From Desulfatitalea sp. BRH_c12 (GTDB lineage Bacteria > Desulfobacterota > Desulfobacteria > Desulfobacterales > Desulfosarcinaceae), in NCBI GenBank assembly GCA_000961655.1, contig LADR01000008.1, forward strand, positions 124,001 through 188,000: a stretch of DNA of 64,000 nucleotides, read 5' to 3'. Shown piece by piece: positions 1 to 64,000 of this stretch. The position numbers were made by a program, and so were the translations under genes. A model generated the notes under the pieces. The model worked only from the letters and a program-made list of their open reading frames with translations, did not search any database and was not told where the DNA came from. Position 1 is the stretch's first letter. Every line of letters begins with the position of its first letter.

Positions 1-384
1 GGGCGCAAGGGTTTCCTGGGTCTCGACAGAAAGGGTGTCGAAGTTATCATTGGCTTCCCACAAAAAATCGGGATCGACAACTCCTGACACGTCCCCCGTA
101 AACTCGGCGGGAAGGCGTGGATCATTAAAGGTCGCAAAGGCCTTATAGAGCAGGGCCGATTCGGGATCCAGCCGGCCATCGGCCAGGGCCTGGTCGATCA
201 ATTCGGTGCTAGTCGTTATATTGCCGCTCCCGTCATCCGTGCTGTCAGGGGGTGTTTGGCCGGCGTCACCGCCACCGCCGCCCCCACATGCCGCAAAAAT
301 AAACGTGATTATCATAAGCAGCGCAAGTTGTGAAAAATCGCGGGCAAAAGAGCGTCTGATATGGGCATTATTCATTCTTTTCAT
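1..384 (-). CDS. Predicted lipoprotein, 3' end outside the window
   Basis: An open frame runs from ATG at 384 off the left edge (128 codons seen, no stop). An AGGAG ribosome site lies 8 bases before the ATG. The first 35 residues form a basic, then hydrophobic, signal sequence ending in FIFAAC, a plausible lipobox with the lipidated Cys followed by a Gly-rich linker, so the product should be a lipoprotein. The mature part seen is acidic and contains no motif I recognise. A second in-frame ATG lies at 375, but the Shine-Dalgarno spacing favours 384. Function unknown. Confidence 0.6.
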   Translation of the reverse strand, partial: MKRMNNAHIRRSFARDFSQLALLMIITFIFAACGGGGGGDAGQTPPDSTDDGSGNITTSTELIDQALADGRLDPESALLYKAFATFNDPRLPAEFTGDVSGVVDPDFLWEANDNFDTLSVETQETLAP

Positions 385-424
385 TAGGGCATCTCCTGAA
401 TTCCGGATATAATATCTCTCCAGT

Positions 425-940
425 TTATCGGTCGGTGCTGTAATAAATATCGATGGTGGTTTTGGAGGTCGGCATGAGCTTGCGGGCTCTGAATTCCGGG
501 GCGATGACAATCCGGGGAGTGGTCATGTCTTCCATCGGCTTGAATTCGCCTTCTTTTTTATAAAATGTGGGCGCGCCGTATATTTTTTTGTACTTCCAGC
601 CATTCAAATGCTGCTTATAAAAATCCGTCACTTGTTGGACCGAATCGGATGTTCCCATGTAGATACGTTTGGGCAGATCGACCGAAGTGCCGTTTTCATT
701 ACTGCGGTTGTTCATCTGGGTAAAAAGTATCTTCGCTCCGGGATAGGCGGGAAAGCCAACTTCTTGCAAAGAGGGAATCATACTTTTCTTGGCTGTCATC
801 GCATTCAGATACTCGCCGTGGGATTCTTCGGTCATTTCATCGGGGATGTCCACCAGGGTTGCAAAAGGCTCGGCCATGACAACCGTTGTTGTAAGGAAAA
901 ATAGAAAAATTGCGCCTGCCAAAATGGATGAATGCTTCAT
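425..940 (-). CDS. Secreted protein with YPGA motif
   Basis: 171 residues from ATG 940, chosen because GGAG sits 6 bases upstream; a longer frame reaching 1126 would run through the preceding gene. Residues 1-23 are a signal peptide ending near VMA-EP, so the product is exported. The mature part holds FPAYPGAKILF and, further on, TSDSVQQVTDFYKQHLNGW, a layout also seen in the upstream neighbour (YPGA then DSFEQVKKFYAG). The two start 13 bases apart and are probably co-transcribed paralogues. I do not know a function; the pattern suggests a small periplasmic domain. The call as a gene is firm, the role is open. Confidence 0.7.
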   Translation of the reverse strand: MKHSSILAGAIFLFFLTTTVVMAEPFATLVDIPDEMTEESHGEYLNAMTAKKSMIPSLQEVGFPAYPGAKILFTQMNNRSNENGTSVDLPKRIYMGTSDSVQQVTDFYKQHLNGWKYKKIYGAPTFYKKEGEFKPMEDMTTPRIVIAPEFRARKLMPTSKTTIDIYYSTDR

Positions 941-953
941 TGTCATCTCCTTA

Positions 954-1760
954 TCAATTAGATTGAGAGCTTCGGTGTGAGGGATCCAGGGCGATCTCGA
1001 TTTGCGTCGGATAACCATGTTCCTTGAGTTGCTCAAGGCATGCTTTCCATTTTTCAATACCATCGCTGCCGGTGGCACGGGCATATTCGTTCTGGGCCGC
1101 TTGCCCCACGTTCTGTAATATTTCAAGTGCTTCGCGCTGCCTGCCTTGCATCATCAGATCTTCGGCCTTCTTGGTCATGGCTTCCATGGCGTGACGCGAC
1201 GTTTCCTCGGAAGGTCCTTGCTCACAAAGGGCGACGACCACTTTGTCCATAGACATGAGCCTGCCGGATGCATCCCGCTTATCCGACAGCGGAAAATACC
1301 AACCGGATAGATGTCGATATTGATTCACCAGTTTATGATATGCGTCCATATTGGGATTGTTCTGACGCATCATCAGCATTTTTATACGGCCGAGGATATC
1401 GCCAACCACAGGCAGGGAAGATTCCGGTTCACCCGCAAGCATTTCAGTGCTTTTGACGGTAACATGCACCCCGATCGCGGAGCCCACGGGATCGTACTTG
1501 TGAACATCAGCGGCGCTCATATATTGGAAAAAGACGCTGCGCCCGAGTTCTTTATGATTTTTTTCCGAAGTTGCGGGTCCTTTGTCTCCGGCATAAAACT
1601 TCTTGACCTGCTCAAAGGAATCCTTGGTGAGAAAATGGCCGGGTCTGTCCGAACCAAAAGAGACAGCCCCGGGATAAATCGGCGCAAGAAGATCGCCAGC
1701 GCTTGACGAAGTGACACCCATCAAAGAAAGGATTACGAAAAGAATCATTTTTCGGCGCAT
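954..1760 (-). CDS. Secreted protein with YPGA motif, longer paralogue
   Basis: 268 residues from ATG 1760 (GGAG 6 bases upstream; a TTG at 1772 is also possible). A signal peptide covers about residues 1-22 (basic start, hydrophobic core, SSSAG). The mature N-terminus carries IYPGAVSF and then FLTKDSFEQVKKFYAG, paralleling the downstream gene at 425-940. The C-terminal part (about residues 185-230) looks helical and rich in Met, Glu and Gln. No catalytic motif is recognised. It is probably the first gene of a two-gene operon; function unknown. Confidence 0.7.
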   Translation of the reverse strand: MRRKMILFVILSLMGVTSSSAGDLLAPIYPGAVSFGSDRPGHFLTKDSFEQVKKFYAGDKGPATSEKNHKELGRSVFFQYMSAADVHKYDPVGSAIGVHVTVKSTEMLAGEPESSLPVVGDILGRIKMLMMRQNNPNMDAYHKLVNQYRHLSGWYFPLSDKRDASGRLMSMDKVVVALCEQGPSEETSRHAMEAMTKKAEDLMMQGRQREALEILQNVGQAAQNEYARATGSDGIEKWKACLEQLKEHGYPTQIEIALDPSHRSSQSN

Positions 1761-1772
1761 TTTCAACTCCAA

Positions 1773-2395
1773 TTCGCTGGTGGCATGGCAACGTGAGCTT
1801 TGGGCTATCTACAACGTATACATCTACTGCAAATTCCTTAAATCGGCTATCTACTTTCGGTCAAGCGACATACAGGCATGGGGTCGAACATCATGAAAAA
1901 GTAAAGGAATATCAAAATGGTAGAATTCCACCTTTTACTCTTCACGGTTCGTATATAGAAATGATTTCATATTAAAGGAAGATATGTAATGAATCAACCA
2001 TTTTTCAGGAATCTTTGTGCTGCGGACATTTTCGATGCCTTACACTGCCGGAAAATTGGCATTTCTCGCGGAACGCCATTGCAGCAGCAAAGAATCATTA
2101 TGCCGTTCGATCCGTCTATTTAATCGCTTGGGCGGGATAAGTGTCAGAAACCGATAATGATAGTTTGCAATCATGGTGGTGGGCAATGCCCACCCTACAA
2201 CTTCCGCGCCATGATCGAGGCCAAACTGTCAAATGGCATGCTGTCCGGAGATTGACGCGGCCATTGATTCGGTCTATACGCGCAAATGGATCCTGAAAGG
2301 ATGCATGCTGGCGCCTCTCAGATCTCTCTATGCGGCAACCGGTCCATTGGCGATCCGGTTGAAACGCAACAATGCAATCACGAAAGGAATGATAA
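1773..2395. other. Intergenic region, 623 bases
   Basis: No convincing gene. It holds the divergent upstream regions of the secreted-protein pair (minus) and the SDR gene (plus) and one copy of the dispersed repeat at 2123-2198. An ATG frame of 44 codons at 1989-2123 has a fair ribosome site but no other support. Confidence 0.6.
2123..2198 (+). repeat. Dispersed repeat R1, copy 1
   Basis: About 76 bases beginning ATCGCTTGGGCGGGAT, continuing with GTGTCAGAAACCGAT and ending in the palindromic GGTGGGCAATGCCCACC followed by CTAC. The reverse complement of 47508-47580 matches it nearly base for base in the outer parts, with a variable centre. The terminal palindrome can form a hairpin. A small non-autonomous or REP-like element is the likely nature (inference). 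Confidence 0.75.
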
Positions 2396-3187
2396 ATGGA
2401 TTTTTCTCAGTTTTCGCTTGAAGGTAAGGTCGCTGTCGTCACCGGTGGCAGTCGCGGCATCGGTCGATCCGCCGCTTTGGCGATGGCCGATGCCGGCGCC
2501 CATGTGGTGGTGAGTAGCCGCAAAATCGCTGATCTCGAACCTGTCGCCGCGGAGATATCGGCCAAAGGCGTAAGAGGGAGGGCCATTGCGGCCCATGTCG
2601 CCAAAATGGAGGATTCCAGGGCGCTGATCGATCAGGTGATGAAGGAGTTCGGACGCCTCGATATTCTCGTCAATAATGCCGGAACCAATCCCTATTTCGG
2701 AACGATGCTGGACCAGGATGAAAAAACGTATGACATTACGATGAATGTCAACTTGAAAAGTATTTTCTTTCTGAGCCAGATGGCAGCGAAAATAATGAAG
2801 ACGCAAAGCGGCGGATCGATAATAAATACTTCCTCCATCGGCGGCATACGGGCAGGTGAGTTGGGCGTTTACTGCGTTAGCAAGGCCGCAGTGATTATGT
2901 TGACCCAGGTGATGGCCAAGGAGTGGGGGCAGTACAATATCCGGGTCAACGCAATTGCCCCCGGAATCATCAAAACCCGTCTCAGTGAAGCTTTGTGGAA
3001 AGATCCGAATGTCAATGCCAGGGCAGTTTCGCAAATACCCATGCTCCGTCTCGGGGAGCCGGAAGAGTTGTCGGGCATTGTCGTTTTTCTGGCCTCCCAG
3101 GCGGGAAGCTACGTCACCGGCGAAACCATTGTGGTCGACGGCGGCCGGGTTCACGGTGAACCCGCCTGGCTGAACAAAAACAAATGA
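2396..3187 (+). CDS. SDR family oxidoreductase
   Basis: 263 residues, a classical short-chain dehydrogenase using NAD(P). The cofactor motif TGGSRGIG is at 16-23, NNAG at 93-96, the catalytic Ser at 146-147, and Tyr159/Lys163 in YCVSK. The C-terminal VTGETIVVDGG is typical. The start has AAGGA 7 bases upstream. The NPYFG segment after NNAG is shared with the SDR at 46497-47255, so the two are close paralogues of a DHRS4-like group. Substrate unknown. A VOC-family gene follows 37 bases later on the same strand, suggesting joint expression. Confidence 0.9.
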   Translation: MDFSQFSLEGKVAVVTGGSRGIGRSAALAMADAGAHVVVSSRKIADLEPVAAEISAKGVRGRAIAAHVAKMEDSRALIDQVMKEFGRLDILVNNAGTNPYFGTMLDQDEKTYDITMNVNLKSIFFLSQMAAKIMKTQSGGSIINTSSIGGIRAGELGVYCVSKAAVIMLTQVMAKEWGQYNIRVNAIAPGIIKTRLSEALWKDPNVNARAVSQIPMLRLGEPEELSGIVVFLASQAGSYVTGETIVVDGGRVHGEPAWLNKNK

Positions 3188-3224
3188 AAAGGAAAACATT
3201 AACGAGATTCATTGGAGAACGCGC

Positions 3225-3635
3225 ATGAAGATTACATCAATTGATCATATCAGTTATGCCGTGACGGACATCGAAAAGGTGGTCGAGGCCTGGTCGCGCC
3301 TATACGGCCTTGGTCCCTGGAGATATATGGAAAACGGCGGCAAGGATGTCAAAGGTCGTCCCTGGAAGATTCGCATGGCGTTCGCCTATGTGGGGCCCAT
3401 GGAGATTGAACTTGTTCAATGCACGGAAGGTAAAATATTCCAGTCCAAGTTTATCGACAAGTGGGGAGAAGGCCTTCATCATATTGGTTTTTTCGTGGAT
3501 GATGTCGATGCAAAAGTCGCCGAACTCGTGAAAGAGGGGGCCAATCTTATCATCCATGATCCCGGCCGTTTTGCTTATGTGGATGGCGCAGGTCCAGGCG
3601 GCGGTATTTTCGAACTGATGAGCAAAAGGGACTGA
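3225..3635 (+). CDS. VOC family protein, methylmalonyl-CoA epimerase-like
   Basis: 136 residues with two beta-alpha-beta-beta-beta modules of the vicinal oxygen chelate fold. Candidate metal ligands are His8 (in DHISYAV), Glu60 or Glu62, His86 (in HHIGFFVDD) and Glu130 (in GGGIFELM), the spacing seen in methylmalonyl-CoA epimerases and glyoxalases. GGAG lies 7 bases before the ATG. It follows an SDR gene by 37 bases and precedes a small membrane-protein gene. The exact reaction cannot be told from sequence; an epimerase or lyase of a CoA-linked or aromatic substrate is possible. Confidence 0.8.
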   Translation: MKITSIDHISYAVTDIEKVVEAWSRLYGLGPWRYMENGGKDVKGRPWKIRMAFAYVGPMEIELVQCTEGKIFQSKFIDKWGEGLHHIGFFVDDVDAKVAELVKEGANLIIHDPGRFAYVDGAGPGGGIFELMSKRD

Positions 3636-3672
3636 GCCGGATTGAACATCGTCTCGTCGAAAGGAATGATGA

Positions 3673-4005
3673 ATGATTGTCGGCGCTGAGATAGGTTTAT
3701 TGCTTTACGGTATTTTCGTTTTGATTAAAGGACAATACAGCGTGGGGAAAGGTCGAAATGTCACCGGCCGAAAAGCCCGGTTACTTGGGGGGATTTGCCT
3801 GTTGCCGATGCCGCTGTCCCTTGTAGCGGGAGTAGGGATCGGTTTTGTAAACGAGGTTCTAAACGCGTCGTTAGCCGCCAGTCAGATCAAATCGCTGACC
3901 ACCGGCATCGAGGTCGCTATTTTGATAGGTGTGGTCATTGTTCTGACATTTTTCGCAAAATCGTTTTTCAAGCAGCAGCAGGATGCCATCGCAAAAACCT
4001 TGTAA
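3673..4005 (+). CDS. Small membrane protein, about three helices
   Basis: 110 residues with hydrophobic segments near residues 2-20, 38-58 and 79-98 separated by basic loops (KGRNVTGRKAR), and a Lys/Gln-rich C-terminus. AAGGA lies 7 bases before the ATG. It follows the VOC gene by 37 bases on the same strand. No family recognised. The even hydrophobic pattern and ribosome site argue that it is real. Confidence 0.55.
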   Translation: MIVGAEIGLLLYGIFVLIKGQYSVGKGRNVTGRKARLLGGICLLPMPLSLVAGVGIGFVNEVLNASLAASQIKSLTTGIEVAILIGVVIVLTFFAKSFFKQQQDAIAKTL

Positions 4006-4095
4006 ATCTCCGTCGCTATATCCTTGGCGTCTGCGTAAACTGACTTCATTGCACCGACGGGCGCGGCCAAGGCATTGTCTGGATGCGTGCTTCTT

Positions 4096-4118
4096 GCGGG
4101 CGACCGTCGGTCGCCCGC
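4096..4118. terminator. Strong hairpin between convergent genes
   Basis: A perfect 10-bp stem (GCGGGCGACC with GGTCGCCCGC) and a 3-base loop lie between the ends of the genes at 3673-4005 (+) and 4132-4386 (-). There is no T-run directly after it on either strand, so intrinsic termination is uncertain; it could be a REP-like palindrome. Confidence 0.5.
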
Positions 4119-4131
4119 GCAGGTCAGGGCC

Positions 4132-4386
4132 TCATTTTTCTCCAAGAATGTGTGTTTTATACTGTCTGTACAGATACACGATCACGGCAACGGTGAACCC
4201 TGTGGATGTCAAGGTGGCAATCAAAATAATCAGGGACTTATGTTCGACACCAATGAGCTGGATGACAAGGGTCCCGAAGACATACCTGAAGATCAGGTAA
4301 AACAACCGCATGAATGCGAAGAATAAAAGCGGTGATATGCACCAGAAGAGTATTTTAGCTGTTTTTGCTTCTTTTTTTGTCCGCAT
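4132..4386 (-). CDS. Small membrane protein, two helices
   Basis: 84 residues: a basic start (MRTKKEAKTAK), hydrophobic helices near 12-36 and 50-70, and a basic C-terminal tail. This is the layout of a small inner-membrane protein with both ends in the cytoplasm. No clear Shine-Dalgarno is seen. It converges on the small membrane gene at 3673-4005. Family unknown. Confidence 0.45.
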   Translation of the reverse strand: MRTKKEAKTAKILFWCISPLLFFAFMRLFYLIFRYVFGTLVIQLIGVEHKSLIILIATLTSTGFTVAVIVYLYRQYKTHILGEK

Positions 4387-4506
4387 TTTTCGTGTCGATT
4401 CACATCCTGTGACGCACCGACAGGAATGAAATTCTATTGCGCAATCGAGTCAAGCCGTTCGAATGCGTGTCGTTGCGGCATGCGCTAGTGTGCTTCAACG
4501 ACCTCG

Positions 4507-5328
4507 CTACAAAAAGAAATCCGGCAACAGCTGGGCACCGGGATCAACGGCATAGGATTCCAAATCGCTCACGCCGGCTTGGGTCAGCACCTCATCATCG
4601 ATGAAAAAGTTGCCGGTGACGGTGCGGCTGTCGCTGGTAAGAATGATGTGGGCGGCGTCGGCTATGATGTCAGGCTTGCGGCTGCCGCGAATGACGTCTT
4701 CACCGCCCAGCAGATTCCGGACCGCGGCCGTGGCGATCGGTGTGCGCGGCCACAGGGCGTTTACAGCGATGCCGTCCGGGCGCAGCTCTGTGCTCATGCC
4801 GAGCACGCACATGCTCATGCCGTACTTGGCTATGGTGTAGGCCACGTGCGGGGCGAACCAGTTCGCGTCCATGTTGAGCGGTGGCGACAGGTTCAGGATA
4901 TGCGGATTGGCAGCTTTTTTAAGGTGCGGGATACAGGCCTGCGAGCAGGCAAATGTGCCGCGTGTATTGATTTGATGCATCAGGTCGAAGCGTTTCAGAG
5001 GCGTGTCAAGCGTTCGCGCCAGGAATATGGCGCTGGCGTTGTTCACCAGGATGTCGATGCCGCCGAAGGCAGCTACCGTTCGCGCGACAGCGTCTTGAAT
5101 CTGATCTTCGAAGCGGATGTCGACCACCAGCGGCAAGGCCTTGCCCCCGGCTGCTTCAATCTCCTGCGCGGCTGAATAAATGGTGCCGGACAACTTGGGA
5201 TGGGGCTCGGTCGTCTTGGCGGCGATCGTGACATTGGCACCGTCGCGTGCTGCCCGCAGACCGATCGCGAGCCCGATGCCACGGCTGGCGCCGGTGATGA
5301 AGATCGTTTTTCCATGCAAGGTTCCCAT
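4507..5328 (-). CDS. SDR family oxidoreductase, HSDL2-like
   Basis: 273 residues. TGASRGIG is at 12-19, NNASAI at 96-101, the catalytic Ser at 148 and Tyr164/Lys168 in YTIAK. The segments KTTEPHPKLSGTIYSAA and VTGNFFIDDEVL are hallmarks of the HSDL2-like branch of short-chain dehydrogenases, linked to fatty-acid or sterol-type substrates; the SCP2 domain of the animal protein is absent. GGGGAAAAC precedes the ATG. No operon partner is evident on this strand. Confidence 0.88.
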   Translation of the reverse strand: MGTLHGKTIFITGASRGIGLAIGLRAARDGANVTIAAKTTEPHPKLSGTIYSAAQEIEAAGGKALPLVVDIRFEDQIQDAVARTVAAFGGIDILVNNASAIFLARTLDTPLKRFDLMHQINTRGTFACSQACIPHLKKAANPHILNLSPPLNMDANWFAPHVAYTIAKYGMSMCVLGMSTELRPDGIAVNALWPRTPIATAAVRNLLGGEDVIRGSRKPDIIADAAHIILTSDSRTVTGNFFIDDEVLTQAGVSDLESYAVDPGAQLLPDFFL

Positions 5329-5461
5329 GTTTTCCCCTTTTCTTATCCTTGTGCGGGTGTATATTAGCGTTGCAGTCCGAAATTATTACAAGCTTAACGA
5401 AATCTTATCATAAATCGCAAAATGCTGAGAACAAGTACCTGACGGATCGGAAGGAGGGAGT

Positions 5462-5860
5462 ATGGCCATCCGTATTGTGCGTCTTGGATCTCCCCGAAAA
5501 GAAGGGGAGGGGCTTCGGCTCGGAACTGTCCGCCGCCCACCGCGGGGTGTGCCCAAATCGGAATTTGCCACCCGAGACTTCTATGATGTGTGGCTCCCCA
5601 ATTTGTCCCCCAGCCCGGCACTGATGAAAGAAGGCCGGGCGGCCCGGGATGAAAAGCAGTGGTCGGCCTTTTTGAAAAAGTTCAGGGCTGAAATAACCGG
5701 ATCGGAATCCGACAAAATCCTGGATGTTCTGGCAGCGCTCTCCCATCAGACCCATCTGTCCCTGGGGTGCTACTGCGAAGAAGAATCGCACTGCCATCGT
5801 TCCGTGTTGAGGGAACTGCTGATAGCGCGTGGGGCCGCTATGGCCCATGATGATGGTTGA
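5462..5860 (+). CDS. DUF488 family protein
   Basis: 132 residues. The C-terminal LSLGCYCEEESHCHR followed by SVLRELL is the typical DUF488 signature with clustered Cys and His. The start is supported by AAGGAGG 4 bases before the ATG. DUF488 proteins are small soluble proteins of unproven function. The gene is convergent with the antiporter gene ending at 5888. Confidence 0.8.
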   Translation: MAIRIVRLGSPRKEGEGLRLGTVRRPPRGVPKSEFATRDFYDVWLPNLSPSPALMKEGRAARDEKQWSAFLKKFRAEITGSESDKILDVLAALSHQTHLSLGCYCEEESHCHRSVLRELLIARGAAMAHDDG

Positions 5861-5887
5861 TGCCCGGCTGCCATCCTCGTGAGGCGC

Positions 5888-7585
5888 TTATTCCGGAAGG
5901 GCGACATTTTCCGGGCAATAGGTGAGCGTCACGAAATGCGGCTCTGTGCAGGCGGTGACCCGAAAGGGGCCGATCCAAACGGGTTGGCCTTTGGCTGCCG
6001 CCAGTAGCGACCCTATAGGCTCTTTCGAATGGGGCGGGTAGGGTATTGCGAAAAAACGGTGGAGCTGTCCGACCGTGCTTTGCGTGTGGAAAGTGAGCGT
6101 GAAGCCCGGGGGCAGCGTCGGCGCATCCGCGCACGGATCAAAAAGACAGTCCATCAATGGCTTGAGCCGCGTGCGCATTGCCACGAAGACGTGGTCGCCG
6201 GGCAGAAGGGTCGTTGCACCGCGCGGCATGATGATCTTTGCGTCCCGCGTGACGAGTGTCACCACAACCTCATCCGGCAGCGCGAGTTGGTTGAGTGCTT
6301 GCCCCGCTACACGCGCCGATGGTGCGACCGTGTACTCCACGATGTCGCCATCCACGTGGCGCAGCGCATTGATCTCCAGTGAAAGCGGCTGCATGGGGCC
6401 GACCGGCTGCCCCAGCCCCAGCCAGCGCGCCACGGGGGGCAGTGACCAGCCCTGTGTGATGGCCGAAACGAGCACCACGAAGAACACCAGGTTGAAGAGC
6501 AGCGCACTGCCCTCCACCTCCGCCATGAGCGGGAATGTGGCCAGCGTGATCGGAACGGCCCCCTTCAGCCCGACCCAGGAGAGAAACAGCATTTCCTTCG
6601 GGCGGAACTGGAATGGAAACGCCGTGACAGCCACTGCGAGAGGTCGGGCGACAAAAATCAGTGCCAGTGCGATAAGCATGCCGTCGGCGGCGACGGCGAG
6701 CAGGCGGCTGGGGAAACTCAACAGGCCCAGCATGATGAATAGCATGATCTGGCTCAGCCACGCTGCGGCGTCATGAAAGAGCAAAATTCCGCTGCGGAAA
6801 ACGACCAGCTTGTTGCCGAGCACTATGCCGGCGAGGTATACAGCCAGGAATCCGCTGCCCCCGAGCACGGCGGCCAGTCCGAAGGCAAGCAGTCCGAAGG
6901 CCAATGCCAGAATCGGATACAGGCCGGGATAATCGAGGTTGATCCGGTTCACTGCCCATGCGGCCGCATACCCGATACCGATTCCCGCGAGTGCGCCGAG
7001 ACCGAACTGCAGACCGAACAGGAGGGCCAGGGACTCAGCTGAGGTGCTCTCGCCCGTGATGAACCCGATGAGACCAATGGTGAGAAAAATCGCCATTGGA
7101 TCGTTGGATCCGCTTTCGACCGTGAGCGTCGCCGTCAGTCGCTCGGGCAGCTTCAGCCCGCTGGCGCGCAATACGGAAAAAACCGCCGCCGCATCGGTCG
7201 AACCGACGATGCCGCCCAGCAGCATGCCTTGTAGTATGGGGATATTCAATATCCACGCGGCAGCCAGGCCGGTCAGAGCCGAGGTCAAAAGGACCCCGAC
7301 TGTCGAGAGCGCCAGCGCAGGCCGCCATGCCGAGCGCACCGATTGCAGCGACGTGCGCAGGCCGCCGTCGAAGAGGATTACCGCCAGGGCGATGCTGCCG
7401 ATGCTGTTGGCGAAACCGTAATTTTCAAAAGCGATGCCGCCCAGTCCCTCCGAACCAGCCAACATACCCACACCCAGAAAGAGTACGAGCACAGGCATTC
7501 CGATTCGGGCGGAAAATTTGCTCGACACGATACCGATCAAGAGCAGCACGCCGGCAAAAAATACCACCGTATTGAGGGTCACCAT
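5888..7585 (-). CDS. nhaP2: Potassium/proton antiporter, CvrA/NhaP2 type
   Basis: 565 residues, close to the length of E. coli NhaP2 (CvrA). About residues 1-385 form some 12-13 membrane helices of the CPA1 family, with VGSTDAAAVFSVL and ESGSNDPMA matching the ion-binding helices. The cytoplasmic C-terminus (about 395-480) is a TrkA-C-like domain, followed by a smaller domain to the end. Family members export K+ or Na+ in exchange for protons in cell-volume and salt regulation, which fits with the osmolyte importer genes about 2 kb away. The start has no clear Shine-Dalgarno. Confidence 0.9.
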   Translation of the reverse strand: MVTLNTVVFFAGVLLLIGIVSSKFSARIGMPVLVLFLGVGMLAGSEGLGGIAFENYGFANSIGSIALAVILFDGGLRTSLQSVRSAWRPALALSTVGVLLTSALTGLAAAWILNIPILQGMLLGGIVGSTDAAAVFSVLRASGLKLPERLTATLTVESGSNDPMAIFLTIGLIGFITGESTSAESLALLFGLQFGLGALAGIGIGYAAAWAVNRINLDYPGLYPILALAFGLLAFGLAAVLGGSGFLAVYLAGIVLGNKLVVFRSGILLFHDAAAWLSQIMLFIMLGLLSFPSRLLAVAADGMLIALALIFVARPLAVAVTAFPFQFRPKEMLFLSWVGLKGAVPITLATFPLMAEVEGSALLFNLVFFVVLVSAITQGWSLPPVARWLGLGQPVGPMQPLSLEINALRHVDGDIVEYTVAPSARVAGQALNQLALPDEVVVTLVTRDAKIIMPRGATTLLPGDHVFVAMRTRLKPLMDCLFDPCADAPTLPPGFTLTFHTQSTVGQLHRFFAIPYPPHSKEPIGSLLAAAKGQPVWIGPFRVTACTEPHFVTLTYCPENVALPE

Positions 7586-7693
7586 AAGTCTCGTTTCAAT
7601 AATGAGAGATTATGCCCGACGCAGCGCAGGCAAGCGCTTCATGGCCACCCGCCGGGTTGTCCTTAAAAGGGTAAAAGAGATCGCGTTACTGAT

Positions 7694-8245
7694 TCAGATA
7701 GAAGAAGGGTTTTGCTTTTCCATTTCCTTGACCAGCAGGTTGTATTTCTCGTGGACCATCTTGCGGTCGAATTCCCAATACGCCGAAAGCATGGCCTGGT
7801 CTTCTTCATCCGTAAAGTAGGTTCTGGATGACGGGAAAAAGATTCTGTCTTCTTTTACAATGTGCCCGGGGTAGAAGGCCACGAGCTTCCGTAGATTGGC
7901 CATGATGTCGGACAATGCGGCTGCATCCCCACTGCGGTATCGGATGTTGGCATCGACGAGAGCCTGGGTGGTGCGGCGCCCCAGGGCGTGCTCTTCAATC
8001 AGCTCGTTCATGATTTTTTCGTCTTCGGCAGAGAGGCTTCGCTTGCGCAGTTCCTGAAAAAGCAAGTCCTCTTCTTTCCCGTGGTGTGTCCGATCGGCAT
8101 AAAAGCGCATGAAATCGACTACCGTGTCGATGAACACGGGGTCGACTTTGCCTGCCGCATCGATCTGCTTCAGGGCCTTGTCGAAAAGTGCGATCATCCG
8201 CGCGATCAGGCGATGCTCGATCATGAGTGGTCCGCGTGATTGCAT
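7694..8245 (-). CDS. Hemerythrin domain protein
   Basis: 183 residues forming a four-helix hemerythrin-like bundle. Candidate di-iron ligands are His11, His54/His55 with Glu58/59 (HHGKEED), His86 (EEHALGRR), and His128 with Glu132 (YPGHIVKED). Such proteins bind O2 or handle iron and nitrosative damage in anaerobes and microaerobes. It stands alone on the minus strand upstream of the antiporter gene. The precise role (O2 sensing, storage or repair) is not visible. Confidence 0.85.
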   Translation of the reverse strand: MQSRGPLMIEHRLIARMIALFDKALKQIDAAGKVDPVFIDTVVDFMRFYADRTHHGKEEDLLFQELRKRSLSAEDEKIMNELIEEHALGRRTTQALVDANIRYRSGDAAALSDIMANLRKLVAFYPGHIVKEDRIFFPSSRTYFTDEEDQAMLSAYWEFDRKMVHEKYNLLVKEMEKQNPSSI

Positions 8246-8332
8246 ATATGGCTCCTTTGTTGGATTTGAATGATTACTGCTTCAACTGTCGGGTTCCAAA
8301 CACCCTACGCACACTTTAAGACTCACTAAAGT

Positions 8333-8402
8333 CTCATGGCTGACAGTGGCGCGGACCACCCGCCCGGATCACCTCGCTGCGTGCCATTCCCGAAAGTTGA
8401 GT
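8333..8402 (+). repeat. Dispersed repeat R2, copy 1
   Basis: About 70 bases starting CTCATGGCTGAC, with GCGGACCACC, CCCGGATCACCTCG and CGAAAGTTGAGT. The same string recurs at 47691-47752 and, inverted, at 41656-41715 and 47383-47430. It contains no gene and lies between the hemerythrin gene and a decayed outer-membrane protein gene. Confidence 0.75.
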
Positions 8403-8521
8403 ACCACTACTATAATGCACAAGCCCGAGATGCCAACTATACGCTATGTGTTTCCAACGTCCAAATATCCTATCGAGATGACCATTCCGATGCGCGCGGC
8501 GCAGGCTCGCTACGGCGCAAT

Positions 8522-8568
8522 GGAAAAAAAAGGGGGCGGCACACAAGTGCGCCGCCCCCTTGATTTTT
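8522..8568 (-). terminator. Rho-independent terminator, possibly bidirectional
   Basis: A 9-bp G+C stem (GGGGGCGGC with GCCGCCCCC) has eight A on its left and TTGATTTTTT on its right. Read on the minus strand it lies 28 bases past the decayed outer-membrane gene at 8596-8917, and the A-run becomes a U-tract. Confidence 0.85.
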
Positions 8569-8595
8569 TCCTGCGACTAAAAGTATTCAGGCCAA

Positions 8596-8917
8596 CTAAA
8601 AATAATAACCGAAGTTGATGTTGAAGCGCGAATTCCAGTCGTCGTTGCCGTTAGTGCCAAAGTCGCCGACCCTATCAGCGCCGTAGTCATCGCCTTCGTT
8701 GCCGATGAAGAGATTGCCGTCGGAAATGGCATAATCGATATAGATGTACCATTCTGCCGCTGGCCATTGCCATGCCGGTGGCATTCATGACACTGTCATT
8801 GAGCTTGGTGCCGTCGGCCGCACGGCCGTCTTTCAGGATAATGCTGTAGTCGTTGTAGAAGGAGATGCTGTCGATCCAGTCGATGCCGGGCGTGGACCAC
8901 GTGTAGGACAGGGCGGA
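8596..8917 (-). pseudogene. 3' remnant of an outer-membrane beta-barrel protein gene, frameshifted
   Basis: Read on the minus strand, an open stretch from 8917 gives alternating beta-strand sequence (SYTWSTPGIDWIDSISFYND, later TGMAMASG). Near 8765 the sense continues in another frame with EWYIYIDYAISDGNL and ends SRFNINFGYYF, a barrel end with the terminal Phe used in outer-membrane insertion. A stop codon at 8918-8920 closes the upstream side, so the 5' part is missing. The fragment keeps its own terminator (8522-8568). Gene decay by truncation plus one frameshift is the simplest reading; a sequencing error could explain the frameshift but not the missing 5' half. Confidence 0.7.
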
Positions 8918-8988
8918 TTATGAACTACTCCTCATATATGGAACTGGCCTGTGTCGCACCGGCACTGGGATTGATATGGAGCCGCATC

Positions 8989-9023
8989 GCAAACAGGCCC
9001 ACGTGCGCGTGCGGCCTGTTTGC
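8989..9023 (-). terminator. Long hairpin after proX
   Basis: A perfect 11-bp stem (GCAAACAGGCC with GGCCTGTTTGC) and a 13-base loop, 19 bases past the proX stop on the minus strand. There is no clear U-tract. It probably marks the 3' end of the proVWX transcript or protects it. Confidence 0.55.
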
Positions 9024-9042
9024 CTGGAACATTCAGCGAACA

Positions 9043-10083
9043 TTATTGAACGGCTTTGCGCGCCTGAGTCAGCCAATCATTCCAACGTTCGGTGTTCTTG
9101 GAAATCCATTCATCCGCATGGCGTTCGATAGCCTTTTGCGATTTCTCCCCTTCGTTCATGAGAGTGTTCTGCTGGTTGATATCGCTGAGTGGCAGGGTAA
9201 AAACTTCGAAGAATTTTTGAGCAGCCGGATTTTTCGCCATGAATTTCTTGTTGGCGACGATACGGATGTCCGAGACCACGAAACCAAGCTTGATGGGATC
9301 GCTGACGGCGCCTTCGATCCCCGTGGCGGTCATGCGGTCTACGGCGGATTTCTGGGAGTCTTTAGGGATGATTTTAGGGACGTTGATCCACATGACGTCC
9401 TGGCCCGGTTTCAGCTTGAAGATAGTCCAGTTGGGCGCCCATGTGTAGAAAAAAATGGGCTGGCCGCTCTTGTAGTTGCCCAGCGCGGAACCCATTCCCG
9501 CTTCATAGGAAGCTTTGCTCGGCGCGATGTAATCGCCCAGATCATACGCCTTCATGTGCCAATCGATCACATTTTCACAGCCCCAACCGGGCGGGCAGGC
9601 GGTCAAGTCTGCTTTGCCGTCACCATTGGCGTCAAAGGCTTTTCGGACCTCCTCGCGTTTGAAATCGTCAAGCGATTTGATGTTGAAGCGCTCGACCTCT
9701 TTTTTGGACACCAGATATCCTTGCAGGCCGCCGGATTTGACGACGTAGCCGTACTTGTCGGCTTTATCGTAGAAATCTTTGGGCAGCTGGCTGTCATGGT
9801 TGGGGAACCACCCATTGGTCCAATAGTCGACATCGCCGAGCGAGACCGATTTGTAGAAGATCGGGTTTTGCAGATCCTTGGGCCGTTTGACAGTATACCC
9901 CAACGCCTCGAGACCACGCCGTACGAGCGCTTCCTGGAAAAAACCGGTGTTCCAGGTGGCGCGCGCCGGTTGTATAGTCACCCCTTCGCCGGGTTGTTTG
10001 GTTTGGGCCGATGCCGCTACGGGCGCGACTGCCAGTGCCGCTCCGATGGCAAAACCGATGATTGCTTTTTTTAAAAACTTCAT
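9043..10083 (-). CDS. proX: Glycine betaine/proline ABC transporter, substrate-binding protein
   Basis: 346 residues with a signal peptide (1-26, ending in ASA-QT), so periplasmic. The sequence follows ProX throughout: early RATWNTGFFQ, Trp-rich segments DYWTNGWFPNHD and FFYTWAPNWTIF that form the aromatic cage for the quaternary ammonium, and CPPGWGCENV. AAGGAG lies 5 bases before the ATG. It is the last gene of marR-proV-proW-proX, with 155 bases separating it from proW. It captures glycine betaine or proline betaine for import under salt stress. Confidence 0.93.
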   Translation of the reverse strand: MKFLKKAIIGFAIGAALAVAPVAASAQTKQPGEGVTIQPARATWNTGFFQEALVRRGLEALGYTVKRPKDLQNPIFYKSVSLGDVDYWTNGWFPNHDSQLPKDFYDKADKYGYVVKSGGLQGYLVSKKEVERFNIKSLDDFKREEVRKAFDANGDGKADLTACPPGWGCENVIDWHMKAYDLGDYIAPSKASYEAGMGSALGNYKSGQPIFFYTWAPNWTIFKLKPGQDVMWINVPKIIPKDSQKSAVDRMTATGIEGAVSDPIKLGFVVSDIRIVANKKFMAKNPAAQKFFEVFTLPLSDINQQNTLMNEGEKSQKAIERHADEWISKNTERWNDWLTQARKAVQ

Positions 10084-10238
10084 GAAATCTCCTTATGTCT
10101 CGAGTGAAGCGTTCGTCCGGACAGGTCATTGCAGTTTTTGCAGGCGTGGGGCACCGTCCGTCGTCCGGGCCGTACCCTCCGCGATACCATATCCACTACG
10201 GGCCTTTTTTCTCTTGCATGTTGAGCCGATTTCAGGGG

Positions 10239-11069
10239 CTATCTTTTTTTGGCCATGGATTGCGTGATCCGATCGAGCACGATGGCCATCAGAACAATGC
10301 CCAACCCGCCGATGACCGCCCGGCCGATATCCAGGGTGTTCAATCCGAGGATGACCGGCGAACCCAGTCCGCCAGCCCCGATCAGGGCGGCGATCACCAC
10401 CATGGAAAGTGCCATCATGATCGTCTGGTTGAGACCGGCCAGAATCGTGGGCATGGCCAATGGGACTTGGACCTGGTGCAAGACCTGCCAGCGGGTCGCC
10501 CCGAACGCCTGGGCTGCCTCGACCAGTTCGGGATGCACCTGGCGAATGCCGAGGCTGGTCAGGCGGATGATCGGCGGTACGGCAAAAATAATCGTAGCCA
10601 GGACACCGGCCACATTCCCGATCGAAAAGAGCATGACAATGGGAACCAGGTAGACAAAGGCCGGCGTGGTCTGCATGGCATCCAACGCAGGCCGCAGCCA
10701 AGCCTGGAACCGGTCGCTGCGACCAGCCAGAATGCCGAGAGGGATACCCGCCAACGCGCAAAAGACCACTGCCGAAAGGACCATGGCCAGCGTGGTCATG
10801 GCATCTTCCCAAAGCCCCAGCAGGCCGATGAATACCATGGCGAAAACCGAAAACAGGGCCAGCCGGATGCCTGAAAAGCGCCAGGCCGCCAAACCGACGA
10901 TCAGCATGACCACCAAGGGTGGCAATGCGTTCAATCCGGCATCGAGACCATTCAAGGTCTGTTCGATCGGCCATTTGACAGCTTGAAAAAAACCGCGATG
11001 ATGATCCACCAGCCATTCGACGGATGTGGAAACCCACTCATCCAGCGGTATGATTTTATCTTCGAACAT
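10239..11069 (-). CDS. proW: Glycine betaine/proline ABC transporter, permease
   Basis: 276 residues from ATG 11069 (GGAG 6 bases upstream; a GTG at 11081 is less well placed). Hydrophobic segments run from about residue 60 on. The permease loop motif that docks on ProV is present (EAAQAFGATRWQVLHQVQVP, the EAA motif). It lies between proV (60 bases upstream) and proX. Forms the membrane channel of the betaine importer. Confidence 0.93.
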   Translation of the reverse strand: MFEDKIIPLDEWVSTSVEWLVDHHRGFFQAVKWPIEQTLNGLDAGLNALPPLVVMLIVGLAAWRFSGIRLALFSVFAMVFIGLLGLWEDAMTTLAMVLSAVVFCALAGIPLGILAGRSDRFQAWLRPALDAMQTTPAFVYLVPIVMLFSIGNVAGVLATIIFAVPPIIRLTSLGIRQVHPELVEAAQAFGATRWQVLHQVQVPLAMPTILAGLNQTIMMALSMVVIAALIGAGGLGSPVILGLNTLDIGRAVIGGLGIVLMAIVLDRITQSMAKKR

Positions 11070-11129
11070 GATTGACTCCACATTTTAGTTGAAAAAGCGC
11101 ACCCGATTCGCGGCGTGCAGCGCCCCCGG

Positions 11130-12389
11130 TCAGGCCGCGTGGTCTTCGGTGTGCTCTTCGTCTTCGGTAGCGCCTTCCTCGATTTGCCGCTCGGTGCGGT
11201 GCAGGGTTTTCAGGAAACGGTTCTTTGAAACCACGCCTTTGAAGACATCGTTTTCATCCACCACCGGTACCGGCCATTTGTTAGAGGCCACCTCCGGCAG
11301 GATGGCCTGCATGGAGTCATCCACGCGCACGGGCCGCGCATCGGGCAGGTAGGCTCGTTCGATCGAGCGGTCGCCTGAATTTTGCTCAAGCACCTCACGC
11401 AGGGATTCGGAAGAAACGACACCCAGGAAGCGGTGCTTGGCATCCAGGACATAGCCGTGATCGCGTTCGCTGCCGCTGAGCAGTTCGTGGGCCGAACGCA
11501 GACTGCCGGTTTTGGTTTTGATAATGGTGGGATGGGTATCGCGAACAATGTCGCCGGCTGATATCACGTGGGTCGGATCCACCCCCCGGAAGAAGGCGCG
11601 TACATAATCATCGGCCGGGTTCTGCAGGATTTCTTCCGGTGTGCCCACTTGGACAACGCGCCCGCCTTCCATGATGGCGATACGGTCGCCGATGCGCAGG
11701 GCCTCGTCCAGGTCGTGGGAAATAAAGACGACTGTACGTTGTTCCTGATCTTGCAGTTTCAGCAGTTGATCCTGCATTTCGGTGCGTATTAAAGGATCGA
11801 GTGCCGAGAAAGCCTCGTCCATCAACAGAATCTCCGGGTCCACGGCCAACGCACGCGCCAGTCCCACCCGCTGCTTCATGCCGCCGCTGAGCTGGTCCGG
11901 CAAGGACTTCTCCCAGCCGCTGAGCCCCACTTGTTCCAGGGCCTCCATGGCGCGTTGCTGCCGCTGGTCCGGTTCCATCCCGGCCAGCTTCAACCCGAAT
12001 GCCGCGTTATCCAGAACACTGAGGTGGGGCATCAGGGCGAAAGATTGAAACACCATGCTCATGGTCTGTAGCCGAAACCGGACCAATTCGTTGGGCGACA
12101 TGGACACCACATTGCGGCCGCTCACGATCACTTCGCCGGCGCTAGGTTCGATCAGGCGGTTGAGCATGCGCACGAGGGTGGATTTGCCTGAACCCGAAAG
12201 GCCCATGATCACGAAAATTTCACCGGGATATATCTCGAAGCTGGCATCCTGGACACCGACGGTCATACCGGTTTTTCCCAGGATGACTTCTTTGCTGTGA
12301 CCTTCAGCCAGCATGACCATCGCGCGCTGAGGTTGCGGGCCGAAGATCTTGTAGAGATTTTTTACACTTATTTTGGCATCGGGTTCCAT
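11130..12389 (-). CDS. proV: Glycine betaine/proline ABC transporter, ATPase with CBS domains
   Basis: 419 residues from ATG 12389 (GGAG 5 bases upstream; the open frame extends to 12455 into marR). Walker A GLSGSGKST is at 63-71, followed by the signature LSGGMKQRVGLARAL and Walker B ILLMDEAFSALDP. The C-terminal part (about 270-400) carries two CBS modules, which sense ionic strength in this transporter class. It drives betaine import with ProW and ProX. The gene starts 23 bases after marR, so the regulator and transporter are probably co-transcribed. Confidence 0.93.
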   Translation of the reverse strand: MEPDAKISVKNLYKIFGPQPQRAMVMLAEGHSKEVILGKTGMTVGVQDASFEIYPGEIFVIMGLSGSGKSTLVRMLNRLIEPSAGEVIVSGRNVVSMSPNELVRFRLQTMSMVFQSFALMPHLSVLDNAAFGLKLAGMEPDQRQQRAMEALEQVGLSGWEKSLPDQLSGGMKQRVGLARALAVDPEILLMDEAFSALDPLIRTEMQDQLLKLQDQEQRTVVFISHDLDEALRIGDRIAIMEGGRVVQVGTPEEILQNPADDYVRAFFRGVDPTHVISAGDIVRDTHPTIIKTKTGSLRSAHELLSGSERDHGYVLDAKHRFLGVVSSESLREVLEQNSGDRSIERAYLPDARPVRVDDSMQAILPEVASNKWPVPVVDENDVFKGVVSKNRFLKTLHRTERQIEEGATEDEEHTEDHAA

Positions 12390-12411
12390 TCTATCTCCAT
12401 TGTTCCCGGCA

Positions 12412-12903
12412 TTATTCCGGGGCTTTGATTTGATCCGCACTGACGTCGGCGCCAAAAGGCCATACGGGCAGGGGCGGTGCTTCCATCATGTGCACCAGGC
12501 TTTTAAGGATGGTATCGATCTGTTCCTGCTCCGCCTCATCCAATGCAGCCAGGCTGGTGCTGAAACGCTCCTGCAGCGGCCAGGGCATGTCGTTGGCCAT
12601 GCGGGCACCCTTTTCTGTCAGGCGCACTTTCATTTTACGCCTATCCTCGGTACTGCGCTCACGGCTGATCAGGCCTTTGTCGAAAAGGCGATCGATGATG
12701 CCGGTCACGGTGGCCTGGCTCAAGTAAACCGCCCGGGCCAGCGCACCTAAGGTCATCTCCTCTTCGAGCAGCAGCTGTCGCAGGCATACCAGCTGCGGAA
12801 CGGTCAACTCGTATTTGCTGCCGAGCTGCTTGTTGTGCTGATCGATGGAACGAATGATTCGGCGCAGCGACAGAAGAATGCTGCCCGCATAATCGGTTTT
12901 CAT
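12412..12903 (-). CDS. MarR family transcriptional regulator
   Basis: 163 residues from ATG 12903 (GGAGG 4 bases upstream). The winged-helix region spans about 30-115 with TLGALARAVYLSQATVTGII as helix-turn-helix and EDRRKMKVRLTEKG as the wing. It is the first gene of the proVWX operon and probably controls it, as EctR/CosR-type MarR proteins do for osmolyte genes in other bacteria (established for those; inference here). I did not find a clear palindromic site in the short upstream region. Confidence 0.85.
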   Translation of the reverse strand: MKTDYAGSILLSLRRIIRSIDQHNKQLGSKYELTVPQLVCLRQLLLEEEMTLGALARAVYLSQATVTGIIDRLFDKGLISRERSTEDRRKMKVRLTEKGARMANDMPWPLQERFSTSLAALDEAEQEQIDTILKSLVHMMEAPPLPVWPFGADVSADQIKAPE

Positions 12904-13072
12904 GGAGCCTCCGGGGCGTCCCGCCCGCTGTGAAAATAGTACGCAGCCAGACAATACTTAGAGTACGAAATGTTAAACCATAAACCTTTTAACCTAGAAG
13001 CATTATTATGTCAACTTACCGAAAAGAACTCGCTTCCGCGAATGTTCTTGACGCAAAAGGCGGGAAGTTTTA

Positions 13073-13090
13073 TGAATGACGCGTCAGTCA
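13073..13090. promoter_or_regulatory. Palindromic operator before the TetR gene
   Basis: The 18 bases TGAATGACGCGTCAGTCA form a near-perfect inverted repeat (one mismatched pair) centred on ACGCGT. The same element recurs before the RND gene at 13909-13926. Its position about 90 bases before the TetR start suggests autoregulation. Confidence 0.75.
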
Positions 13091-13177
13091 TTTGATGACT
13101 GGCAATCAACTCTCAAAATTTCTATGGACCGTTGTCGCCCGGTGCGGTCATCGGAAGGACCATGTCACGGGGGTTGC

Positions 13178-13783
13178 ATGATAACGCGCCAGGAACGAAC
13201 GCAACAGCAGATAGTATCCGCGGCCATCGATATGTTCGATGAAAAGGGTTTTCAAAAGACCCGCGTGTCGGACATTGTGGCCAAAGCCGGGGTGGCCCAG
13301 GGCACTTTTTATCTCTATTTCAAATCCAAAGAAGAGATTTTTCTGGGCATATGCCTGGAATTCGTTAAACTTTTTTCCTCATTTCTCGAAGATGCCAGCG
13401 ATCTGTTTGCCGGGAGCTCTTATGGGGAAGTTCGCCAGAATGTGCTCAGTTTTAATCGTGAGTTGATCCGGTTGTATACCGTCAACATTAAAGCAGCCAG
13501 AATTCTGTTTCGCGAGGGCGCCAGTTCGCATGGGCCGTTCAAACCGGTCTACGATCGTATTTATACCCAATTCATCGATATCGTGCGTGACCGCCTGGAA
13601 CAAAATCGCGCAACGGGGTATGTGAATTTCGAGGATGCGGAAACCGAGGCCACATTTTTGATCGGTCTGTTTGAGCGCAGCCTTTTTTATTTCATCGACG
13701 TCAAGCAAAATATCGATATCGAGGCGCTGAGCCGCCGGATGACCGATTTTATCATGGGTGGATTATCCAAATACCGAACATGA
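13178..13783 (+). CDS. TetR family transcriptional regulator
   Basis: 201 residues from ATG 13178 (GGGGG 4 bases upstream; an upstream extension to 13076 would run across the operator). The N-terminal helix-turn-helix is canonical: QIVSAAIDMFDEKGFQKTRV, then DIVAKAGVAQGTFYLYFKSK. The C-terminal ligand domain is variable. A terminator follows at 13861-13897 and the RND exporter gene starts 168 bases later. Shared palindromes before both genes make it the likely repressor of the efflux-like cluster. Confidence 0.9.
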   Translation: MITRQERTQQQIVSAAIDMFDEKGFQKTRVSDIVAKAGVAQGTFYLYFKSKEEIFLGICLEFVKLFSSFLEDASDLFAGSSYGEVRQNVLSFNRELIRLYTVNIKAARILFREGASSHGPFKPVYDRIYTQFIDIVRDRLEQNRATGYVNFEDAETEATFLIGLFERSLFYFIDVKQNIDIEALSRRMTDFIMGGLSKYRT

Positions 13784-13860
13784 ACCGTCGCCGAAGTTAT
13801 ATTGTGGCGCTGATTCTAAGGTTTAACGCCTAATACCATTCTTTATCGAATGCCGATCAT

Positions 13861-13897
13861 GCCGACCACCGGTATTTGCTGGAGGTCGGCCTTTTTT
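13861..13897 (+). terminator. Rho-independent terminator of the TetR gene
   Basis: Stem GCCGACC/GGTCGGC followed directly by CTTTTTT, 78 bases past the TetR stop. It separates the regulator transcript from the exporter operon, whose operator starts 12 bases further. Confidence 0.8.
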
Positions 13898-13908
13898 GAA
13901 AACAAAAA

Positions 13909-13926
13909 TGACTGACGCGTCAGTCG
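13909..13926. promoter_or_regulatory. Palindromic operator before the RND exporter gene
   Basis: TGACTGACGCGTCAGTCG contains a perfect 16-base inverted repeat (GACTGACG/CGTCAGTC) and matches the element before the TetR gene. It lies 26 bases before the exporter start codon, a position where bound repressor would block transcription. Confidence 0.8.
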
Positions 13927-13951
13927 GCCCGCCGGTCCGGTTTGGAGGAAA

Positions 13952-16942
13952 GTGAAAACAAGGGACAAAAGGGAACGCAATCGGGAAGGGACGGCCCGCC
14001 CTCGGGGCAGCGTCAGGCGCAGGCAGATCTCGGACTGGCTGATGCCGGTCGTGATCCGGTGTCGAATGGTGGTCCTGCTTGTCACTGCTGTATCGGTTCT
14101 GGCGGCTTGGGCCATACCGCGCCTGGTCATCCAAAATGACCTCATGTTCATGCTGCCGGAGGGAAACAACGCCAAATTGGGTTATCAGGATGCGGAAGAG
14201 ACATTCGGCAACTCCGGCGGCATTGCCATCGCCATTACGTCGCCAGAGGGCATCTACCAGACCGACCTGCTTACGCGTGTGCGCGCGTTGAGCTCAGCCT
14301 GCCGGGAACTCAATATTCGGATTCCGGCCGGTCAATTAGCAGCGCAATTGGGACTGCCGCCAGACAAATCCCTGGCCCTGGCCGGTCTGTTGCAGAACTT
14401 GTCGGGTGATCCCGATTTTACCGCCGCCATGCTGGCGCGAACCATGGCTGCCCCGGATGATCTGGCGGAAGCGCTCACCGACGCATTGCCCGTGTTCATC
14501 GAAATCGAAGACAGGCACACGTTTTCACGCGAACTGGCGGACAACTTGACGGCCATGGCGGCATCCAATCCCAAATTGGCTGGGGAACTCTTCACTTTTG
14601 CCCGGCAGACAACGGACATGCGTGGCCGTTTTCATAGTGTTTGGATAGAGCAGGTGGTCTCAGTGACCGAAACCAACACCGTCTGGCCAGAATTTACGGA
14701 TCATACGGGTATCGTGAGTGCCCTGGCGCCCTTTGATTTGACCGGACCGGATCTGGCGCGGTTTGCGGACATTTTACTGGAAGCCGGTGCCACGCGCGCG
14801 GATCTCATCATGGCCTATCCGGCGTCTGAGCTGAAAAGCGCGGGTGTTTCAAAAGCATTCCGTGATTCGCTGGCACGTCACCTGACCCGCGAGGCAGCCC
14901 TTGTCCTTGAACAGGCCATGAGCGACGCCCCGAAACAGATTCGGGTGGCCGACCTTGTCTCCCGGGAAATAACCGCCGACAGCATGGAGGGGGTGCGCAC
15001 GCGCCTGAACGGCTGGCCCTTTTTTGAAAAGAGCCTCTATAGCAAGGATGAAAAAAGCCTGCTGGTGGTCGTGCGATCCACGCCAAACCTGGATCAACCC
15101 AATCGGGAGCGGGTCCTGGAAGCCATCAAGGCCGAAGTCGCCCAAATGTTCTCCGACGGCCGATATATAATCAACATGGCCGGCTACGCTGTGGTCGACG
15201 AAGCCGTGGCCCAAGGCATGATCCAGGATGTCGCGCGCCTTTTTCCGATGGTGATCGCCGTGGTCGTGCTCTTTCTTTTCTTTTCGTTTCGTAATGTACC
15301 CGGGGTTTTCTATCCTCTGCTCACAGTGCTGATCGCCGTGGCCTGGTGCATCGGTGTTATGTCCGGCTTGAAGGTGCCGCTGTCGGTGGTCGGCACGGCC
15401 ATGCCCGTTCTGCTGGTCGCGGTCGGCTCGGCCTACGGGATCCACCTGGTCCACTATTTTTCCCAACATCATGGCGGCCGGTCGGATCGCCGCCGTGCGG
15501 TGGCCGAGACCCTGGATGGCACCGGCCGGGGCGTGGTCATGGCCGGACTGACCACCGTGGCCGGATTTGCTTCCCTGGCGTTCAACGATATTGTGCCGCT
15601 GCGCGATTTCGGGCTTTTCACGGCGCTGGGCGTTTTATTTGCCCTGTTGGTGTCGCTGGTCTTGATTCCGGCGCTGCTGGCGCGTTTTGGCGTACGAGCC
15701 CCATCCCGGCAGTCTGGAGGGTTCGTCCAGTTTTTCGACAGGCTGTCCAGCAGGCTGATCGTTGCCATCAGCCGCTACGCTTGTCGGAAACCTGCCAGGG
15801 TCACAATGGTGACCGGTGTCGTTTTGCTGGGAGCGGTCGTTTGTTTTTCAGGTCTGCGAGTGGAGATGAACAACATTGCCTTCTTCAAAAGGGATTCGGA
15901 CATCCGTCAGGCTGACGCATTTATCAACCAGGCGTTTGCCGGCACGGTCAATATCCGGGTTGTTTTTCGCGCATCCGAAGATTATGGCGTGATCGATCCG
16001 CAGGTCCTCGACACCATGCAGCACATCGCCCGGACCGTCCAAAAACGCCATCCTGAAATAGGCAAAACCCTTTCGGTGATCGATCTGATCTGTAAAATGA
16101 ACCAGGCTTTTTACTTCAACGATCCATCCTACTATCGTCTGCCGGCCGCATCGGATCTGGCCGGCGATCGGACCGAAGAGGCCTTGAAGTCGCATGTGGC
16201 TTCGTACATCGATAAATTTCAACGCTCGGATGCGCGCTCGTTTATCGACGCGGCCAAGCGCGAAACCGTGCTGATCCTTCAGGTCAATACAGCCTCGAGT
16301 TCGGTATCCCGAAAGATTGTTCGATCCTTACAGGATATGCTCGAAAGCCCACTGGGGGATACCCTGCGCCAAAAGGGGGTTCAGGTCCAGATCACCGGCA
16401 TTGGGGCACTTTACCTGGAATCAGAACGTCTGATCGTCAACGGCCAGTTGCGTTCCATTGCGGTCTCCGTGGTGATCGTTCTTTTGATGGTGGCCTTTAT
16501 CATGCGTTCAGTGACCTACGGGCTGCTGGCGGTGCTCCCGCTGTGTGTTTCCATAGGCATCAATTTCGGAGTCATGGGGCTGTTGGATATTCCCCTGGAT
16601 GCCGCCACGGCCATCTCAGCGTGTGTGGCCATCGGCATTGGCATCGACTACGGCGTGCATTATCTGAACCGCTATCGGATTGTGCGCGCCGCCGGCAAAG
16701 AACACCAGGAGGCCGCCTTGTTGACGGCCGCCACCACCGGGGGCGCCATCTGCATCAATGCCTTTGCCGTGACCGCGGGATTTTCGGTCCTGTTGTTTTC
16801 GGCTTTCGTCCCGCTGATCCATCTGGGATTCCTGATCGCCCTGACCATGCTGACATCGTCAGCCGGTGCTCTGATCCTGCTGCCGGCGGTTCTGACCCTG
16901 GCCCAACGATTCGAACCCACGTCTTCAATCCACAAGGAGTAA
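13952..16942 (+). CDS. RND superfamily exporter, MMPL type
   Basis: 996 residues from GTG 13952, with GGAGG just upstream (spacing only 3; in-frame ATGs downstream are less likely because the first membrane helix would be lost). Two repeats of one helix, a large periplasmic domain and a five-helix block are visible (helices near 35-57, 430-580, 620-640 and 830-985). GIGIDYGVHYLNRYR marks the second sterol-sensing-like helix of COG1033 exporters. These proteins move lipids or hydrophobic compounds to the periplasm. Followed directly by a LolA-like protein gene and a barrel gene, so it may form part of an envelope lipid export route. Probably repressed by the TetR protein upstream. Confidence 0.88.
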   Translation: MKTRDKRERNREGTARPRGSVRRRQISDWLMPVVIRCRMVVLLVTAVSVLAAWAIPRLVIQNDLMFMLPEGNNAKLGYQDAEETFGNSGGIAIAITSPEGIYQTDLLTRVRALSSACRELNIRIPAGQLAAQLGLPPDKSLALAGLLQNLSGDPDFTAAMLARTMAAPDDLAEALTDALPVFIEIEDRHTFSRELADNLTAMAASNPKLAGELFTFARQTTDMRGRFHSVWIEQVVSVTETNTVWPEFTDHTGIVSALAPFDLTGPDLARFADILLEAGATRADLIMAYPASELKSAGVSKAFRDSLARHLTREAALVLEQAMSDAPKQIRVADLVSREITADSMEGVRTRLNGWPFFEKSLYSKDEKSLLVVVRSTPNLDQPNRERVLEAIKAEVAQMFSDGRYIINMAGYAVVDEAVAQGMIQDVARLFPMVIAVVVLFLFFSFRNVPGVFYPLLTVLIAVAWCIGVMSGLKVPLSVVGTAMPVLLVAVGSAYGIHLVHYFSQHHGGRSDRRRAVAETLDGTGRGVVMAGLTTVAGFASLAFNDIVPLRDFGLFTALGVLFALLVSLVLIPALLARFGVRAPSRQSGGFVQFFDRLSSRLIVAISRYACRKPARVTMVTGVVLLGAVVCFSGLRVEMNNIAFFKRDSDIRQADAFINQAFAGTVNIRVVFRASEDYGVIDPQVLDTMQHIARTVQKRHPEIGKTLSVIDLICKMNQAFYFNDPSYYRLPAASDLAGDRTEEALKSHVASYIDKFQRSDARSFIDAAKRETVLILQVNTASSSVSRKIVRSLQDMLESPLGDTLRQKGVQVQITGIGALYLESERLIVNGQLRSIAVSVVIVLLMVAFIMRSVTYGLLAVLPLCVSIGINFGVMGLLDIPLDAATAISACVAIGIGIDYGVHYLNRYRIVRAAGKEHQEAALLTAATTGGAICINAFAVTAGFSVLLFSAFVPLIHLGFLIALTMLTSSAGALILLPAVLTLAQRFEPTSSIHKE

Positions 16943-16947
16943 CGCCC

Positions 16948-17760
16948 ATGCGAAGAAAAATGACCTTGCTTGTACTGCTGCTCATGACCGTCGTCCTGCC
17001 TGCCAATGCGGCCGATATCGGTCCGTACGCCGAAGATAGCGCCGCATCCGATGGGCGGCTTATTTACGATAATGTCAAACACATCAATCGACCGCGAAAG
17101 GATCGGGTGGTGTATTCGCAGATGATCCTCAAGTCCGGCGATGCGGTCAGCGACCGGCGCAAGGTGATCATCAAGGAAAAAACATACGGCGGTCTGAGCC
17201 GTGGCGTTTTTCGTTTCACCGATTCCATGAAACGCGGACTGACCTTCCTGACGATCGAAACCCATGGCAACAATAACGACCAGTATCTGTACGTGCCTGC
17301 CATCGGGCGACCTCGTCAGGTCGCCTCTCAGGACCGACAGAACAACTTTGAGGATACCGATCTGACCAATGAAGATCTTGGTGGCCTGAAGCTGGATGAT
17401 TACACCTATCTGCGGGGCAAGGACACCGTCATCAATGAGCGCCCCAGCTTCAAGGTAACCGCCACTGCCAAAGCGGCCGACGCACGCTTTCCCCGACGGA
17501 TCAGCTGGATCGACCAGCAGACTTTCGTTCCGCTGCAAATCAAGATCTACAATAAGGACAACAAACTCGCTCGTGTCGTGGTTGCCGGAGATGTCCGCGC
17601 CCTTGGCGGCATTTACATTCCTTTCAAAACCGTCGCCAAGGATCTGCTTCAAAACCATACCACTATTTTAGAAGTCGTGCGTGCCGAGGTGGACAGTGGG
17701 ATTGATGAGCTGGTTTTTGACAAGGAGGAAATGGGGGCGCCATGGAAGGAAAATTTCTAA
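16948..17760 (+). CDS. LolA-like outer membrane lipoprotein-sorting protein
   Basis: 270 residues from ATG 16948, with AAGGAG 8 bases upstream and 5 bases after the exporter stop. A signal peptide ends at ANA-AD (about residue 22). The mature part matches the COG2834-type periplasmic carrier fold: DRRKVIIKEKTYGG, FLTIETHGNNNDQYLYVPAIG, then DYTYLRGKD. Members of this group occur next to MMPL exporters and are thought to shuttle a lipid or lipoprotein cargo between membranes. Co-transcribed with the genes on both sides. Confidence 0.8.
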   Translation: MRRKMTLLVLLLMTVVLPANAADIGPYAEDSAASDGRLIYDNVKHINRPRKDRVVYSQMILKSGDAVSDRRKVIIKEKTYGGLSRGVFRFTDSMKRGLTFLTIETHGNNNDQYLYVPAIGRPRQVASQDRQNNFEDTDLTNEDLGGLKLDDYTYLRGKDTVINERPSFKVTATAKAADARFPRRISWIDQQTFVPLQIKIYNKDNKLARVVVAGDVRALGGIYIPFKTVAKDLLQNHTTILEVVRAEVDSGIDELVFDKEEMGAPWKENF

Positions 17761-19274
17761 GCGATCGCGCGGAAAGAAAACAACGCATGTTCAGTAACGC
17801 CTTCAGCGTGATCCTGTGCGCCTTGATCCTGATGATGGCCGCCGGCAGGCCGGATTGCCTGTGGGCTTCCAAGGCCGCGACCCTGAAGACCGAAAACAAC
17901 GTCGCGCGGACCGGTGTGCAGGCCGATAGTGCGGAAGATGCGGAAGGAGATGGATTAATCGATGATCTTTTGAGCGAAGCGGCTTTTGTGGATGACACCC
18001 GATTGTCTGCGATGCCGAACGCAAACCATCTGCCCGTGCGTTATGAAGGAGAACTTCTCACGAGTATCTGGGCGCCGAACGCGTATGACGACCGTTGGTA
18101 TACGAGCGATCGGCTGGACCTGAAGGGCTGGGCCCAAGTCGGCGATTTCGATATCGCGGGCCGTTTCAAGATCGACTATCAAAACATTGAAAGCAGCGGG
18201 AAAACGCGCGCGGACGTGCGCGAACTCTATGCAGGGTATCCGGTTTGGGCCGGTAGCGGACGGCGAATCGATGTGGCCGTGGGTAAAAAGATGATTTACT
18301 GGGGCAAGGGGGACGAAGTGCGTCCGATCGATCGGGTGTCGGCCCAGGACCTGACTGCTTTTTACTTCTATGATCTCAATGAACGTAAAACCGGACGACT
18401 GGGAGCCTTCGTGGATATCAATCTCGGCCGAGATGTCCGCTTCGAAGGTTTCTGGTCACCTTACTTCGAAGCCAGTGACACCCCCGGGTTGGGAGACTAT
18501 TTCGAACCGGTCCTTCTGCGAAAGCTGGCCGACAGCGGTATTGCCGTGGGCAATGCGGACGAACCCGACGAGTGGTCGTCGGATGCCGGATTGGGCGGTC
18601 GCTTCATGTTCTCTGTGCTTAAGGCGGATATTGCGTTTTACGCTTTTCAGGGCTTTGATCCCAATCCGACCTATGTCCTCACACAACTGGTGGGCGATCC
18701 TGTATACACACTTCCCATCATCCCGCGATCCATGGCCGCCAACCATCCGCGCATCACCCTTTACGGCGCGGATATCGAACGCACCCTCGGCCCTGTTGTC
18801 CTGCGCGCGGAAGCCGCCTACCAATCGGATGGCGCGTTGTTCGCCGTGGAGTGGGCGCAGGATCCGATGCTGCTATTGACCGACCCACGCGGGGTGGTCG
18901 AAAAGCGGCAACTGCAATATGTGTTCGGGATGGACAAGAATGATTTGTTCATCCGCAATCTTTTCTTTAATTTTCAATTTCTGGGCAGCCACATTGTCGA
19001 CCACGATCCGCAAATGGCCGTCTCTCAATCGCAAACCGGCGTGACCGCTCTACTGCGATACGCATTTCTGGATTCAAAGGCGTCTGTATGGTACCGGCTC
19101 ATTGTTTTGTTCGATTCGCACGATCAACGCCACCATCTGGAAATGGCCTACAAACCCCTGCCGTGGGCTCAGGTGGCTCTGGGGGGTATTTGCTACGAAG
19201 GTAAAGACGCGAGCACTTTCGGCCAGTACGACGACCGCGACATGCTATATGGAAAAGTGAAGTTGATTTTTTGA
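17742..19274 (+). CDS. Outer-membrane beta-barrel protein, DUF1302-like
   Basis: Up to 510 residues; ATG 17742 overlaps the previous gene by 19 bases, while ATG 17787 is an alternative, and neither has a decisive ribosome site. A hydrophobic signal segment ends near LWASKA. The rest alternates like beta strands, with IDVAVGKKMIYWGKGDEVRP and SAQDLTAFYFYD matching the DUF1302 pattern, and the protein ends in KLIF with a terminal Phe. As the third gene after an MMPL exporter and a LolA-like carrier, it could be the outer-membrane end of the same export path (inference). Confidence 0.75.
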   Translation: MEGKFLSDRAERKQRMFSNAFSVILCALILMMAAGRPDCLWASKAATLKTENNVARTGVQADSAEDAEGDGLIDDLLSEAAFVDDTRLSAMPNANHLPVRYEGELLTSIWAPNAYDDRWYTSDRLDLKGWAQVGDFDIAGRFKIDYQNIESSGKTRADVRELYAGYPVWAGSGRRIDVAVGKKMIYWGKGDEVRPIDRVSAQDLTAFYFYDLNERKTGRLGAFVDINLGRDVRFEGFWSPYFEASDTPGLGDYFEPVLLRKLADSGIAVGNADEPDEWSSDAGLGGRFMFSVLKADIAFYAFQGFDPNPTYVLTQLVGDPVYTLPIIPRSMAANHPRITLYGADIERTLGPVVLRAEAAYQSDGALFAVEWAQDPMLLLTDPRGVVEKRQLQYVFGMDKNDLFIRNLFFNFQFLGSHIVDHDPQMAVSQSQTGVTALLRYAFLDSKASVWYRLIVLFDSHDQRHHLEMAYKPLPWAQVALGGICYEGKDASTFGQYDDRDMLYGKVKLIF

Positions 19275-19290
19275 GCAAGGTTCTATCGAT

Positions 19291-19941
19291 ATGAAAGAAG
19301 AATCCTCCGACGCATCGTTCGAGGCTTTTTTTAAAAGGCAAATTCTGCTCAACGAAGGTTTCCGTTCAACGGCTATACTGATCGTCGTGTGCGGTCTCAT
19401 GGCCTACCTGGGCATCACGCTCCTTTTTTACTGGGACCATTACCAACGGATTCAAAATCAGTGGCGGGCGTTCGGTTGGCTGACATTTCTTTTACTAGTC
19501 GTGTTCATTCGTACACTCAACATAAGGCGGCTCATTCGAAAGTGGGTTGTGCAAGGCCGGCAAATCAAGCCTGTATACCAATTCATCAATACGCTGGTCG
19601 AGGTGAGTCTGCCGACGGTCGCAACGTTGGTGATTGCCCATTTTTACAATGAAACAGTTGCCCTGCAGTCGCTGACGGTGCTGATCTATTTTCTGGTTAT
19701 TTCGCTGACCATGCTGCAATTGGATTTCAGGATTTCCGTTTTCGCAGGCTTTCTCGCCGCTGGTGAATACCTCATTCTGGCCGCGCGTATTGAACAGTTG
19801 AACAAACAATTCGGCTCGCGCCTGCTGGTTTCCAGGGAGGTTATCGACGAGGTGGCCCCAACACAATGGACCGTTGCACCGCTGGGTTTGGTTCACATCA
19901 AGGGGCGCAGTGAACCCATGGAAATTTTCAAACTTGCCTGA
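19291..19941 (+). pseudogene. Class III nucleotidyl cyclase with catalytic core deleted in frame
   Basis: An open frame of 216 residues. The first 163 hold membrane helices (about 26-47, 61-75, 105-116, 126-142, 146-164). Right after GEYLILAA the sequence becomes RIEQLNKQFGSRLLVS and ends PLGLVHIKGRSEPMEIFKLA, which is the last third of a class III adenylate/guanylate cyclase domain. In intact cyclases the metal-binding Asp residues, the dimer helix and the GD motif lie between these parts. The most likely event is an in-frame deletion joining both ends near 19780. The product could still be made but should have no cyclase activity. It is 16 bases downstream of the barrel gene. Confidence 0.65.
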
Positions 19942-20294
19942 TCGCGGCATGGCGCGGCGGGTAGACTCTAACGCGTATCCCGTTTAATTTCGGGGCAAAC
20001 CTTGTGTTCGCCCTCTGCGGCGCAGCCAATCGATGGACGAATCGGCATCATAACGAAACGATCTTATCGGAAAAAAGATGACGGTTCCTTGAATAATCGT
20101 ATCGCTCCCATTGCACAAATCCGCATTATTTCATAATATTATAGTTCAGCCGAACAGCTCCCCCTTGCGCCCGCCGGGCAGTGGGGTCGTGATGTTTGGG
20201 TGGACAGGATAAGGGTTCGCACTGCGCGCAGCCTCCATGGCCGATAGGAGGCATGGCCCAAGGCGGCGTTGAAATCAAAAAAGGAGCGATGGAA
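19942..20294. other. Intergenic region, 353 bases
   Basis: No gene seen. It contains the upstream region of the TRAP transporter operon. The strong AAGGAG at 20281-20286 belongs to dctP. No terminator or operator stands out. Confidence 0.5.
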
Positions 20295-21287
20295 ATGAAA
20301 AAACAAATGCTGTTTTGTCTGGTTCTCACTGTTATGTTCGGTTTTTCAGCCATGTCGGTTCAAGCCAAAACCAAATGGAATGCCAATTCGGTCTGGCCGC
20401 CCAACAACCATCAAACCATTGCGCTCGAAGCGTTTGCCGCCAAGGTCAAAGAGGCGACCGGTGGTGAATTGGAAATTGTCGTCCTCAGCGGTGGCGCGCT
20501 GGGTTACAAGGGGCCTGAATTGTTGAAGACCGTGCGCGATGGTATGGTACCATTGTCCGACATTTTAATCAGCGGTGTGGCCGGCGATGCAGCCATATTC
20601 CAGGTGGTAACCTTGCCTTTTTTATGCCGCAATCTTGAAGAAGCCCGCATTCTCAACGATATCGCCCGACCTTATTTTGACAAGACGGCCGAAAAATGGA
20701 ATCAAAAAATCCTGTATATCTCTCCCTGGCCCGGTGCCGGCTTGTGGACCACCCGCAAAGTACAGAGCGTTGCCGACATGAAGGGATTGAAAACCCGTAC
20801 CTATGATAAGAACGGCGCATTGGTCGTTGAGGCCACCGGCGGGACACCCTATGCCTTGCCGTTCAGTGAGGTTTACTCCTCGCTTGCCACCGGCTTGATC
20901 GACTCGGTGATTACGTCGACACCGACGGCCGTGGACGCAAAGTTCTGGGAGGTTTTGAAATTTTACGAGCCGCTGAATATCACGATCGCCACCGATATGG
21001 TCAATGTGAACCTGAAGGCTTTCAACAAGCTGGATGAAAAAACGCGCAATGCGGTGTTGGCTGCCGCCAAAGAGATGGAAAAATCGGTCTGGGATCAAGT
21101 CGCCGCGCTGGACCGCGAAAAAGAAAGCCTGTGCAACAAAAACGGCATCGAAACGGTTCCGGCCTCCGATGAGTTGATGAATGCCCTGACCGACGTCACC
21201 AAGGATATCCGCAACGACTATTTGAAAAGCGCGCCCCCGGAAGCCCGTGAAATCGTCGAGGCCTTTTTGAAGAAGGTCGGTCGATAA
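20295..21287 (+). CDS. TRAP transporter, substrate-binding protein (DctP family)
   Basis: 330 residues from ATG 20295, with AGGAG 8 bases upstream (ATG 20289 would sit only 2 bases from it). Signal peptide to about VQA-KT. DctP-family features are clear: WPPNNHQTIALEAFAAKVKE near the start, GGALGYKGPELLKTVRDG, the central GLKTRTYDKNGALVVEATGG that carries the substrate-binding Arg, and FSEVYSSLATGLIDSVI. Periplasmic. It is followed by dctQ and dctM and then by pxpABC, suggesting 5-oxoproline or a related cyclic amide as cargo. Confidence 0.9.
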   Translation: MKKQMLFCLVLTVMFGFSAMSVQAKTKWNANSVWPPNNHQTIALEAFAAKVKEATGGELEIVVLSGGALGYKGPELLKTVRDGMVPLSDILISGVAGDAAIFQVVTLPFLCRNLEEARILNDIARPYFDKTAEKWNQKILYISPWPGAGLWTTRKVQSVADMKGLKTRTYDKNGALVVEATGGTPYALPFSEVYSSLATGLIDSVITSTPTAVDAKFWEVLKFYEPLNITIATDMVNVNLKAFNKLDEKTRNAVLAAAKEMEKSVWDQVAALDREKESLCNKNGIETVPASDELMNALTDVTKDIRNDYLKSAPPEAREIVEAFLKKVGR

Positions 21288-21531
21288 TATTTTAGTGGTT
21301 CGACACCACTTGCGAACGAACGAAACCGGTTGCCGGCGTGCAGCGGTCTTGCCCGCCGGCAATATATTTTCGACGTCGCGTCTGCGCCAAGGACAAAAAC
21401 GCAAGTACGTGACCCATAGCTGACAGGACAGGTTTTCTTTCCGCTCCGAGTTCGCTGTGTTCTTTATGTTGCCTCTCAAGATCTTAATGCGGGCAGACCC
21501 GCTTTTTCTATCTACACTGGAGAGATTACCC

Positions 21532-22080
21532 ATGAACGAGTTCCTTAAAATGCTGGTCCGCGCCTTTGATCGGTTGTCCGGATTTGGCGGGCTGCTCGCG
21601 GGCATCATGATGTGCCTTGGGGTGGGCATGATTGCGTGCGAAATCGTTTTGCGCAGTATGTTCAGCATGACGCTTTATGTGACCGAAGAATATGCCGGAT
21701 ACCTGATGGCGATGTTGACCTTTTGCGCTTTGGGCTTCACCCTGCGCGAGCGCGGCCATATCCGGATGACTTTTCTGCACCGGACGGTGTATGGCCGGGC
21801 GCGGATTTACTTAGATATGATTTGCTACGTGGTCGCTTTCTGTTTCTGCCTGACGTTGACCTATTTCACCGCCATTTTTTTCTGGGATTCGGTTGTCAGC
21901 GGATCGCGTTCCATGCAGATTTCTCAGAGCTATCTGGCCATTCCGCAGGCCTTTCTGCCATTTGGCGCGCTGATTTTCACCTTGCAGTTTTTGGGGGAAT
22001 TTTTAAAGAGCATCCTGGTGCTGCGTGGCGACACAGCCGGGATTACCCTGAAAGAAGATCATGGAAACCTGGGGCGATAA
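21532..22080 (+). CDS. TRAP transporter, small permease (DctQ family)
   Basis: 182 residues from ATG 21532 (GGAG 9 bases upstream). Four hydrophobic helices (about 20-40, 52-70, 92-112, 132-152). TEEYAGYLMAMLTFCALGF and RERGHIRMTFL are typical of DctQ. The 244 bases separating it from dctP are unusually long for this operon type and contain no gene. Confidence 0.88.
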   Translation: MNEFLKMLVRAFDRLSGFGGLLAGIMMCLGVGMIACEIVLRSMFSMTLYVTEEYAGYLMAMLTFCALGFTLRERGHIRMTFLHRTVYGRARIYLDMICYVVAFCFCLTLTYFTAIFFWDSVVSGSRSMQISQSYLAIPQAFLPFGALIFTLQFLGEFLKSILVLRGDTAGITLKEDHGNLGR

Positions 22081-22150
22081 AGGCTGCGCCGCTGTTATCC
22101 ACGATGACAGATCAACGTCCTTAGCACGCCGGTAGAAAAGGAGCGCTGTT

Positions 22151-23449
22151 TTGAATCTGGCAACTGTTTCTCTAACCTTATTTATTCTCTTGGTCGTTTT
22201 CCTCGGCGGCACGGTCTGGATCGGCATCTCTCTTTTTCTGATCGGAATGGGCGGGTTGATCCTTTTTACGGATGTGCCTTTCGGACTCATCTTGAGCAAC
22301 AGTGTGTGGAATAACACCAGTGGTTCCGCCATGCTGGCATTGCCCATGTTCGTATGGATGGGAGAAATTCTGTTCCGCAGCCGCATTTCCCAAAATTTGT
22401 TCAATGGCCTGGCCCCTTGGATGGATGCTATTCCCGGCCGGCTGCTGCATGTTAATATTATTGCCTGTACGTTTTTCGCGGCGGTCAGCGGGTCATCGGC
22501 GGCCACCACGGCCACGGTCGGCCAGATCACGGTGCCCGAGTTGAAGCGCCGCGGGTACAATGAACCCCTTTCAGTCGGTTCGCTGGCCGGAGCGGGCACG
22601 TTGGGTTTTCTCATACCACCCAGCATGATGATGCTCGTCTACGGCATCATCGGCGATGTGAGTATTGGCAAACTTTTCATTGCAGGCATTATTCCGGGGG
22701 TGCTGATCGCCGGTCTTTTCAGCAGTTACATTGTCGTGCGATGCCTGCTGCAAAAAGAGCTGGCCCCCGCGGGCGCAGATCGCTACAGTTGGAAGCGGCG
22801 CCTGTTGGGACTCAAAGAAATTGCGCCGGTGGGGCTGCTCATCCTGGTCGTGCTGGGTAGCCTGTACAGAGGCTGGGCGACGCCTACCGAAGCCGGGGTT
22901 GTGGGCGTCGTGGGGGCCTTTTTTTTCGCCCTGCTTACGCGGAGCATGAACCGGCAGGTTTTTCTGGACAGCCTTACGGGTGCGATCAAGACCAGTTGCA
23001 TGATCATGCTTATCGTGATTGGTGCGGGTTATCTGTCCGTGACGATCGGCTATCTGGGCATTACGCGCGAGTTGACCCTGTTTGTGACCCATCTGGGGCT
23101 ATCGGCCTACATGCTCATTGTCATTCTGACGATCCTGTATCTGGTGCTGGGCTGCTTGCTCGACGGGTTTTCCATGATCGTCATGACCACCCCCATCGTT
23201 CTGCCGCTGGTGCAGGTGGTTGGATTCGATCCGATCTGGTTCGGCATTTACCTGGTGTTGATGATCGAGTTGGCCCAGATAACGCCCCCGGTCGGTTTCA
23301 ACTTGTTCGTTATCAGCGGGCTGACCAATGAAGATATTCTGACCGTCGCCAAGGCGGCCTTGCCCTTCTTCTTGCTGATGTGTCTGACGACCGCAATAGT
23401 GACTTTGTTTCCCAGAATTGTCCTGTTTTTACCGGAAATGATGCGATAG
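22151..23449 (+). CDS. TRAP transporter, large permease (DctM family)
   Basis: 432 residues with about 12 membrane helices. A TTG start at 22151 is chosen: AAGGAG lies 7 bases upstream and the protein then begins at the expected place. Family motifs include FAAVSGSSAATTATVGQI and IPPSMMMLVYGIIGDVSIGK. The C-terminus has ITPPVGFNLFVISG. Together with DctP and DctQ it forms a Na+-driven importer. The pxpA gene starts 136 bases downstream. Confidence 0.9.
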   Translation: MNLATVSLTLFILLVVFLGGTVWIGISLFLIGMGGLILFTDVPFGLILSNSVWNNTSGSAMLALPMFVWMGEILFRSRISQNLFNGLAPWMDAIPGRLLHVNIIACTFFAAVSGSSAATTATVGQITVPELKRRGYNEPLSVGSLAGAGTLGFLIPPSMMMLVYGIIGDVSIGKLFIAGIIPGVLIAGLFSSYIVVRCLLQKELAPAGADRYSWKRRLLGLKEIAPVGLLILVVLGSLYRGWATPTEAGVVGVVGAFFFALLTRSMNRQVFLDSLTGAIKTSCMIMLIVIGAGYLSVTIGYLGITRELTLFVTHLGLSAYMLIVILTILYLVLGCLLDGFSMIVMTTPIVLPLVQVVGFDPIWFGIYLVLMIELAQITPPVGFNLFVISGLTNEDILTVAKAALPFFLLMCLTTAIVTLFPRIVLFLPEMMR

Positions 23450-23585
23450 GTGGTCCGGCTTCGCTGGAGTGGAAGAAGAAAGTGGCAAGTCAAGGTTTCC
23501 GGTCGATTGAATGGGCCAAGGCTGCTATGGGATGGCATGCTGTGAAGTCAAGCTGCGGCCGATAGCAAGTATGAAAGCGGTATTT

Positions 23586-24383
23586 ATGAAATACGTGGAT
23601 ATCAATTGTGACATGGGAGAGAGTTTCGGCGCGTATACCATCGGCGGGGATGCCGAGGTGATCGCGCATATCACTTCGGCCAATATCGCCTGCGGTTTTC
23701 ATGCCGGCGACCCAATGGTACTGGGTCGGACGGTGCGCCTTTCGCGGGATAAAAACGTGGCGGTCGGCGCGCACCCCGGCTTTCCCGATTTGATGGGATT
23801 CGGGCGTCGCAGCATGGATTGTACCCTTGAGGAGATCCGCCACTATATCATCTATCAGGTGGGGGCTGTTCGCGCTTTCTGCGATGTTTATGGGGTCAAG
23901 CTGCAGCATGTCAAACCGCACGGCGCGCTATACAACATGGCCGTGGGCAACGAAGCCCTGACCCGCACCATTGCCGAAGCAGTGGTCAGCATCGATCCGG
24001 AACTGATCATGGTCGCCCTGGCTGGTCGGCACGCGCCCGTGGTGCGGGCGATCGCCGCCGCGGCCGGCTTGCGGGTCGTTTTCGAAGCTTTTCCCGATCG
24101 TGCCTACACGGCCGAGGGCACCCTGGTGTCGCGGCGCAAACCGGGAGCAGTCATCAAAGATTCCGAGGTCGTGGCCGAACGCGCCTTGATGATGGCCGCC
24201 CAAGGGCGGATCCTCGCCGAGGACGGCACCTGCCTGGCACTCGACGCCGATACTCTGTGCGTGCACGGCGATACCCCGGCCGCGGTGGATTTGGCCTTTC
24301 ATATCCGGCGGAAGCTGGAAAGCAATGGGGTCGGGGTCCTGGCGATGGGCGAAATTCAGAAGAAAGTGGAAACTGGAAAGTAG
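23586..24383 (+). CDS. pxpA: 5-oxoprolinase subunit PxpA (LamB/YcsF family)
   Basis: 265 residues. The start is set at ATG 23586 because family members begin close to VDINCDMGESFGAY; ATG 23571 is possible and the ribosome site is weak. Motifs include NIACGFHAGDP, VGAHPGFPDL, VKPHGALYN and VCVHGDT-like LCVHGDTPAAV, all typical of the family. PxpA works with PxpB and PxpC to hydrolyse 5-oxo-L-proline to glutamate with ATP. Lies in the order dctPQM-pxpABC. Confidence 0.92.
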   Translation: MKYVDINCDMGESFGAYTIGGDAEVIAHITSANIACGFHAGDPMVLGRTVRLSRDKNVAVGAHPGFPDLMGFGRRSMDCTLEEIRHYIIYQVGAVRAFCDVYGVKLQHVKPHGALYNMAVGNEALTRTIAEAVVSIDPELIMVALAGRHAPVVRAIAAAAGLRVVFEAFPDRAYTAEGTLVSRRKPGAVIKDSEVVAERALMMAAQGRILAEDGTCLALDADTLCVHGDTPAAVDLAFHIRRKLESNGVGVLAMGEIQKKVETGK

Positions 24384-24404
24384 AAGGTGTGAGGAGCTGA
24401 TTGA

Positions 24405-25112
24405 ATGAGCGGCGGATTGTATGTAGAGGCGCGTTTCCGCACCAGCGGCGATCGGGTGCTGCTGGTGGAGTACGGCGATGCCATCGATTTGCGGATCAAT
24501 GAAAAAGTTCGCGACATAACAGCGCTGCTGCGCAAGGATGTGCCTGCGGGCGTCCAGTTGGTTTTGCCCGCTTACCGGTCGCTGGCGGTCATGTATGATC
24601 CTGTGGTGACCACACCGGTCAAGCTGCAGGCGCTTCTGCGCGGTCTGGAAGAGCGGCTGGACGAAGCCGACCTGCCGGCACCCCGCACAGTCGAGATCCC
24701 CGTATGTTACGGCGGCGAATTCGGGCCGGATATTCAGCAGGTCGCCGATCACAACGGCTTGGATATCCAGGAGGTCATTGCGATTCACAGCGCGCAGCCC
24801 TACCATATTTATACCATCGGCTTCGCGCCGGGATTCTGTTACCTGGGAGGGCTCGACCGGCGCCTGCACACCCCGCGTCTTGCAACCCCGCGCGTATCAG
24901 TGGCAGCGGGCTCTGTGGGCATCGCCGAGGCGCAGACCGGCATCTATCCGCTGGACAGCCCCGGTGGGTGGCGTCTGATCGGCCGCACGCCCCTAAAACT
25001 GTTCGATGCCCGCCGGCCCGCGCCGTTTTTCTACCAAACCGGCGACAGTCTCCGCTTTGTCGCGATCTCATCGCAAGACTACCGGCGCATCCAGGAAAAG
25101 GACGGCATATAA
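24405..25112 (+). CDS. pxpB: 5-oxoprolinase subunit PxpB (KipI family)
   Basis: 235 residues; AGGAG lies 8 bases before the ATG. Family motifs: GDRVLLVEYGDAIDL, IPVCYGGEFGPD, and GFAPGFCYLGGLDRRLHTPR, then GSVGIAEAQTGIYPLDSPGG. The stop codon overlaps the start of pxpC by one base (TAATG), implying translational coupling. Cytoplasmic. Confidence 0.92.
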   Translation: MSGGLYVEARFRTSGDRVLLVEYGDAIDLRINEKVRDITALLRKDVPAGVQLVLPAYRSLAVMYDPVVTTPVKLQALLRGLEERLDEADLPAPRTVEIPVCYGGEFGPDIQQVADHNGLDIQEVIAIHSAQPYHIYTIGFAPGFCYLGGLDRRLHTPRLATPRVSVAAGSVGIAEAQTGIYPLDSPGGWRLIGRTPLKLFDARRPAPFFYQTGDSLRFVAISSQDYRRIQEKDGI

Positions 25113-26053
25113 TGGAAATTTTTCGTGTCCATGCGCCTGGCCCCTACACGACCATTCAGGACAGGGGGCGTTTCGACTACCAGCATATGGGCGTGCCGCC
25201 GTCCGGAGCGCTGGATCCGTTCGCGCACACCACCGCCAACCTGCTGGTGGGCAATGAACCGGATTGTGCGACCTTGGAAATCACCTTTTTCGGACCGCAT
25301 CTTGAGGTTCTGGATACTGCCGATATCGCTGTGACCGGGGCGGAGATGGAATGGCGCGTGAACGATCAGCCGGCACCCCAGTGGACCTCCCTGCGGGTGG
25401 TCCAAGGCGATCGGATACAATTCGGGCAGGCGCTGCGTGGTTGCCGCGCTTACCTGGCGGTTACCGGCGGATTTGCAGTCGCACCGGTCATGGGCAGCCG
25501 TTCCACCCTGGTGAGTGCCGGCCTTGGCGGCATCGACGGTCGCGCCATTCAGGCTGGTGACCTTCTGCCGCGCGGACCGGGCCTGCTTCTGGCACGGCAG
25601 CGGCGCATGCCCTGGTATCCCCGTTATGCCGCGCAGATCCACCTGCGGGCCGTCCCCGGCCCTCAGGACGAGTGTTTCACGGGCGGGCTGGAAACGTTCT
25701 TTTCCTCCGTCTTTACGGTCAGCGACAAGGCCAACCGCATGGGCTACCGTCTGCAGGGGCCGTTGGTCGCCCGCAAGGCCGACGCACCCCAGAGCATCAT
25801 TTCCGAACCGAGTGTTCCCGGCAACGTGCAGATACCGCCCGACGGACAGCCGATCATCCTGATGGTCGAGCAGACCATCGGCGGTTACACCAAAATCGCT
25901 ACCGTGGTCACGGCGGATCTCTTCAAAATCGCTCAGGCCAGACCGGGCGACCAGATTCGCTTCCATTCGGTCACGTTGGACAGAGCGCACGCGCTCTATC
26001 GTGAATGGCTTGACCACCTGCAAAACGTTCGAGAGGCTTTGAGCGTTCAATAG
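25112..26053 (+). CDS. pxpC: 5-oxoprolinase subunit PxpC (biotin-dependent carboxyltransferase-like)
   Basis: 313 residues from ATG 25112, which shares its first base with the pxpB stop. Signature sequences are GPYTTIQDRGRFDYQHMGVP at the N-terminus, PSGALDPFAHTTANLLVGN, and SDKANRMGYRLQGP. Completes the PxpABC complex. A longer in-frame reading from 24704 lies across pxpB and is a shadow. Confidence 0.93.
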   Translation: MEIFRVHAPGPYTTIQDRGRFDYQHMGVPPSGALDPFAHTTANLLVGNEPDCATLEITFFGPHLEVLDTADIAVTGAEMEWRVNDQPAPQWTSLRVVQGDRIQFGQALRGCRAYLAVTGGFAVAPVMGSRSTLVSAGLGGIDGRAIQAGDLLPRGPGLLLARQRRMPWYPRYAAQIHLRAVPGPQDECFTGGLETFFSSVFTVSDKANRMGYRLQGPLVARKADAPQSIISEPSVPGNVQIPPDGQPIILMVEQTIGGYTKIATVVTADLFKIAQARPGDQIRFHSVTLDRAHALYREWLDHLQNVREALSVQ

Positions 26054-26082
26054 GCAAGTGGAAACAAGGCGTGGAACAATAG

Positions 26083-27399
26083 ATGGTAATGCCCAAAACG
26101 ATGTATGCCAAAAGCGGCGACCTTCACGTGGCCTATCAGGTTTTCGGCCATGGGCAGCTTGATCTGGTCATGATACCGGGCTTCGTTTCACACGTCGAGT
26201 ATGTCTGGGAAGAGCCGCGCGCCGCACGCTTTCTGGAGCGTCTGGCGTCGTTTGCGCGGGTGATCATGTTTGACAAGCAGGGTACCGGCCTTTCGGATCG
26301 TGCGTCGGCGGTGCCCACGCTCGAACAGCGCATGGACGATGTCCGTGCTGTCATGGATGCGGTCGGTTCCAGGCGTGCGGCACTTTTCGGTATTTCCGAG
26401 GGCGGGCCGATGGCGCTGCTGTTCGCTGCAACCTATCCCGAACGGATCTCCGGGCTGATCATCTATGGTGGATTTGCGCGCATCGTCCGGGATGACGATG
26501 AACGTGACCGATTTAAAAACTTCATCGCTTCGATGGAACGGCACTGGGGTGGCCCGTGGGGCATTCAGCATTGGGCGCCCAGCCAAGTCGGCGATGTCGC
26601 TTTCCGGCGCTGGTGGGCGGCTTTTTTGCGAATGGCCGCAAGTCCGGGTGCTGCGGGCGCAACTTTGCGCATGACCATGGAAATCGACGTGCGGCATGTG
26701 CTGCCGGCAATCCGCACGCCCACGCTGATCATGCATGCGGCGCAGGACCGGCTTTTGCCGGTCGGCCATGCGCGCCATCTTGCCGCGCATATTCCCGGCG
26801 CCTTATTGGTGGAAGTGCCGGGAGAAGATCACCTTGTTTTTCTCGATCAGAGCGACCAGGTGCTCGGCGAAATGCAAGCGTTTCTAACAGGCGTGCGCCC
26901 CGCCGACGATCCGGACCGCGTTCTGGCCACGGTGCTTTTCTGTGATATCGTCGGCGCCACCGAACGCGCCGTTCAACTTGGCGACCGTGGCTGGCGTGAC
27001 CTGTTGGCGCGTTATTATGCATCACTGCGCAAAGCGTTGAACCACTATCGCGGCCGTGAGATCGATACGGCCGGCGACGGGCTCCTGGCTGCTTTCGATG
27101 GACCGGCACGGGCCGTTCAATGCGCTTTCGGCTGGGTGAGCGCAGTGCGTGAGTTGGGGCTCAGCGTGCGGGTGGGGCTGCACACCGGCGAGTGCGAGCG
27201 GATAGACGACAAACTCAGCGGTGTGGCCGTTCACATCGGCGCCCGAGTGGCTGCGCTCGCACGGCCTGACGAGGTCCTGGTCACCCGGACGGTCAAAGAC
27301 CTTGTGGCAGGGTCGGCCATCACTTTCAAAGACCGCGGCATGCACCGGCTTAAAGGCGTTTCCGACCCCTGGCGCTTGTATGCGGTGGTTTCGGCTTAG
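26083..27399 (+). CDS. Alpha/beta hydrolase fused to a class III nucleotidyl cyclase domain
   Basis: 438 residues. Residues 1-270 are an alpha/beta hydrolase with nucleophile Ser105 in GISEGG, an acid in AAQDRLLP and His in GEDHLVFL. Residues 280-438 are a class III cyclase homology domain: VLFCDIVGATERA with the metal Asp, DTAGDGLLAAFDG, and VRVGLHTGECE. The domain is short and C-terminal, so activity is uncertain. Such fusions are known in mycobacteria and proteobacteria but their signal is not known. It starts 29 bases after pxpC and converges with another cyclase gene 14 bases downstream. Confidence 0.85.
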   Translation: MVMPKTMYAKSGDLHVAYQVFGHGQLDLVMIPGFVSHVEYVWEEPRAARFLERLASFARVIMFDKQGTGLSDRASAVPTLEQRMDDVRAVMDAVGSRRAALFGISEGGPMALLFAATYPERISGLIIYGGFARIVRDDDERDRFKNFIASMERHWGGPWGIQHWAPSQVGDVAFRRWWAAFLRMAASPGAAGATLRMTMEIDVRHVLPAIRTPTLIMHAAQDRLLPVGHARHLAAHIPGALLVEVPGEDHLVFLDQSDQVLGEMQAFLTGVRPADDPDRVLATVLFCDIVGATERAVQLGDRGWRDLLARYYASLRKALNHYRGREIDTAGDGLLAAFDGPARAVQCAFGWVSAVRELGLSVRVGLHTGECERIDDKLSGVAVHIGARVAALARPDEVLVTRTVKDLVAGSAITFKDRGMHRLKGVSDPWRLYAVVSA

Positions 27400-27413
27400 C
27401 GGGCGCGAAAGGA

Positions 27414-29321
27414 TCAGTCGCATCCGGAACCGGGGGCGTTGCGGGCCTGCCAGGCACATGTCGTGACCGCGCCCTTTTGCGATGCGCCCTTCTGCGGGCG
27501 GACCTTCAGCTTGCGTACGGGGTAGAGATCGATCGGATCAAGAACGCCCTTGAGCACTTCGCGGACCGGCCGGCCGACCGCCACCTGGTCTGACAAGAGC
27601 CGGTAACATGTCTCGGAGATAAGCGTTTCACCGCCCCGAGCCTTCCCCTCGATCCGTTGCGTCAGATTGACGGCTGCGCCCACGATGCCATATTTTGCGC
27701 GGGTTTCGGACCCGATATTGCCGACCACGACGGCCCCCACGTGCACCCCGATGCCAATTTCGACCGGTGCGAGGCCCAGCCCCTGGATTTCCCGATTGAA
27801 CTGCGCCATCCGCGCCTGCATGTCGAGCGCACAGGTTACGCCACGCGCGGCGGACGTTTGAATCGGCTTTTCCAGAGGATCGAAAAAGGCCAGCAAAGCA
27901 TCGCCGACAAAATCGACGATGATGCCATGGTGCACCTTGATCGCCTCGATCATGTGGCCGAAGTAGGTATTGAGCATCTGAATGGCTGCTTCGGGGCTCA
28001 AGGTTTCGGCAAGCGGGGTGAACCCGCGGATGTCGCTCATCAAAATGGCCACTTCACGCCGGTCGCCCCCCAGTCGGACTGCGCTGGGGTGGCTCAGAAG
28101 TTCGCGGGCGACATCTTCGTCGACGTAGCGACCAAAAGTGTTGCGCACGAAATCCCTTTCCTTGAGGCCTTCGACCATGCGGTTGTAGCTGTCGACCAGA
28201 TGGCCGATTTCGTCACTCGATTCGACCGGTATGGGGTCGCCGTAATGGCCGCGGGCCACATTTTGAGCGGCGCCGGCCAGCATGCAGATCGATCCGACGA
28301 TGCGCCCCACATTGGTTCGGATCAGCAGCAAAATAAACAACAATACAATGAGGCTGCCCGCGGAAAAGAGTATTTGCAGCCGGGTGATCGGGGCCAGAAT
28401 GTTTGCGCCCCGCGCTTCGAGCACCAGCGACCAGGGTGCTTTTTCAAGGCGATGGTAGCCGATGACCGTCTCGGGTGGGCTGCCGGGGCCGAGCAGGGTT
28501 CCTGAAGACTTGGTTCTAATGGCCTCAAGAACTTCGGGAGGTTCGACTGGGGGCGAATCCATGCTATTGGCGAGGGGACGTGTGGGCCGATCGCTTCCCA
28601 CGATGTGCAGCAGATGCCTGCCCGTGTCGTCGATCAACGCGGCCATATCGCTTTGCTGCCAGCCCAACGTGCGGATGCCTGCCATCAAAAAGTCGAATCT
28701 GATCTTAATTTCAAGACGACCCACCGGAGCGCCGGCCGCGTCGAGCAGGAGTGACACCAGCGAAATGGATTCCCGGCCGGCGATGGGGTCGTATGTGGGT
28801 TGTGTGATGGTGGCGATTTGAACCCTATCGAACCGCATCATGCCGTGGCCCATCCCATGCGGTCCGTTCGATGCGAAGGGGGGCGCGTCGCCTGATTGAT
28901 TTTCGAGCAAAACATCGGTCACACCCGGCAATTTCCGGATACGATCCAGGATCTGGGTCGCGATAAGGGTGTTCTGGTCGCGGGCGGTGGATTCAAACAA
29001 TCCGATGAGAGCCATAGGTTTTTCAAGCCGCATATCGATATGATGGGCGGCGCGTTCCAACTTCAACAGGGCCGTCTCCTGCCATTGCGACAGATAGGCA
29101 TTCCGTACATAGATAAATCCCATAAGACCGCTGCCGAAGAGCAGAAAGGTGACCGGTACAAGAAGAAAAAGGATCAATCGCTGCCGGAGCGTGCGGATGT
29201 GGAAAAGATCCCTGAATCTTAGCTTCCGGTTGCTGGAACAATATAGGGGAGACCGTATAGCCACTGTTTCACACAGACCTGTAATGACGAAGGTACACTT
29301 CGACAATAAGGGTAAACCCAA
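27414..29321 (-). CDS. Membrane-bound adenylate/guanylate cyclase with HAMP domain
   Basis: About 635 residues; the true start is uncertain since 29321 is a TTG without good ribosome site. A first membrane helix (about 48-72), an extracytoplasmic sensor region (73-325), a second helix (about 333-350), HAMP (about 350-400, with SDEIGHLVDSYNRMVEGL), and a class III catalytic domain (about 430-600). VAILMSDIRGFTPLAE holds the first metal Asp, HHGIIVDFVGDALLAFFD the second, and GNIGSETRAKYGIVGAAVNL the base and ribose contacts. It should make cAMP or cGMP in response to an envelope signal. Confidence 0.88.
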   Translation of the reverse strand: MGLPLLSKCTFVITGLCETVAIRSPLYCSSNRKLRFRDLFHIRTLRQRLILFLLVPVTFLLFGSGLMGFIYVRNAYLSQWQETALLKLERAAHHIDMRLEKPMALIGLFESTARDQNTLIATQILDRIRKLPGVTDVLLENQSGDAPPFASNGPHGMGHGMMRFDRVQIATITQPTYDPIAGRESISLVSLLLDAAGAPVGRLEIKIRFDFLMAGIRTLGWQQSDMAALIDDTGRHLLHIVGSDRPTRPLANSMDSPPVEPPEVLEAIRTKSSGTLLGPGSPPETVIGYHRLEKAPWSLVLEARGANILAPITRLQILFSAGSLIVLLFILLLIRTNVGRIVGSICMLAGAAQNVARGHYGDPIPVESSDEIGHLVDSYNRMVEGLKERDFVRNTFGRYVDEDVARELLSHPSAVRLGGDRREVAILMSDIRGFTPLAETLSPEAAIQMLNTYFGHMIEAIKVHHGIIVDFVGDALLAFFDPLEKPIQTSAARGVTCALDMQARMAQFNREIQGLGLAPVEIGIGVHVGAVVVGNIGSETRAKYGIVGAAVNLTQRIEGKARGGETLISETCYRLLSDQVAVGRPVREVLKGVLDPIDLYPVRKLKVRPQKGASQKGAVTTCAWQARNAPGSGCD

Positions 29322-29370
29322 CTATGGCAAGTTTTGATGCGGTGCATCGAGAACAGGAAGCTTTGCCGGT

Positions 29371-30150
29371 TCACTCTTCGACGATCGCCACAGGACGGGT
29401 CCAGCCAGCCGAGGCGTTTTTAATCTTGATCGGAAAACAGACCACCTTGAAACCGTGCGGCCGGGGAATGTGCTGCAGGCCTGCCATTTTTTCCATATGG
29501 CAGTAGCCACGCGCAATACCGGCGAAATGGGCTTCCCAAATGACGGACGCGTCGCCTGTGGACTGGAACTCCTGGGCCAGAAAGGGCAGGGGGCGATCCC
29601 AGGACCAGGCATCGATACCCACGACTTTTATCCCCTGGTCGAGAAGAAAAAGAGTCGATTCACGGGTCATGCCCGCGCCCTTTACGAGATAGTCGGGGCG
29701 CCCCCAGAAAGCGTCAGCGCCGGTGCGTACCAGGACGATATCCAGCGGCTTGAGACGGTAGTTGATGTCCGCCAGCTTTTTCTCCACATCCTGGGCTGTG
29801 ATGCGCTCGCCATCTGACTTGGCGCTGAAATCGAGCAGCACGCCGTCCTGAAAGCACCAATTAAGGGGTACCTGGTCGATTGTCATGGCCGGTGCACCGC
29901 CGTCCATGGTGGGGTGGTAGTGGAAAGGCGCATCTAAATGTGTGCCCGAATGGGAAGTCAAGTGCAGCATTTCCACCGCCCATCCCAAGCCTTGCGGCAG
30001 TTGTGCTTTTGTGAGTCCGGAGAAAAAATGGGTCATTTGCTCGGCGCCTTGCGCGTGATCTACGTAATCGATTTGAGGGATCATCATTTCCGGGTCGCTC
30101 GGCAACCCGGCCTCAATGGTTATGGACAGGTCGATGAATTTTCGGGGCAT
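29371..30150 (-). CDS. Cyclase family protein, kynurenine formamidase-like hydrolase
   Basis: 259 residues from ATG 30150 with AAGGAG 7 bases upstream; the longer frame to 30258 lacks one. The metal-binding motif HSGTHLDAPFH is at 67-77, and DIVLVRTGAD and VGIDAWSWD are typical of the family (COG1878). Members hydrolyse N-formylkynurenine, isatin or cyclic imides and amides. Proximity to a 5-oxoprolinase set is suggestive of cyclic-amide chemistry, but this is only inference. Confidence 0.85.
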   Translation of the reverse strand: MPRKFIDLSITIEAGLPSDPEMMIPQIDYVDHAQGAEQMTHFFSGLTKAQLPQGLGWAVEMLHLTSHSGTHLDAPFHYHPTMDGGAPAMTIDQVPLNWCFQDGVLLDFSAKSDGERITAQDVEKKLADINYRLKPLDIVLVRTGADAFWGRPDYLVKGAGMTRESTLFLLDQGIKVVGIDAWSWDRPLPFLAQEFQSTGDASVIWEAHFAGIARGYCHMEKMAGLQHIPRPHGFKVVCFPIKIKNASAGWTRPVAIVEE

Positions 30151-30547
30151 ATCAGGGCTCCTTGTAATTTTAGATGATGTATGACACTCGCCTATGCAAT
30201 TTATTCTCCCGAGATCGGGCGGACAAGTCAAGCGATGCAGGAAATGAATCCATCGCACAAACGACCTTTATCCGAGCTAGGACCTGGGGGTGGACATCCC
30301 ATACAGCGGTACCCGTTTCACCTTAAGGGCGAAAATTCAGCGCGAAAGCGGATTGACCGCGCCGCACCTGTTGTATACGGCTGCGCTTGCCACGGCCGCC
30401 AACAGGAATTAGCTTGCACACCGTACGACGGCGACTTCGTCATTCGTTGATTCGTTAAATGGGCTTTGTCTATTCGGCAAGTGCCGCCGAAGGGCGAACG
30501 AATCAACGATTCGCAGAGGATCGAATCAACAAACCAGGAGGAAAACG
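30151..30547. other. Intergenic region, 397 bases
   Basis: Divergent upstream region of the cyclase-family gene (minus) and the selenocysteine peroxiredoxin (plus). It contains near-repeats of a CGATTCGTT-type string at 30438-30530. No gene is supported. Confidence 0.5.
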
Positions 30548-31006
30548 ATGACGCATTTAAAATCCGGTGACAAGGCGCCCGCCTTCACGGCCGTGGACCA
30601 ACACGGAAAGAGTGTGCGCCTTGCCGATTTCAACGGACGTAAGCTGTTTATCTATTTTTTCCCCAAAGCCAATACATCCGGGTGAACGCTTCAATCGCAG
30701 GCCGTGCGGGACGCACAGCCCAAATTGAAGGAGCTATCCGTGGCGTGCCTGGGCATCAGCCCGGACGATCCGACAGAGCAGAAAAAATTCGACGACAAGC
30801 TGGGGTTGGGGTTCCCGCTGTTGTCCGACAAGGACCACAGCATTGCATCCGCCTATGGGGTATGGGGTGAAAAGCAGATGTTCGGCAAACAAATTGACGG
30901 GATCATTCGCTCTGCCTTTCTGATCGACGCGCAGGGCAATATTGCGCACACCTGGTACCGGATAACGCCCCAGAAAACCGTGCCGGAACTGATGAAGGTT
31001 TTATGA
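30548..31006 (+). CDS. Bcp-type peroxiredoxin, selenocysteine at the peroxidatic position
   Basis: 152 residues when UGA 30683-30685 is read as selenocysteine (residue 46). AGGAGG lies 6 bases before ATG 30548. Upstream of the UGA the frame gives a thioredoxin-fold start (GDKAPAFTAVDQHGKSVRL) and FFPKANTSG; downstream it gives TLQSQAVRD and SDKDHSIASAYGVWGEKQ, both standard for Bcp/PrxQ, where the UGA position is Cys (TPGCT). Both halves fit one protein and neither carries other damage. The partner Cys five residues later in E. coli Bcp is Gln here; the only Cys is 67. The gene reduces peroxides. Its stop overlaps the converging amidohydrolase gene by 6 bases. Confidence 0.9.
30700..30720 (+). 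promoter_or_regulatory. Candidate bacterial SECIS hairpin of the peroxiredoxin gene
   Basis: Stem GTGCG (30704-30708) with CGCAC (30712-30716), loop GGA, and an outer GGC/GCC beyond one mismatch. The loop G lies 23 bases after the UGA, within the range where SelB reads bacterial SECIS elements, which need a G early in the loop. Confidence 0.7.
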
Positions 31007-31780
31007 CTCGGCCAGTTTTCGCGCCCAGGTGGCCAGCGCCTGGGCGACCCTGGGGGTCACGTGCGCGATGCGCTCACCATCCACCTCGATGGCCGGCGGG
31101 GACATATAAAGATCCTGATTCATTTCAATCTGCACGGCAAACCGGCCGCGGGCTTGCAGCAGGGCGCCGTAATGGTTGATGATATAGCCTCCGCGGTAAG
31201 GGTTGTTGAGGGATACGGAAAAGCCGTGCTCTTCAAAAGCGGCGGCCGCCATCTGCAACACTTCGGCAGGACAGGTGAGCGGGGCCTGGGGTGAACGCGG
31301 GCGGCCCTGGGAATCTCCGAAGTTGCTCAAAATGACCTCGCTGCGTTGTTGCCCGCGGTCAGGCGCATCCGCCGGGGCGGTGCCGTTGAGCGAGTGGCAG
31401 TCGAGCAGGCCGATGAAATCGTCGGGCTGCAGGATGTCGACCAAGCGCTGGTGATAAGGACGGTAGTAGCGGGCTACGCGTGCGTCGATCTCGGCGCTTT
31501 CTGGGTCAAGGCCGGGTTGAAAAACATTTCGACCTTCGTAATCGGTCAATGCGACCACACCCTTGGGATCGAACTGATCGGGGGCGCGGTTCAGGTCCAC
31601 GACCAGTCGGTTCCACTGGGCCGCCACGGTCCGCACCGCCGGCAAGCCGGCAAATATCTCCTGTGTGCCGAAATCCACCGATTCGGCAATTTCCCTTTCG
31701 GACAATGCCATCGCTGGCCGCAATTCGGCCGGGATATTTTTACCGCAGTGGGGAATGGATAGCACAAAAGGCAGAGTCAT
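31001..31780 (-). CDS. N-formylglutamate amidohydrolase family protein
   Basis: 259 residues. VLSIPHCGKNIP near the N-terminus, VDFGTQEIF, NRLVVDLNRAP and GLLDCHSLN match the FGase/HutG family of zinc hydrolases, and VQIEMNQDLYM lies near the C-terminus. Family members release glutamate from N-formylglutamate in histidine breakdown; no other hut gene is seen here. It is the last gene of the minus-strand peptide-transporter operon, 55 bases after dppF, so it may act on an imported N-acylated or gamma-linked amino acid (inference). Confidence 0.85.
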   Translation of the reverse strand: MTLPFVLSIPHCGKNIPAELRPAMALSEREIAESVDFGTQEIFAGLPAVRTVAAQWNRLVVDLNRAPDQFDPKGVVALTDYEGRNVFQPGLDPESAEIDARVARYYRPYHQRLVDILQPDDFIGLLDCHSLNGTAPADAPDRGQQRSEVILSNFGDSQGRPRSPQAPLTCPAEVLQMAAAAFEEHGFSVSLNNPYRGGYIINHYGALLQARGRFAVQIEMNQDLYMSPPAIEVDGERIAHVTPRVAQALATWARKLAES

Positions 31781-31830
31781 TATCTTTCCTTTCTCTGTAT
31801 GCGTTTGCGGAAAGTGAATAGTGCCAAGTG

Positions 31831-31855
31831 TATCTCACTTGACCGAAGTGGATAA
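31831..31855 (-). repeat. Dispersed repeat R3 end fragment within the dppF 3' end
   Basis: The 25 bases starting TATCTCACTTGACCGAAGTG and closing GATAA also occur at 47470-47494 and, inverted, at 61558-61582. Read on the minus strand, this copy supplies the final residues LSTSVK and the stop codon of dppF. The two arms around CGGTC can pair into a hairpin. Confidence 0.75.
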
Positions 31856-32950
31856 CGCCATTCCTTTATTCGGTTGAGATCCTGCACCTGAGGTGTAACC
31901 GAAGCAGGATACGTAGTGGCGCTCGCCCACAATGCGCATGGGAGGGTGATCCTGGCTGCAGTGGTCGGGATCGGCCGGCACACAACGCTCGAAAAAGGGG
32001 CAACCGCCAAGACTCGGATGCATTCTTCGGGTTTTGCGCAAAGTCGCGAATTGGCGCTCGGGCCGGGCATGTCCAAAGCGGGGCAAGGCATCCAGCAAGG
32101 CCTGCGTGTAGGGATGGAACGGCCGTTCGATGATCTCGTCGGCCGGTCCTATCTCCATTAGGTAGCCGCGATACATGACGCCGATACGGTCGCATAGATA
32201 GTGAGCGGCGGCCAGGTTGTGCGTGATGAAAAGCATGGTCAGCCCCCCGCGCTTCTGGATCTCCGATAAAATGGCGTAGATTTGGGCGGCGATCGTCGCA
32301 TCCAGCATGGAGGTCGGCTCGTCGGCAATCAAGACCTGCGGGTCCATTACCATTGCGCGCGCAATAGCCACGCGCTGCCGCTGGCCGCCGCTGAGTTGAT
32401 GGGGATAGCGCGCAAGGAAATCATTGGGCGGGGTCAAGCCCACCTGGGCCAATGCTTCTTGAATTTTTTCCTGCCGGGCCGCCCGGGTCCGCCAACGGTG
32501 GATGTGAAGCGGTTCGGCAACGATGCTGCCGATGGACTGATAGGGGTTCAAGGAGTGGTAAGGGTCCTGAAAAATCATCTGGACCTCACGGCGAAATCGC
32601 TTAAGCCGGCTTCCGCGCAAGGCGGCGATGTCTTGGCCCTTGTAGCGGACCGTGCCTTCATCCGCTTTTTCGAGGCGCACGATCAATCGCGCCGCTGTCG
32701 TTTTGCCGCTGCCGCTTTCGCCCACCAGGCCAAAAATCTCACCGTTGTCAATCGCAAGATTCAGGCCGCACAAGGCGGTGGTCCCCGCGGAGCGCCTGGC
32801 GAAAAGGCTTGCTGCGCCTGGGTAAACGCGTGTCACGTTTTCCAGAACAATGGTCGGCGCATAAGCAGGGTCGGTGCGCAAGGGTGCCCGCGACACGTCG
32901 GAGCTACCTGTTTCTATCGCGGGGGCGCGGTTTTCGGCAGACATGCCCAT
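31835..32950 (-). CDS. Peptide ABC transporter ATPase (OppF/DppF type)
   Basis: 371 residues. Walker A is GESGSGKTT, the signature LSGGQRQRVAIARAM, and Walker B VLIADEPTSML. A C-terminal oligopeptide-transporter extension has the Cys cluster (CPFFERCVPADPDHC) that is typical of OppD/DppF-type ATPases. It begins directly after the preceding ATPase gene. The last six codons come from a dispersed repeat, so the ancestral C-terminus was probably different. Fourth transporter gene of the operon. Confidence 0.9.
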   Translation of the reverse strand: MGMSAENRAPAIETGSSDVSRAPLRTDPAYAPTIVLENVTRVYPGAASLFARRSAGTTALCGLNLAIDNGEIFGLVGESGSGKTTAARLIVRLEKADEGTVRYKGQDIAALRGSRLKRFRREVQMIFQDPYHSLNPYQSIGSIVAEPLHIHRWRTRAARQEKIQEALAQVGLTPPNDFLARYPHQLSGGQRQRVAIARAMVMDPQVLIADEPTSMLDATIAAQIYAILSEIQKRGGLTMLFITHNLAAAHYLCDRIGVMYRGYLMEIGPADEIIERPFHPYTQALLDALPRFGHARPERQFATLRKTRRMHPSLGGCPFFERCVPADPDHCSQDHPPMRIVGERHYVSCFGYTSGAGSQPNKGMALSTSVK

Positions 32951-33757
32951 CTATAGGGGCCTCGTTTCTTTATTGTTCAAGGTTATGTGCGCATTGATCA
33001 GCGATTGCGTATGGGAATGGCACGGCGATCCGAATACCTGGCCGCAGCCGCCGATTTCGACCAACCGGCCGCTCTGCATCACTCCGATACGACAGCACAC
33101 ATCGGAAACCACCGCAATATCGTGGGAAATAAATAATACAGCCAAGTTGCCATCTTTCTGGAAACCGGCGATCGTGTCCAGGATCTGTTTCTGAACGAGA
33201 ACATCCAGAGCGGTGGTGGGCTCATCGGCAATGATCAATTTGGGATGGCATGCCAGCGCCATGGCGATCACGGCCCGTTGGCGCATGCCGCCGCTGTATT
33301 GGTGCGGATAGCCGTCGAGACGATCGAGAGGGATCTCCATTTGCGTGTATAACTCCTGGACACGGCGGCGGGCTTCACTGGCAGAGGTCTTCGGTTCATG
33401 ATAGCGGATGACTTCGATAATCTGGTCGCCGACCCGCTGAATGGGGTTGAGCGCCGTCATGGCAGCTTGGAAAATAATGGCAATATCTTTCCAGCGGACC
33501 CCGCGCAGCGTTTCCGGATCGGTTTGCAGCAGATCCAGGCCATCGAACAGAATGCGTCCGGAAAGGATTTCGGCGTTGGCCGGCAGCAACCCGATCACGG
33601 CGGCTGCCACAGTAGATTTGCCGCTGCCCGATTCTCCGACCAATCCCAGGGCCTCGCCCTCGGCCAGGCTGAATGAGACCTGGTCCACGGCGATTTGGCG
33701 CCCCTTGTTCGAGCGGTATGCAATACTCAATTCCTGGATTTCCAGCAAGGTACCCAT
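32951..33757 (-). CDS. Peptide ABC transporter ATPase (OppD/DppD type)
   Basis: 268 residues, with Walker [14 protein letters not shown], signature [15 protein letters not shown] and Walker [13 protein letters not shown]. It is short for the family: the C-terminal Cys-containing extension of OppD is missing and the protein ends in [12 protein letters not shown]. Its stop abuts the start of dppF. Works with the permeases at 33762-35683. Confidence 0.9.
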
Positions 33758-33761
33758 AGCG

Positions 33762-34703
33762 TCACTCCTCCGGATCTTCCCGTCGCATGCGTGGGTCGAG
33801 CACCTCTTCCATGGCGCGGCCCAGCATGTAAAATGCCAGGGTCAGCAGTGAAATGCAAATTCCCGGCGGTAGCAACCAATAAGGGGCTTGAAACATGTGA
33901 CCGGTTTTCCAGACCCATTGCAGCATCATGCCCCAACTGACCGTGCCCGGGTCACCGAAGCCCAGGAAGGCCAGCGCCGCTTCGATGATGATCGCCGAAG
34001 TGACCCGGAAGCTCATGTAGAGCAGTGCCAGCGGCAGCACATTGGGCAGGATGTGGCGTACCAGAATGCGCAGGTGAGACGCACCGGCAATTCTGGCCGA
34101 TTCGATAAACGGCCGGTGCTTGAGGGTCAGGGTCTGGGACCGGATCACCCGCGCCACGCCGGGCCAGCGAAACAGGGCGATTAACAGGACAATCGTCCAG
34201 ATGTTGAGCTGTCCGAAAAGCGCCGCCATCACCAGCAATACCAGCAAGGTCGGCATTACCATGATCATGTCGGCCAGGCGCATAAGCAACGTGTCGCCCC
34301 AGCGGCCGCTGTAGCCGGCCAGCATGCCGATCGCGGTTCCCAGAAAAATGCTCATGAAAGCGGCCGAGATGCCTACCATGAAAGCAATACGCGCCCCGGC
34401 GAGCAGTTGGCTGAAGATATCGCGTCCGATGAAATCGGTGCCCAGCCAGTGTCGCCAACTGGGTCCGCTGGTGTAGGAAATGATCGGGTCCACACCGCTC
34501 ATGGGGTTGTAGATCGGATCGATTAAAGGTGGGATGAAGCTGGCCAGCGCCATAAGAGCGAACAGGCCCAGCAGAATCATCCCGATGCGGCCGATCGTGT
34601 GCCGGCTCAGGACACCCCAACTCTCGGTAAAGGCGCTTTGCCAATACGCTTCGGGCAATGCCGCGCCGCTGGGGGCGGATCTGTTGTTCGTATCAGCACT
34701 CAT
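33762..34703 (-). CDS. Peptide ABC transporter permease (DppC type)
   Basis: 313 residues from ATG 34703, which overlaps the stop of dppB (TGATG). A long in-frame extension to 34859 lies inside dppB and is rejected. Membrane helices at about 40-60 and five more after 115. Loop motif ESARIAGASHLRILVRHILP is the EAA-like site for the ATPases. LGTDFIGRDIFSQLLAGARI is typical of DppC. Confidence 0.9.
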   Translation of the reverse strand: MSADTNNRSAPSGAALPEAYWQSAFTESWGVLSRHTIGRIGMILLGLFALMALASFIPPLIDPIYNPMSGVDPIISYTSGPSWRHWLGTDFIGRDIFSQLLAGARIAFMVGISAAFMSIFLGTAIGMLAGYSGRWGDTLLMRLADMIMVMPTLLVLLVMAALFGQLNIWTIVLLIALFRWPGVARVIRSQTLTLKHRPFIESARIAGASHLRILVRHILPNVLPLALLYMSFRVTSAIIIEAALAFLGFGDPGTVSWGMMLQWVWKTGHMFQAPYWLLPPGICISLLTLAFYMLGRAMEEVLDPRMRREDPEE

Positions 34704-35683
34704 CAGTAACGAATCCTCGGGTCCAGAAATGCATACATCACGTCCACCACCAAGTTGGCCGCCAAAACCACGGCGGCGATTAATAAAAAGCAGGTCAACG
34801 CCAGGGGGTAGTCGTTGTAGCTGACTGCTGAAACCAGTTCGCGGCCGATGCCGGGCCACGAAAACACCTTTTCGGTCAAAGCGCCCCCATTGATCGAAAA
34901 CGCAAGACTCAAGCCCACGCTGGTAATGACCGGCAGAGCGGCATTGGGCGAGGCATGGTGATCGCGAATGACTTTTTCGGGCAATCCTTTGGCACGGGCG
35001 GTATAGATGTAATCTTCACCAAGTGTTTCCAGCATGCTGCTGCGCATGATCAGCAGGTAGCTGCCGAAGTGCACCAGGAACAGCGTCAGCAGGGGCAACA
35101 CCATATGATAGAGAATATCCAAACCCTTAGAGGCCCAACCGCTGTGCGGATCGATCCATATTTCCGGAGAGATCATCCCGGTGATGGGAAACCACCCCCA
35201 GCGATAGCCGAAAAGCCAGATCATCAACATGGCAATCCAGGGCAGAAAGAGCGTGTGGCACACCAGGGCACCGATGGTGACGGCGGTATCGAGCGGTTGG
35301 CCTTTGCGCCAGGCAACGATTTTGCCCAACCACACGCCGGCCAGAGCCGACAGGATGACTGCCGTGGTGAAAAGCAAAATGGTATTGGGCAACCGGTCGG
35401 CGATAATCTCCGCAACCGGTTGACCATAGTGAAACGATACCCCGAATTCACCGGTGAAAAAGTTGCCCACAAAACGCAGATATTGTTGCCCAAGGGGAAG
35501 ATCGAGGCCCATATGGGCGATAAGTCTGGCTTCGTCCTCGGCGCTGAGGTTGGGATTGACCATGCGCGCCACCGGGTCGCCCGGTGCCAGGTGAAACAGG
35601 AAGAACAGGAGCGTCAGGATGACGAAAAAGCTGATCCCGATTTCGATCAGGCGACGCAAGATGTAGCGGTTCAGTGACATCAT
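34703..35683 (-). CDS. Peptide ABC transporter permease (DppB type)
   Basis: 326 residues from ATG 35683 (AGGA about 10 bases upstream; a TTG at 35710 and an ATG at 35692 are alternatives). First helix at 10-30 (RLIEIGISFFVILTLLFFLF), then HLAPGDPVARM, the standard DppB start. The loop ARAKGLPEKVIRDHHASPNA is the ATPase contact, and the C-terminus AFLDPRIRY is conserved. Overlaps dppC by one base. Confidence 0.9.
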   Translation of the reverse strand: MMSLNRYILRRLIEIGISFFVILTLLFFLFHLAPGDPVARMVNPNLSAEDEARLIAHMGLDLPLGQQYLRFVGNFFTGEFGVSFHYGQPVAEIIADRLPNTILLFTTAVILSALAGVWLGKIVAWRKGQPLDTAVTIGALVCHTLFLPWIAMLMIWLFGYRWGWFPITGMISPEIWIDPHSGWASKGLDILYHMVLPLLTLFLVHFGSYLLIMRSSMLETLGEDYIYTARAKGLPEKVIRDHHASPNAALPVITSVGLSLAFSINGGALTEKVFSWPGIGRELVSAVSYNDYPLALTCFLLIAAVVLAANLVVDVMYAFLDPRIRY

Positions 35684-35738
35684 GGCGGTCATTTCCTGTT
35701 TGGCGTCCAAGAGCGATCTGTGTCGTCCGGAGGGGGCT

Positions 35739-37502
35739 TTAGTCGTGCCGACCGGACGTGGGGCGAACCATATTGATCGACCATCGATTGCCGATTCCGT
35801 CGAGCATCGGCACCCAACCGTCGAAGCGAGCGGTGTAGGCGGCTTCGATCATGTTGGGCACATACAAAGGGACATAGGGCACGTCTTCCATGATGATCCG
35901 TTGCATCTCCATGATCATTTGATGGCGTATAACCGGGTCCATGGCGCATTGCGACTCTTCGGCAAGCCGGTCGAATGTCTCGTTGCGGTAGCCGCTCGTG
36001 TTCAATCCGCGCGTCTTATCGCCACTGGATTCGAAAAAAGATCCCAGATAATCCGGATCGATGGACAGCCGGCCGTATCCCAGAATGAACGCATCAAAGT
36101 CCCTGCGGTTTTTGATCTGGTCGATTAAAGCGCTGAATTCCATGGGGCGGGCCATGGCTGGAATCCCCAGGGCCTGCAGCCATTCCTGGATCATTGTGCC
36201 GCTGATCGCCCGGGCCGGGTCGTAATCGGCCGGCGGCGTCAGGATGATGACTTTTCCCATCGGCGTGCCATCGGGCCGGCGTAGTCCCTTTGCCGATTGA
36301 ATATCCCCCTGGGATCCAAAGGGTGGCATTTCCCAACTGTAGCCCGCCGATAACAACAGTTCATAGGCACGGCGGAGGCGCTCGCGATACTTGAGGCCTT
36401 CCCCGTAGCGGGGCACGTCGGGGTTGTGCCACTGCCGATTGCCCGGCGGAATGATAGAGAACAGTTGGGTGCCGCGTCCCTGCAGAAGGCGGTCGACGAG
36501 AAACCCTTTATCGATCATCAAGGCCACCGCCCGGCGCAGGTGCACATCCGAAAAGGGCGGACGGCGCGTGTTCATGCCCATGTAGTAGAGGGCGCTTTTC
36601 TGGCTGTCGAAAACTTTGATGTGGGGATTCTTGTTCAGTATCGCGACGTATCCGGGTTGAATCCCTTGCCAGAACATGTCGATATCGCCTTGGCGCAATG
36701 CCAGCATGGCCACATCGGTCGTGCCATAGACTTTGAACAAGAGCCCTTCGATATAGGGCCCCATTTTGCGGTCGGCGATGGTCTGCCCGGTCGCAAAATA
36801 ATGCGGATTTCTTTGCAGGTAAAGGTAGTCCCCCCGGCGCCACTGTTTAAAGAGAAAAGGTCCGGAGCCGACCGGGTCCTTCATGTTGTAATTCAGCAGA
36901 TAGGCCAGCGGTTTTGCGGATTCGCGCGCAGCCTGCGCAATGGGCTCCCATTGATGCGCCGGAACGATGGCCGCTTCGAGCGTGCGGCTCAGAAAAGTGG
37001 CCAGCGGTCTTTTCAGATGAACCACCACCGTGGCCGCATCAGGGGTTTCGATGCGCTCTACCTGCTTCCAGCGTGACGACAGCATCGGAATCTTGAACTC
37101 CTGGATCATTCGGGCAGTAAAAGCCACATCGGACGACGTCAGGGGCGTGCCGTCCGACCAATGAGCGGGGCGCAACGTGATGGTATAGGTTAACCGCGCG
37201 GCATCATAGACCGGCAGTGCCGCCGCCAGCCAGGGGACGGGCTCCAGGGTCTCGGGGTCGTCTTCATACAAGGGTTGGTAAATTTGGCGCAGCACGGTGC
37301 GCGAAGCGGCGTCACTGGCCAGCCAGACGTTGAGGGTGCGTGGCTCTTCGGGCAGCCCGATGCGCAGGATGCCTTCCACGGAAGGCTGCCTGCATGCGCC
37401 GGCCGTCACTGCCCATGCCAGCAGACACAAGAGCACCGCCCACCGATAGGGCTGGCTTCCATTAAAAAACGCGGGCGGCAGGTATTTGCGGTTCAGCTTC
37501 AT
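35739..37502 (-). CDS. Peptide ABC transporter, substrate-binding lipoprotein
   Basis: 587 residues from ATG 37502; GAGAAT precedes it. A lipoprotein signal ends in AVTAGAC, so it is anchored to the membrane. The body is SBP_bac_5 type: GLPEEPRTLNVWL, ITLRPAHWSDGTPLTSSDV, and GRLSIDPDYLGSFFES. It starts 40 bases inside the end of the glutathione-synthase-like gene, a strong sign of co-expression. Provides ligand to the permease genes that follow. Confidence 0.88.
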   Translation of the reverse strand: MKLNRKYLPPAFFNGSQPYRWAVLLCLLAWAVTAGACRQPSVEGILRIGLPEEPRTLNVWLASDAASRTVLRQIYQPLYEDDPETLEPVPWLAAALPVYDAARLTYTITLRPAHWSDGTPLTSSDVAFTARMIQEFKIPMLSSRWKQVERIETPDAATVVVHLKRPLATFLSRTLEAAIVPAHQWEPIAQAARESAKPLAYLLNYNMKDPVGSGPFLFKQWRRGDYLYLQRNPHYFATGQTIADRKMGPYIEGLLFKVYGTTDVAMLALRQGDIDMFWQGIQPGYVAILNKNPHIKVFDSQKSALYYMGMNTRRPPFSDVHLRRAVALMIDKGFLVDRLLQGRGTQLFSIIPPGNRQWHNPDVPRYGEGLKYRERLRRAYELLLSAGYSWEMPPFGSQGDIQSAKGLRRPDGTPMGKVIILTPPADYDPARAISGTMIQEWLQALGIPAMARPMEFSALIDQIKNRRDFDAFILGYGRLSIDPDYLGSFFESSGDKTRGLNTSGYRNETFDRLAEESQCAMDPVIRHQMIMEMQRIIMEDVPYVPLYVPNMIEAAYTARFDGWVPMLDGIGNRWSINMVRPTSGRHD

Positions 37503-38478
37503 ATTCTCGGGCCTTTTTCTCGACAAAATCAATTACAGGAACCTCTAATGTTGTACCATTCAATTCATTGATGCGGGGAATGCCACCGGGCGACACGCAA
37601 TTGATCTCAATCAACTTGTCCCCGATAACATCAATACCGACGAAATAAAGGCCGTCCGCGATCAGGCGTTTGCGTATTGCGGCGCATATCTCCTGTTCAC
37701 CGGGGGATAGTTGGTGTGGGGCAACCGTGGCGCCGGCTTTGACATTGGAACGGAATTCGCCAGGCAAGGGAATGCGCCGCATGGCTCCCAGAACGTCGCC
37801 ATTGAGAAGTAAAATACGGACATCGCCCTCACGTCCGGCTTCCAGATATTCTTGCACCATGATCGGTTCGCGATCCTCGTAGGGACGGCTGGAGCGTGTA
37901 TAATAATTGATCAATGAAACCAGATTCTCCCGATCGCGGGTACTTACTTTGATAACCCCTTCGCCCCCAAAGCGCTTCAGGGGCTTGATCACCATTGCGC
38001 CGCCGCACTCTTCGATATTTCGGACCAGACGTTTGGGATCGCGCGATATGTGGGTTTCGGGGATCAGATCAGGAAAGTTAAGCGCATACAATTTGCTGTT
38101 GCCCATAATTTGGCCCAAAGTATGGTTGATCATGAACACTTTGTGGTTGACCGGCCCGAGAAATTCCAGGACCTGATAATTGAGGGGCGGGTCTTTGCGC
38201 AGAAAAAGGGCATCCAGGTCGGTTATGGTTTCAAAGATCAACTCCTCTTTCTTGAGGCAATCGATCAGCGACAGCCAGTAAAGGGGTAAGGGCATATCCG
38301 GTGGTACCGAAATATCGCGCATGCGTGCCACCACCTGGTTGCCGCGAATATAGATATCGTGGGGTTCCAGGAAAAAGACCGTATGCTCCCGTTGATTGCA
38401 CTCATACATCAAATAGCTGGTCGTCTCATACAGTGGATCGATGAGCTCCAGTTTGTCCATCAGAAAAGCGATTCTCAT
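37462..38478 (-). CDS. ATP-grasp protein, glutathione synthase-like
   Basis: 338 residues from ATG 38478 (AAGGAAGG 7 bases upstream; a TTG at 38484 is possible). N-terminal MRIAFLMDKLELID and YECNQREHTVFFLEPHDIYI parallel bacterial GshB. The ATP-grasp part has VIKPLKRFGGEGV, IMVQEYLEAGREGDVRILLL, and the metal-binding GIDVIGDKLIEINCVSPGGI. GshB joins gamma-glutamylcysteine to glycine; a ligase for another peptide is possible. No gshA lies in the window. First gene of the operon with the peptide transporter; two selenocysteine redox genes flank the operon. Confidence 0.85.
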   Translation of the reverse strand: MRIAFLMDKLELIDPLYETTSYLMYECNQREHTVFFLEPHDIYIRGNQVVARMRDISVPPDMPLPLYWLSLIDCLKKEELIFETITDLDALFLRKDPPLNYQVLEFLGPVNHKVFMINHTLGQIMGNSKLYALNFPDLIPETHISRDPKRLVRNIEECGGAMVIKPLKRFGGEGVIKVSTRDRENLVSLINYYTRSSRPYEDREPIMVQEYLEAGREGDVRILLLNGDVLGAMRRIPLPGEFRSNVKAGATVAPHQLSPGEQEICAAIRKRLIADGLYFVGIDVIGDKLIEINCVSPGGIPRINELNGTTLEVPVIDFVEKKAREYEAEPQIPAARVF

Positions 38479-38773
38479 AATCAAGCCTTCCTTTAGCAGG
38501 TTTTAGAACATCCGGATACCACCGGACTACCGACTGTTTCGAAGGTGCCAATGCCGAAAAATTGAAGGAAGTGCTCTTATAAAGGGTCTTGCCGCCGTTA
38601 AACAATGCGCGGGCGAATTTTGGAACAATCAGCTTCCGATCTGAGAAATGGCCGGAGGCTGCTCGGCATCTCGATTTTTGATGCATAAAGGTTTAGCATG
38701 GTTTAACTTTGTCAACAAAGCAGCGTCATCACGTGATCATTCACCACCACCTTCATTAAGAAAGGAGAACGCC

Positions 38774-38989
38774 ATGGCCGATACGATCGTGATTTACGGG
38801 AAATCCGGCTGACCTTATACGCAGCAGGCCCGGGAGGCTTATGGGACGCACGACTACTATGATGTCAAGCAAGATGCCCCCAAAATGGATGAGATGCTCA
38901 AGCTCTCGAACGGCCGGCGCAAGGTGCCGGTCATCGTGAAGGACGGGCAGGTGACGGTCGGATTTAACGGCGGATCCTGAGGGGTTTAA
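38774..38989 (+). CDS. Glutaredoxin-like Uxx-star selenoprotein with two selenocysteines
   Basis: 71 residues from ATG 38774 (AAGGAG 6 bases upstream) to TAA 38987, passing two in-frame UGAs at 38810-38812 and 38978-38980. The frame reads MADTIVIYGKSG-U-PYTQQAREAY, then GRRKVPVIVKDGQVTVGF and ends NGGS-U-G-V-stop. The first U takes the place of the first Cys in the glutaredoxin CPYC motif; the rest keeps the thioredoxin fold and the cis-Pro turn (KVPVIV). The second U is third from the end, the feature for which the Uxx-star family is named. No Cys is present. It probably acts as a selenol-based disulfide or peroxide reductase. Transcribed away from the glutathione-synthase-like gene. Confidence 0.9.
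38826..38840 (+). promoter_or_regulatory. Candidate SECIS hairpin for the first UGA of the Uxx-star gene
   Basis: Five-bp stem AGGCC/GGCTT with one G-U pair and loop CGGGA. The loop begins 18 bases after the UGA and has G at its second position, as bacterial SECIS elements require. The stem is shorter than that of the second UGA. Confidence 0.55.
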
Positions 38990-38990
38990 T

Positions 38991-39009
38991 GCCGGCCCGG
39001 AGGGTCGGC
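38991..39009 (+). promoter_or_regulatory. Candidate SECIS hairpin for the C-terminal UGA, beyond the stop codon
   Basis: Eight-bp stem GCCGGCCC/GGGTCGGC (one G-U pair) with loop GGA, the same loop as in the peroxiredoxin gene. The loop starts 18 bases after the second UGA, the same distance as for the first. It lies wholly past the TAA stop, so it is free of coding constraint. No U-run follows, which argues against a terminator. Confidence 0.7.
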
Positions 39010-39042
39010 CGCAAATATCCCGGCTGAACGGAACAAAGGCAT

Positions 39043-39064
39043 GTTCCCGCCCAAGGGCGGGAAC
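39043..39064. repeat. Perfect hairpin, REP-like
   Basis: A 10-bp perfect stem (GTTCCCGCCC with GGGCGGGAAC) and a 2-base centre, 54 bases after the Uxx-star gene and 47 bases before the cydB stop on the other strand. No U-tract. It may limit read-through between the convergent genes. Confidence 0.55.
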
Positions 39065-39110
39065 GTCGCTTGGTCACCGGGGTTTGAAACCTGAAAGTCG
39101 TCTGCAACTA

Positions 39111-40106
39111 TCAATGATACCCGGCATCTGCGCTTACCTTGCCGCGGAAAACCCAGTAACTGTAAATGGTGTACGCAAGCACGACCGGTAGGATGAGCAG
39201 CGCGCCGATCAGCATGATAACCTGGGTCTCTGATTGGGCCGCGGCATCAAAAATGGTGATATCAGGCATCACGGCATATGGATAGACCCCCGACTGTAAA
39301 CCCAGGTAGGCTGAAAAAAACATGACTAGTGAATAGAGGAAGGGTTTGTATTCGGCTTTCGTTTTGATGCTGCGCAGCAACATGGCGAACCCAAAGGTTC
39401 CCAGCACGGGGAAGATCCACACAAAATAGATGCGTGGCGTGGTCCACCAGCGTGCCATCAGGTCGGGGGCTTTGTAGGGTGTCCATATGCTGACGACGAA
39501 CATGAAGGCTGCCACCGCCCAGGCCGCAAACCACGCCTGGCGGTAAGCGCGCTGTTGGACCTCTCCGGTGGTTTTGATAATCAGATAAGCAGCCCCCAAG
39601 AGCATATATCCGGCGATCAAGGCCAGGCCCACCATGATGTTGAAGGGGGTGAGCCAATCGAAAGCGCCGCCGGCGAAAAGATTGTTTTCAACGTGTATGC
39701 CGCTGACATAAGCTCCCAGCGTGAGTCCCTGAGCGAATGCGGCCACCAGGCAGCCGATTGCGAAAGCCCGGTTCCAGCCAGCTTTCCGGGTGGCATTGTG
39801 GCGGAATTCAAAGGCCACCCCGCGGAAGATCAACCCAAACAGAAAGGTGAAAAGAGGGATATACAGCGCACTGAAAAGGACTGTGTAAATCAGGGGAAAA
39901 ACGGCAAACAGGGCTGCACCGCCGAATACGATCCAGGTCTGATTGGCATCCCATACCGGGGCGATGCTGTCCATCATCATGTCACGCTGTTTTTCATCCT
40001 TGGCAAAGGGGAACAGAATGCCAACGCCCAAGCTGAAACCATCCAATATGACATACAGAATAATGACCACCGCTACCAAAAAAACCCATAGGTTGATCAA
40101 AGACAT
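39111..40106 (-). CDS. cydB: Cytochrome bd ubiquinol oxidase subunit II
   Basis: 331 residues with about nine membrane helices. N-terminal VILYVILDGFSLGVGILFPF, then DANQTWIVFGGAALFAVFPL and RGVAFEFRHN, are classic CydB motifs. AAGGAGG lies 9 bases before the start, three bases after the cydA stop. With CydA it forms the high-affinity terminal oxidase, useful to an anaerobe for removing O2. Confidence 0.95.
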   Translation of the reverse strand: MSLINLWVFLVAVVIILYVILDGFSLGVGILFPFAKDEKQRDMMMDSIAPVWDANQTWIVFGGAALFAVFPLIYTVLFSALYIPLFTFLFGLIFRGVAFEFRHNATRKAGWNRAFAIGCLVAAFAQGLTLGAYVSGIHVENNLFAGGAFDWLTPFNIMVGLALIAGYMLLGAAYLIIKTTGEVQQRAYRQAWFAAWAVAAFMFVVSIWTPYKAPDLMARWWTTPRIYFVWIFPVLGTFGFAMLLRSIKTKAEYKPFLYSLVMFFSAYLGLQSGVYPYAVMPDITIFDAAAQSETQVIMLIGALLILPVVLAYTIYSYWVFRGKVSADAGYH

Positions 40107-40109
40107 CGG

Positions 40110-41489
40110 TTAATCCCTCCTTGCCGCGAGATGATGGCCGCCGGCCTTGGTGCCCATCTGAACATGCGGAATGGGGCTTTCGAAATCCGGTCCCTTTTGC
40201 AAGGTCTTGAGCGTATAGTAAAAATAGGCGGCGCCGATGAGTCCGAAGAAGAGACCGAACATTATCAAAGACCAGACCACATTGCCCGCGGCGATGGGAC
40301 TGGCACCCTCGCTGGTACGCATCCAACCATAGACGATCCAGGGTTGGCGACCCATTTCAGCGGTGACCCAACCCAATATGGTGGCCACAAATCCCAAGGG
40401 CTGGACGGCCACCAGAATTTTGAGGAACAAGGGCGTATCGAACAGGCGCCCCCTTCTCCAAAGGATGGCAGCCCAGATCATGATGCCGAAGAAAAGGAAA
40501 CCAATGGCCACCATGATGCGGAAGGTCCAGAAATTAACGAGGACATTAGGGCGCTCGTCGGGGGAGAACTCCTTGAGCCCCTTGATCTGACCATCCAGCG
40601 AGTGCGTGATCAGCAAGCTGAGCATGTAGGGAATGCGGATCTCGAAGCGGTTTTCTTCGTTGGCATTGTCGGGTATGGCAAAGGCGATGAAGTCTGCGGG
40701 GCCGTCGGTATTGGTTTCCCAATGGGCCTCGATCGCCGCCAATTTGGTCGGCTGGTGTTTGGCAACCGACTGTCCCTTCAAATCACCCATAATGACCTGC
40801 AGGGGGGCGACGGCCGCTGCCATTATCAAGGCGATTGCCAGGGAGCGTTTGAAGAAGTGGGGGTTGCGTTTTTTAAGCAGAAAATAGGCGCTGATACCGG
40901 CGATAGCAAAGGCCGAGGTTTCATAGCTGGCCAGAAGCATATGGCCCAAATGGGTGGGAAACGCCGGGTTGAAAATTGCGTCGCGCCAACTGGTCAGCAT
41001 GAACACGCCATCCACATTTTCAAAACCGGCCGGTGTCTGCATCCAGGCATTGGCGGCCATGATCCAGAAGGCCGAAAAAGATGCACCCAGACCGACCAGG
41101 CAGGTGGAGATAAAATGCAGGGTCGGCGGCACGCGATTCCATCCGAAGAGCATGATACCGAGGAAACCGGCCTCGAGAAAAAACGCCGTCATGCCTTCGA
41201 ACGCCAGCATGGGCGCGATGACATTGGCCACGGTTTGCGAAAACACCGCGAAATTGGTGCCGAACTCGAACTCCAGGGTGATCCCGGTGACGACGCCCAC
41301 GGCAAAATGAATGGCGAAGATTTTCACCCAGAAGCGATACATGCGGTAGTACAGTTCATCGCGGGTTCTCAGCCACATAAGCTCGACCACCACCAGGAAG
41401 ATCGCCAGGCCGATCGTCAAGGTCGGGAAAAGGATGTGGAAGGCGGTGGTTAATCCAAACTGGATGCGCGAGAGGAGCACGGTTTCCAT
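40110..41489 (-). CDS. cydA: Cytochrome bd ubiquinol oxidase subunit I
   Basis: 459 residues from ATG 41489, the expected family start (METVLLSRIQFGLTTAFH with heme ligand His18); a reading from 41585 adds unrelated residues. The quinol-site motif EMGRQPWIVYGWMRT is present, and the Q-loop is of the short type. Several helices with FEGMTAFFLEAGFLGIMLFG. Upstream lies a repeat copy (41656-41715). No strong ribosome site or operator was seen. Confidence 0.95.
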   Translation of the reverse strand: METVLLSRIQFGLTTAFHILFPTLTIGLAIFLVVVELMWLRTRDELYYRMYRFWVKIFAIHFAVGVVTGITLEFEFGTNFAVFSQTVANVIAPMLAFEGMTAFFLEAGFLGIMLFGWNRVPPTLHFISTCLVGLGASFSAFWIMAANAWMQTPAGFENVDGVFMLTSWRDAIFNPAFPTHLGHMLLASYETSAFAIAGISAYFLLKKRNPHFFKRSLAIALIMAAAVAPLQVIMGDLKGQSVAKHQPTKLAAIEAHWETNTDGPADFIAFAIPDNANEENRFEIRIPYMLSLLITHSLDGQIKGLKEFSPDERPNVLVNFWTFRIMVAIGFLFFGIMIWAAILWRRGRLFDTPLFLKILVAVQPLGFVATILGWVTAEMGRQPWIVYGWMRTSEGASPIAAGNVVWSLIMFGLFFGLIGAAYFYYTLKTLQKGPDFESPIPHVQMGTKAGGHHLAARRD

Positions 41490-41838
41490 AAAATAATGTC
41501 CAAATTTTTTAAGGGTCGCCGTTGTGCACCATCTTTTGTCGCAACGGAGGGATATGCGCCGATGGTGGGTGAGGAAAAAAACCAATCGTCTATAATAATC
41601 ACTTGCAGAGTACTGGCAAGCACTGGGGTGAGCCGATGAATGGATTTTATGAATAACTCAACTTTCGGGATTGGCACGTAGTGAGGTGATCCGGGCGTGT
41701 TGTTCGCGCCACCATCCAGTCGTATCACGCATTGCGTGCAGATCGCCTGTGCGGAAAAATGCGGTTTGTTTGCCGGTTGCGATATGGGCGGAATTGGCTT
41801 ACAGTGTCACCACATGTGATCAAAAGGGAGAAGTGGTA
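41490..41838. other. Intergenic region, 349 bases
   Basis: Divergent upstream region of cydAB and of the Deg-type protease gene. It holds one inverted copy of repeat R2 (41656-41715). GGGAG at 41826-41830 is the protease ribosome site. Nothing else recognised. Confidence 0.5.
41656..41715 (-). repeat. Dispersed repeat R2, inverted copy
   Basis: Reverse complement of the R2 unit: ACTCAACTTTCGGGATTGGC, ACG, GAGGTGATCCGGGCG. It matches 8333-8402 in reverse and 47383-47430 directly. Sits in the spacer between divergent genes. Confidence 0.7.
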
Positions 41839-43389
41839 ATGCATCGAATAAAAACAGGTTTTGTAAAGTTCCGATGGACCGTGGCCCTGCTGATCGGGTG
41901 CTTGCTGCCTCTCCAGGCGCTCGGCGCCGATCGCATCGGAACACTTCGCCATAGTGTCGTGCGAATCTATACGGTGGCGCAGTCCCCGGACTATCTCGTC
42001 CCCTGGTCTGAAGGCATGTCCATGGAAAGCTGGGGGACCGGCTTTATTGTTTCGGGCCGCCGGATTCTGACCAATGCCCATGTGGTCAGCAATGCCCGTT
42101 TTATCACCCTGGAAAAAGAGGGTGATTCGCGGCGTTACGAAGCGCGGGTTAAATTCATCGCCCATGATTGTGATCTGGCCATGCTGGAAGTGGTAGACGC
42201 TGCCTTTTTCGAAGGTACAACGGCATTGCGCCTGGGGGATGTGCCGGAACTGGAGTCGATGGTCACGGTTCTCGGGTATCCGATCGGAGGCGATCGGCTG
42301 TCCGTCACCCGCGGCATTGTTTCGCGCATCGACTATCGGGGATATGCGCACTCCGGTGTGGACAGCCATTTGGTGGTGCAGATCGATGCGGCCATCAACC
42401 CGGGCAACAGCGGCGGACCCGTCATTCAGGACAATGTTGTGGTCGGGGTCGCGTTCCAAGGCTTCAGCGGCATGGTGGCCCAGAATGTCGGGTACATGAT
42501 CCCGACACCGGTGGTCGAGCGCTTCTTGCGGGATGTTGCCGATGGCCGCTACGACCTGTATGTGGATGTCGGATTTCAGTACTTCCCATTGATCAATACA
42601 ACCCACCGCCGTGCTTTAGGATTGGAGACGGGCGACTTCGGAGTCATGGTGGGCGAGGTGATACGCGCCGGAGCGGCCCACGATTACCTGCAAACCGGGG
42701 ATGTACTGCTGGCCATCGACAATCGTCCGATATTCAGCGATGGCCGGGTGGCCATGAACAAGGATCGCCTGATGCTCAACGAGGTGGTCGAACGTAAATT
42801 CAAGGGCGACACGGTACGGTTGAAACTGCTGCGCGCCGGCCGGGAGATGACCCTCGACATCCCATTGATGACGCCCTGGCCTTATTTGATGCAGGCCAAC
42901 CAGTACGATGCGCGGCCACGTTTTCTTGTTTTCGGCGGATTGGTTTTTCAGCCGCTGTCCAGTTCTTTTTTTGCGGCCTTGCCGGACAAACCGGTGACCC
43001 TGCGATATTACTACACCCAGTTCCTTGAAGAAGAACTTTACCTGGAGCACCCCGAGATCGTAGTGATCAGCAAAATTCTGCCTGATCCGACCACGAGTTA
43101 CCTGGAGAATTTTCAGTACGCGATGGTGGACCAAGTCAACGATGTTAAAATATGGGGCATGGCGGATCTGAATGCTGCGCTGTCAAAACCGGCCGAATTT
43201 TATGTGATTCGACTGGTGGGCGATCCTCAGCCTCTGGTGTTGGAGGCCAAGGCCGTGCAGTCCGCCAGTGAGCGCATCTCCCGACAATACGCGATCACTC
43301 AAAATTCTTTTTTGCAAGGCGGCATTGTTCCGCCGGAGTGGATGGATGCGCTCAAAGCGGCGGCGGTGGCTAAGTCAGCAGTGAAGTAA
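41839..43389 (+). CDS. Deg-type trypsin-like serine protease with PDZ region
   Basis: 516 residues from ATG 41839 (GGGAG 8 bases upstream). A signal peptide ends at ALGA-DR, so it is exported. The catalytic triad is complete: His81 in TNAHVV, Asp112 in DCDLAML, Ser191 in GNSGGP. A PDZ-like part (about 270-350, GDVLLAIDNRPI) and a further 150-residue C-terminal domain follow. This layout matches the long, plant-DEG-like bacterial proteases of periplasmic quality control. The next gene is a paralogue that has lost the triad. Confidence 0.88.
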   Translation: MHRIKTGFVKFRWTVALLIGCLLPLQALGADRIGTLRHSVVRIYTVAQSPDYLVPWSEGMSMESWGTGFIVSGRRILTNAHVVSNARFITLEKEGDSRRYEARVKFIAHDCDLAMLEVVDAAFFEGTTALRLGDVPELESMVTVLGYPIGGDRLSVTRGIVSRIDYRGYAHSGVDSHLVVQIDAAINPGNSGGPVIQDNVVVGVAFQGFSGMVAQNVGYMIPTPVVERFLRDVADGRYDLYVDVGFQYFPLINTTHRRALGLETGDFGVMVGEVIRAGAAHDYLQTGDVLLAIDNRPIFSDGRVAMNKDRLMLNEVVERKFKGDTVRLKLLRAGREMTLDIPLMTPWPYLMQANQYDARPRFLVFGGLVFQPLSSSFFAALPDKPVTLRYYYTQFLEEELYLEHPEIVVISKILPDPTTSYLENFQYAMVDQVNDVKIWGMADLNAALSKPAEFYVIRLVGDPQPLVLEAKAVQSASERISRQYAITQNSFLQGGIVPPEWMDALKAAAVAKSAVK

Positions 43390-43450
43390 TGGCCGCGGCA
43401 TCGGTCAGCCGGCGTTTGAAATCCAAAATAAACAGTAAAAAAAATACATT

Positions 43451-44971
43451 ATGAGAGTTGTTATGCCCCTATTCACAGCATGGTTGCGTTTTTTTGGGAT
43501 CGGCTTGGCTCTTTTGTCGCTGGCCGGATGCAGTTCTCTGATGAAGGAAGGCCGTGATACCTGGCCTCCCGTGGCCGCCCAGCAATCCCTGGTGCGTGTG
43601 ACCGTCACCAGTCAAAGCTACATATCTCATCGGCCCTGGCAGCAGCGCCGGCCGGTGACCCAGACGGCTATAGGGGTCATCGTCGATGACGGCAAGGTGC
43701 TGGTCAACGGTCTGCTGGTGGCCGATCATCGTTATATTGAACTGGAAACACTCGACACACAGCGCAAGCAGCCGGCACGCGTGACGGTCGTCGATTATGA
43801 AGCCAACCTGGCGCTGGTTGAGCCTGTCGACCGCACCTTTCTTGCCGGGCGCAAACCGCTGGCTTTGGCGGAAGAAGCTTCTCTGGGCGATCAACTGACG
43901 GTTTGGCAAGTTAAACCCAACGGTGATGTCGTCCCCAGCGATGGTCAGTTGACATCCGTGGAACTGGGCGTTTTCATCCAGGATAATTTTTTTCTGACCT
44001 ATCGCCTCAACAGTGCTTTGCAGTATCGCTTCAGCAATCAGACCTTGCCGGTTGTCAAGGATCAGGCCCTGGCGGGTCTGGTGTTGCGTCAGAATGCCGC
44101 TGGACAGACCATCGAAGTGATCGCCACTTCGGTGATCGATCATTTTCTGAAAGAAGCCCGCGATGGCGAGTATCATGGATTTCCGACCGCCGGTTTCCAT
44201 TACGGTCCGATGCTGGACCCGCAACTGCGTCGCTATATCGGTTTGCCCGATCAAACCAGCGGGATCTACGTGCAAAAAGTGATCAAGGGGGGGCCGGCCG
44301 ACCGCGCCGGATTGAAAGCCGGCGATGTCATCACACGCATGGGGGACTTTCCGATTTCCAACACCGGCCAATTCGACCATCCGCGCTATGGCAAGACATC
44401 CATCGCGCACTTGATGCGAACGCTATCCTTTGTAGGCGATAACATGGCGTTGCAGGTATATCGCAACCATCAAGCAAGGGAGATAGGCGTCGTTCTGGAT
44501 CACCGCCGGCCCGATGAGTATCTGGTCCCGCCCTACTCACTGGATCAAAAGCCCGAATATCTGATTGTCGGTGGCTTGGTCATGCAGGAGCTGACGGTGT
44601 CTTACCTGCGTGAATATGGTAGCGAGTGGACTGCCAACGCCCCCATCCATCTGCTTTATTACCAACAAAATCAGGATTATCTGAATGGCGACGGCCGCGA
44701 TAAGATCGTTATTTTGTCCGATGTTGTCCCCACCTCGTACACGATTGGCTACGAGAACCTTTCCAATCTGGTGGTGGTCAGCGTCAACGGTCGCAAGATC
44801 GGCAAGTTGAACGATGTACGCACCGCTTTGGCTTCGCCGGTAGACGGATTTCACAAAATAGAGGTCCAGCAGCATCCCAAAATGCTCTATATCGATGCAA
44901 CGGAACTTCCGCAGATTCACCAGTTGATCCAGCAGCGGTATGGCATTCCGATTCCATCGCTGACACCGTGA
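43451..44971 (+). CDS. Catalytically dead Deg-protease paralogue, lipoprotein
   Basis: 506 residues. A lipoprotein signal ends LLSLAGC (Cys27). It aligns along its length with the protease just upstream: KVLVNGLLVAD against RILTNAHVVSN, YEANLALVE against DCDLAMLE, and QTLPVVKDQALAGLVL against SGGPVIQDNVVVGVAF. All three catalytic positions are replaced (His to Leu88, Asp to Asn119, Ser to Gln197). The PDZ region (GPADRAGLKAGDVITRMGD) and C-terminal domain are kept. A membrane-tethered scaffold or adaptor of the active enzyme is likely (inference). Starts 61 bases after it. Confidence 0.85.
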   Translation: MRVVMPLFTAWLRFFGIGLALLSLAGCSSLMKEGRDTWPPVAAQQSLVRVTVTSQSYISHRPWQQRRPVTQTAIGVIVDDGKVLVNGLLVADHRYIELETLDTQRKQPARVTVVDYEANLALVEPVDRTFLAGRKPLALAEEASLGDQLTVWQVKPNGDVVPSDGQLTSVELGVFIQDNFFLTYRLNSALQYRFSNQTLPVVKDQALAGLVLRQNAAGQTIEVIATSVIDHFLKEARDGEYHGFPTAGFHYGPMLDPQLRRYIGLPDQTSGIYVQKVIKGGPADRAGLKAGDVITRMGDFPISNTGQFDHPRYGKTSIAHLMRTLSFVGDNMALQVYRNHQAREIGVVLDHRRPDEYLVPPYSLDQKPEYLIVGGLVMQELTVSYLREYGSEWTANAPIHLLYYQQNQDYLNGDGRDKIVILSDVVPTSYTIGYENLSNLVVVSVNGRKIGKLNDVRTALASPVDGFHKIEVQQHPKMLYIDATELPQIHQLIQQRYGIPIPSLTP

Positions 44972-45174
44972 GCCGGGCGGCCGCCCGGCTATAGATCTCC
45001 TTAGCACTTTCCTATGGCGCAATTGCTGTGCGTCTTCCTGCCTGCCTTTGCCGATGGCTTTTTGACTTTCGTCCCATCGATGCTTAATCACATAAGCATA
45101 CACGGGGGTACTTAAAGGGTCATGCTGTCTGGAACGTGTTGCCCCTGGTGCAATGACAATCAGCAGGTGATACC

Positions 45175-46188
45175 ATGAAAAACGATCATTCCAAGCTTGC
45201 CGCAGCCACGTTTGCCGGCGGCTGTTTTTGGTGTACGGAATCGGATTTTGCACAGCGCACAGGCATTGTAGAGGTTATCCCGGGATATACCGGCGGTCAT
45301 AAGGAGGACCCCTCTTACAATGAGGTTTTATCCGGCCGCACGGGCCACAGGGAGGCCGTTCAGGTGCGCTTTGATGAGAAGGTCATCAGCTATGCGCAGC
45401 TGCTTGACATCTTCTGGCGGCACATGGATCCAACCGACACGGGCGGCCAGTTCGTGGACCGCGGCTCGCAGTACCGGTCGGCGATTTTTTACCACGATAC
45501 CTCCCAAAAAGCCCTGGCTGAGGAATCCAAACAGGCATTGGATCGTTCCGGTCGCTTCGATAAACCGGTGGCCACGGAAATTCTGCCTTTCGAGAAGTTT
45601 TATCCCGCGGAATTCTATCATCAAGAATACTACAAAAAAAATCCCTTGCGCTACAAGTTCTATCGCAGCAACTCGGGCCGCGATCAGTTCCTGCACACCG
45701 CCTGGGCGGACGAAAAACATCTCGATAGCCAAGCGCCGACCGTCCACGGCGACAACGGGAAACCGCCCGACGCGGTCCTGCGCGAGCGCCTGTCGGCATT
45801 ACAATACACGGTTACCCAACAGGACGGCACCGAGCCGCCTTTCGACAATGCGTACTGGGATAATCATGCCGAGGGCATTTATGTGGATATCGTTTCCGGC
45901 GAACCACTATTCAGTTCGGCGGACAAATATGATTCAGGGACCGGCTGGCCCAGTTTCAGCCGACCGCTCGCGTCGGAAAATATCGTCGAGAGAAAAGACC
46001 GCCGCCTGTTGACCACGCGCATCGAAGTGCGCAGCAAGCGTGCCGACTCTCACCTAGGCCACGTATTCGAGGATGGGCCGCCCCCCTTCCGGCGGCGCTA
46101 CTGCATCAACTCGGCCGCACTGCGCTTTATCCCTAAGGAGCGGTTGGCCGACGACGGGTATGGTCATTTATTAAAACAATTCCATTAA
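45175..46188 (+). CDS. msrAB: Peptide methionine sulfoxide reductase, MsrA-MsrB fusion
   Basis: 337 residues. The MsrA domain (1-175) has catalytic Cys17 in GCFWCTE, then [15 protein letters not shown] and [11 protein letters not shown]. The MsrB domain (about 205-330) has [18 protein letters not shown] and catalytic Cys310 in [11 protein letters not shown]. The four zinc-binding Cys of many MsrB proteins are absent (VSGEPLFSS), which is a known variant. No signal peptide, so cytoplasmic. Repairs both sulfoxide epimers of methionine. Unlike other redox genes here it uses ordinary Cys. Confidence 0.95.
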
Positions 46189-46496
46189 GTTATGGTATGA
46201 ATGTCGCTCCATAGCCATTCACGCTACCAAGCCCCGGTTTCTCAGGCGCGGATCGGATGAGGCTGCTGTCCGTGCGGCATTGGGCGTTACCCTGCCATTC
46301 ATTGTCAAAGAAGCTCAATCATTCCAAGATAAAGAGCAATCGTTGATAGGACGGTTCTGTTAAAAACGAACGCTCGTTCGTAATATTGACAAACAGAGCA
46401 CTATTGATTAGGACAATCGATACACTTTCCGAATGCGCAACCGCATCCGATGGGGACGGTTGCCAGGTCATTACCGCATAGCATGGGAGACACGAC
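46189..46496. other. Intergenic region with operator, 308 bases
   Basis: No gene seen. It contains a perfect palindrome at 46366-46381 and a TTGACA at 46386-46391, and probably the promoter of the SDR gene. Confidence 0.55.
46366..46381. promoter_or_regulatory. Perfect palindromic operator before the SDR gene
   Basis: ACGAACGCTCGTTCGT is an exact 16-base inverted repeat, of the kind bound by TetR-type regulators of fatty-acid and acyl-CoA genes. It overlaps or adjoins a TTGACA -35-like element at 46386-46391, 115 bases before the SDR start. The regulator is not in the window as far as I can tell. Confidence 0.6.
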
Positions 46497-47255
46497 ATGG
46501 TTGACTTCAGGTTGGACGGCAAAATCGCTTTGGTCACGGGCGCCAGCAGAGGCATTGGCGCGGCCATCGCGGAAACACTGGCTGCTTATGGCGCCCACTG
46601 TATTCTGGTCAGTCGCAAAATCGACGCATTGCGCCAGGTGGAAGAAAAAATCAGACAGCAGGGTGGCAAGGCCGAATCCATGGCCTGCCATATGGGACAG
46701 ATGGATCAAATCCAGTCTTTGTTCGAACACGTCAAGAAAACCCACGGTAAGTTACACATATTGGTCAACAATGCGGCCACCAACCCCTATTTCGGCGATA
46801 TGTTGGGCGCGGATGAAAAAGCCTACGACAAGACTTTCGAGGTCAACCTCAAGGGGCCCTTTTTCATGATTCAACGGGCTGCGCCCCTGATGGCCGAGAG
46901 CGGTGGTGGGGCTATTGTCAATGTGGCCTCAATTAACGGCGTTCGACCGGCCCCCCTGCAGGGGATCTATTCGATGAGCAAGGCTGCGCTGATTTCAATG
47001 ACCAAAGCGTTTGCCAAAGAGTTGGGCGCCCGCAAAATCCGTGTGAATGCCCTGCTGCCCGGCTTGACCGAAACCAAATTTGCCGGCGCGCTCATTGAGA
47101 ACGAAGAGATCTACAAATATGCCATCCAGAATATCCCACTGGCCCGCCACGCCAAGCCCGAGGAGATGGCCGGTGCGGTGCTTTACCTGGTATCGGATGC
47201 TTCTTCTTTTACAACCGGAACATACATTGTTTGCGACGGCGGCAGTCTGGCGTAG
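46497..47255 (+). CDS. SDR family oxidoreductase
   Basis: 252 residues. TGASRGIG at 14-21, NNAATNPYFG at 91-100, Ser145, Tyr158/Lys162 in YSMSK, and FTTGTYIVCDGG near the end. GGAG lies 7 bases before the ATG. The nearest relative in the window is the SDR at 2396-3187 (shared NPYFG and VNLK segments). Monocistronic: a palindromic operator lies before it and a UACG-loop terminator after it. Substrate unknown. Confidence 0.9.
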   Translation: MVDFRLDGKIALVTGASRGIGAAIAETLAAYGAHCILVSRKIDALRQVEEKIRQQGGKAESMACHMGQMDQIQSLFEHVKKTHGKLHILVNNAATNPYFGDMLGADEKAYDKTFEVNLKGPFFMIQRAAPLMAESGGGAIVNVASINGVRPAPLQGIYSMSKAALISMTKAFAKELGARKIRVNALLPGLTETKFAGALIENEEIYKYAIQNIPLARHAKPEEMAGAVLYLVSDASSFTTGTYIVCDGGSLA

Positions 47256-47306
47256 GTTTGTTGCTTCGTTGATTCGTTGATCGGGTGATTTCGCGGTTTC
47301 ATGATG

Positions 47307-47339
47307 CGTTCCCACGCTACGGCGTGGGAACGTTTCTTT
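47307..47339 (+). terminator. Rho-independent terminator with UACG tetraloop
   Basis: An 11-bp stem (CGTTCCCACGC/GCGTGGGAACG) closed by the very stable UACG tetraloop and followed by TTTCTTT, 51 bases past the SDR stop. The stem resembles a palindrome scattered in many bacterial genomes, so it may be a mobile REP-like unit used as terminator. Confidence 0.8.
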
Positions 47340-47382
47340 ACAGATATCCGGTTATGCAGTTAGCTTCAAGTGACTATTGGCG

Positions 47383-47430
47383 TTTTCGGGATTGGCACGG
47401 AGGAGGTGAGCCGGGTGGCGCGGACCACCT
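47383..47430 (-). repeat. Dispersed repeat R2, second inverted copy
   Basis: TTTTCGGGATTGGCACGG followed by GAGGTGAGCCGGG matches the start of the 41656-41715 copy. It runs straight into repeat R3, so the two units are joined here. Confidence 0.65.
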
Positions 47431-47494
47431 ACCCGGCTCACCGGGGTTTTTCTACGTCACCCCACGCCGTATCTCACTTGACTGAAGTGGATAA
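47408..47494 (+). repeat. Dispersed repeat R3, about 85 bases
   Basis: Contains CCCGGCTCACCGGGGTTTTT, CTACGTCACCCCACGCC and TATCTCACTTGACTGAAGTG. The reverse complement of 61558-61640 matches with only scattered differences. The last 25 bases alone recur at 31831-31855. Confidence 0.8.
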
Positions 47495-47507
47495 CCAAAT
47501 ACAAAAA

Positions 47508-47580
47508 GTAGGGTGGGCATTGCCCACCATTATTCCCTGCAAACAACATCGGTTTCTGACACTGATCCCGCCCAGGCGAT
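47508..47580 (-). repeat. Dispersed repeat R1, copy 2 (inverted)
   Basis: Begins GTAGGGTGGGCATTGCCCAC and ends GATCCCGCCCAGGCGAT; its reverse complement aligns with 2123-2198 at both ends (GTGTCAGAAACCGAT is identical). A further half copy with the palindrome GGTGGGCGATGCCCACC is at 47653-47677. Confidence 0.8.
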
Positions 47581-47652
47581 GGGATAGACACCGGATCGAA
47601 CATAGCGATGAAACGTTGAATACGGCCAATAGCAGAGGCGATCAACATAAGA

Positions 47653-47677
47653 CAATGGTGGGCGATGCCCACCCTGC
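47653..47677 (+). repeat. Dispersed repeat R1, partial copy
   Basis: CAATGGTGGGCGATGCCCAC plus CCTGC, the palindromic end of R1 only. It stands 14 bases before the R2 copy at 47691. Confidence 0.6.
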
Positions 47678-47690
47678 CTGGCTACTAAAT

Positions 47691-47752
47691 CTCATGGCTG
47701 ACGCGGCACGGACCACCCACCCGGATCACCTCGTCCGTGCCAATCCCGAAAA
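47691..47752 (+). repeat. Dispersed repeat R2, copy in the repeat island
   Basis: CTCATGGCTGACGCGGCACG, GACCACCCACCCGGATCACC and TCGTCCGTGCCAATCCCGAA match 8333-8402 in the same orientation. It closes the repeat island just before the aldolase stop codon. Confidence 0.75.
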
Positions 47753-47766
47753 ATGACAGAATACCG

Positions 47767-48426
47767 TCACTTCCCGCTTTCCCCCGCAGCCGGTTGCCGG
47801 CCATAGTCTTTAAATTTGAGCAATACTTCGTCCATCTGGTCGGCTGAAAGTATTTTTGGATCGCCGACCAGCAACGTTTGATAGTAGATTCGGGCTACCA
47901 GTTCGATCTCTTCGGCCACATTGAAAGCGGATTTAAGATCGGGCCCTACGGCTACCAGGCCGTGGTTTGCGAGCAAAATGGCATTGCTGCTACCGATGGT
48001 GCCGATAATCGCATCGGCCAGGGCGGGAGTCCCAAAAGTGGCATAGGGCGCCAATGGCACCTTGTGACCGGCAAAACCGACCAGGTAGTGCACTGGCGGT
48101 ATCTCGCGGTGCAAGCATGCCAATGTGGTCGCATAGACCGAATGGGTATGGACAATGGCACCGATATCCGCTCGATGGCGATACAATGCTACGTGAAAAC
48201 CCAGTTCGCTGGAAGGCCGGCGGCCACCTTCGACCACCGTTCCCCGATCATCGCAAGCCACCATGTCGGCGGGTGTCATCGACAGGTATTCCATGCCGCT
48301 GGGCGTGACGAGTATGCGCTTTTCAGCGCGTGCGCAAACGCTCAGGTTGCCGCCCGAACCCGTGGTCAGCCGGCGGGCGATCATCTCGCGTCCATAATGC
48401 AGCAGTTCTTCTCTGTCCTGGATCAT
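47767..48426 (-). CDS. Class II aldolase, L-fuculose-phosphate aldolase-like
   Basis: 219 residues from ATG 48426; a frame reaching 48720 lies in the preceding gene. GSGGNLSV at 24-30, TPSGM and PSSELGFHVALY with Glu74, zinc ligands His93 and His95 in HTHSVYAT and His155 in NHGLVAVG are the marks of the AraD/FucA family. It cleaves or forms a sugar phosphate with dihydroxyacetone phosphate or glycolaldehyde. Last gene in a run with kdnA, kdnB and the GlmS-like gene, so it may act on a sugar of the envelope. Confidence 0.88.
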   Translation of the reverse strand: MIQDREELLHYGREMIARRLTTGSGGNLSVCARAEKRILVTPSGMEYLSMTPADMVACDDRGTVVEGGRRPSSELGFHVALYRHRADIGAIVHTHSVYATTLACLHREIPPVHYLVGFAGHKVPLAPYATFGTPALADAIIGTIGSSNAILLANHGLVAVGPDLKSAFNVAEEIELVARIYYQTLLVGDPKILSADQMDEVLLKFKDYGRQPAAGESGK

Positions 48427-48541
48427 TGGTGGGTCTGCCTCTTCCAAAAAGGATTCGCCATATCTATTCCGTACCGAAAGAGAAATTGCGCTGTGCCCAT
48501 GTTTGAAACAGTTAGCGTCGCGGTCGAATGACGAATCCTTT

Positions 48542-51500
48542 TTACTTAAGCGACGCCACCAGGAATTCCCCGATCTTTTCAGCCGATCGCCCGAACAGTT
48601 CCTCCAAAGGCACCTTTTCGAGCAGCGCGTCATTCCAGGGAAAACTGTTTTCCTGGACGATATTTTTGATATGTTCGTATTTACCGCCCAACGCTTTGAT
48701 CTTAAGCGGCAGCGCCACATTTTCGCGAAAGACGATATTCAGGAGCAGCAGGTTCTCGATCCGGTTCGGGGCGGACGGATCGGTGGAAATGGCCGGAATG
48801 AGCAAAATACTGCGGTTGTCCTTGCGGCCCTTACCAATATAGACGTTGCCCTGGCGCACCACAATGCGTTTGGTCCCTTTCAGCGTCTTGTCAGCTTCAA
48901 CGCGCGAGGTCAATTCCTTGAGAACGCCTTCTTTACGGATGATTTCGATCGTGGTGCGCTCAGTCGGTTCGCCGAGCAGATCGAGCCCGTCGATGCGGTA
49001 CAGAATGGCGCCTTTGATTTCAGCAACGATATGCTGCAGATTCTTGAGTACCAGAATGTTGCGGTTGATCAGTTGACCGACACTGATCTGGTAGTCGGCC
49101 AGAGCATCGAACAGAATACCTTCGATCTTTTCGCTGATGCGACTGGTTCCCACCGTGACCGTTTTGGCCTGATGCTTGATGGCATCCACGGGTCGCGACA
49201 TCCCGTTGATCGATTCGCCCAAAAACTCGAACAGGCTGTCAAGCATGTTCAGGGCGGTGCCTTTTTTGCCGAAGTCGAGCTGAAAATCAGACACGGGCAG
49301 GCGTCCGGCCAGGTATTTGAGCAACAGTAGGAGGTCGGCGGCATGCCGGATCGTGCTGGGCAACTGGTCATTGTTCAGGCGCAGGCGGAATTCGGTATAA
49401 AACCGGGCGATTTTTTCGCGGAAACTTTTTTCCAGAAGCACTTCATAGACATCCAGGCCGTCGCGGGCGAATTGATCGATGTCCCGCTTGATCTCTTCTC
49501 TGAAACGATGCAGGAACCGCGATCCGTTGTTGATGGAAAGCGCGGCGTAGTAGCCCCACAGATGTCCTACCAGGGTGTTGAGGATGGGCGCCAGGTGGGG
49601 GGCGACGCCTGGAACATAAAAAACATCTTCGGCATAGGCATCGAATCGGGTTTCGCCTTCATCCGCAATGACGACCGGTGCGGCTTTATGGGCGCGGAAA
49701 ATGGCCGTGTCTTTGACAATGTCCCCGATAACCGTGCGCCCGGCGCCGGCCGCGCAGATAATGATCAGCGGCTCGGAAGACAGATCGATATGTTTTTTAT
49801 CTTCCACAAAATCTGAGGAGATGGTTTTGTAGCAAAGTTCGCTGAGCTTGATGCGAATTTCGTCAGCGGCCGATTTGTTGGGCCCGCTGCCCACAGCCGC
49901 CCAATAGGTACGTGTGGGTGCCAGACGTTCAGCCGAAATCCGGATGGCGTCCTTGAACGCCAGAACCGTTCGCATCTGCTCGGGCAACGCCAGCAAGGCC
50001 TTAAGTTCATCGGCCACAAATCCGGGGGAACGCCGTTGTCTGACTGCCGCAATCTTTAAATCGATCAGGGCGCCGGCAACGATTTGAGAGTAAAACGCCT
50101 TGGTGGAGGCAACCGACATTTCAATGTCGCGGCCACTGCTGGTGTACATGACGCCATCCACCTTGAAGGTCAGGTCGGAATCGCGCCGGTTCACGATGGC
50201 CATGGTGAGCGCGCCGCGCGCGCGCACCATATCCACAGCCCGGTTGGTGTCGGTGGTGGTGCCAGACTGGCTGATGGCGACAACGAGCGTGTCGGCCATG
50301 CCGTCCTGCTCGCGGTGGGTATTCAGTTGAAAGCCGCTCAACTCCGAGGATTTCATGGCCCGGATTTTAAGGGCGGGCTCGTTCAGGTAATACTCGAGGA
50401 TGTCGCTGATGGCCTGCGCGGCGATTCCGGCCGTGCCCTGGCCTATGAAATAGATCCGCCGGATTCGGTCCGCGGCCAAAGCTTGCGCGATACGTTCCGG
50501 AAAAGCGTTTTCGGGGAGTGCAATCGTGTACCGTTCAGGGTCCTGTTTGTCGATTTTCCAACGATTCTGGAGGGTCTTGGTCACCGAAAGCGGCGCTTCC
50601 GAAATTTCTTTCAAAAAGTAGTGCGGGAACCCCTGGCGATCGATATCGCGCGAAGTGATTTGCGTGCGCTGGATGCTGGATTCATCAAGCGGTATCGGCG
50701 TGCCATCGTAATAGAAGGCCTGGATGCCCGCCAGCCCGCCGCCGCTGTTCTGGTCGAGGATAAAAATTTGACCCTGCACTGGGCCATTGGGGCCTTCGAC
50801 GATTTTTTCGCCATTGAGTTTCAGGAAAGCATCGGTTTGCTCGACAAATCCATAGACTTCAGAGGTTGGCAAGTAATAATCAGGGGCCAAGCCGATGAAG
50901 ACCGCCTGGCCGCTGCCCCTCTGCGCCAGGAAAAATTTTCCGGGGGCCAGATCGGTGTGCATGGCAATGGCGTGCGATCCTTCAAAGTCGCCAACCGCGC
51001 GCCGGAAAGCCTCGGCCATGGGATGTCCCTGGCGCAGGTAGTGCTCGATGCGCAAAGGGATGATTTTGGTATCGGTCGTTATCTCTCCGGGGATCAGGTC
51101 TTCTTCTTGTTCCCATTGCTGCCGGAGCGCCAGGTAGTTGTCGATGTCGCCGTTCAGGCAGGCGTGAATCATGCCTTTGCCATTGCAGTTGTTATTGGCG
51201 GTGGCATTGTCCACCGGGTGACAGTTGGCAATGGTAATGGCGCCGACAGACGCCCAGCGTGTGTGGGCTGACACCGTGTGAAAGCGGTGGGGACAGTGCA
51301 CGATCATGTGCAGGAAAGCGTCCTCGGTGATTTCGCGGCGCAGACTTTGTACATTGTCCCCCAGACTGCCGATCTCGGCGGCCACCTTGTATGTGATGGT
51401 GATACCCACCAGGCCGCCGGCATTGTCCGGCTGGTGGATGCTGATGGAACGATTGCCCAGCACCGAGCGTTGAATCCGCTGCTGGACATCCTCAGTCATT

Positions 51501-52288
51501 CCGGTGTCCGTCAAGGCTTTTTGCAGATCGGCATAGATTTCGGGGGCGATCAAAAACAGCAGGGAGATGCCGGCGGAATCACGGCCACGCACCTCCAACC
51601 TGTCGATGCTGTTAAGGACCGTATTCAAATTGCGAAATATGCCGACCACATCCGCCTTTGAACCGGCGCTGCCGGCCTCCATGAGGTCTTTTACCTGCCG
51701 GATAGTGTCGAGCGTTTCAGCTTTCAGACACCACACCACGTCCTTGAGCTTTTCGATGCGCTGGTCGGCGATTTCCGCTTCGGTGGCGGCCATGTAGCCC
51801 ATCTGCTGCTGGAGGCTCTGTACTTCCCGGGCAGTGAAATCGGCCAGTCGCTGCGCCATTTGCGCAATGCGTTGCTGCGCTGCCGAATCGGCGAAGAGGG
51901 CCAGAAAGCGGCTTTGCTCTTTCAAGCCGCAGCCCAGCGTATATAGGCGTTTCAGGACCGATTCGCCTCCCAGGAAATGCGCTGCCAGAGGCAATTGGTT
52001 CTGAAGACAGCCAGAGAGCGGTCCGGATTGGATCTGTTCGGCCAGGGCTTCGAGCGAATCGTAATCGGTGATGGTGGGCGCCGCGGGTTTGCGCTGGAAG
52101 CTGATCAGCCCGGCCAACCCGCAGCATAAGGTTGCGGAAGTGTATGGAAACAGCACCCAGGCGGCTTCCGCACGGGCGCAGGGGCGTCCCCAGAACACGG
52201 GTGCGCGCGCCAGATCGCGGGCGGCATTGACAAGCCGGCGGATGGCATTCATGGAAGCTGCAATCCGTCTGCAATGGTATTTTTTCAT
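48542..52288 (-). CDS. Giant GlmS-like amidotransferase/SIS protein with propeptide
   Basis: 1248 residues, about twice GlmS. AAGGAG 9 bases before ATG 52288 fixes the start. Residues 1-55 precede CGLAG (Cys56), where GlmS has its N-terminal nucleophile Cys after Met, so a propeptide must be cut if the site works. An extra 170 residues (about 65-232), partly helical, separate this from VRGRDSAG. The rest of the glutaminase fold follows: SAHTRWASVG (340-349), CLNGDIDNY, TTDTKII. The SIS region has KEISEAPLSV, FIGQGTAGIA (614-623), SQSGTTTD (673-680) and SVASTKAF (725-732), with a second SIS to about 900. The last 350 residues are unassigned. Probably an isomerase or aminotransferase acting on a sugar phosphate; lies between kdnB and an aldolase. 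Confidence 0.85.
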   Translation of the reverse strand: MKKYHCRRIAASMNAIRRLVNAARDLARAPVFWGRPCARAEAAWVLFPYTSATLCCGLAGLISFQRKPAAPTITDYDSLEALAEQIQSGPLSGCLQNQLPLAAHFLGGESVLKRLYTLGCGLKEQSRFLALFADSAAQQRIAQMAQRLADFTAREVQSLQQQMGYMAATEAEIADQRIEKLKDVVWCLKAETLDTIRQVKDLMEAGSAGSKADVVGIFRNLNTVLNSIDRLEVRGRDSAGISLLFLIAPEIYADLQKALTDTGMTEDVQQRIQRSVLGNRSISIHQPDNAGGLVGITITYKVAAEIGSLGDNVQSLRREITEDAFLHMIVHCPHRFHTVSAHTRWASVGAITIANCHPVDNATANNNCNGKGMIHACLNGDIDNYLALRQQWEQEEDLIPGEITTDTKIIPLRIEHYLRQGHPMAEAFRRAVGDFEGSHAIAMHTDLAPGKFFLAQRGSGQAVFIGLAPDYYLPTSEVYGFVEQTDAFLKLNGEKIVEGPNGPVQGQIFILDQNSGGGLAGIQAFYYDGTPIPLDESSIQRTQITSRDIDRQGFPHYFLKEISEAPLSVTKTLQNRWKIDKQDPERYTIALPENAFPERIAQALAADRIRRIYFIGQGTAGIAAQAISDILEYYLNEPALKIRAMKSSELSGFQLNTHREQDGMADTLVVAISQSGTTTDTNRAVDMVRARGALTMAIVNRRDSDLTFKVDGVMYTSSGRDIEMSVASTKAFYSQIVAGALIDLKIAAVRQRRSPGFVADELKALLALPEQMRTVLAFKDAIRISAERLAPTRTYWAAVGSGPNKSAADEIRIKLSELCYKTISSDFVEDKKHIDLSSEPLIIICAAGAGRTVIGDIVKDTAIFRAHKAAPVVIADEGETRFDAYAEDVFYVPGVAPHLAPILNTLVGHLWGYYAALSINNGSRFLHRFREEIKRDIDQFARDGLDVYEVLLEKSFREKIARFYTEFRLRLNNDQLPSTIRHAADLLLLLKYLAGRLPVSDFQLDFGKKGTALNMLDSLFEFLGESINGMSRPVDAIKHQAKTVTVGTSRISEKIEGILFDALADYQISVGQLINRNILVLKNLQHIVAEIKGAILYRIDGLDLLGEPTERTTIEIIRKEGVLKELTSRVEADKTLKGTKRIVVRQGNVYIGKGRKDNRSILLIPAISTDPSAPNRIENLLLLNIVFRENVALPLKIKALGGKYEHIKNIVQENSFPWNDALLEKVPLEELFGRSAEKIGEFLVASLK

Positions 52289-52431
52289 CTCGAAGATCTC
52301 CTTACCCTATAGTTAGAGCCTTTCGGAAAAACATCCACGCCAAAGGCGTTTTTCATGAGTAGGTGATGAGTGGTTTGATCGATAAAATACCTCTGCTTTA
52401 ACTCCGGCGCCGGCGGCTTGGCAGGTCGACA

Positions 52432-53514
<1,083 letters not shown>

Positions 53515-53614
53515 TTATCCTTTCGAGTGCGTTGATTTCTGAAATAGTCGATTCGTTCAGCGTTGTTAGCGCTTTGATGCGTATATTTGTGGGGTCGTTG
53601 GTTCGCTTAACGAA

Positions 53615-54799
53615 TCATCCAAGAACGTTGCGTATTGCGGTGATGCGTTGCGCGATCTGCTCGGGAGTCCAGGACAGTTTGATTTGCATGGAAATAGTGC
53701 GGGATATGATGTCATCCGAGCGGGGCAGGCCGATACGGCTGTAATCCGGGCAATAATCCCAAAGCTGAGCCGGAAGCCGGGCGGCTGTGTGCATTTTTTT
53801 CAAATGATGCCATTGGCGCAGGTAATGCCAGTTGTTGTCGTAATAATAGAAGCAGCCATCCGCGCCGGCTTTGTTCAGTTCTTGAGCGGTTTGCCGCGCT
53901 TGGGCTTCGTCCGGTAGCATGAAGCTTAGAAAAGTGGCTGAATCGCCCGCTGCATCGGGCAGGGTGCGAAAATGAATCTGGGGGAATTCGGCCATGGCGG
54001 TTTTCAGTGTGTTCTTGTTGGCGCGCTGGCGGGCCAGGATGGCATCCAACTTGCGCAATTGGGCGATACCGACGGCCGCGTTAAGCTCGCTGATACGGTA
54101 ATTGTACCCCACTATGGGATGCCCTTCCGCGCCGCGATCGTTGCCGACATGGTCGTGACCGTGGTCGGCATAGGCATGCGCCAGCGCATACCGGTCGGCG
54201 TCGTCGGTGATTACGGCGCCGCCTTCTCCACAGGTGATGGTTTTGACCGGATCGAATGAAAAGCACCCCATCTGGCCGAAGGTGCCCAGGGCCTTGCCTT
54301 TATAAGTTGCACCGACTGACTGGCAGGTATCTTCGATGAGCACCAGCCCTTTGCGGGTGCAAAAGGCCGCGATGTCATCGATGCGCGCCATGGCGCCGCA
54401 CATATGCACGGCGATGACCGCCTTTGTGCGCGCAGTCAGTTTCGGTTCCAGATCTTTGGGATCGAGACAGAGGGTGCTATCGATCTCGGCAAAGACCGGC
54501 ACGGCACCGGCTGCCAGGATCGCTTCGAAGGTGGCCACAAAAGTGAAAGGCGGAATGATGACTTCGTCGCCCGCACCCACGCCACAGGCAGCCAATGCGA
54601 CATTCAGGGCCGCCGTGCCGCTGCTCACCAGGTGGCAATGGGCTGCCCCCAGGCGTGCGGCCAGTTCGCTTTCAAAGGTTCGGGCTTTCCAATGGCCCTG
54701 GCGGGCGGTGTCGAATCCATAACGAAACAATACCCCGGTATCGAGGACATCTTGAACCTCTTTGCGTTCTTCATCACCGAATAGTTCAAAGCCGGGCAT
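53615..54799 (-). CDS. kdnA: PLP aminotransferase, 8-amino-Kdo transaminase KdnA-like
   Basis: 394 residues, DegT/DnrJ/EryC1/StrS family; AGGAG 7 bases before the start. PLP lysine is Lys186 in FSFDPVKTITCGEGG; also VSSGTAALNVAL, PPFTFVAT and IEDTCQSVGATYKGK. The N-terminus MPGFELFGDEERKEV and the following KdnB-like gene fit KdnA, which transfers an amino group to C8 of oxidised Kdo. The product, 8-amino-3,8-dideoxy-octulosonate, replaces Kdo in lipopolysaccharide core. Confidence 0.82.
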   Translation of the reverse strand: MPGFELFGDEERKEVQDVLDTGVLFRYGFDTARQGHWKARTFESELAARLGAAHCHLVSSGTAALNVALAACGVGAGDEVIIPPFTFVATFEAILAAGAVPVFAEIDSTLCLDPKDLEPKLTARTKAVIAVHMCGAMARIDDIAAFCTRKGLVLIEDTCQSVGATYKGKALGTFGQMGCFSFDPVKTITCGEGGAVITDDADRYALAHAYADHGHDHVGNDRGAEGHPIVGYNYRISELNAAVGIAQLRKLDAILARQRANKNTLKTAMAEFPQIHFRTLPDAAGDSATFLSFMLPDEAQARQTAQELNKAGADGCFYYYDNNWHYLRQWHHLKKMHTAARLPAQLWDYCPDYSRIGLPRSDDIISRTISMQIKLSWTPEQIAQRITAIRNVLG

Positions 54800-54837
54800 G
54801 ACGGTTCTCCTGTTTGGCAGTTTCTTTTAAATGAAAA

Positions 54838-56298
54838 TCAACTTTTTTTTTTGTCTTTGTTCAATTCGTGCTGGGCAAGGTGGTTTTTGAAATAATGAAC
54901 GATCGCCATGCGTGCGTATGCGCCAGCGCGAACACCGATATAATCTTCATGGGCCACCATGGCGGAAACGACCACTCGGCCGGAACCGTCTTTTCCCTGA
55001 GCATAGCCGGCGAACCAGTCAAAACGCACATCATTGGTGCGGTTGTTCATCGAACCAGTCTTTCCGCCGATGCGCAGCTTGGAGAGCACCGGGTCGCGCA
55101 TGTGGTTTTTAAAAGCCGCCCGGCCGGTTCCGGACTGTACAGTGGCTTCCATCATGTCGGCCAATATGGCCGATGTCTTGGTCGTCATGGCGCGCCTTTG
55201 CCAGGTGGCTTTGGAACGGTAAATTTCCTTGCCGTCTGCGTCCACGATGCGTTCCACCAAAGTGGGGGTCACCATGCGGCCCTGGTTGACTATGGCCGAC
55301 ACGATAACGGCGGCATGAACCGGAGACAGGGTTGTTTCTTTATTGAAACCGCTGGCGATTTCCGCCCAGCGATAGGGTGTGTCATCAATGGACAGGTGGC
55401 TGGGCATGATCGGCAGCTCGAAATCAAGGGGTTCATTGAATCCAAAGCCATTGCCGTACTCTTCCAAGACACTTTTCCCCAGATGCAGCGTTCCGATTTT
55501 TCCGAATACGGGGTTGATCGACTGGGCAAATGAATCTTCGAACGACGTCGTCTGCGTCCAGGCATTGTTAACATCGTTGAGCTGATTTTTATAAAGGGTA
55601 TGTTTGTAGCCGTTGAAGTGTACCTTGGTGTCGCCGGAGTAATTGCATTGCTCGATAGCGGCGGCCGCGGTGACGATTTTGAAGAGGCTGGCAGCCGGAA
55701 AGGAGCTCTGGAAGCATGGGTTTGCGGCAGGGTCGGTTTTGTCGAACCCGGCCACTGCCAGAATCCTGCCGGTGGCCGCCTCCATGACCACCACACCGAC
55801 AAAACGGGAGTGCTTGCGGTCCAGGGCTTGAACCAGTTTGTTTTGCAGGTCCGGATCGATGCTGGTTTCGATTTGGAATTGTTGATCTTGTATCGGCAAT
55901 GCGACGTTTTTCGCCATCAGATCATTGAGCGCAAGGGTGTTTAACAGCAGCTGCACATCCTTTTTACTGATCGCGATGTTGAGCTCTTTTTCCTTACCGA
56001 TCGTCGCATCGGTGGATTTGGCCGCGAGCGGTTCGTTCGACGGCATGCCCTGCGCCACATCGGGTGCCAACGGGCCTGCGGAGAACGCCGCCGATTCGGA
56101 TCTAGGGCCGGAATCCCTGGAAAAGCTCATGTACATAGTAAGTAAAACGATCGTGACCGTCACCAGGGAGACGATCACACTGCGCCCCAAGCGTTTAGGT
56201 GCGTAACGACGTTGGGCAGGCTTCTGGAGTTGGCGCTGGTACTCGCGCCAACCGGGTCGCTGGGCGGATTCGGAGTGATCTCTTTTGAATAGGCTCAT
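54838..56298 (-). CDS. Penicillin-binding protein, transpeptidase
   Basis: 486 residues. One membrane anchor (about 40-60), a linker, and a transpeptidase domain with Ser204 in SLFK, SIN at 260-262 and KTG in GGKTGSM. Acts in the periplasm on peptidoglycan peptides. It has no glycosyltransferase domain and is rather short for PBP2/3, closer to D,D-transpeptidases of class B. The gene lies between metG and kdnA, all on the minus strand, with the first spacer at 86 bases and the second 38 bases. Confidence 0.85.
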   Translation of the reverse strand: MSLFKRDHSESAQRPGWREYQRQLQKPAQRRYAPKRLGRSVIVSLVTVTIVLLTMYMSFSRDSGPRSESAAFSAGPLAPDVAQGMPSNEPLAAKSTDATIGKEKELNIAISKKDVQLLLNTLALNDLMAKNVALPIQDQQFQIETSIDPDLQNKLVQALDRKHSRFVGVVVMEAATGRILAVAGFDKTDPAANPCFQSSFPAASLFKIVTAAAAIEQCNYSGDTKVHFNGYKHTLYKNQLNDVNNAWTQTTSFEDSFAQSINPVFGKIGTLHLGKSVLEEYGNGFGFNEPLDFELPIMPSHLSIDDTPYRWAEIASGFNKETTLSPVHAAVIVSAIVNQGRMVTPTLVERIVDADGKEIYRSKATWQRRAMTTKTSAILADMMEATVQSGTGRAAFKNHMRDPVLSKLRIGGKTGSMNNRTNDVRFDWFAGYAQGKDGSGRVVVSAMVAHEDYIGVRAGAYARMAIVHYFKNHLAQHELNKDKKKS

Positions 56299-56384
56299 TG
56301 TGCTTTCTGCGTATCATCGTCTATTCTGGGTTAAAACAGCCTGCGGCCGTCGGGTCTCGGCCGTTATGCCTGCCGGCGCGACTG

Positions 56385-58313
56385 TTAACGAATCCTTGTG
56401 CCGGGCGGCATCTGCCGATCCAGAGTCAACGCAACAGTCTGGTCGTCGTTACTCGCAGCAAGAAGCATGCCTTTTGATAATACCCCCATAAGTTTGGCGG
56501 GTTTCAAATTGGCTACAACGATGATTTGCCTGCCAATCAGCTCCTCCGATGTGTAAGTTCCGGCAATGCCGGCCACCAATGTGCGCAGTTCCGGTTCGCC
56601 CAGATCGATCTCCAGTTTGAGCAATTTTTTGGCACGCGGTATCTTTTCTGCACGTTTTACGGTCGCCACCCTCAAATCGATGCGGGTGAAATCTTCAAGC
56701 GTGATTTCCGGCTTGAATTCCGGTACCCCTGCCTGGACTGTGTCTGGTGCGCTCATCGCATCCGCTTCCTTTTTGATTTCCACCCTCGGAAATAGGGTGA
56801 CTGATTTGGGCAGTTGCGTTCCCGGAGACAGAACTTTCCATTTTTTGACGATATCAATTTTGTAGAATGGCTGGGTGGCATCACATCCCAAGTGCTTTTG
56901 CATGGTGGCCGCGGTTTCCGGCATAACCGGGTAAATCAATCCTGAAATGACACGCAACCCTTCGAGCAGGTTGTAAATCACCGCCTGCAAACGGGGTTGG
57001 CATGCTTTGTTTTTAGCCAGTTCCCATGGCGCAGTCACATCGATGATTTTGTTCATCTGATTGATCAATTCCCAGACTGCCGAAAGGGCTTTGTGAAAAG
57101 CGAAAACCGTCATTTCCTCGGTGTAGGTCACCACCGCTCGGCCGGCTTTTTCTTCCAGTCCCATGGCCAGTTCGCGTTCGACCGCCACGTCCGACTGCGG
57201 TACGACCCCCTTGAAGTATTTATGGGCCATGGTGACCACCCGGGAGAACAGGTTGCCCAGGTCATTGGCCAAATCGGAATTGATGCGCTGCACGAGGGCT
57301 TCTTCGTTGAAGTTGGCGTCCAACCCGAAGACCATTTCACGCATCAGGAAGTAACGAAAGGCATCCAGGCCGTATACGTTTTTCAACTGCAGCGGCTCGA
57401 CCACATTGCCCAGGCTCTTGGACATCTTGCTTTGGGCCACATTCCAGTATCCGTGAACATTCAAATGGTGGTAAATGGGCAGTCCGGCCGCCTTGAGCAT
57501 GATCGGCCAGTAGATGCCGTGCGGTTTGAGAATGTCCTTGGCCACGATGTGCTGAACCACGGGCCAGAATTTCGTAAACTGCGGGCCGTCCGGATAGCCC
57601 AGGGCTGAAATGTAGTTGAGCAGAGCGTCAAACCATACATAGGTGACGTAATCGTTGTCGAAAGGAAGGCTGATACCCCACTGGATGCGTGATTTGGGCC
57701 GTGAAATACACAGATCATCGAGAGGTTCGCGCAGAAAAGAAAGTACTTCGTTCCGGTACCGCTCTGGCCGGATCAGGTCCGGATGGGCATGAATGTAATC
57801 GATCAGCCACTGCTGATACTGACCCATTTTAAAAAAATAATTGGATTCCTTTATGATTTCAGGCTCAGTCTGATGGTCCGGGCATTTACCCTCGACCAGT
57901 TCGCGATCCGCATAGAACCGTTCACAGCCGAAGCAGTATTTGCCTTCGTATTCGCTGAAGTAAATATCCCCCTGGTCATAAATCTTTTGCAAGATCATTT
58001 TGACCACGGCGACATGGCTGTTATCCGTGGTGCGGATGAAATGATCGTTGGAAATGTTCATCTGCGGCCAAAGATCTCGAAACAAGGCGCTGATCTGGTC
58101 CACGTAGGCCCGCGGGGTCATGTTCTCTTTTTTAGCGGCGCGCATGATCTTGTCGCCATGCTCGTCCGTGCCGGTGAGGAAAAAGGTCTCATCGGTCACC
58201 ATGGTGTGATAGCGGTTGATGACATCGGCGCAGATCGTGGTGTAGGCATGCCCCAGGTGAGGCCTCGCATTGACGTAATAAATGGGCGTCGTTATGTAAA
58301 AGGGTGTCGACAT
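56385..58313 (-). CDS. metG: Methionyl-tRNA synthetase
   Basis: 642 residues. HLGH at 19-22 and KMSKS at 296-300 are the class I signatures. A zinc knuckle has Cys127, Cys130 and Cys144 with His147 (CFGCERFY, KCPDHQ), so one Cys is replaced by His. The C-terminal 100 residues are the EMAP/Trbp111-like tRNA-binding domain (IDLRVATVKRAEKIPRAKKL). Charges tRNA-Met. Follows ricT by 76 bases in the conserved holB-ricT-metG order. Confidence 0.97.
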   Translation of the reverse strand: MSTPFYITTPIYYVNARPHLGHAYTTICADVINRYHTMVTDETFFLTGTDEHGDKIMRAAKKENMTPRAYVDQISALFRDLWPQMNISNDHFIRTTDNSHVAVVKMILQKIYDQGDIYFSEYEGKYCFGCERFYADRELVEGKCPDHQTEPEIIKESNYFFKMGQYQQWLIDYIHAHPDLIRPERYRNEVLSFLREPLDDLCISRPKSRIQWGISLPFDNDYVTYVWFDALLNYISALGYPDGPQFTKFWPVVQHIVAKDILKPHGIYWPIMLKAAGLPIYHHLNVHGYWNVAQSKMSKSLGNVVEPLQLKNVYGLDAFRYFLMREMVFGLDANFNEEALVQRINSDLANDLGNLFSRVVTMAHKYFKGVVPQSDVAVERELAMGLEEKAGRAVVTYTEEMTVFAFHKALSAVWELINQMNKIIDVTAPWELAKNKACQPRLQAVIYNLLEGLRVISGLIYPVMPETAATMQKHLGCDATQPFYKIDIVKKWKVLSPGTQLPKSVTLFPRVEIKKEADAMSAPDTVQAGVPEFKPEITLEDFTRIDLRVATVKRAEKIPRAKKLLKLEIDLGEPELRTLVAGIAGTYTSEELIGRQIIVVANLKPAKLMGVLSKGMLLAASNDDQTVALTLDRQMPPGTRIR

Positions 58314-58389
58314 TCTTCTGTTGCTCCCGTCAAGGTGATAAGATGAAAGGGACCTGTAGGGACCCCGCGCATGCCTGGTGTGATGTGTT

Positions 58390-59187
58390 TTATTTGATCA
58401 GTTCATCCAGGCCCACTTCCACCTCCTGATCTTCTTCCAGCCGGATGGCAATCCGCTGGCGAAGATAATTGAGGCGCACGACTTTTCCGGTATGTTCCTT
58501 GGTTTTGACGATTTTTCCCACCGCGGGGAATTTGGCTTTGAGGTCCTGATACACTTCGCTCTCAAAGGTCAGACAGCACATCAATCGGCCGCATTGGCCG
58601 GAAATTTTGGTGGGGTTCAACGAAAGGCCCTGTTCCTTGGCCATGCGGATGGACACCGGGTCGAACTTTTCCATGAAGGAAGAGCAGCAGAATTCCCGGC
58701 CGCAGCGGCCCAGACCCCCGCACATCTTGGCTTGGTTGCGGATGCCGACCTGGCGCATCTCAATGCGCACATGGAACTGCTTGACCAGCAGTTTGACCAA
58801 CTGTCGGAAGTCAACGCGGCCATCGGCAGTGAAAAAAAAGGTCAGACGGCTGGCATCGAATGTCGCCTCAACCGAAAACAGGTTCATTTGCAGGCCGAGG
58901 TCTTTAATGGTTTTGCAGCAGAAGGCATGCGCCTGGTTTTCCAGTTCCAGATTTTTCTGAAGCTGTTCGAAATCTTCGGCCGCCGCTTTGCGGAAGACCT
59001 TTTTTAAAGCTTTATTGGAGGTCGCCTGATCGGCGTCTTCGCCTGGAATACGGGTTACCGTGCCGAAACCGAGGCCTTTTTCAGTTTCCACGATGACCTG
59101 GTCACCCATTTGCAGCACAAAAGCACCGCAATCGAAATCGTAAATTTTGCCGCCCGTTTTGAAGCGGATACCGACAATTTTTCCCAT
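58390..59187 (-). CDS. ricT: PSP1 domain protein RicT-like
   Basis: 265 residues. The core has the Cys-rich CGGLGRCGREFCCSSF and GQCGRLMCCLTFESEVY of the YaaT/RicT family, which binds Fe-S clusters in B. subtilis and works in RNA processing. Between holB (stop 4 bases before its start) and metG, as in many deltaproteobacteria. The role in this lineage is not established. Confidence 0.9.
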   Translation of the reverse strand: MGKIVGIRFKTGGKIYDFDCGAFVLQMGDQVIVETEKGLGFGTVTRIPGEDADQATSNKALKKVFRKAAAEDFEQLQKNLELENQAHAFCCKTIKDLGLQMNLFSVEATFDASRLTFFFTADGRVDFRQLVKLLVKQFHVRIEMRQVGIRNQAKMCGGLGRCGREFCCSSFMEKFDPVSIRMAKEQGLSLNPTKISGQCGRLMCCLTFESEVYQDLKAKFPAVGKIVKTKEHTGKVVRLNYLRQRIAIRLEEDQEVEVGLDELIK

Positions 59188-59191
59188 TTTT

Positions 59192-60247
59192 TTATACCGT
59201 TCGTTTGGCTTGGCGGCGGGCGAAAATGTCGTCCATGTGCAAGGCCATCACGTCTAAAGTTAATCGCATGTTGCCGTTGGCGGCAATCGCTCTTTGCGCC
59301 TTTTCCACCGTTTCCCAGAGAGATGTGAGCTGCCGGCCGTCGATACCGGCGCGTACGGACGCAAGCGCATCGCGTCGGTCGCGGTTAACGACCATTCGTG
59401 GTTGATATGGCCAAATGCTAAGATCCCGGATCCAGGTTTTCAATATCTCCAGATCCGTGCCGACATGATCCTTACGCAGAGCCAGTTGTGCGGCAAAGGC
59501 CATTGCGAGCGCAGCCGAACGCTGCTTCGCATCAATAGGTCGATCCAGTCCGGCCGCGCGTACCACCCAATCGCGCTGTTCGCGCCATCCGGTTTCGGCA
59601 AGGCGCAACGCCCTGGTGCAACTGCCGTCAGCCAGATCGGCGATGGTCTCGGCCTGTTCAGCACGCATTGTCCGCATCTTTTTCATCAAAAGGAGGGACA
59701 AATCGTGTGCGCCCAGCGGATTGAACCGGATGTGGCGGCAGCGCGAGGCGATGGTCGGAAGCAGATCGGTGGGTTGCGGGGCGGTCAGGATCAAAATAGT
59801 GCCGCCGGGAGGTTCTTCCAGCATCTTGAGCAGCGCGTTGCCGGCCTCCGGGTTCATGGTATGCGCATCGGCGACAACCGCCACCCGGTGAGCGGCGCTG
59901 AAGGGTTTAAGCGCCAGGCTGTTGTTTAGTTCGCGGATCTGATCGATGCGCAACATTCCTTTGCGTGGCATCACCGTGATGATATCGGGATGGCTGCCAT
60001 CGGAGATCTGGCGGCAGGCGCGACAGCGGCCGCACGGCAGCGGCATGCCGTTTTTTCCCGGTTCACCCGCGGCCGTGTTTGCGGATTCGCAATTGAGTGC
60101 CTGGGCAAACAGCTTGGCGGCCGATTTTTTTCCGATGCCTTCGATGCCCGAAAACAATAGGGCATGAGGGACCATGGCTTTGCGTATAAAAAGTTGCAAT
60201 AGCCGGATGGGAAGCGGTTGGCCTATGATGTCATCGAATCCTGGCAC
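59192..60247 (-). CDS. holB: DNA polymerase III delta' subunit
   Basis: 351 residues from a GTG start at 60247. Walker A-like GIEGIGKKS (34-42), a zinc-binding group CGRCRACRQ, a sensor-1 region PEAGNALLKMLEEPP and SRCRHIRF (SRC motif). Part of the clamp loader that opens the beta clamp during replication. 100 bases separate it from the HU gene upstream. Confidence 0.92.
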   Translation of the reverse strand: MPGFDDIIGQPLPIRLLQLFIRKAMVPHALLFSGIEGIGKKSAAKLFAQALNCESANTAAGEPGKNGMPLPCGRCRACRQISDGSHPDIITVMPRKGMLRIDQIRELNNSLALKPFSAAHRVAVVADAHTMNPEAGNALLKMLEEPPGGTILILTAPQPTDLLPTIASRCRHIRFNPLGAHDLSLLLMKKMRTMRAEQAETIADLADGSCTRALRLAETGWREQRDWVVRAAGLDRPIDAKQRSAALAMAFAAQLALRKDHVGTDLEILKTWIRDLSIWPYQPRMVVNRDRRDALASVRAGIDGRQLTSLWETVEKAQRAIAANGNMRLTLDVMALHMDDIFARRQAKRTV

Positions 60248-60347
60248 GCCGTGTTACCCGATATCGGAAGATTTGTCGGGGGATCCCCCACGGCACGAAC
60301 CAGCCGAGAACTTGAGCGAACGCCCCCTTGCAGCGGCTTGGGGTGAC

Positions 60348-60623
60348 TTAAAGATCCACACGGTCTTTGAGCTCTTTGCCCGATTTGAAAAAGGGAAGCT
60401 TCTTGGGTCGAATGGTCACCTTTTCTCCGGTCTTGGGGTTTCGGCCCACATAGCTTTTGTACCTCTTTACGTAAAAGCTGCACAAACCTCTGATTTCCAC
60501 CCGTTCACCGCGAGCCATCGCTTCGGTCATGCTATCGAAAAAGATCTGAACGACCTTGGCAGCTTCCGTTTTTGAAATCCCTGCTTCGTTTTTCAGTGCA
60601 GAGATAAGCTCGAGTTTGTTCAT
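60348..60623 (-). CDS. HU/IHF family DNA-binding protein
   Basis: 91 residues from ATG 60623 (AAGGAGG 3 bases upstream). N-terminal helices MNKLELISALKNEAGISKTE, then beta arm GLCSFYVKRYKSYVGRNPKT and IRPKKLPFFKSGKELKD; Pro-containing arm tips bind in the minor groove. Similar to both HU and IHF alpha; the arm sequence is nearer IHF. Bends DNA in chromosome packing and gene control. Confidence 0.9.
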   Translation of the reverse strand: MNKLELISALKNEAGISKTEAAKVVQIFFDSMTEAMARGERVEIRGLCSFYVKRYKSYVGRNPKTGEKVTIRPKKLPFFKSGKELKDRVDL

Positions 60624-60703
60624 AGGCCTCCTTCCGACCATCGTGATCCAGTCATCTTCAAAAGATTAATTTATAATACGGAACTGTATAGAAAGTCAAG
60701 GAG

Positions 60704-61264
60704 TTATCGGTCTACGCGGTCGCGCATGATGGCCGGCAGGCGTTCCACATCTTCGGCATCCACCTCCACGGCGGCAAACTGCCCCAGCGCTTCGATATAA
60801 ACCACGATTCGATCAGCGCCTCGGTAATGGTCAAACGTGCCGACCACGCCAGAAAAAGGGCCGTTGACCACTATCACCTGATCCCCCTTTGAAAAGGCGG
60901 AACCTGTCGTAATGGGTCTTTCGGACGCCACCATGATGCGCAGCGATTGCACCGTTTCCTGAGGGACGGAAAGGGGCCCCTGTTTGTCGCCCACCAGTTT
61001 GACGGCACCGACTGTTTTGACGATGTCGAGGTGGTGATTGGGGTGAAGATCCGATTTAACAAATAAATAGCCGGGAAACAACGGGACCCGAATCATTTTT
61101 TTACGATCCTTGCGCTGACTCGGTACGGTAATTTTAGGTAGAAAAACTTCAATGGACTTTTTCTGCAGACAATCATCGACCACGTTTTCAAAATGGCTCT
61201 TGGTATGCAAAACATACCAAGCGGATATCAGTTTAGGCACTATCATAGTTTCAAGATCGCTCAT
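60704..61264 (-). CDS. NusG-like transcription antiterminator (RfaH/UpxY type)
   Basis: 186 residues from ATG 61264; the frame stays open to 61399 and no start has a clear ribosome site. The NGN domain has AWYVLHTKSHFENVVDDCL, FLPKITVPSQR and RVPLFPGYLFVK. The KOW domain is GDQVIVVNGPFSGVVGTF. It is a specialised NusG paralogue, such as those that help RNA polymerase through long envelope-polysaccharide operons. It precedes a long minus-strand run with the kdn genes. Confidence 0.85.
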   Translation of the reverse strand: MSDLETMIVPKLISAWYVLHTKSHFENVVDDCLQKKSIEVFLPKITVPSQRKDRKKMIRVPLFPGYLFVKSDLHPNHHLDIVKTVGAVKLVGDKQGPLSVPQETVQSLRIMVASERPITTGSAFSKGDQVIVVNGPFSGVVGTFDHYRGADRIVVYIEALGQFAAVEVDAEDVERLPAIMRDRVDR

Positions 61265-61667
61265 ATTGTGGTGGATCATATTTTTCGGCCGCGCGAACGA
61301 CTGCCGAGATCTATGCATCAGAAAGGCTTTGACGCAAAATTTCTCCTCGAAGGCGGACAAACGCATTGCCGTGGCAGCCTCTGACGCAACGCACTGCAAA
61401 CAGCACCACTCATAGAGCCGAAAAAAAGACGGAAGTCAATCCTTTTTGATAACCGATGCGAAGGGGATTTGTGGCTGGATCCGGGCTATTATCAAAAAAC
61501 ATACACGAACATGCGTGCATTCCGGTACCTGACATCTAATGATTCTTTCTTTCCTGGTTATCCACTTCGGTCAAGTGAGATACGGCCTGGGGTGACGTAG
61601 AAAAACCCCGGTGAGCCGGGTGGATGGTCTGCGCCACCATCCATCGATTAATATTCTTCCCGCCCTT
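61265..61667. other. Intergenic region, 403 bases
   Basis: Between lptD and the NusG-like gene on the minus strand. Contains an R3 repeat copy (61558-61640). A long leader is common for such antiterminator genes. No gene seen. Confidence 0.5.
61558..61640 (-). repeat. Dispersed repeat R3, inverted copy
   Basis: TTATCCACTTCGGTCAAGTG, GAGATACGG, GGGGTGACGTAGAAAAACCC and GGTGAGCCGGGTGGATGG form the reverse complement of 47408-47494. The first 25 bases also match 31831-31855. Sits 28 bases past the lptD stop. Confidence 0.8.
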
Positions 61668-63926
61668 TTACTGGCCGATGCTGCCCAATCCGGTCAGGCG
61701 CACCCTGGCTGAAATGCTGCTGTTGTTGTCTTCTTCCAAGGCATAATCGACGTCAATACCCCAGCATTGCGATTGATAGGTGACGCCGAAGCCACTTTCC
61801 TCGAATGCGCCGCCGGCGACATCGCGCTCGTATCGGCCGCGCAATTGCCACTGGTGTGTGACCTGCCAGGCGGCCTCTGTAATGATGCTGTTGATTTTAC
61901 TGCGTTCTTCGGTTTCTCGGGTGTACCGATAGTCTATGCTGATCCAGTCGCCGCGTGCATCCCATAGTCGCAGGGCCGTATTGAATGCGTTTAACCGGCC
62001 ATCATAGGGGTCCAGCAGGGCATCGCTGTCCAGGCGGATATACCGGCCTGGCATGATGTCCAGTTCGGCTAAAAGATCGGTCCATGGGTGCGGCTCGTCC
62101 GAGTTGACCTTGTCCAAGTCGAGTCCCTGTTCCACGCGGAACCGCAAAAAAGGAATGTACACCGCGTCAGGCCCTTCGGTGGGGGCGCCGGTATGCGGTT
62201 TGCGGGCGATAAGGTTGTTGGTCAGGGCAAATGTGACCAGGTTCCTGGCTTCGATGCGATCAAGGCTATCGAAATAAGGATATTCCGTCTGATCCGTGTC
62301 AGGGATATAGTGATAGACGATTTGCGGCCTTATGGTGTGCTTGATGCGCTCAATGCCGCCCTTCTCGAAATCAAAGACGCGGTAAAAATCAGTGCTGGTA
62401 TCGAGCTTGAGATCATAGATCGCGCGATATGTATCGGTGTCTAGGTCCACGGCCGCGGAATTGTGGCGATCCATATGCCAGGCGGTTTGGCGCACCCCGG
62501 CAGAGGGTTCGAATGAAACGGCGTTGAACAGACGGGTGGGATAATAAACTCTGGGATACATATCGATGCGTTGGCCGGTGGCGCCCTGTTCACGATAAAA
62601 ATGCGTGTAGCTCGAAAGCAGGTCGTAATAAACGGGCGAGCCGAAAATTTTCTGCTTGATGCCGTCAAATGAGAGCTCGGGCAGATTCTGATAAGGTGTG
62701 GCGCTGCTGTCCGGACGGGATCGAACCGCGTCATGGTACCAACGCACATCGGCATTGAAGGCGTACCTGCTCCAGAGTCGGTTGATGTTGAGCTGGTTTT
62801 CACGGAATTGGGCGGTGTAGTCGTCCACGTCGCGACCGAAGGTTTCCAGGAAATAGTTCTGTGTTTCATTGAATCCGTTGAAACCGCTTTTGAACTCTTG
62901 GAAATAGTCTTGATCGCTGACCACATCCAGATCGACCTTGGCCGTCATTTCCAGGGGAAGGTTCTGATCGATTTTGCCGCGCAACCAGTAGCGGCCATTG
63001 TTGGTGCGTAGATAGGGATCATCGGTGTACCCCCATCGTTCGCTGTGATCCAACTGGCCGTCGTCCACCCGGCGGTCGTCAAAACCATCCGCCATGAAGG
63101 TTCCCCGCGCACGGTCGCCAGCCACATAACGGTATTCCACACCTGCGCGAACGCCGCGTTCGGCCATGTAATCGGCGAAAAAAGTTGCATCCGTGCTGTC
63201 GCTGATCGCCCAGAAAAAAGGCTGCAGATACTCAAATCCCTTGCGGTCCGAGACACCGAATTCAGGGGCCAGCAAGCCGGACTGACGCTTGAGTTTAACC
63301 GGAAAAACCAGGTATGGCGTGTAGATGACAGGGATTTGCTTGGCCCAGAAGGTGGAATGTTTGGCAAACCCATAACCCTCGATGGTGACTTTCAGGTCCT
63401 TGCCGGTAATGCGCCAGTCAGGGTCGTCGCCGTCGCAGGTGGTCACGCTGGCGTTTTTGGCGTGATAGCTGTCGGGACCGGTTTTGCTGATCTGCTCGCC
63501 GGTCACGTACATATGGTTGTCGGACAAAAAAAGCGTGCCGCCGAAAAGTGCGCCGGTCTCATCGTTCAGGTCCAGTTGCATGCTCCGGCCGGTGAGCCTG
63601 TCCAGTCCCGAAAGCAGGCGTACATTGCCCTCGGCCCATGCCTGTCGGCTTTTCTGGTCCAGGCGGACCATGTCGGCGGTCAACACGCGCCCTTGGCGAG
63701 CGATGCGGACGTTGCCTTCCGCAGTATAGGTGTCCGACGCTTGTTCATAGGTGACCTGGTCCGCGGAAACTTCCCATGGGAGTGCTGCGGGTTGGGTGTC
63801 CTGGCCATCGGATGCGTAACCGTGGTAGGCATTTCCGGAAATGAGTAAAATGGTCAGAACAATCCAAAGGCCAACGCCGTTTTTAAAAAAGCGACGGCGT
63901 TGTGTGTAGGTCAACCGATGCTGCAT
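61668..63926 (-). CDS. lptD: LPS-assembly protein LptD
   Basis: 752 residues. A membrane-spanning signal (about 15-33) then an OstA/LptA-like N-terminal domain (about 50-160; EGNVRIARQGRVLTADMVRL, AEGNVRLLSG). The barrel follows, with YTPYLVFPVKLKRQSGLLAP and repeated strands ending ARVRLTGLGSIGQ. Inserts lipopolysaccharide into the outer leaflet with LptE. The family normally has Cys pairs; only a few Cys are visible here (Cys in VTTCDGDD and SQCWGID). First gene seen in the minus-strand run; the start at 63926 has AGGAG 12 bases upstream. Confidence 0.92.
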   Translation of the reverse strand: MQHRLTYTQRRRFFKNGVGLWIVLTILLISGNAYHGYASDGQDTQPAALPWEVSADQVTYEQASDTYTAEGNVRIARQGRVLTADMVRLDQKSRQAWAEGNVRLLSGLDRLTGRSMQLDLNDETGALFGGTLFLSDNHMYVTGEQISKTGPDSYHAKNASVTTCDGDDPDWRITGKDLKVTIEGYGFAKHSTFWAKQIPVIYTPYLVFPVKLKRQSGLLAPEFGVSDRKGFEYLQPFFWAISDSTDATFFADYMAERGVRAGVEYRYVAGDRARGTFMADGFDDRRVDDGQLDHSERWGYTDDPYLRTNNGRYWLRGKIDQNLPLEMTAKVDLDVVSDQDYFQEFKSGFNGFNETQNYFLETFGRDVDDYTAQFRENQLNINRLWSRYAFNADVRWYHDAVRSRPDSSATPYQNLPELSFDGIKQKIFGSPVYYDLLSSYTHFYREQGATGQRIDMYPRVYYPTRLFNAVSFEPSAGVRQTAWHMDRHNSAAVDLDTDTYRAIYDLKLDTSTDFYRVFDFEKGGIERIKHTIRPQIVYHYIPDTDQTEYPYFDSLDRIEARNLVTFALTNNLIARKPHTGAPTEGPDAVYIPFLRFRVEQGLDLDKVNSDEPHPWTDLLAELDIMPGRYIRLDSDALLDPYDGRLNAFNTALRLWDARGDWISIDYRYTRETEERSKINSIITEAAWQVTHQWQLRGRYERDVAGGAFEESGFGVTYQSQCWGIDVDYALEEDNNSSISARVRLTGLGSIGQ

Positions 63927-64000
63927 TGCTGGAACAGGCTCCTCTGGGTGGGGTCGTGGATTCGTGGAATCGTTTAAATCGTTGATTGGGCGAACCGGTA

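Follow-up and report, generated by a model that had tools for sequence, protein, structure and literature searches.

Within the 64,000-nucleotide stretch of Desulfatitalea sp. BRH_c12 DNA analysed here (the window), a gene on the forward strand at positions 38774..38989 was identified, from its sequence, as a further member of the catalogued NF041114 family, and both of its in-frame UGA codons are very probably read as selenocysteine (Sec). The second of these codons is followed by a SECIS-like hairpin situated past the stop codon. In our judgement it is likely that a natural bacterial SECIS can sit wholly in the 3' UTR, and that UXX-star genes have one immediately after their stop, against the coding-region rule given in reviews and at a spacing such that in 30 of 78 genes one UGA would be read as Sec and the UGA nine nucleotides on as stop.

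The gene, assigned to UXX-star selenoprotein family 1 by frame reading, NF041114 and Pfam, comprises 71 codons and a TAA, the true stop on frame reading (38987..38989, forward strand), with two UGA codons read as Sec. A Shine-Dalgarno-like AAAGGAG (38761..38767, forward) lies 6 nt upstream of the ATG, in agreement with the good ribosome site described in a first-pass annotation of this DNA, and translation with TGA as U reproduced the 71-residue frame claimed there, broken by UGA at 38810 and 38978 only. Frame reading and the family alignment put the first of these (UGA1, 38810..38812, Sec13) at the glutaredoxin redox-Cys position within G-U-P-Y-T, a placement that the annotation had proposed and that the alignment and the NF041114 match uphold. 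The second (UGA2, 38978..38980, Sec69) gives, by frame reading and from the family genes, the third residue from the C-terminus in U-G-V-stop. No Cys codon occurs in the frame 38774-38989 when TGA is translated as U. Among table-11 ORFs of at least 60 aa within 34000-44000, none overlaps the gene, the nearest ones ending at 38686 and starting at 39111; the absence of an ordinary frame of more than 60 codons had been correctly noted, and we agree with the earlier view that a gene finder treating UGA as a stop would miss the gene. A glutathione synthetase gene (37462-38484, reverse strand) adjoins it divergently, and cydB and cydA, for cytochrome bd oxidase (39111-41585, reverse strand), lie convergently on its other side.

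The translated protein matched NF041114.2 (NCBIfam, UXX-star selenoprotein family 1) over the full profile (1-70 of 70) with 111.4 bits against a cut-off of 72 (E 1.7e-32), so that the Uxx-star label given in the annotation was right. It also exceeded the cut-offs of the umbrella model NF041212 (83.2 bits against 66) and of Pfam Glutaredoxin PF00462 (37.5 bits against a gathering cut-off of 22.9). Two other models were rejected, the classical bacterial glutaredoxin 3 (TIGR02181; 31.7 bits, cut-off 90) and the HUGP/GUXX-star fusion selenoprotein (NF045501; 45.2 bits, cut-off 325). With TGA read as Sec, the protein contains the UxxT motif and the two Sec of the family, as U13-P-Y-T16 and U69, and the gene ends in the C-terminal U-x-x-stop, as U-G-V-TAA. 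A 2026 review, in the sections considered here, lists a 'Distant Grx-like protein 1 (UXX-star selenoprotein family 1)' with the motif UxxT and two Sec (PMC13188914), and Distant Grx-like protein 1 with UxxT also appears in the list of PMC9312934, as far as its text was available. Because family, motif and both Sec are already catalogued in these sources, the novelty of the window gene is limited and had been overrated by the annotation. In its full-profile match, UxxT motif, two Sec and C-terminal U-x-x-stop the protein is like the rest of the family, and no protein difference was found. In contrast, the second SECIS past the stop, and a Sec UGA followed 9 nt later by a UGA stop, are absent from those portions of the literature descriptions of the family that were examined.

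Matches to NF041114 were found in 18 of 40 close genomes, its own included (all 18 above the cut-off), in 161 of 291 genomes sampled at the level of the order (153 above) and in 134 of 395 sampled at that of the phylum (100 above), three sets that overlap; two named relatives are a Desulfobacterales MAG and a Desulfobacteraceae MAG. Length was identical in six of the seven same-genus relatives tried, and in all six of these the differences fell mostly at third codon positions. Between the window gene and one family gene (L026), for example, the interval from UGA1 to UGA2 showed 10, 9 and 23 changes at codon positions 1, 2 and 3, respectively. A chance or decayed frame containing two real stops, which two in-frame UGA codons within 72 codons might bring to mind, is hardly credible in the face of the full-profile match, the bias of changes towards third positions and the occurrence of the gene above the family cut-off in more than half of the genomes from the order. 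Two genomes had more than one copy, a same-genus genome (G001) with two on different contigs (L029 and L038) and another (G649) with two family genes near each other (L085).

Two sets of family genes were then compared at the two UGA positions. The main set comprised 78 genes from 77 loci, mostly the best-scoring and including the window copy (L001 and L002 carried no NF041114 score), and the weak-end set comprised 40 further places picked for a low score or few TGA, 35 of them above the cut-off (27 placed by script and 8 read from translations). In the main set, site 2 was TGA in 78/78 genes, in a count open to Sec or Cys, and site 1 held TGA in 71 genes and a Cys codon in the other 7. Weak-end genes above the cut-off had TGA at site 2 in 35/35 cases, with 16 Sec and 19 Cys at site 1. 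Homologues with a stop or an unrelated residue at either site, named in the annotation as grounds for doubt, did not appear among the combined 113 genes, the window's included, in which site 2 was TGA in 113/113 and site 1 was split between TGA (87) and Cys (26); because of the way in which the weak-end places were picked, the ratio of 87:26 is no population estimate. The scripted site-2 count of 105/105 was not free, the script locating site 2 by its UGA, and the 78/78 of the main set is the independent count. In these 113 genes the C-terminal Sec is more conserved than the active-site Sec.

The absence of Cys claimed for the window protein held for it and for 75/78 main-set genes, which lack any other Cys, and several weaker-scoring members of the weak-end set carry a second active-site Cys, as UxxC or CxxC. 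Some members, among them L108, L116, L119-L124 and L130, have an insert of more than 10 residues ahead of the C-terminal Sec and tails such as U-P-V, U-P-I, U-S-V or U-A-V, several with UxxC or CxxC, and possibly form a distinct subgroup. Below the family cut-off and uncounted were L110, with a C-terminal TGA and Gly at site 1, and L111-L114, without a C-terminal Sec.

With just two residues after UGA2, this codon might be the real stop, UGA1 alone encoding Sec and the protein ending Gly-Gly-Ser. We regard this as very improbable, since the codon is TGA in every one of the 113 genes whereas the terminating codon differs between genes (32 TAA, 30 TGA and 16 TAG among 78), two residues follow in 75/78 genes, most often Gly-Val (55/78), and a covarying hairpin stands at the expected distance.

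The genome of the organism (98.45% complete) encodes the Sec decoding machinery that the annotation had suggested looking for, with tRNA-Sec (72.4 bits), SelB (379.5 bits), SelA (613.8 bits) and SelD (372.6 bits), all above curated cut-offs; the SelD match contains one in-frame TGA (L096, G000:C66:111700-112626) and is probably a selenoprotein itself. SelB was found at E ≤1e-60 in 39 of the 40 close genomes, its own included, with 37 above the cut-off, and its presence is not discriminating because it occurs irrespective of the family gene. The sole close genome without a SelB match (G035) is 83% complete and carries a family gene. Four of the 40 genomes (G007, G017, G034 and G037) had two SelB matches above the cut-off, the second clearly weaker, and these are possible paralogues. 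A search of the window's own genome with RF00031 gave no matches, nor did the controls, and an Rfam scan of the window gave no family above threshold.

The bacterial SECIS rule in the consulted part of PMC13188914 calls for a loop of 3-9 nt, a stem of 4-16 bp, G in the first two loop positions and a distance of 16-37 nt from the UGA. After UGA2 of the window gene such a hairpin was found (38991..39009, forward strand, GCCGGCC-CGGAG-GGTCGGC; hairpin 2), with 7 pairs, one of them G-T, and the loop CGGAG starting at nt 18. It lies wholly 3' of the TAA, beginning two bases after the stop (38987-38989), and hence outside the coding region. A stricter rule, demanding an unbroken stem of 6 or more pairs, 3 or more of them G-C, and a loop of 3-9 nt that starts at nt 17-27 and has a G among its first two nucleotides, fitted 64/78 family genes after UGA2, 14/78 not fitting, and 4/155 control ends, taken at the same offset from other ORFs of at least 180 codons in the same loci. 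Stem scores averaged 17.8 against 10.0 on shuffling, with 59/78 genes above their own 95th percentile, and 156 control ends averaged 9.6, 2.6% of them reaching the family median. The loop centre of the best stem lay 19-25 nt after UGA2 in 77/78 genes (range searched 14-30), and in 75/78 a G stood among the first two loop nucleotides, a feature that the search did not demand.

The hairpin also covaries. In an alignment of 70/78 hairpins, the other 8 being omitted, the covariation score was 0.537 against 0.225 shuffled (0/500) and at most 0.134 when slid, and double-change cells numbered 118 against 43.7, in windows placed around the best stem, a choice that itself promotes pairing. The inner six pairs carried the signal, the outer two being unpaired in most hairpins; counted by pairs, double changes did not exceed the shuffled level (8 against 7.7). 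A covariance model built from hairpin 2 (6 pairs, 25 positions) was too small for specific searches; in the window it gave 13.9 bits past the stop and 13.4 and 10.8 at two other nearby inverted repeats, and over the loci it recovered 39/78 expected places at E ≤2, most being its own training sequences, with 4 elsewhere or on the opposite strand. A second GC-rich inverted repeat, GTTCCCGCCC...GGGCGGGAAC, is present at 39041-39066 of the window, between the gene and the convergent cydB, and has no terminator score.

A hairpin directly past a short gene, with the next gene in the window convergent, could also be a transcription terminator or another RNA signal rather than a SECIS. We consider this improbable, as a T-rich tail followed only 4/64 of the hairpins fitting the strict rule, no terminator-like site was found at 38480-39110, and the constant loop distance, the loop G and the rarity of such hairpins at control gene ends, all described above, argue against it. 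A SECIS serving UGA2 is the preferred reading, although its placement departs from what is reported, insofar as the sources could be consulted: bacterial SECIS elements are described as lying in the translated region (PMC11431864), typically in coding regions (PMC13188914) or 'often in the ORF' (PMC10778597), and placement in the 3' UTR appears in PMC11431864 and PMC10778597 as an engineering device. The engineered case in these two papers, thioredoxin reductase in E. coli, shares with the UXX-star genes a Sec near the C-terminus and a bacterial SECIS in the 3' UTR; it is, however, an unrelated enzyme in an artificial arrangement, whereas in the UXX-star family the arrangement is natural and recurs across members. 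The literature searched on this point, consulted in part, yielded no natural bacterial SECIS downstream of a stop codon, although one may have been published.

In the 30 family genes that stop at TGA (L042, L047, L051 and L053 among them), the gene ends Sec-x-x-UGA and the first base of the stop UGA lies 9 nt beyond that of the Sec UGA. UGA stops are not avoided in these loci, since 62 of their 157 larger ORFs end in TGA. The third UGA was taken as the true stop because the frame beyond it stays open for 4 to 498 codons, up to a further stop or to where the locus ends. From this third UGA to the loop centre of hairpin 2 the distance is about 11-13 nt, which is under the 16-37 nt range stated in the available text of PMC13188914. 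Distance to the hairpin may thus decide whether a UGA is read as Sec or as stop.

After UGA1 the same rule, as given in the accessible part of PMC13188914, picks out a hairpin inside the ORF (38826..38840, forward strand, AGGCC-CGGGA-GGCTT; hairpin 1), with 5 pairs, the search minimum, one of them G-T, and the loop CGGGA starting at nt 19. Its evidence comes from third codon positions in genes whose codons 6-9 downstream of UGA1 encode Ala-Arg-x-Ala, 84/105 genes being usable. The third bases of Ala and x, which face each other across the predicted loop, were paired in 73/73 genes with Sec at site 1 (Sec-type; T-A 39, C-G 32, T-G 2), Watson-Crick pairs numbering 71 against 36.8 expected on shuffling. 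Those with Cys at site 1 (Cys-type) had them paired in 4/11 cases (Fisher p 7e-8, a value that ignores kinship and overstates independence because the genes are related). The Arg codon in Sec-type genes was CGT, CGG or AGG only, giving a loop with G-T or G-G, and was CGC in 3/11 Cys-type genes. A second facing third-position pair showed a weaker contrast (paired in 62/73 Sec-type and 7/11 Cys-type genes). As Ala, Arg and Ala are identical in both types, the third-base pairing points to a constraint on the RNA. Overall stem strength separated poorly: the hairpin 1 score was barely higher than on shuffling (11.4 against 9.0; 7/78 above their own 95th percentile) and differed little by type (Sec 11.5 against Cys 10.2, p 0.04), and the folding energy of the 45 nt downstream of UGA1 showed no distinct signal (mean z -0.4).

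An AlphaFold2 model built from 73 sequences (mean pLDDT 90.6) comprised strand-helix-strand-helix-strand-strand, an order that we take to be that of a glutaredoxin minus its last helix, and the model has the glutaredoxin fold with that helix missing. Foldseek against the PDB gave mostly glutaredoxins among the 50 hits listed (query TM-score 0.55-0.78, best E 0.001), with no hit at E ≤0.001 by Foldseek's own count. The nearest sequences with a solved structure were likewise mostly glutaredoxins, and a profile search of PDB sequences was led by 7c12 and 7c10 (E about 2e-8), named cGrx1 and also among the fold matches; we take cGrx1 to be the selenoprotein glutaredoxin of Clostridium/Alkaliphilus oremlandii. 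It is the best solved-structure sequence match to the window protein, but its motif CPHC has Cys at the fourth position, where the window protein has Thr, and the window protein, unlike cGrx1, carries a further Sec close to its C-terminus. Across the 73 proteins of the alignment, sites 13 and 69 were always Sec or Cys, and Lys10, Pro14, Thr16 and Pro52, presumably residues usual in glutaredoxins, were invariant.

The gene neighbourhood, judged by the nearest ORFs on both sides, had no functional theme. The nearest ORF of at least 80 codons was taken on each side, real or not, 6/78 genes being left out, and the counts are for this reason lower bounds: a TIGR00730 gene downstream in at least 22/69, an HPr-like gene upstream in at least 19/71 and a cytochrome bd subunit II gene downstream in at least 3/69, the window's included. 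For the window copy a small ORF (38429-38686) was picked in place of the glutathione synthetase gene.

The annotation's suggestion that two selenols carry out the redox work is plausible, and a two-selenol couple would be the simplest reading of sites 13 and 69. Alternatively, the protein might use two selenol ligands to bind or hand over a selenium species, a soft metal or a metalloid in place of reducing disulfides or peroxides. The invariance of the glutaredoxin-like Lys10, Pro14, Thr16 and Pro52, as we understand these residues, speaks against such a role, as does the lack of a metal-resistance theme in the 25 most frequent Pfam families of the immediately flanking ORFs. In its favour, sites 1 and 2 are the sole Sec or Cys in 75/78 genes, and PMC13188914, in the part consulted, allows that Sec in the UXX-star family may be metal-binding ligands or meet unknown substrates. 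On balance we consider a metal or selenium role unlikely, though not negligible.

We favour a redox protein, and propose that the gene encodes a minimal glutaredoxin fold minus the last helix, ending Sec-Gly-Val. UGA1 would be read as Sec with the help of the hairpin within the ORF and UGA2 with that of the hairpin starting just past the stop, the two being alike in that the loop would start 18-19 nt after the respective UGA. Sec13 would then act as the attacking selenol and Sec69, on a glycine-rich tail, would resolve it through an intramolecular diselenide, relatives with Cys at site 1 forming a Cys-Sec bond instead, and the protein may act as a small oxidoreductase. Family membership, the Sec machinery, the conservation of both sites and the covarying hairpins are established at the level of sequence, and the identity of the gene and the decoding of both its UGA codons as Sec can be held with great confidence. 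The explanation as a whole, a functional UXX-star selenoprotein family 1 gene with both UGA codons decoded with hairpin help and two-Sec redox function, appears highly likely, and the diselenide-type chemistry of Sec13 and Sec69 as proposed has about an even chance of being correct.

The gene belongs to a catalogued double selenoprotein family that is common in the sample from the order Desulfobacterales and for which the literature examined, in the portions available, gives no characterisation. Its relatives offer a natural experiment on UGA decoding, some of them having a stop UGA nine bases beyond a UGA for Sec. A SECIS past the stop is free of coding constraint and covaries openly, and in Cys-type genes the third-position pairing of hairpin 1 is relaxed. 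The distance rule for SelB is directly testable with natural sequences of the family, and a 71-residue Cys-free protein would be a compact model for diselenide chemistry.
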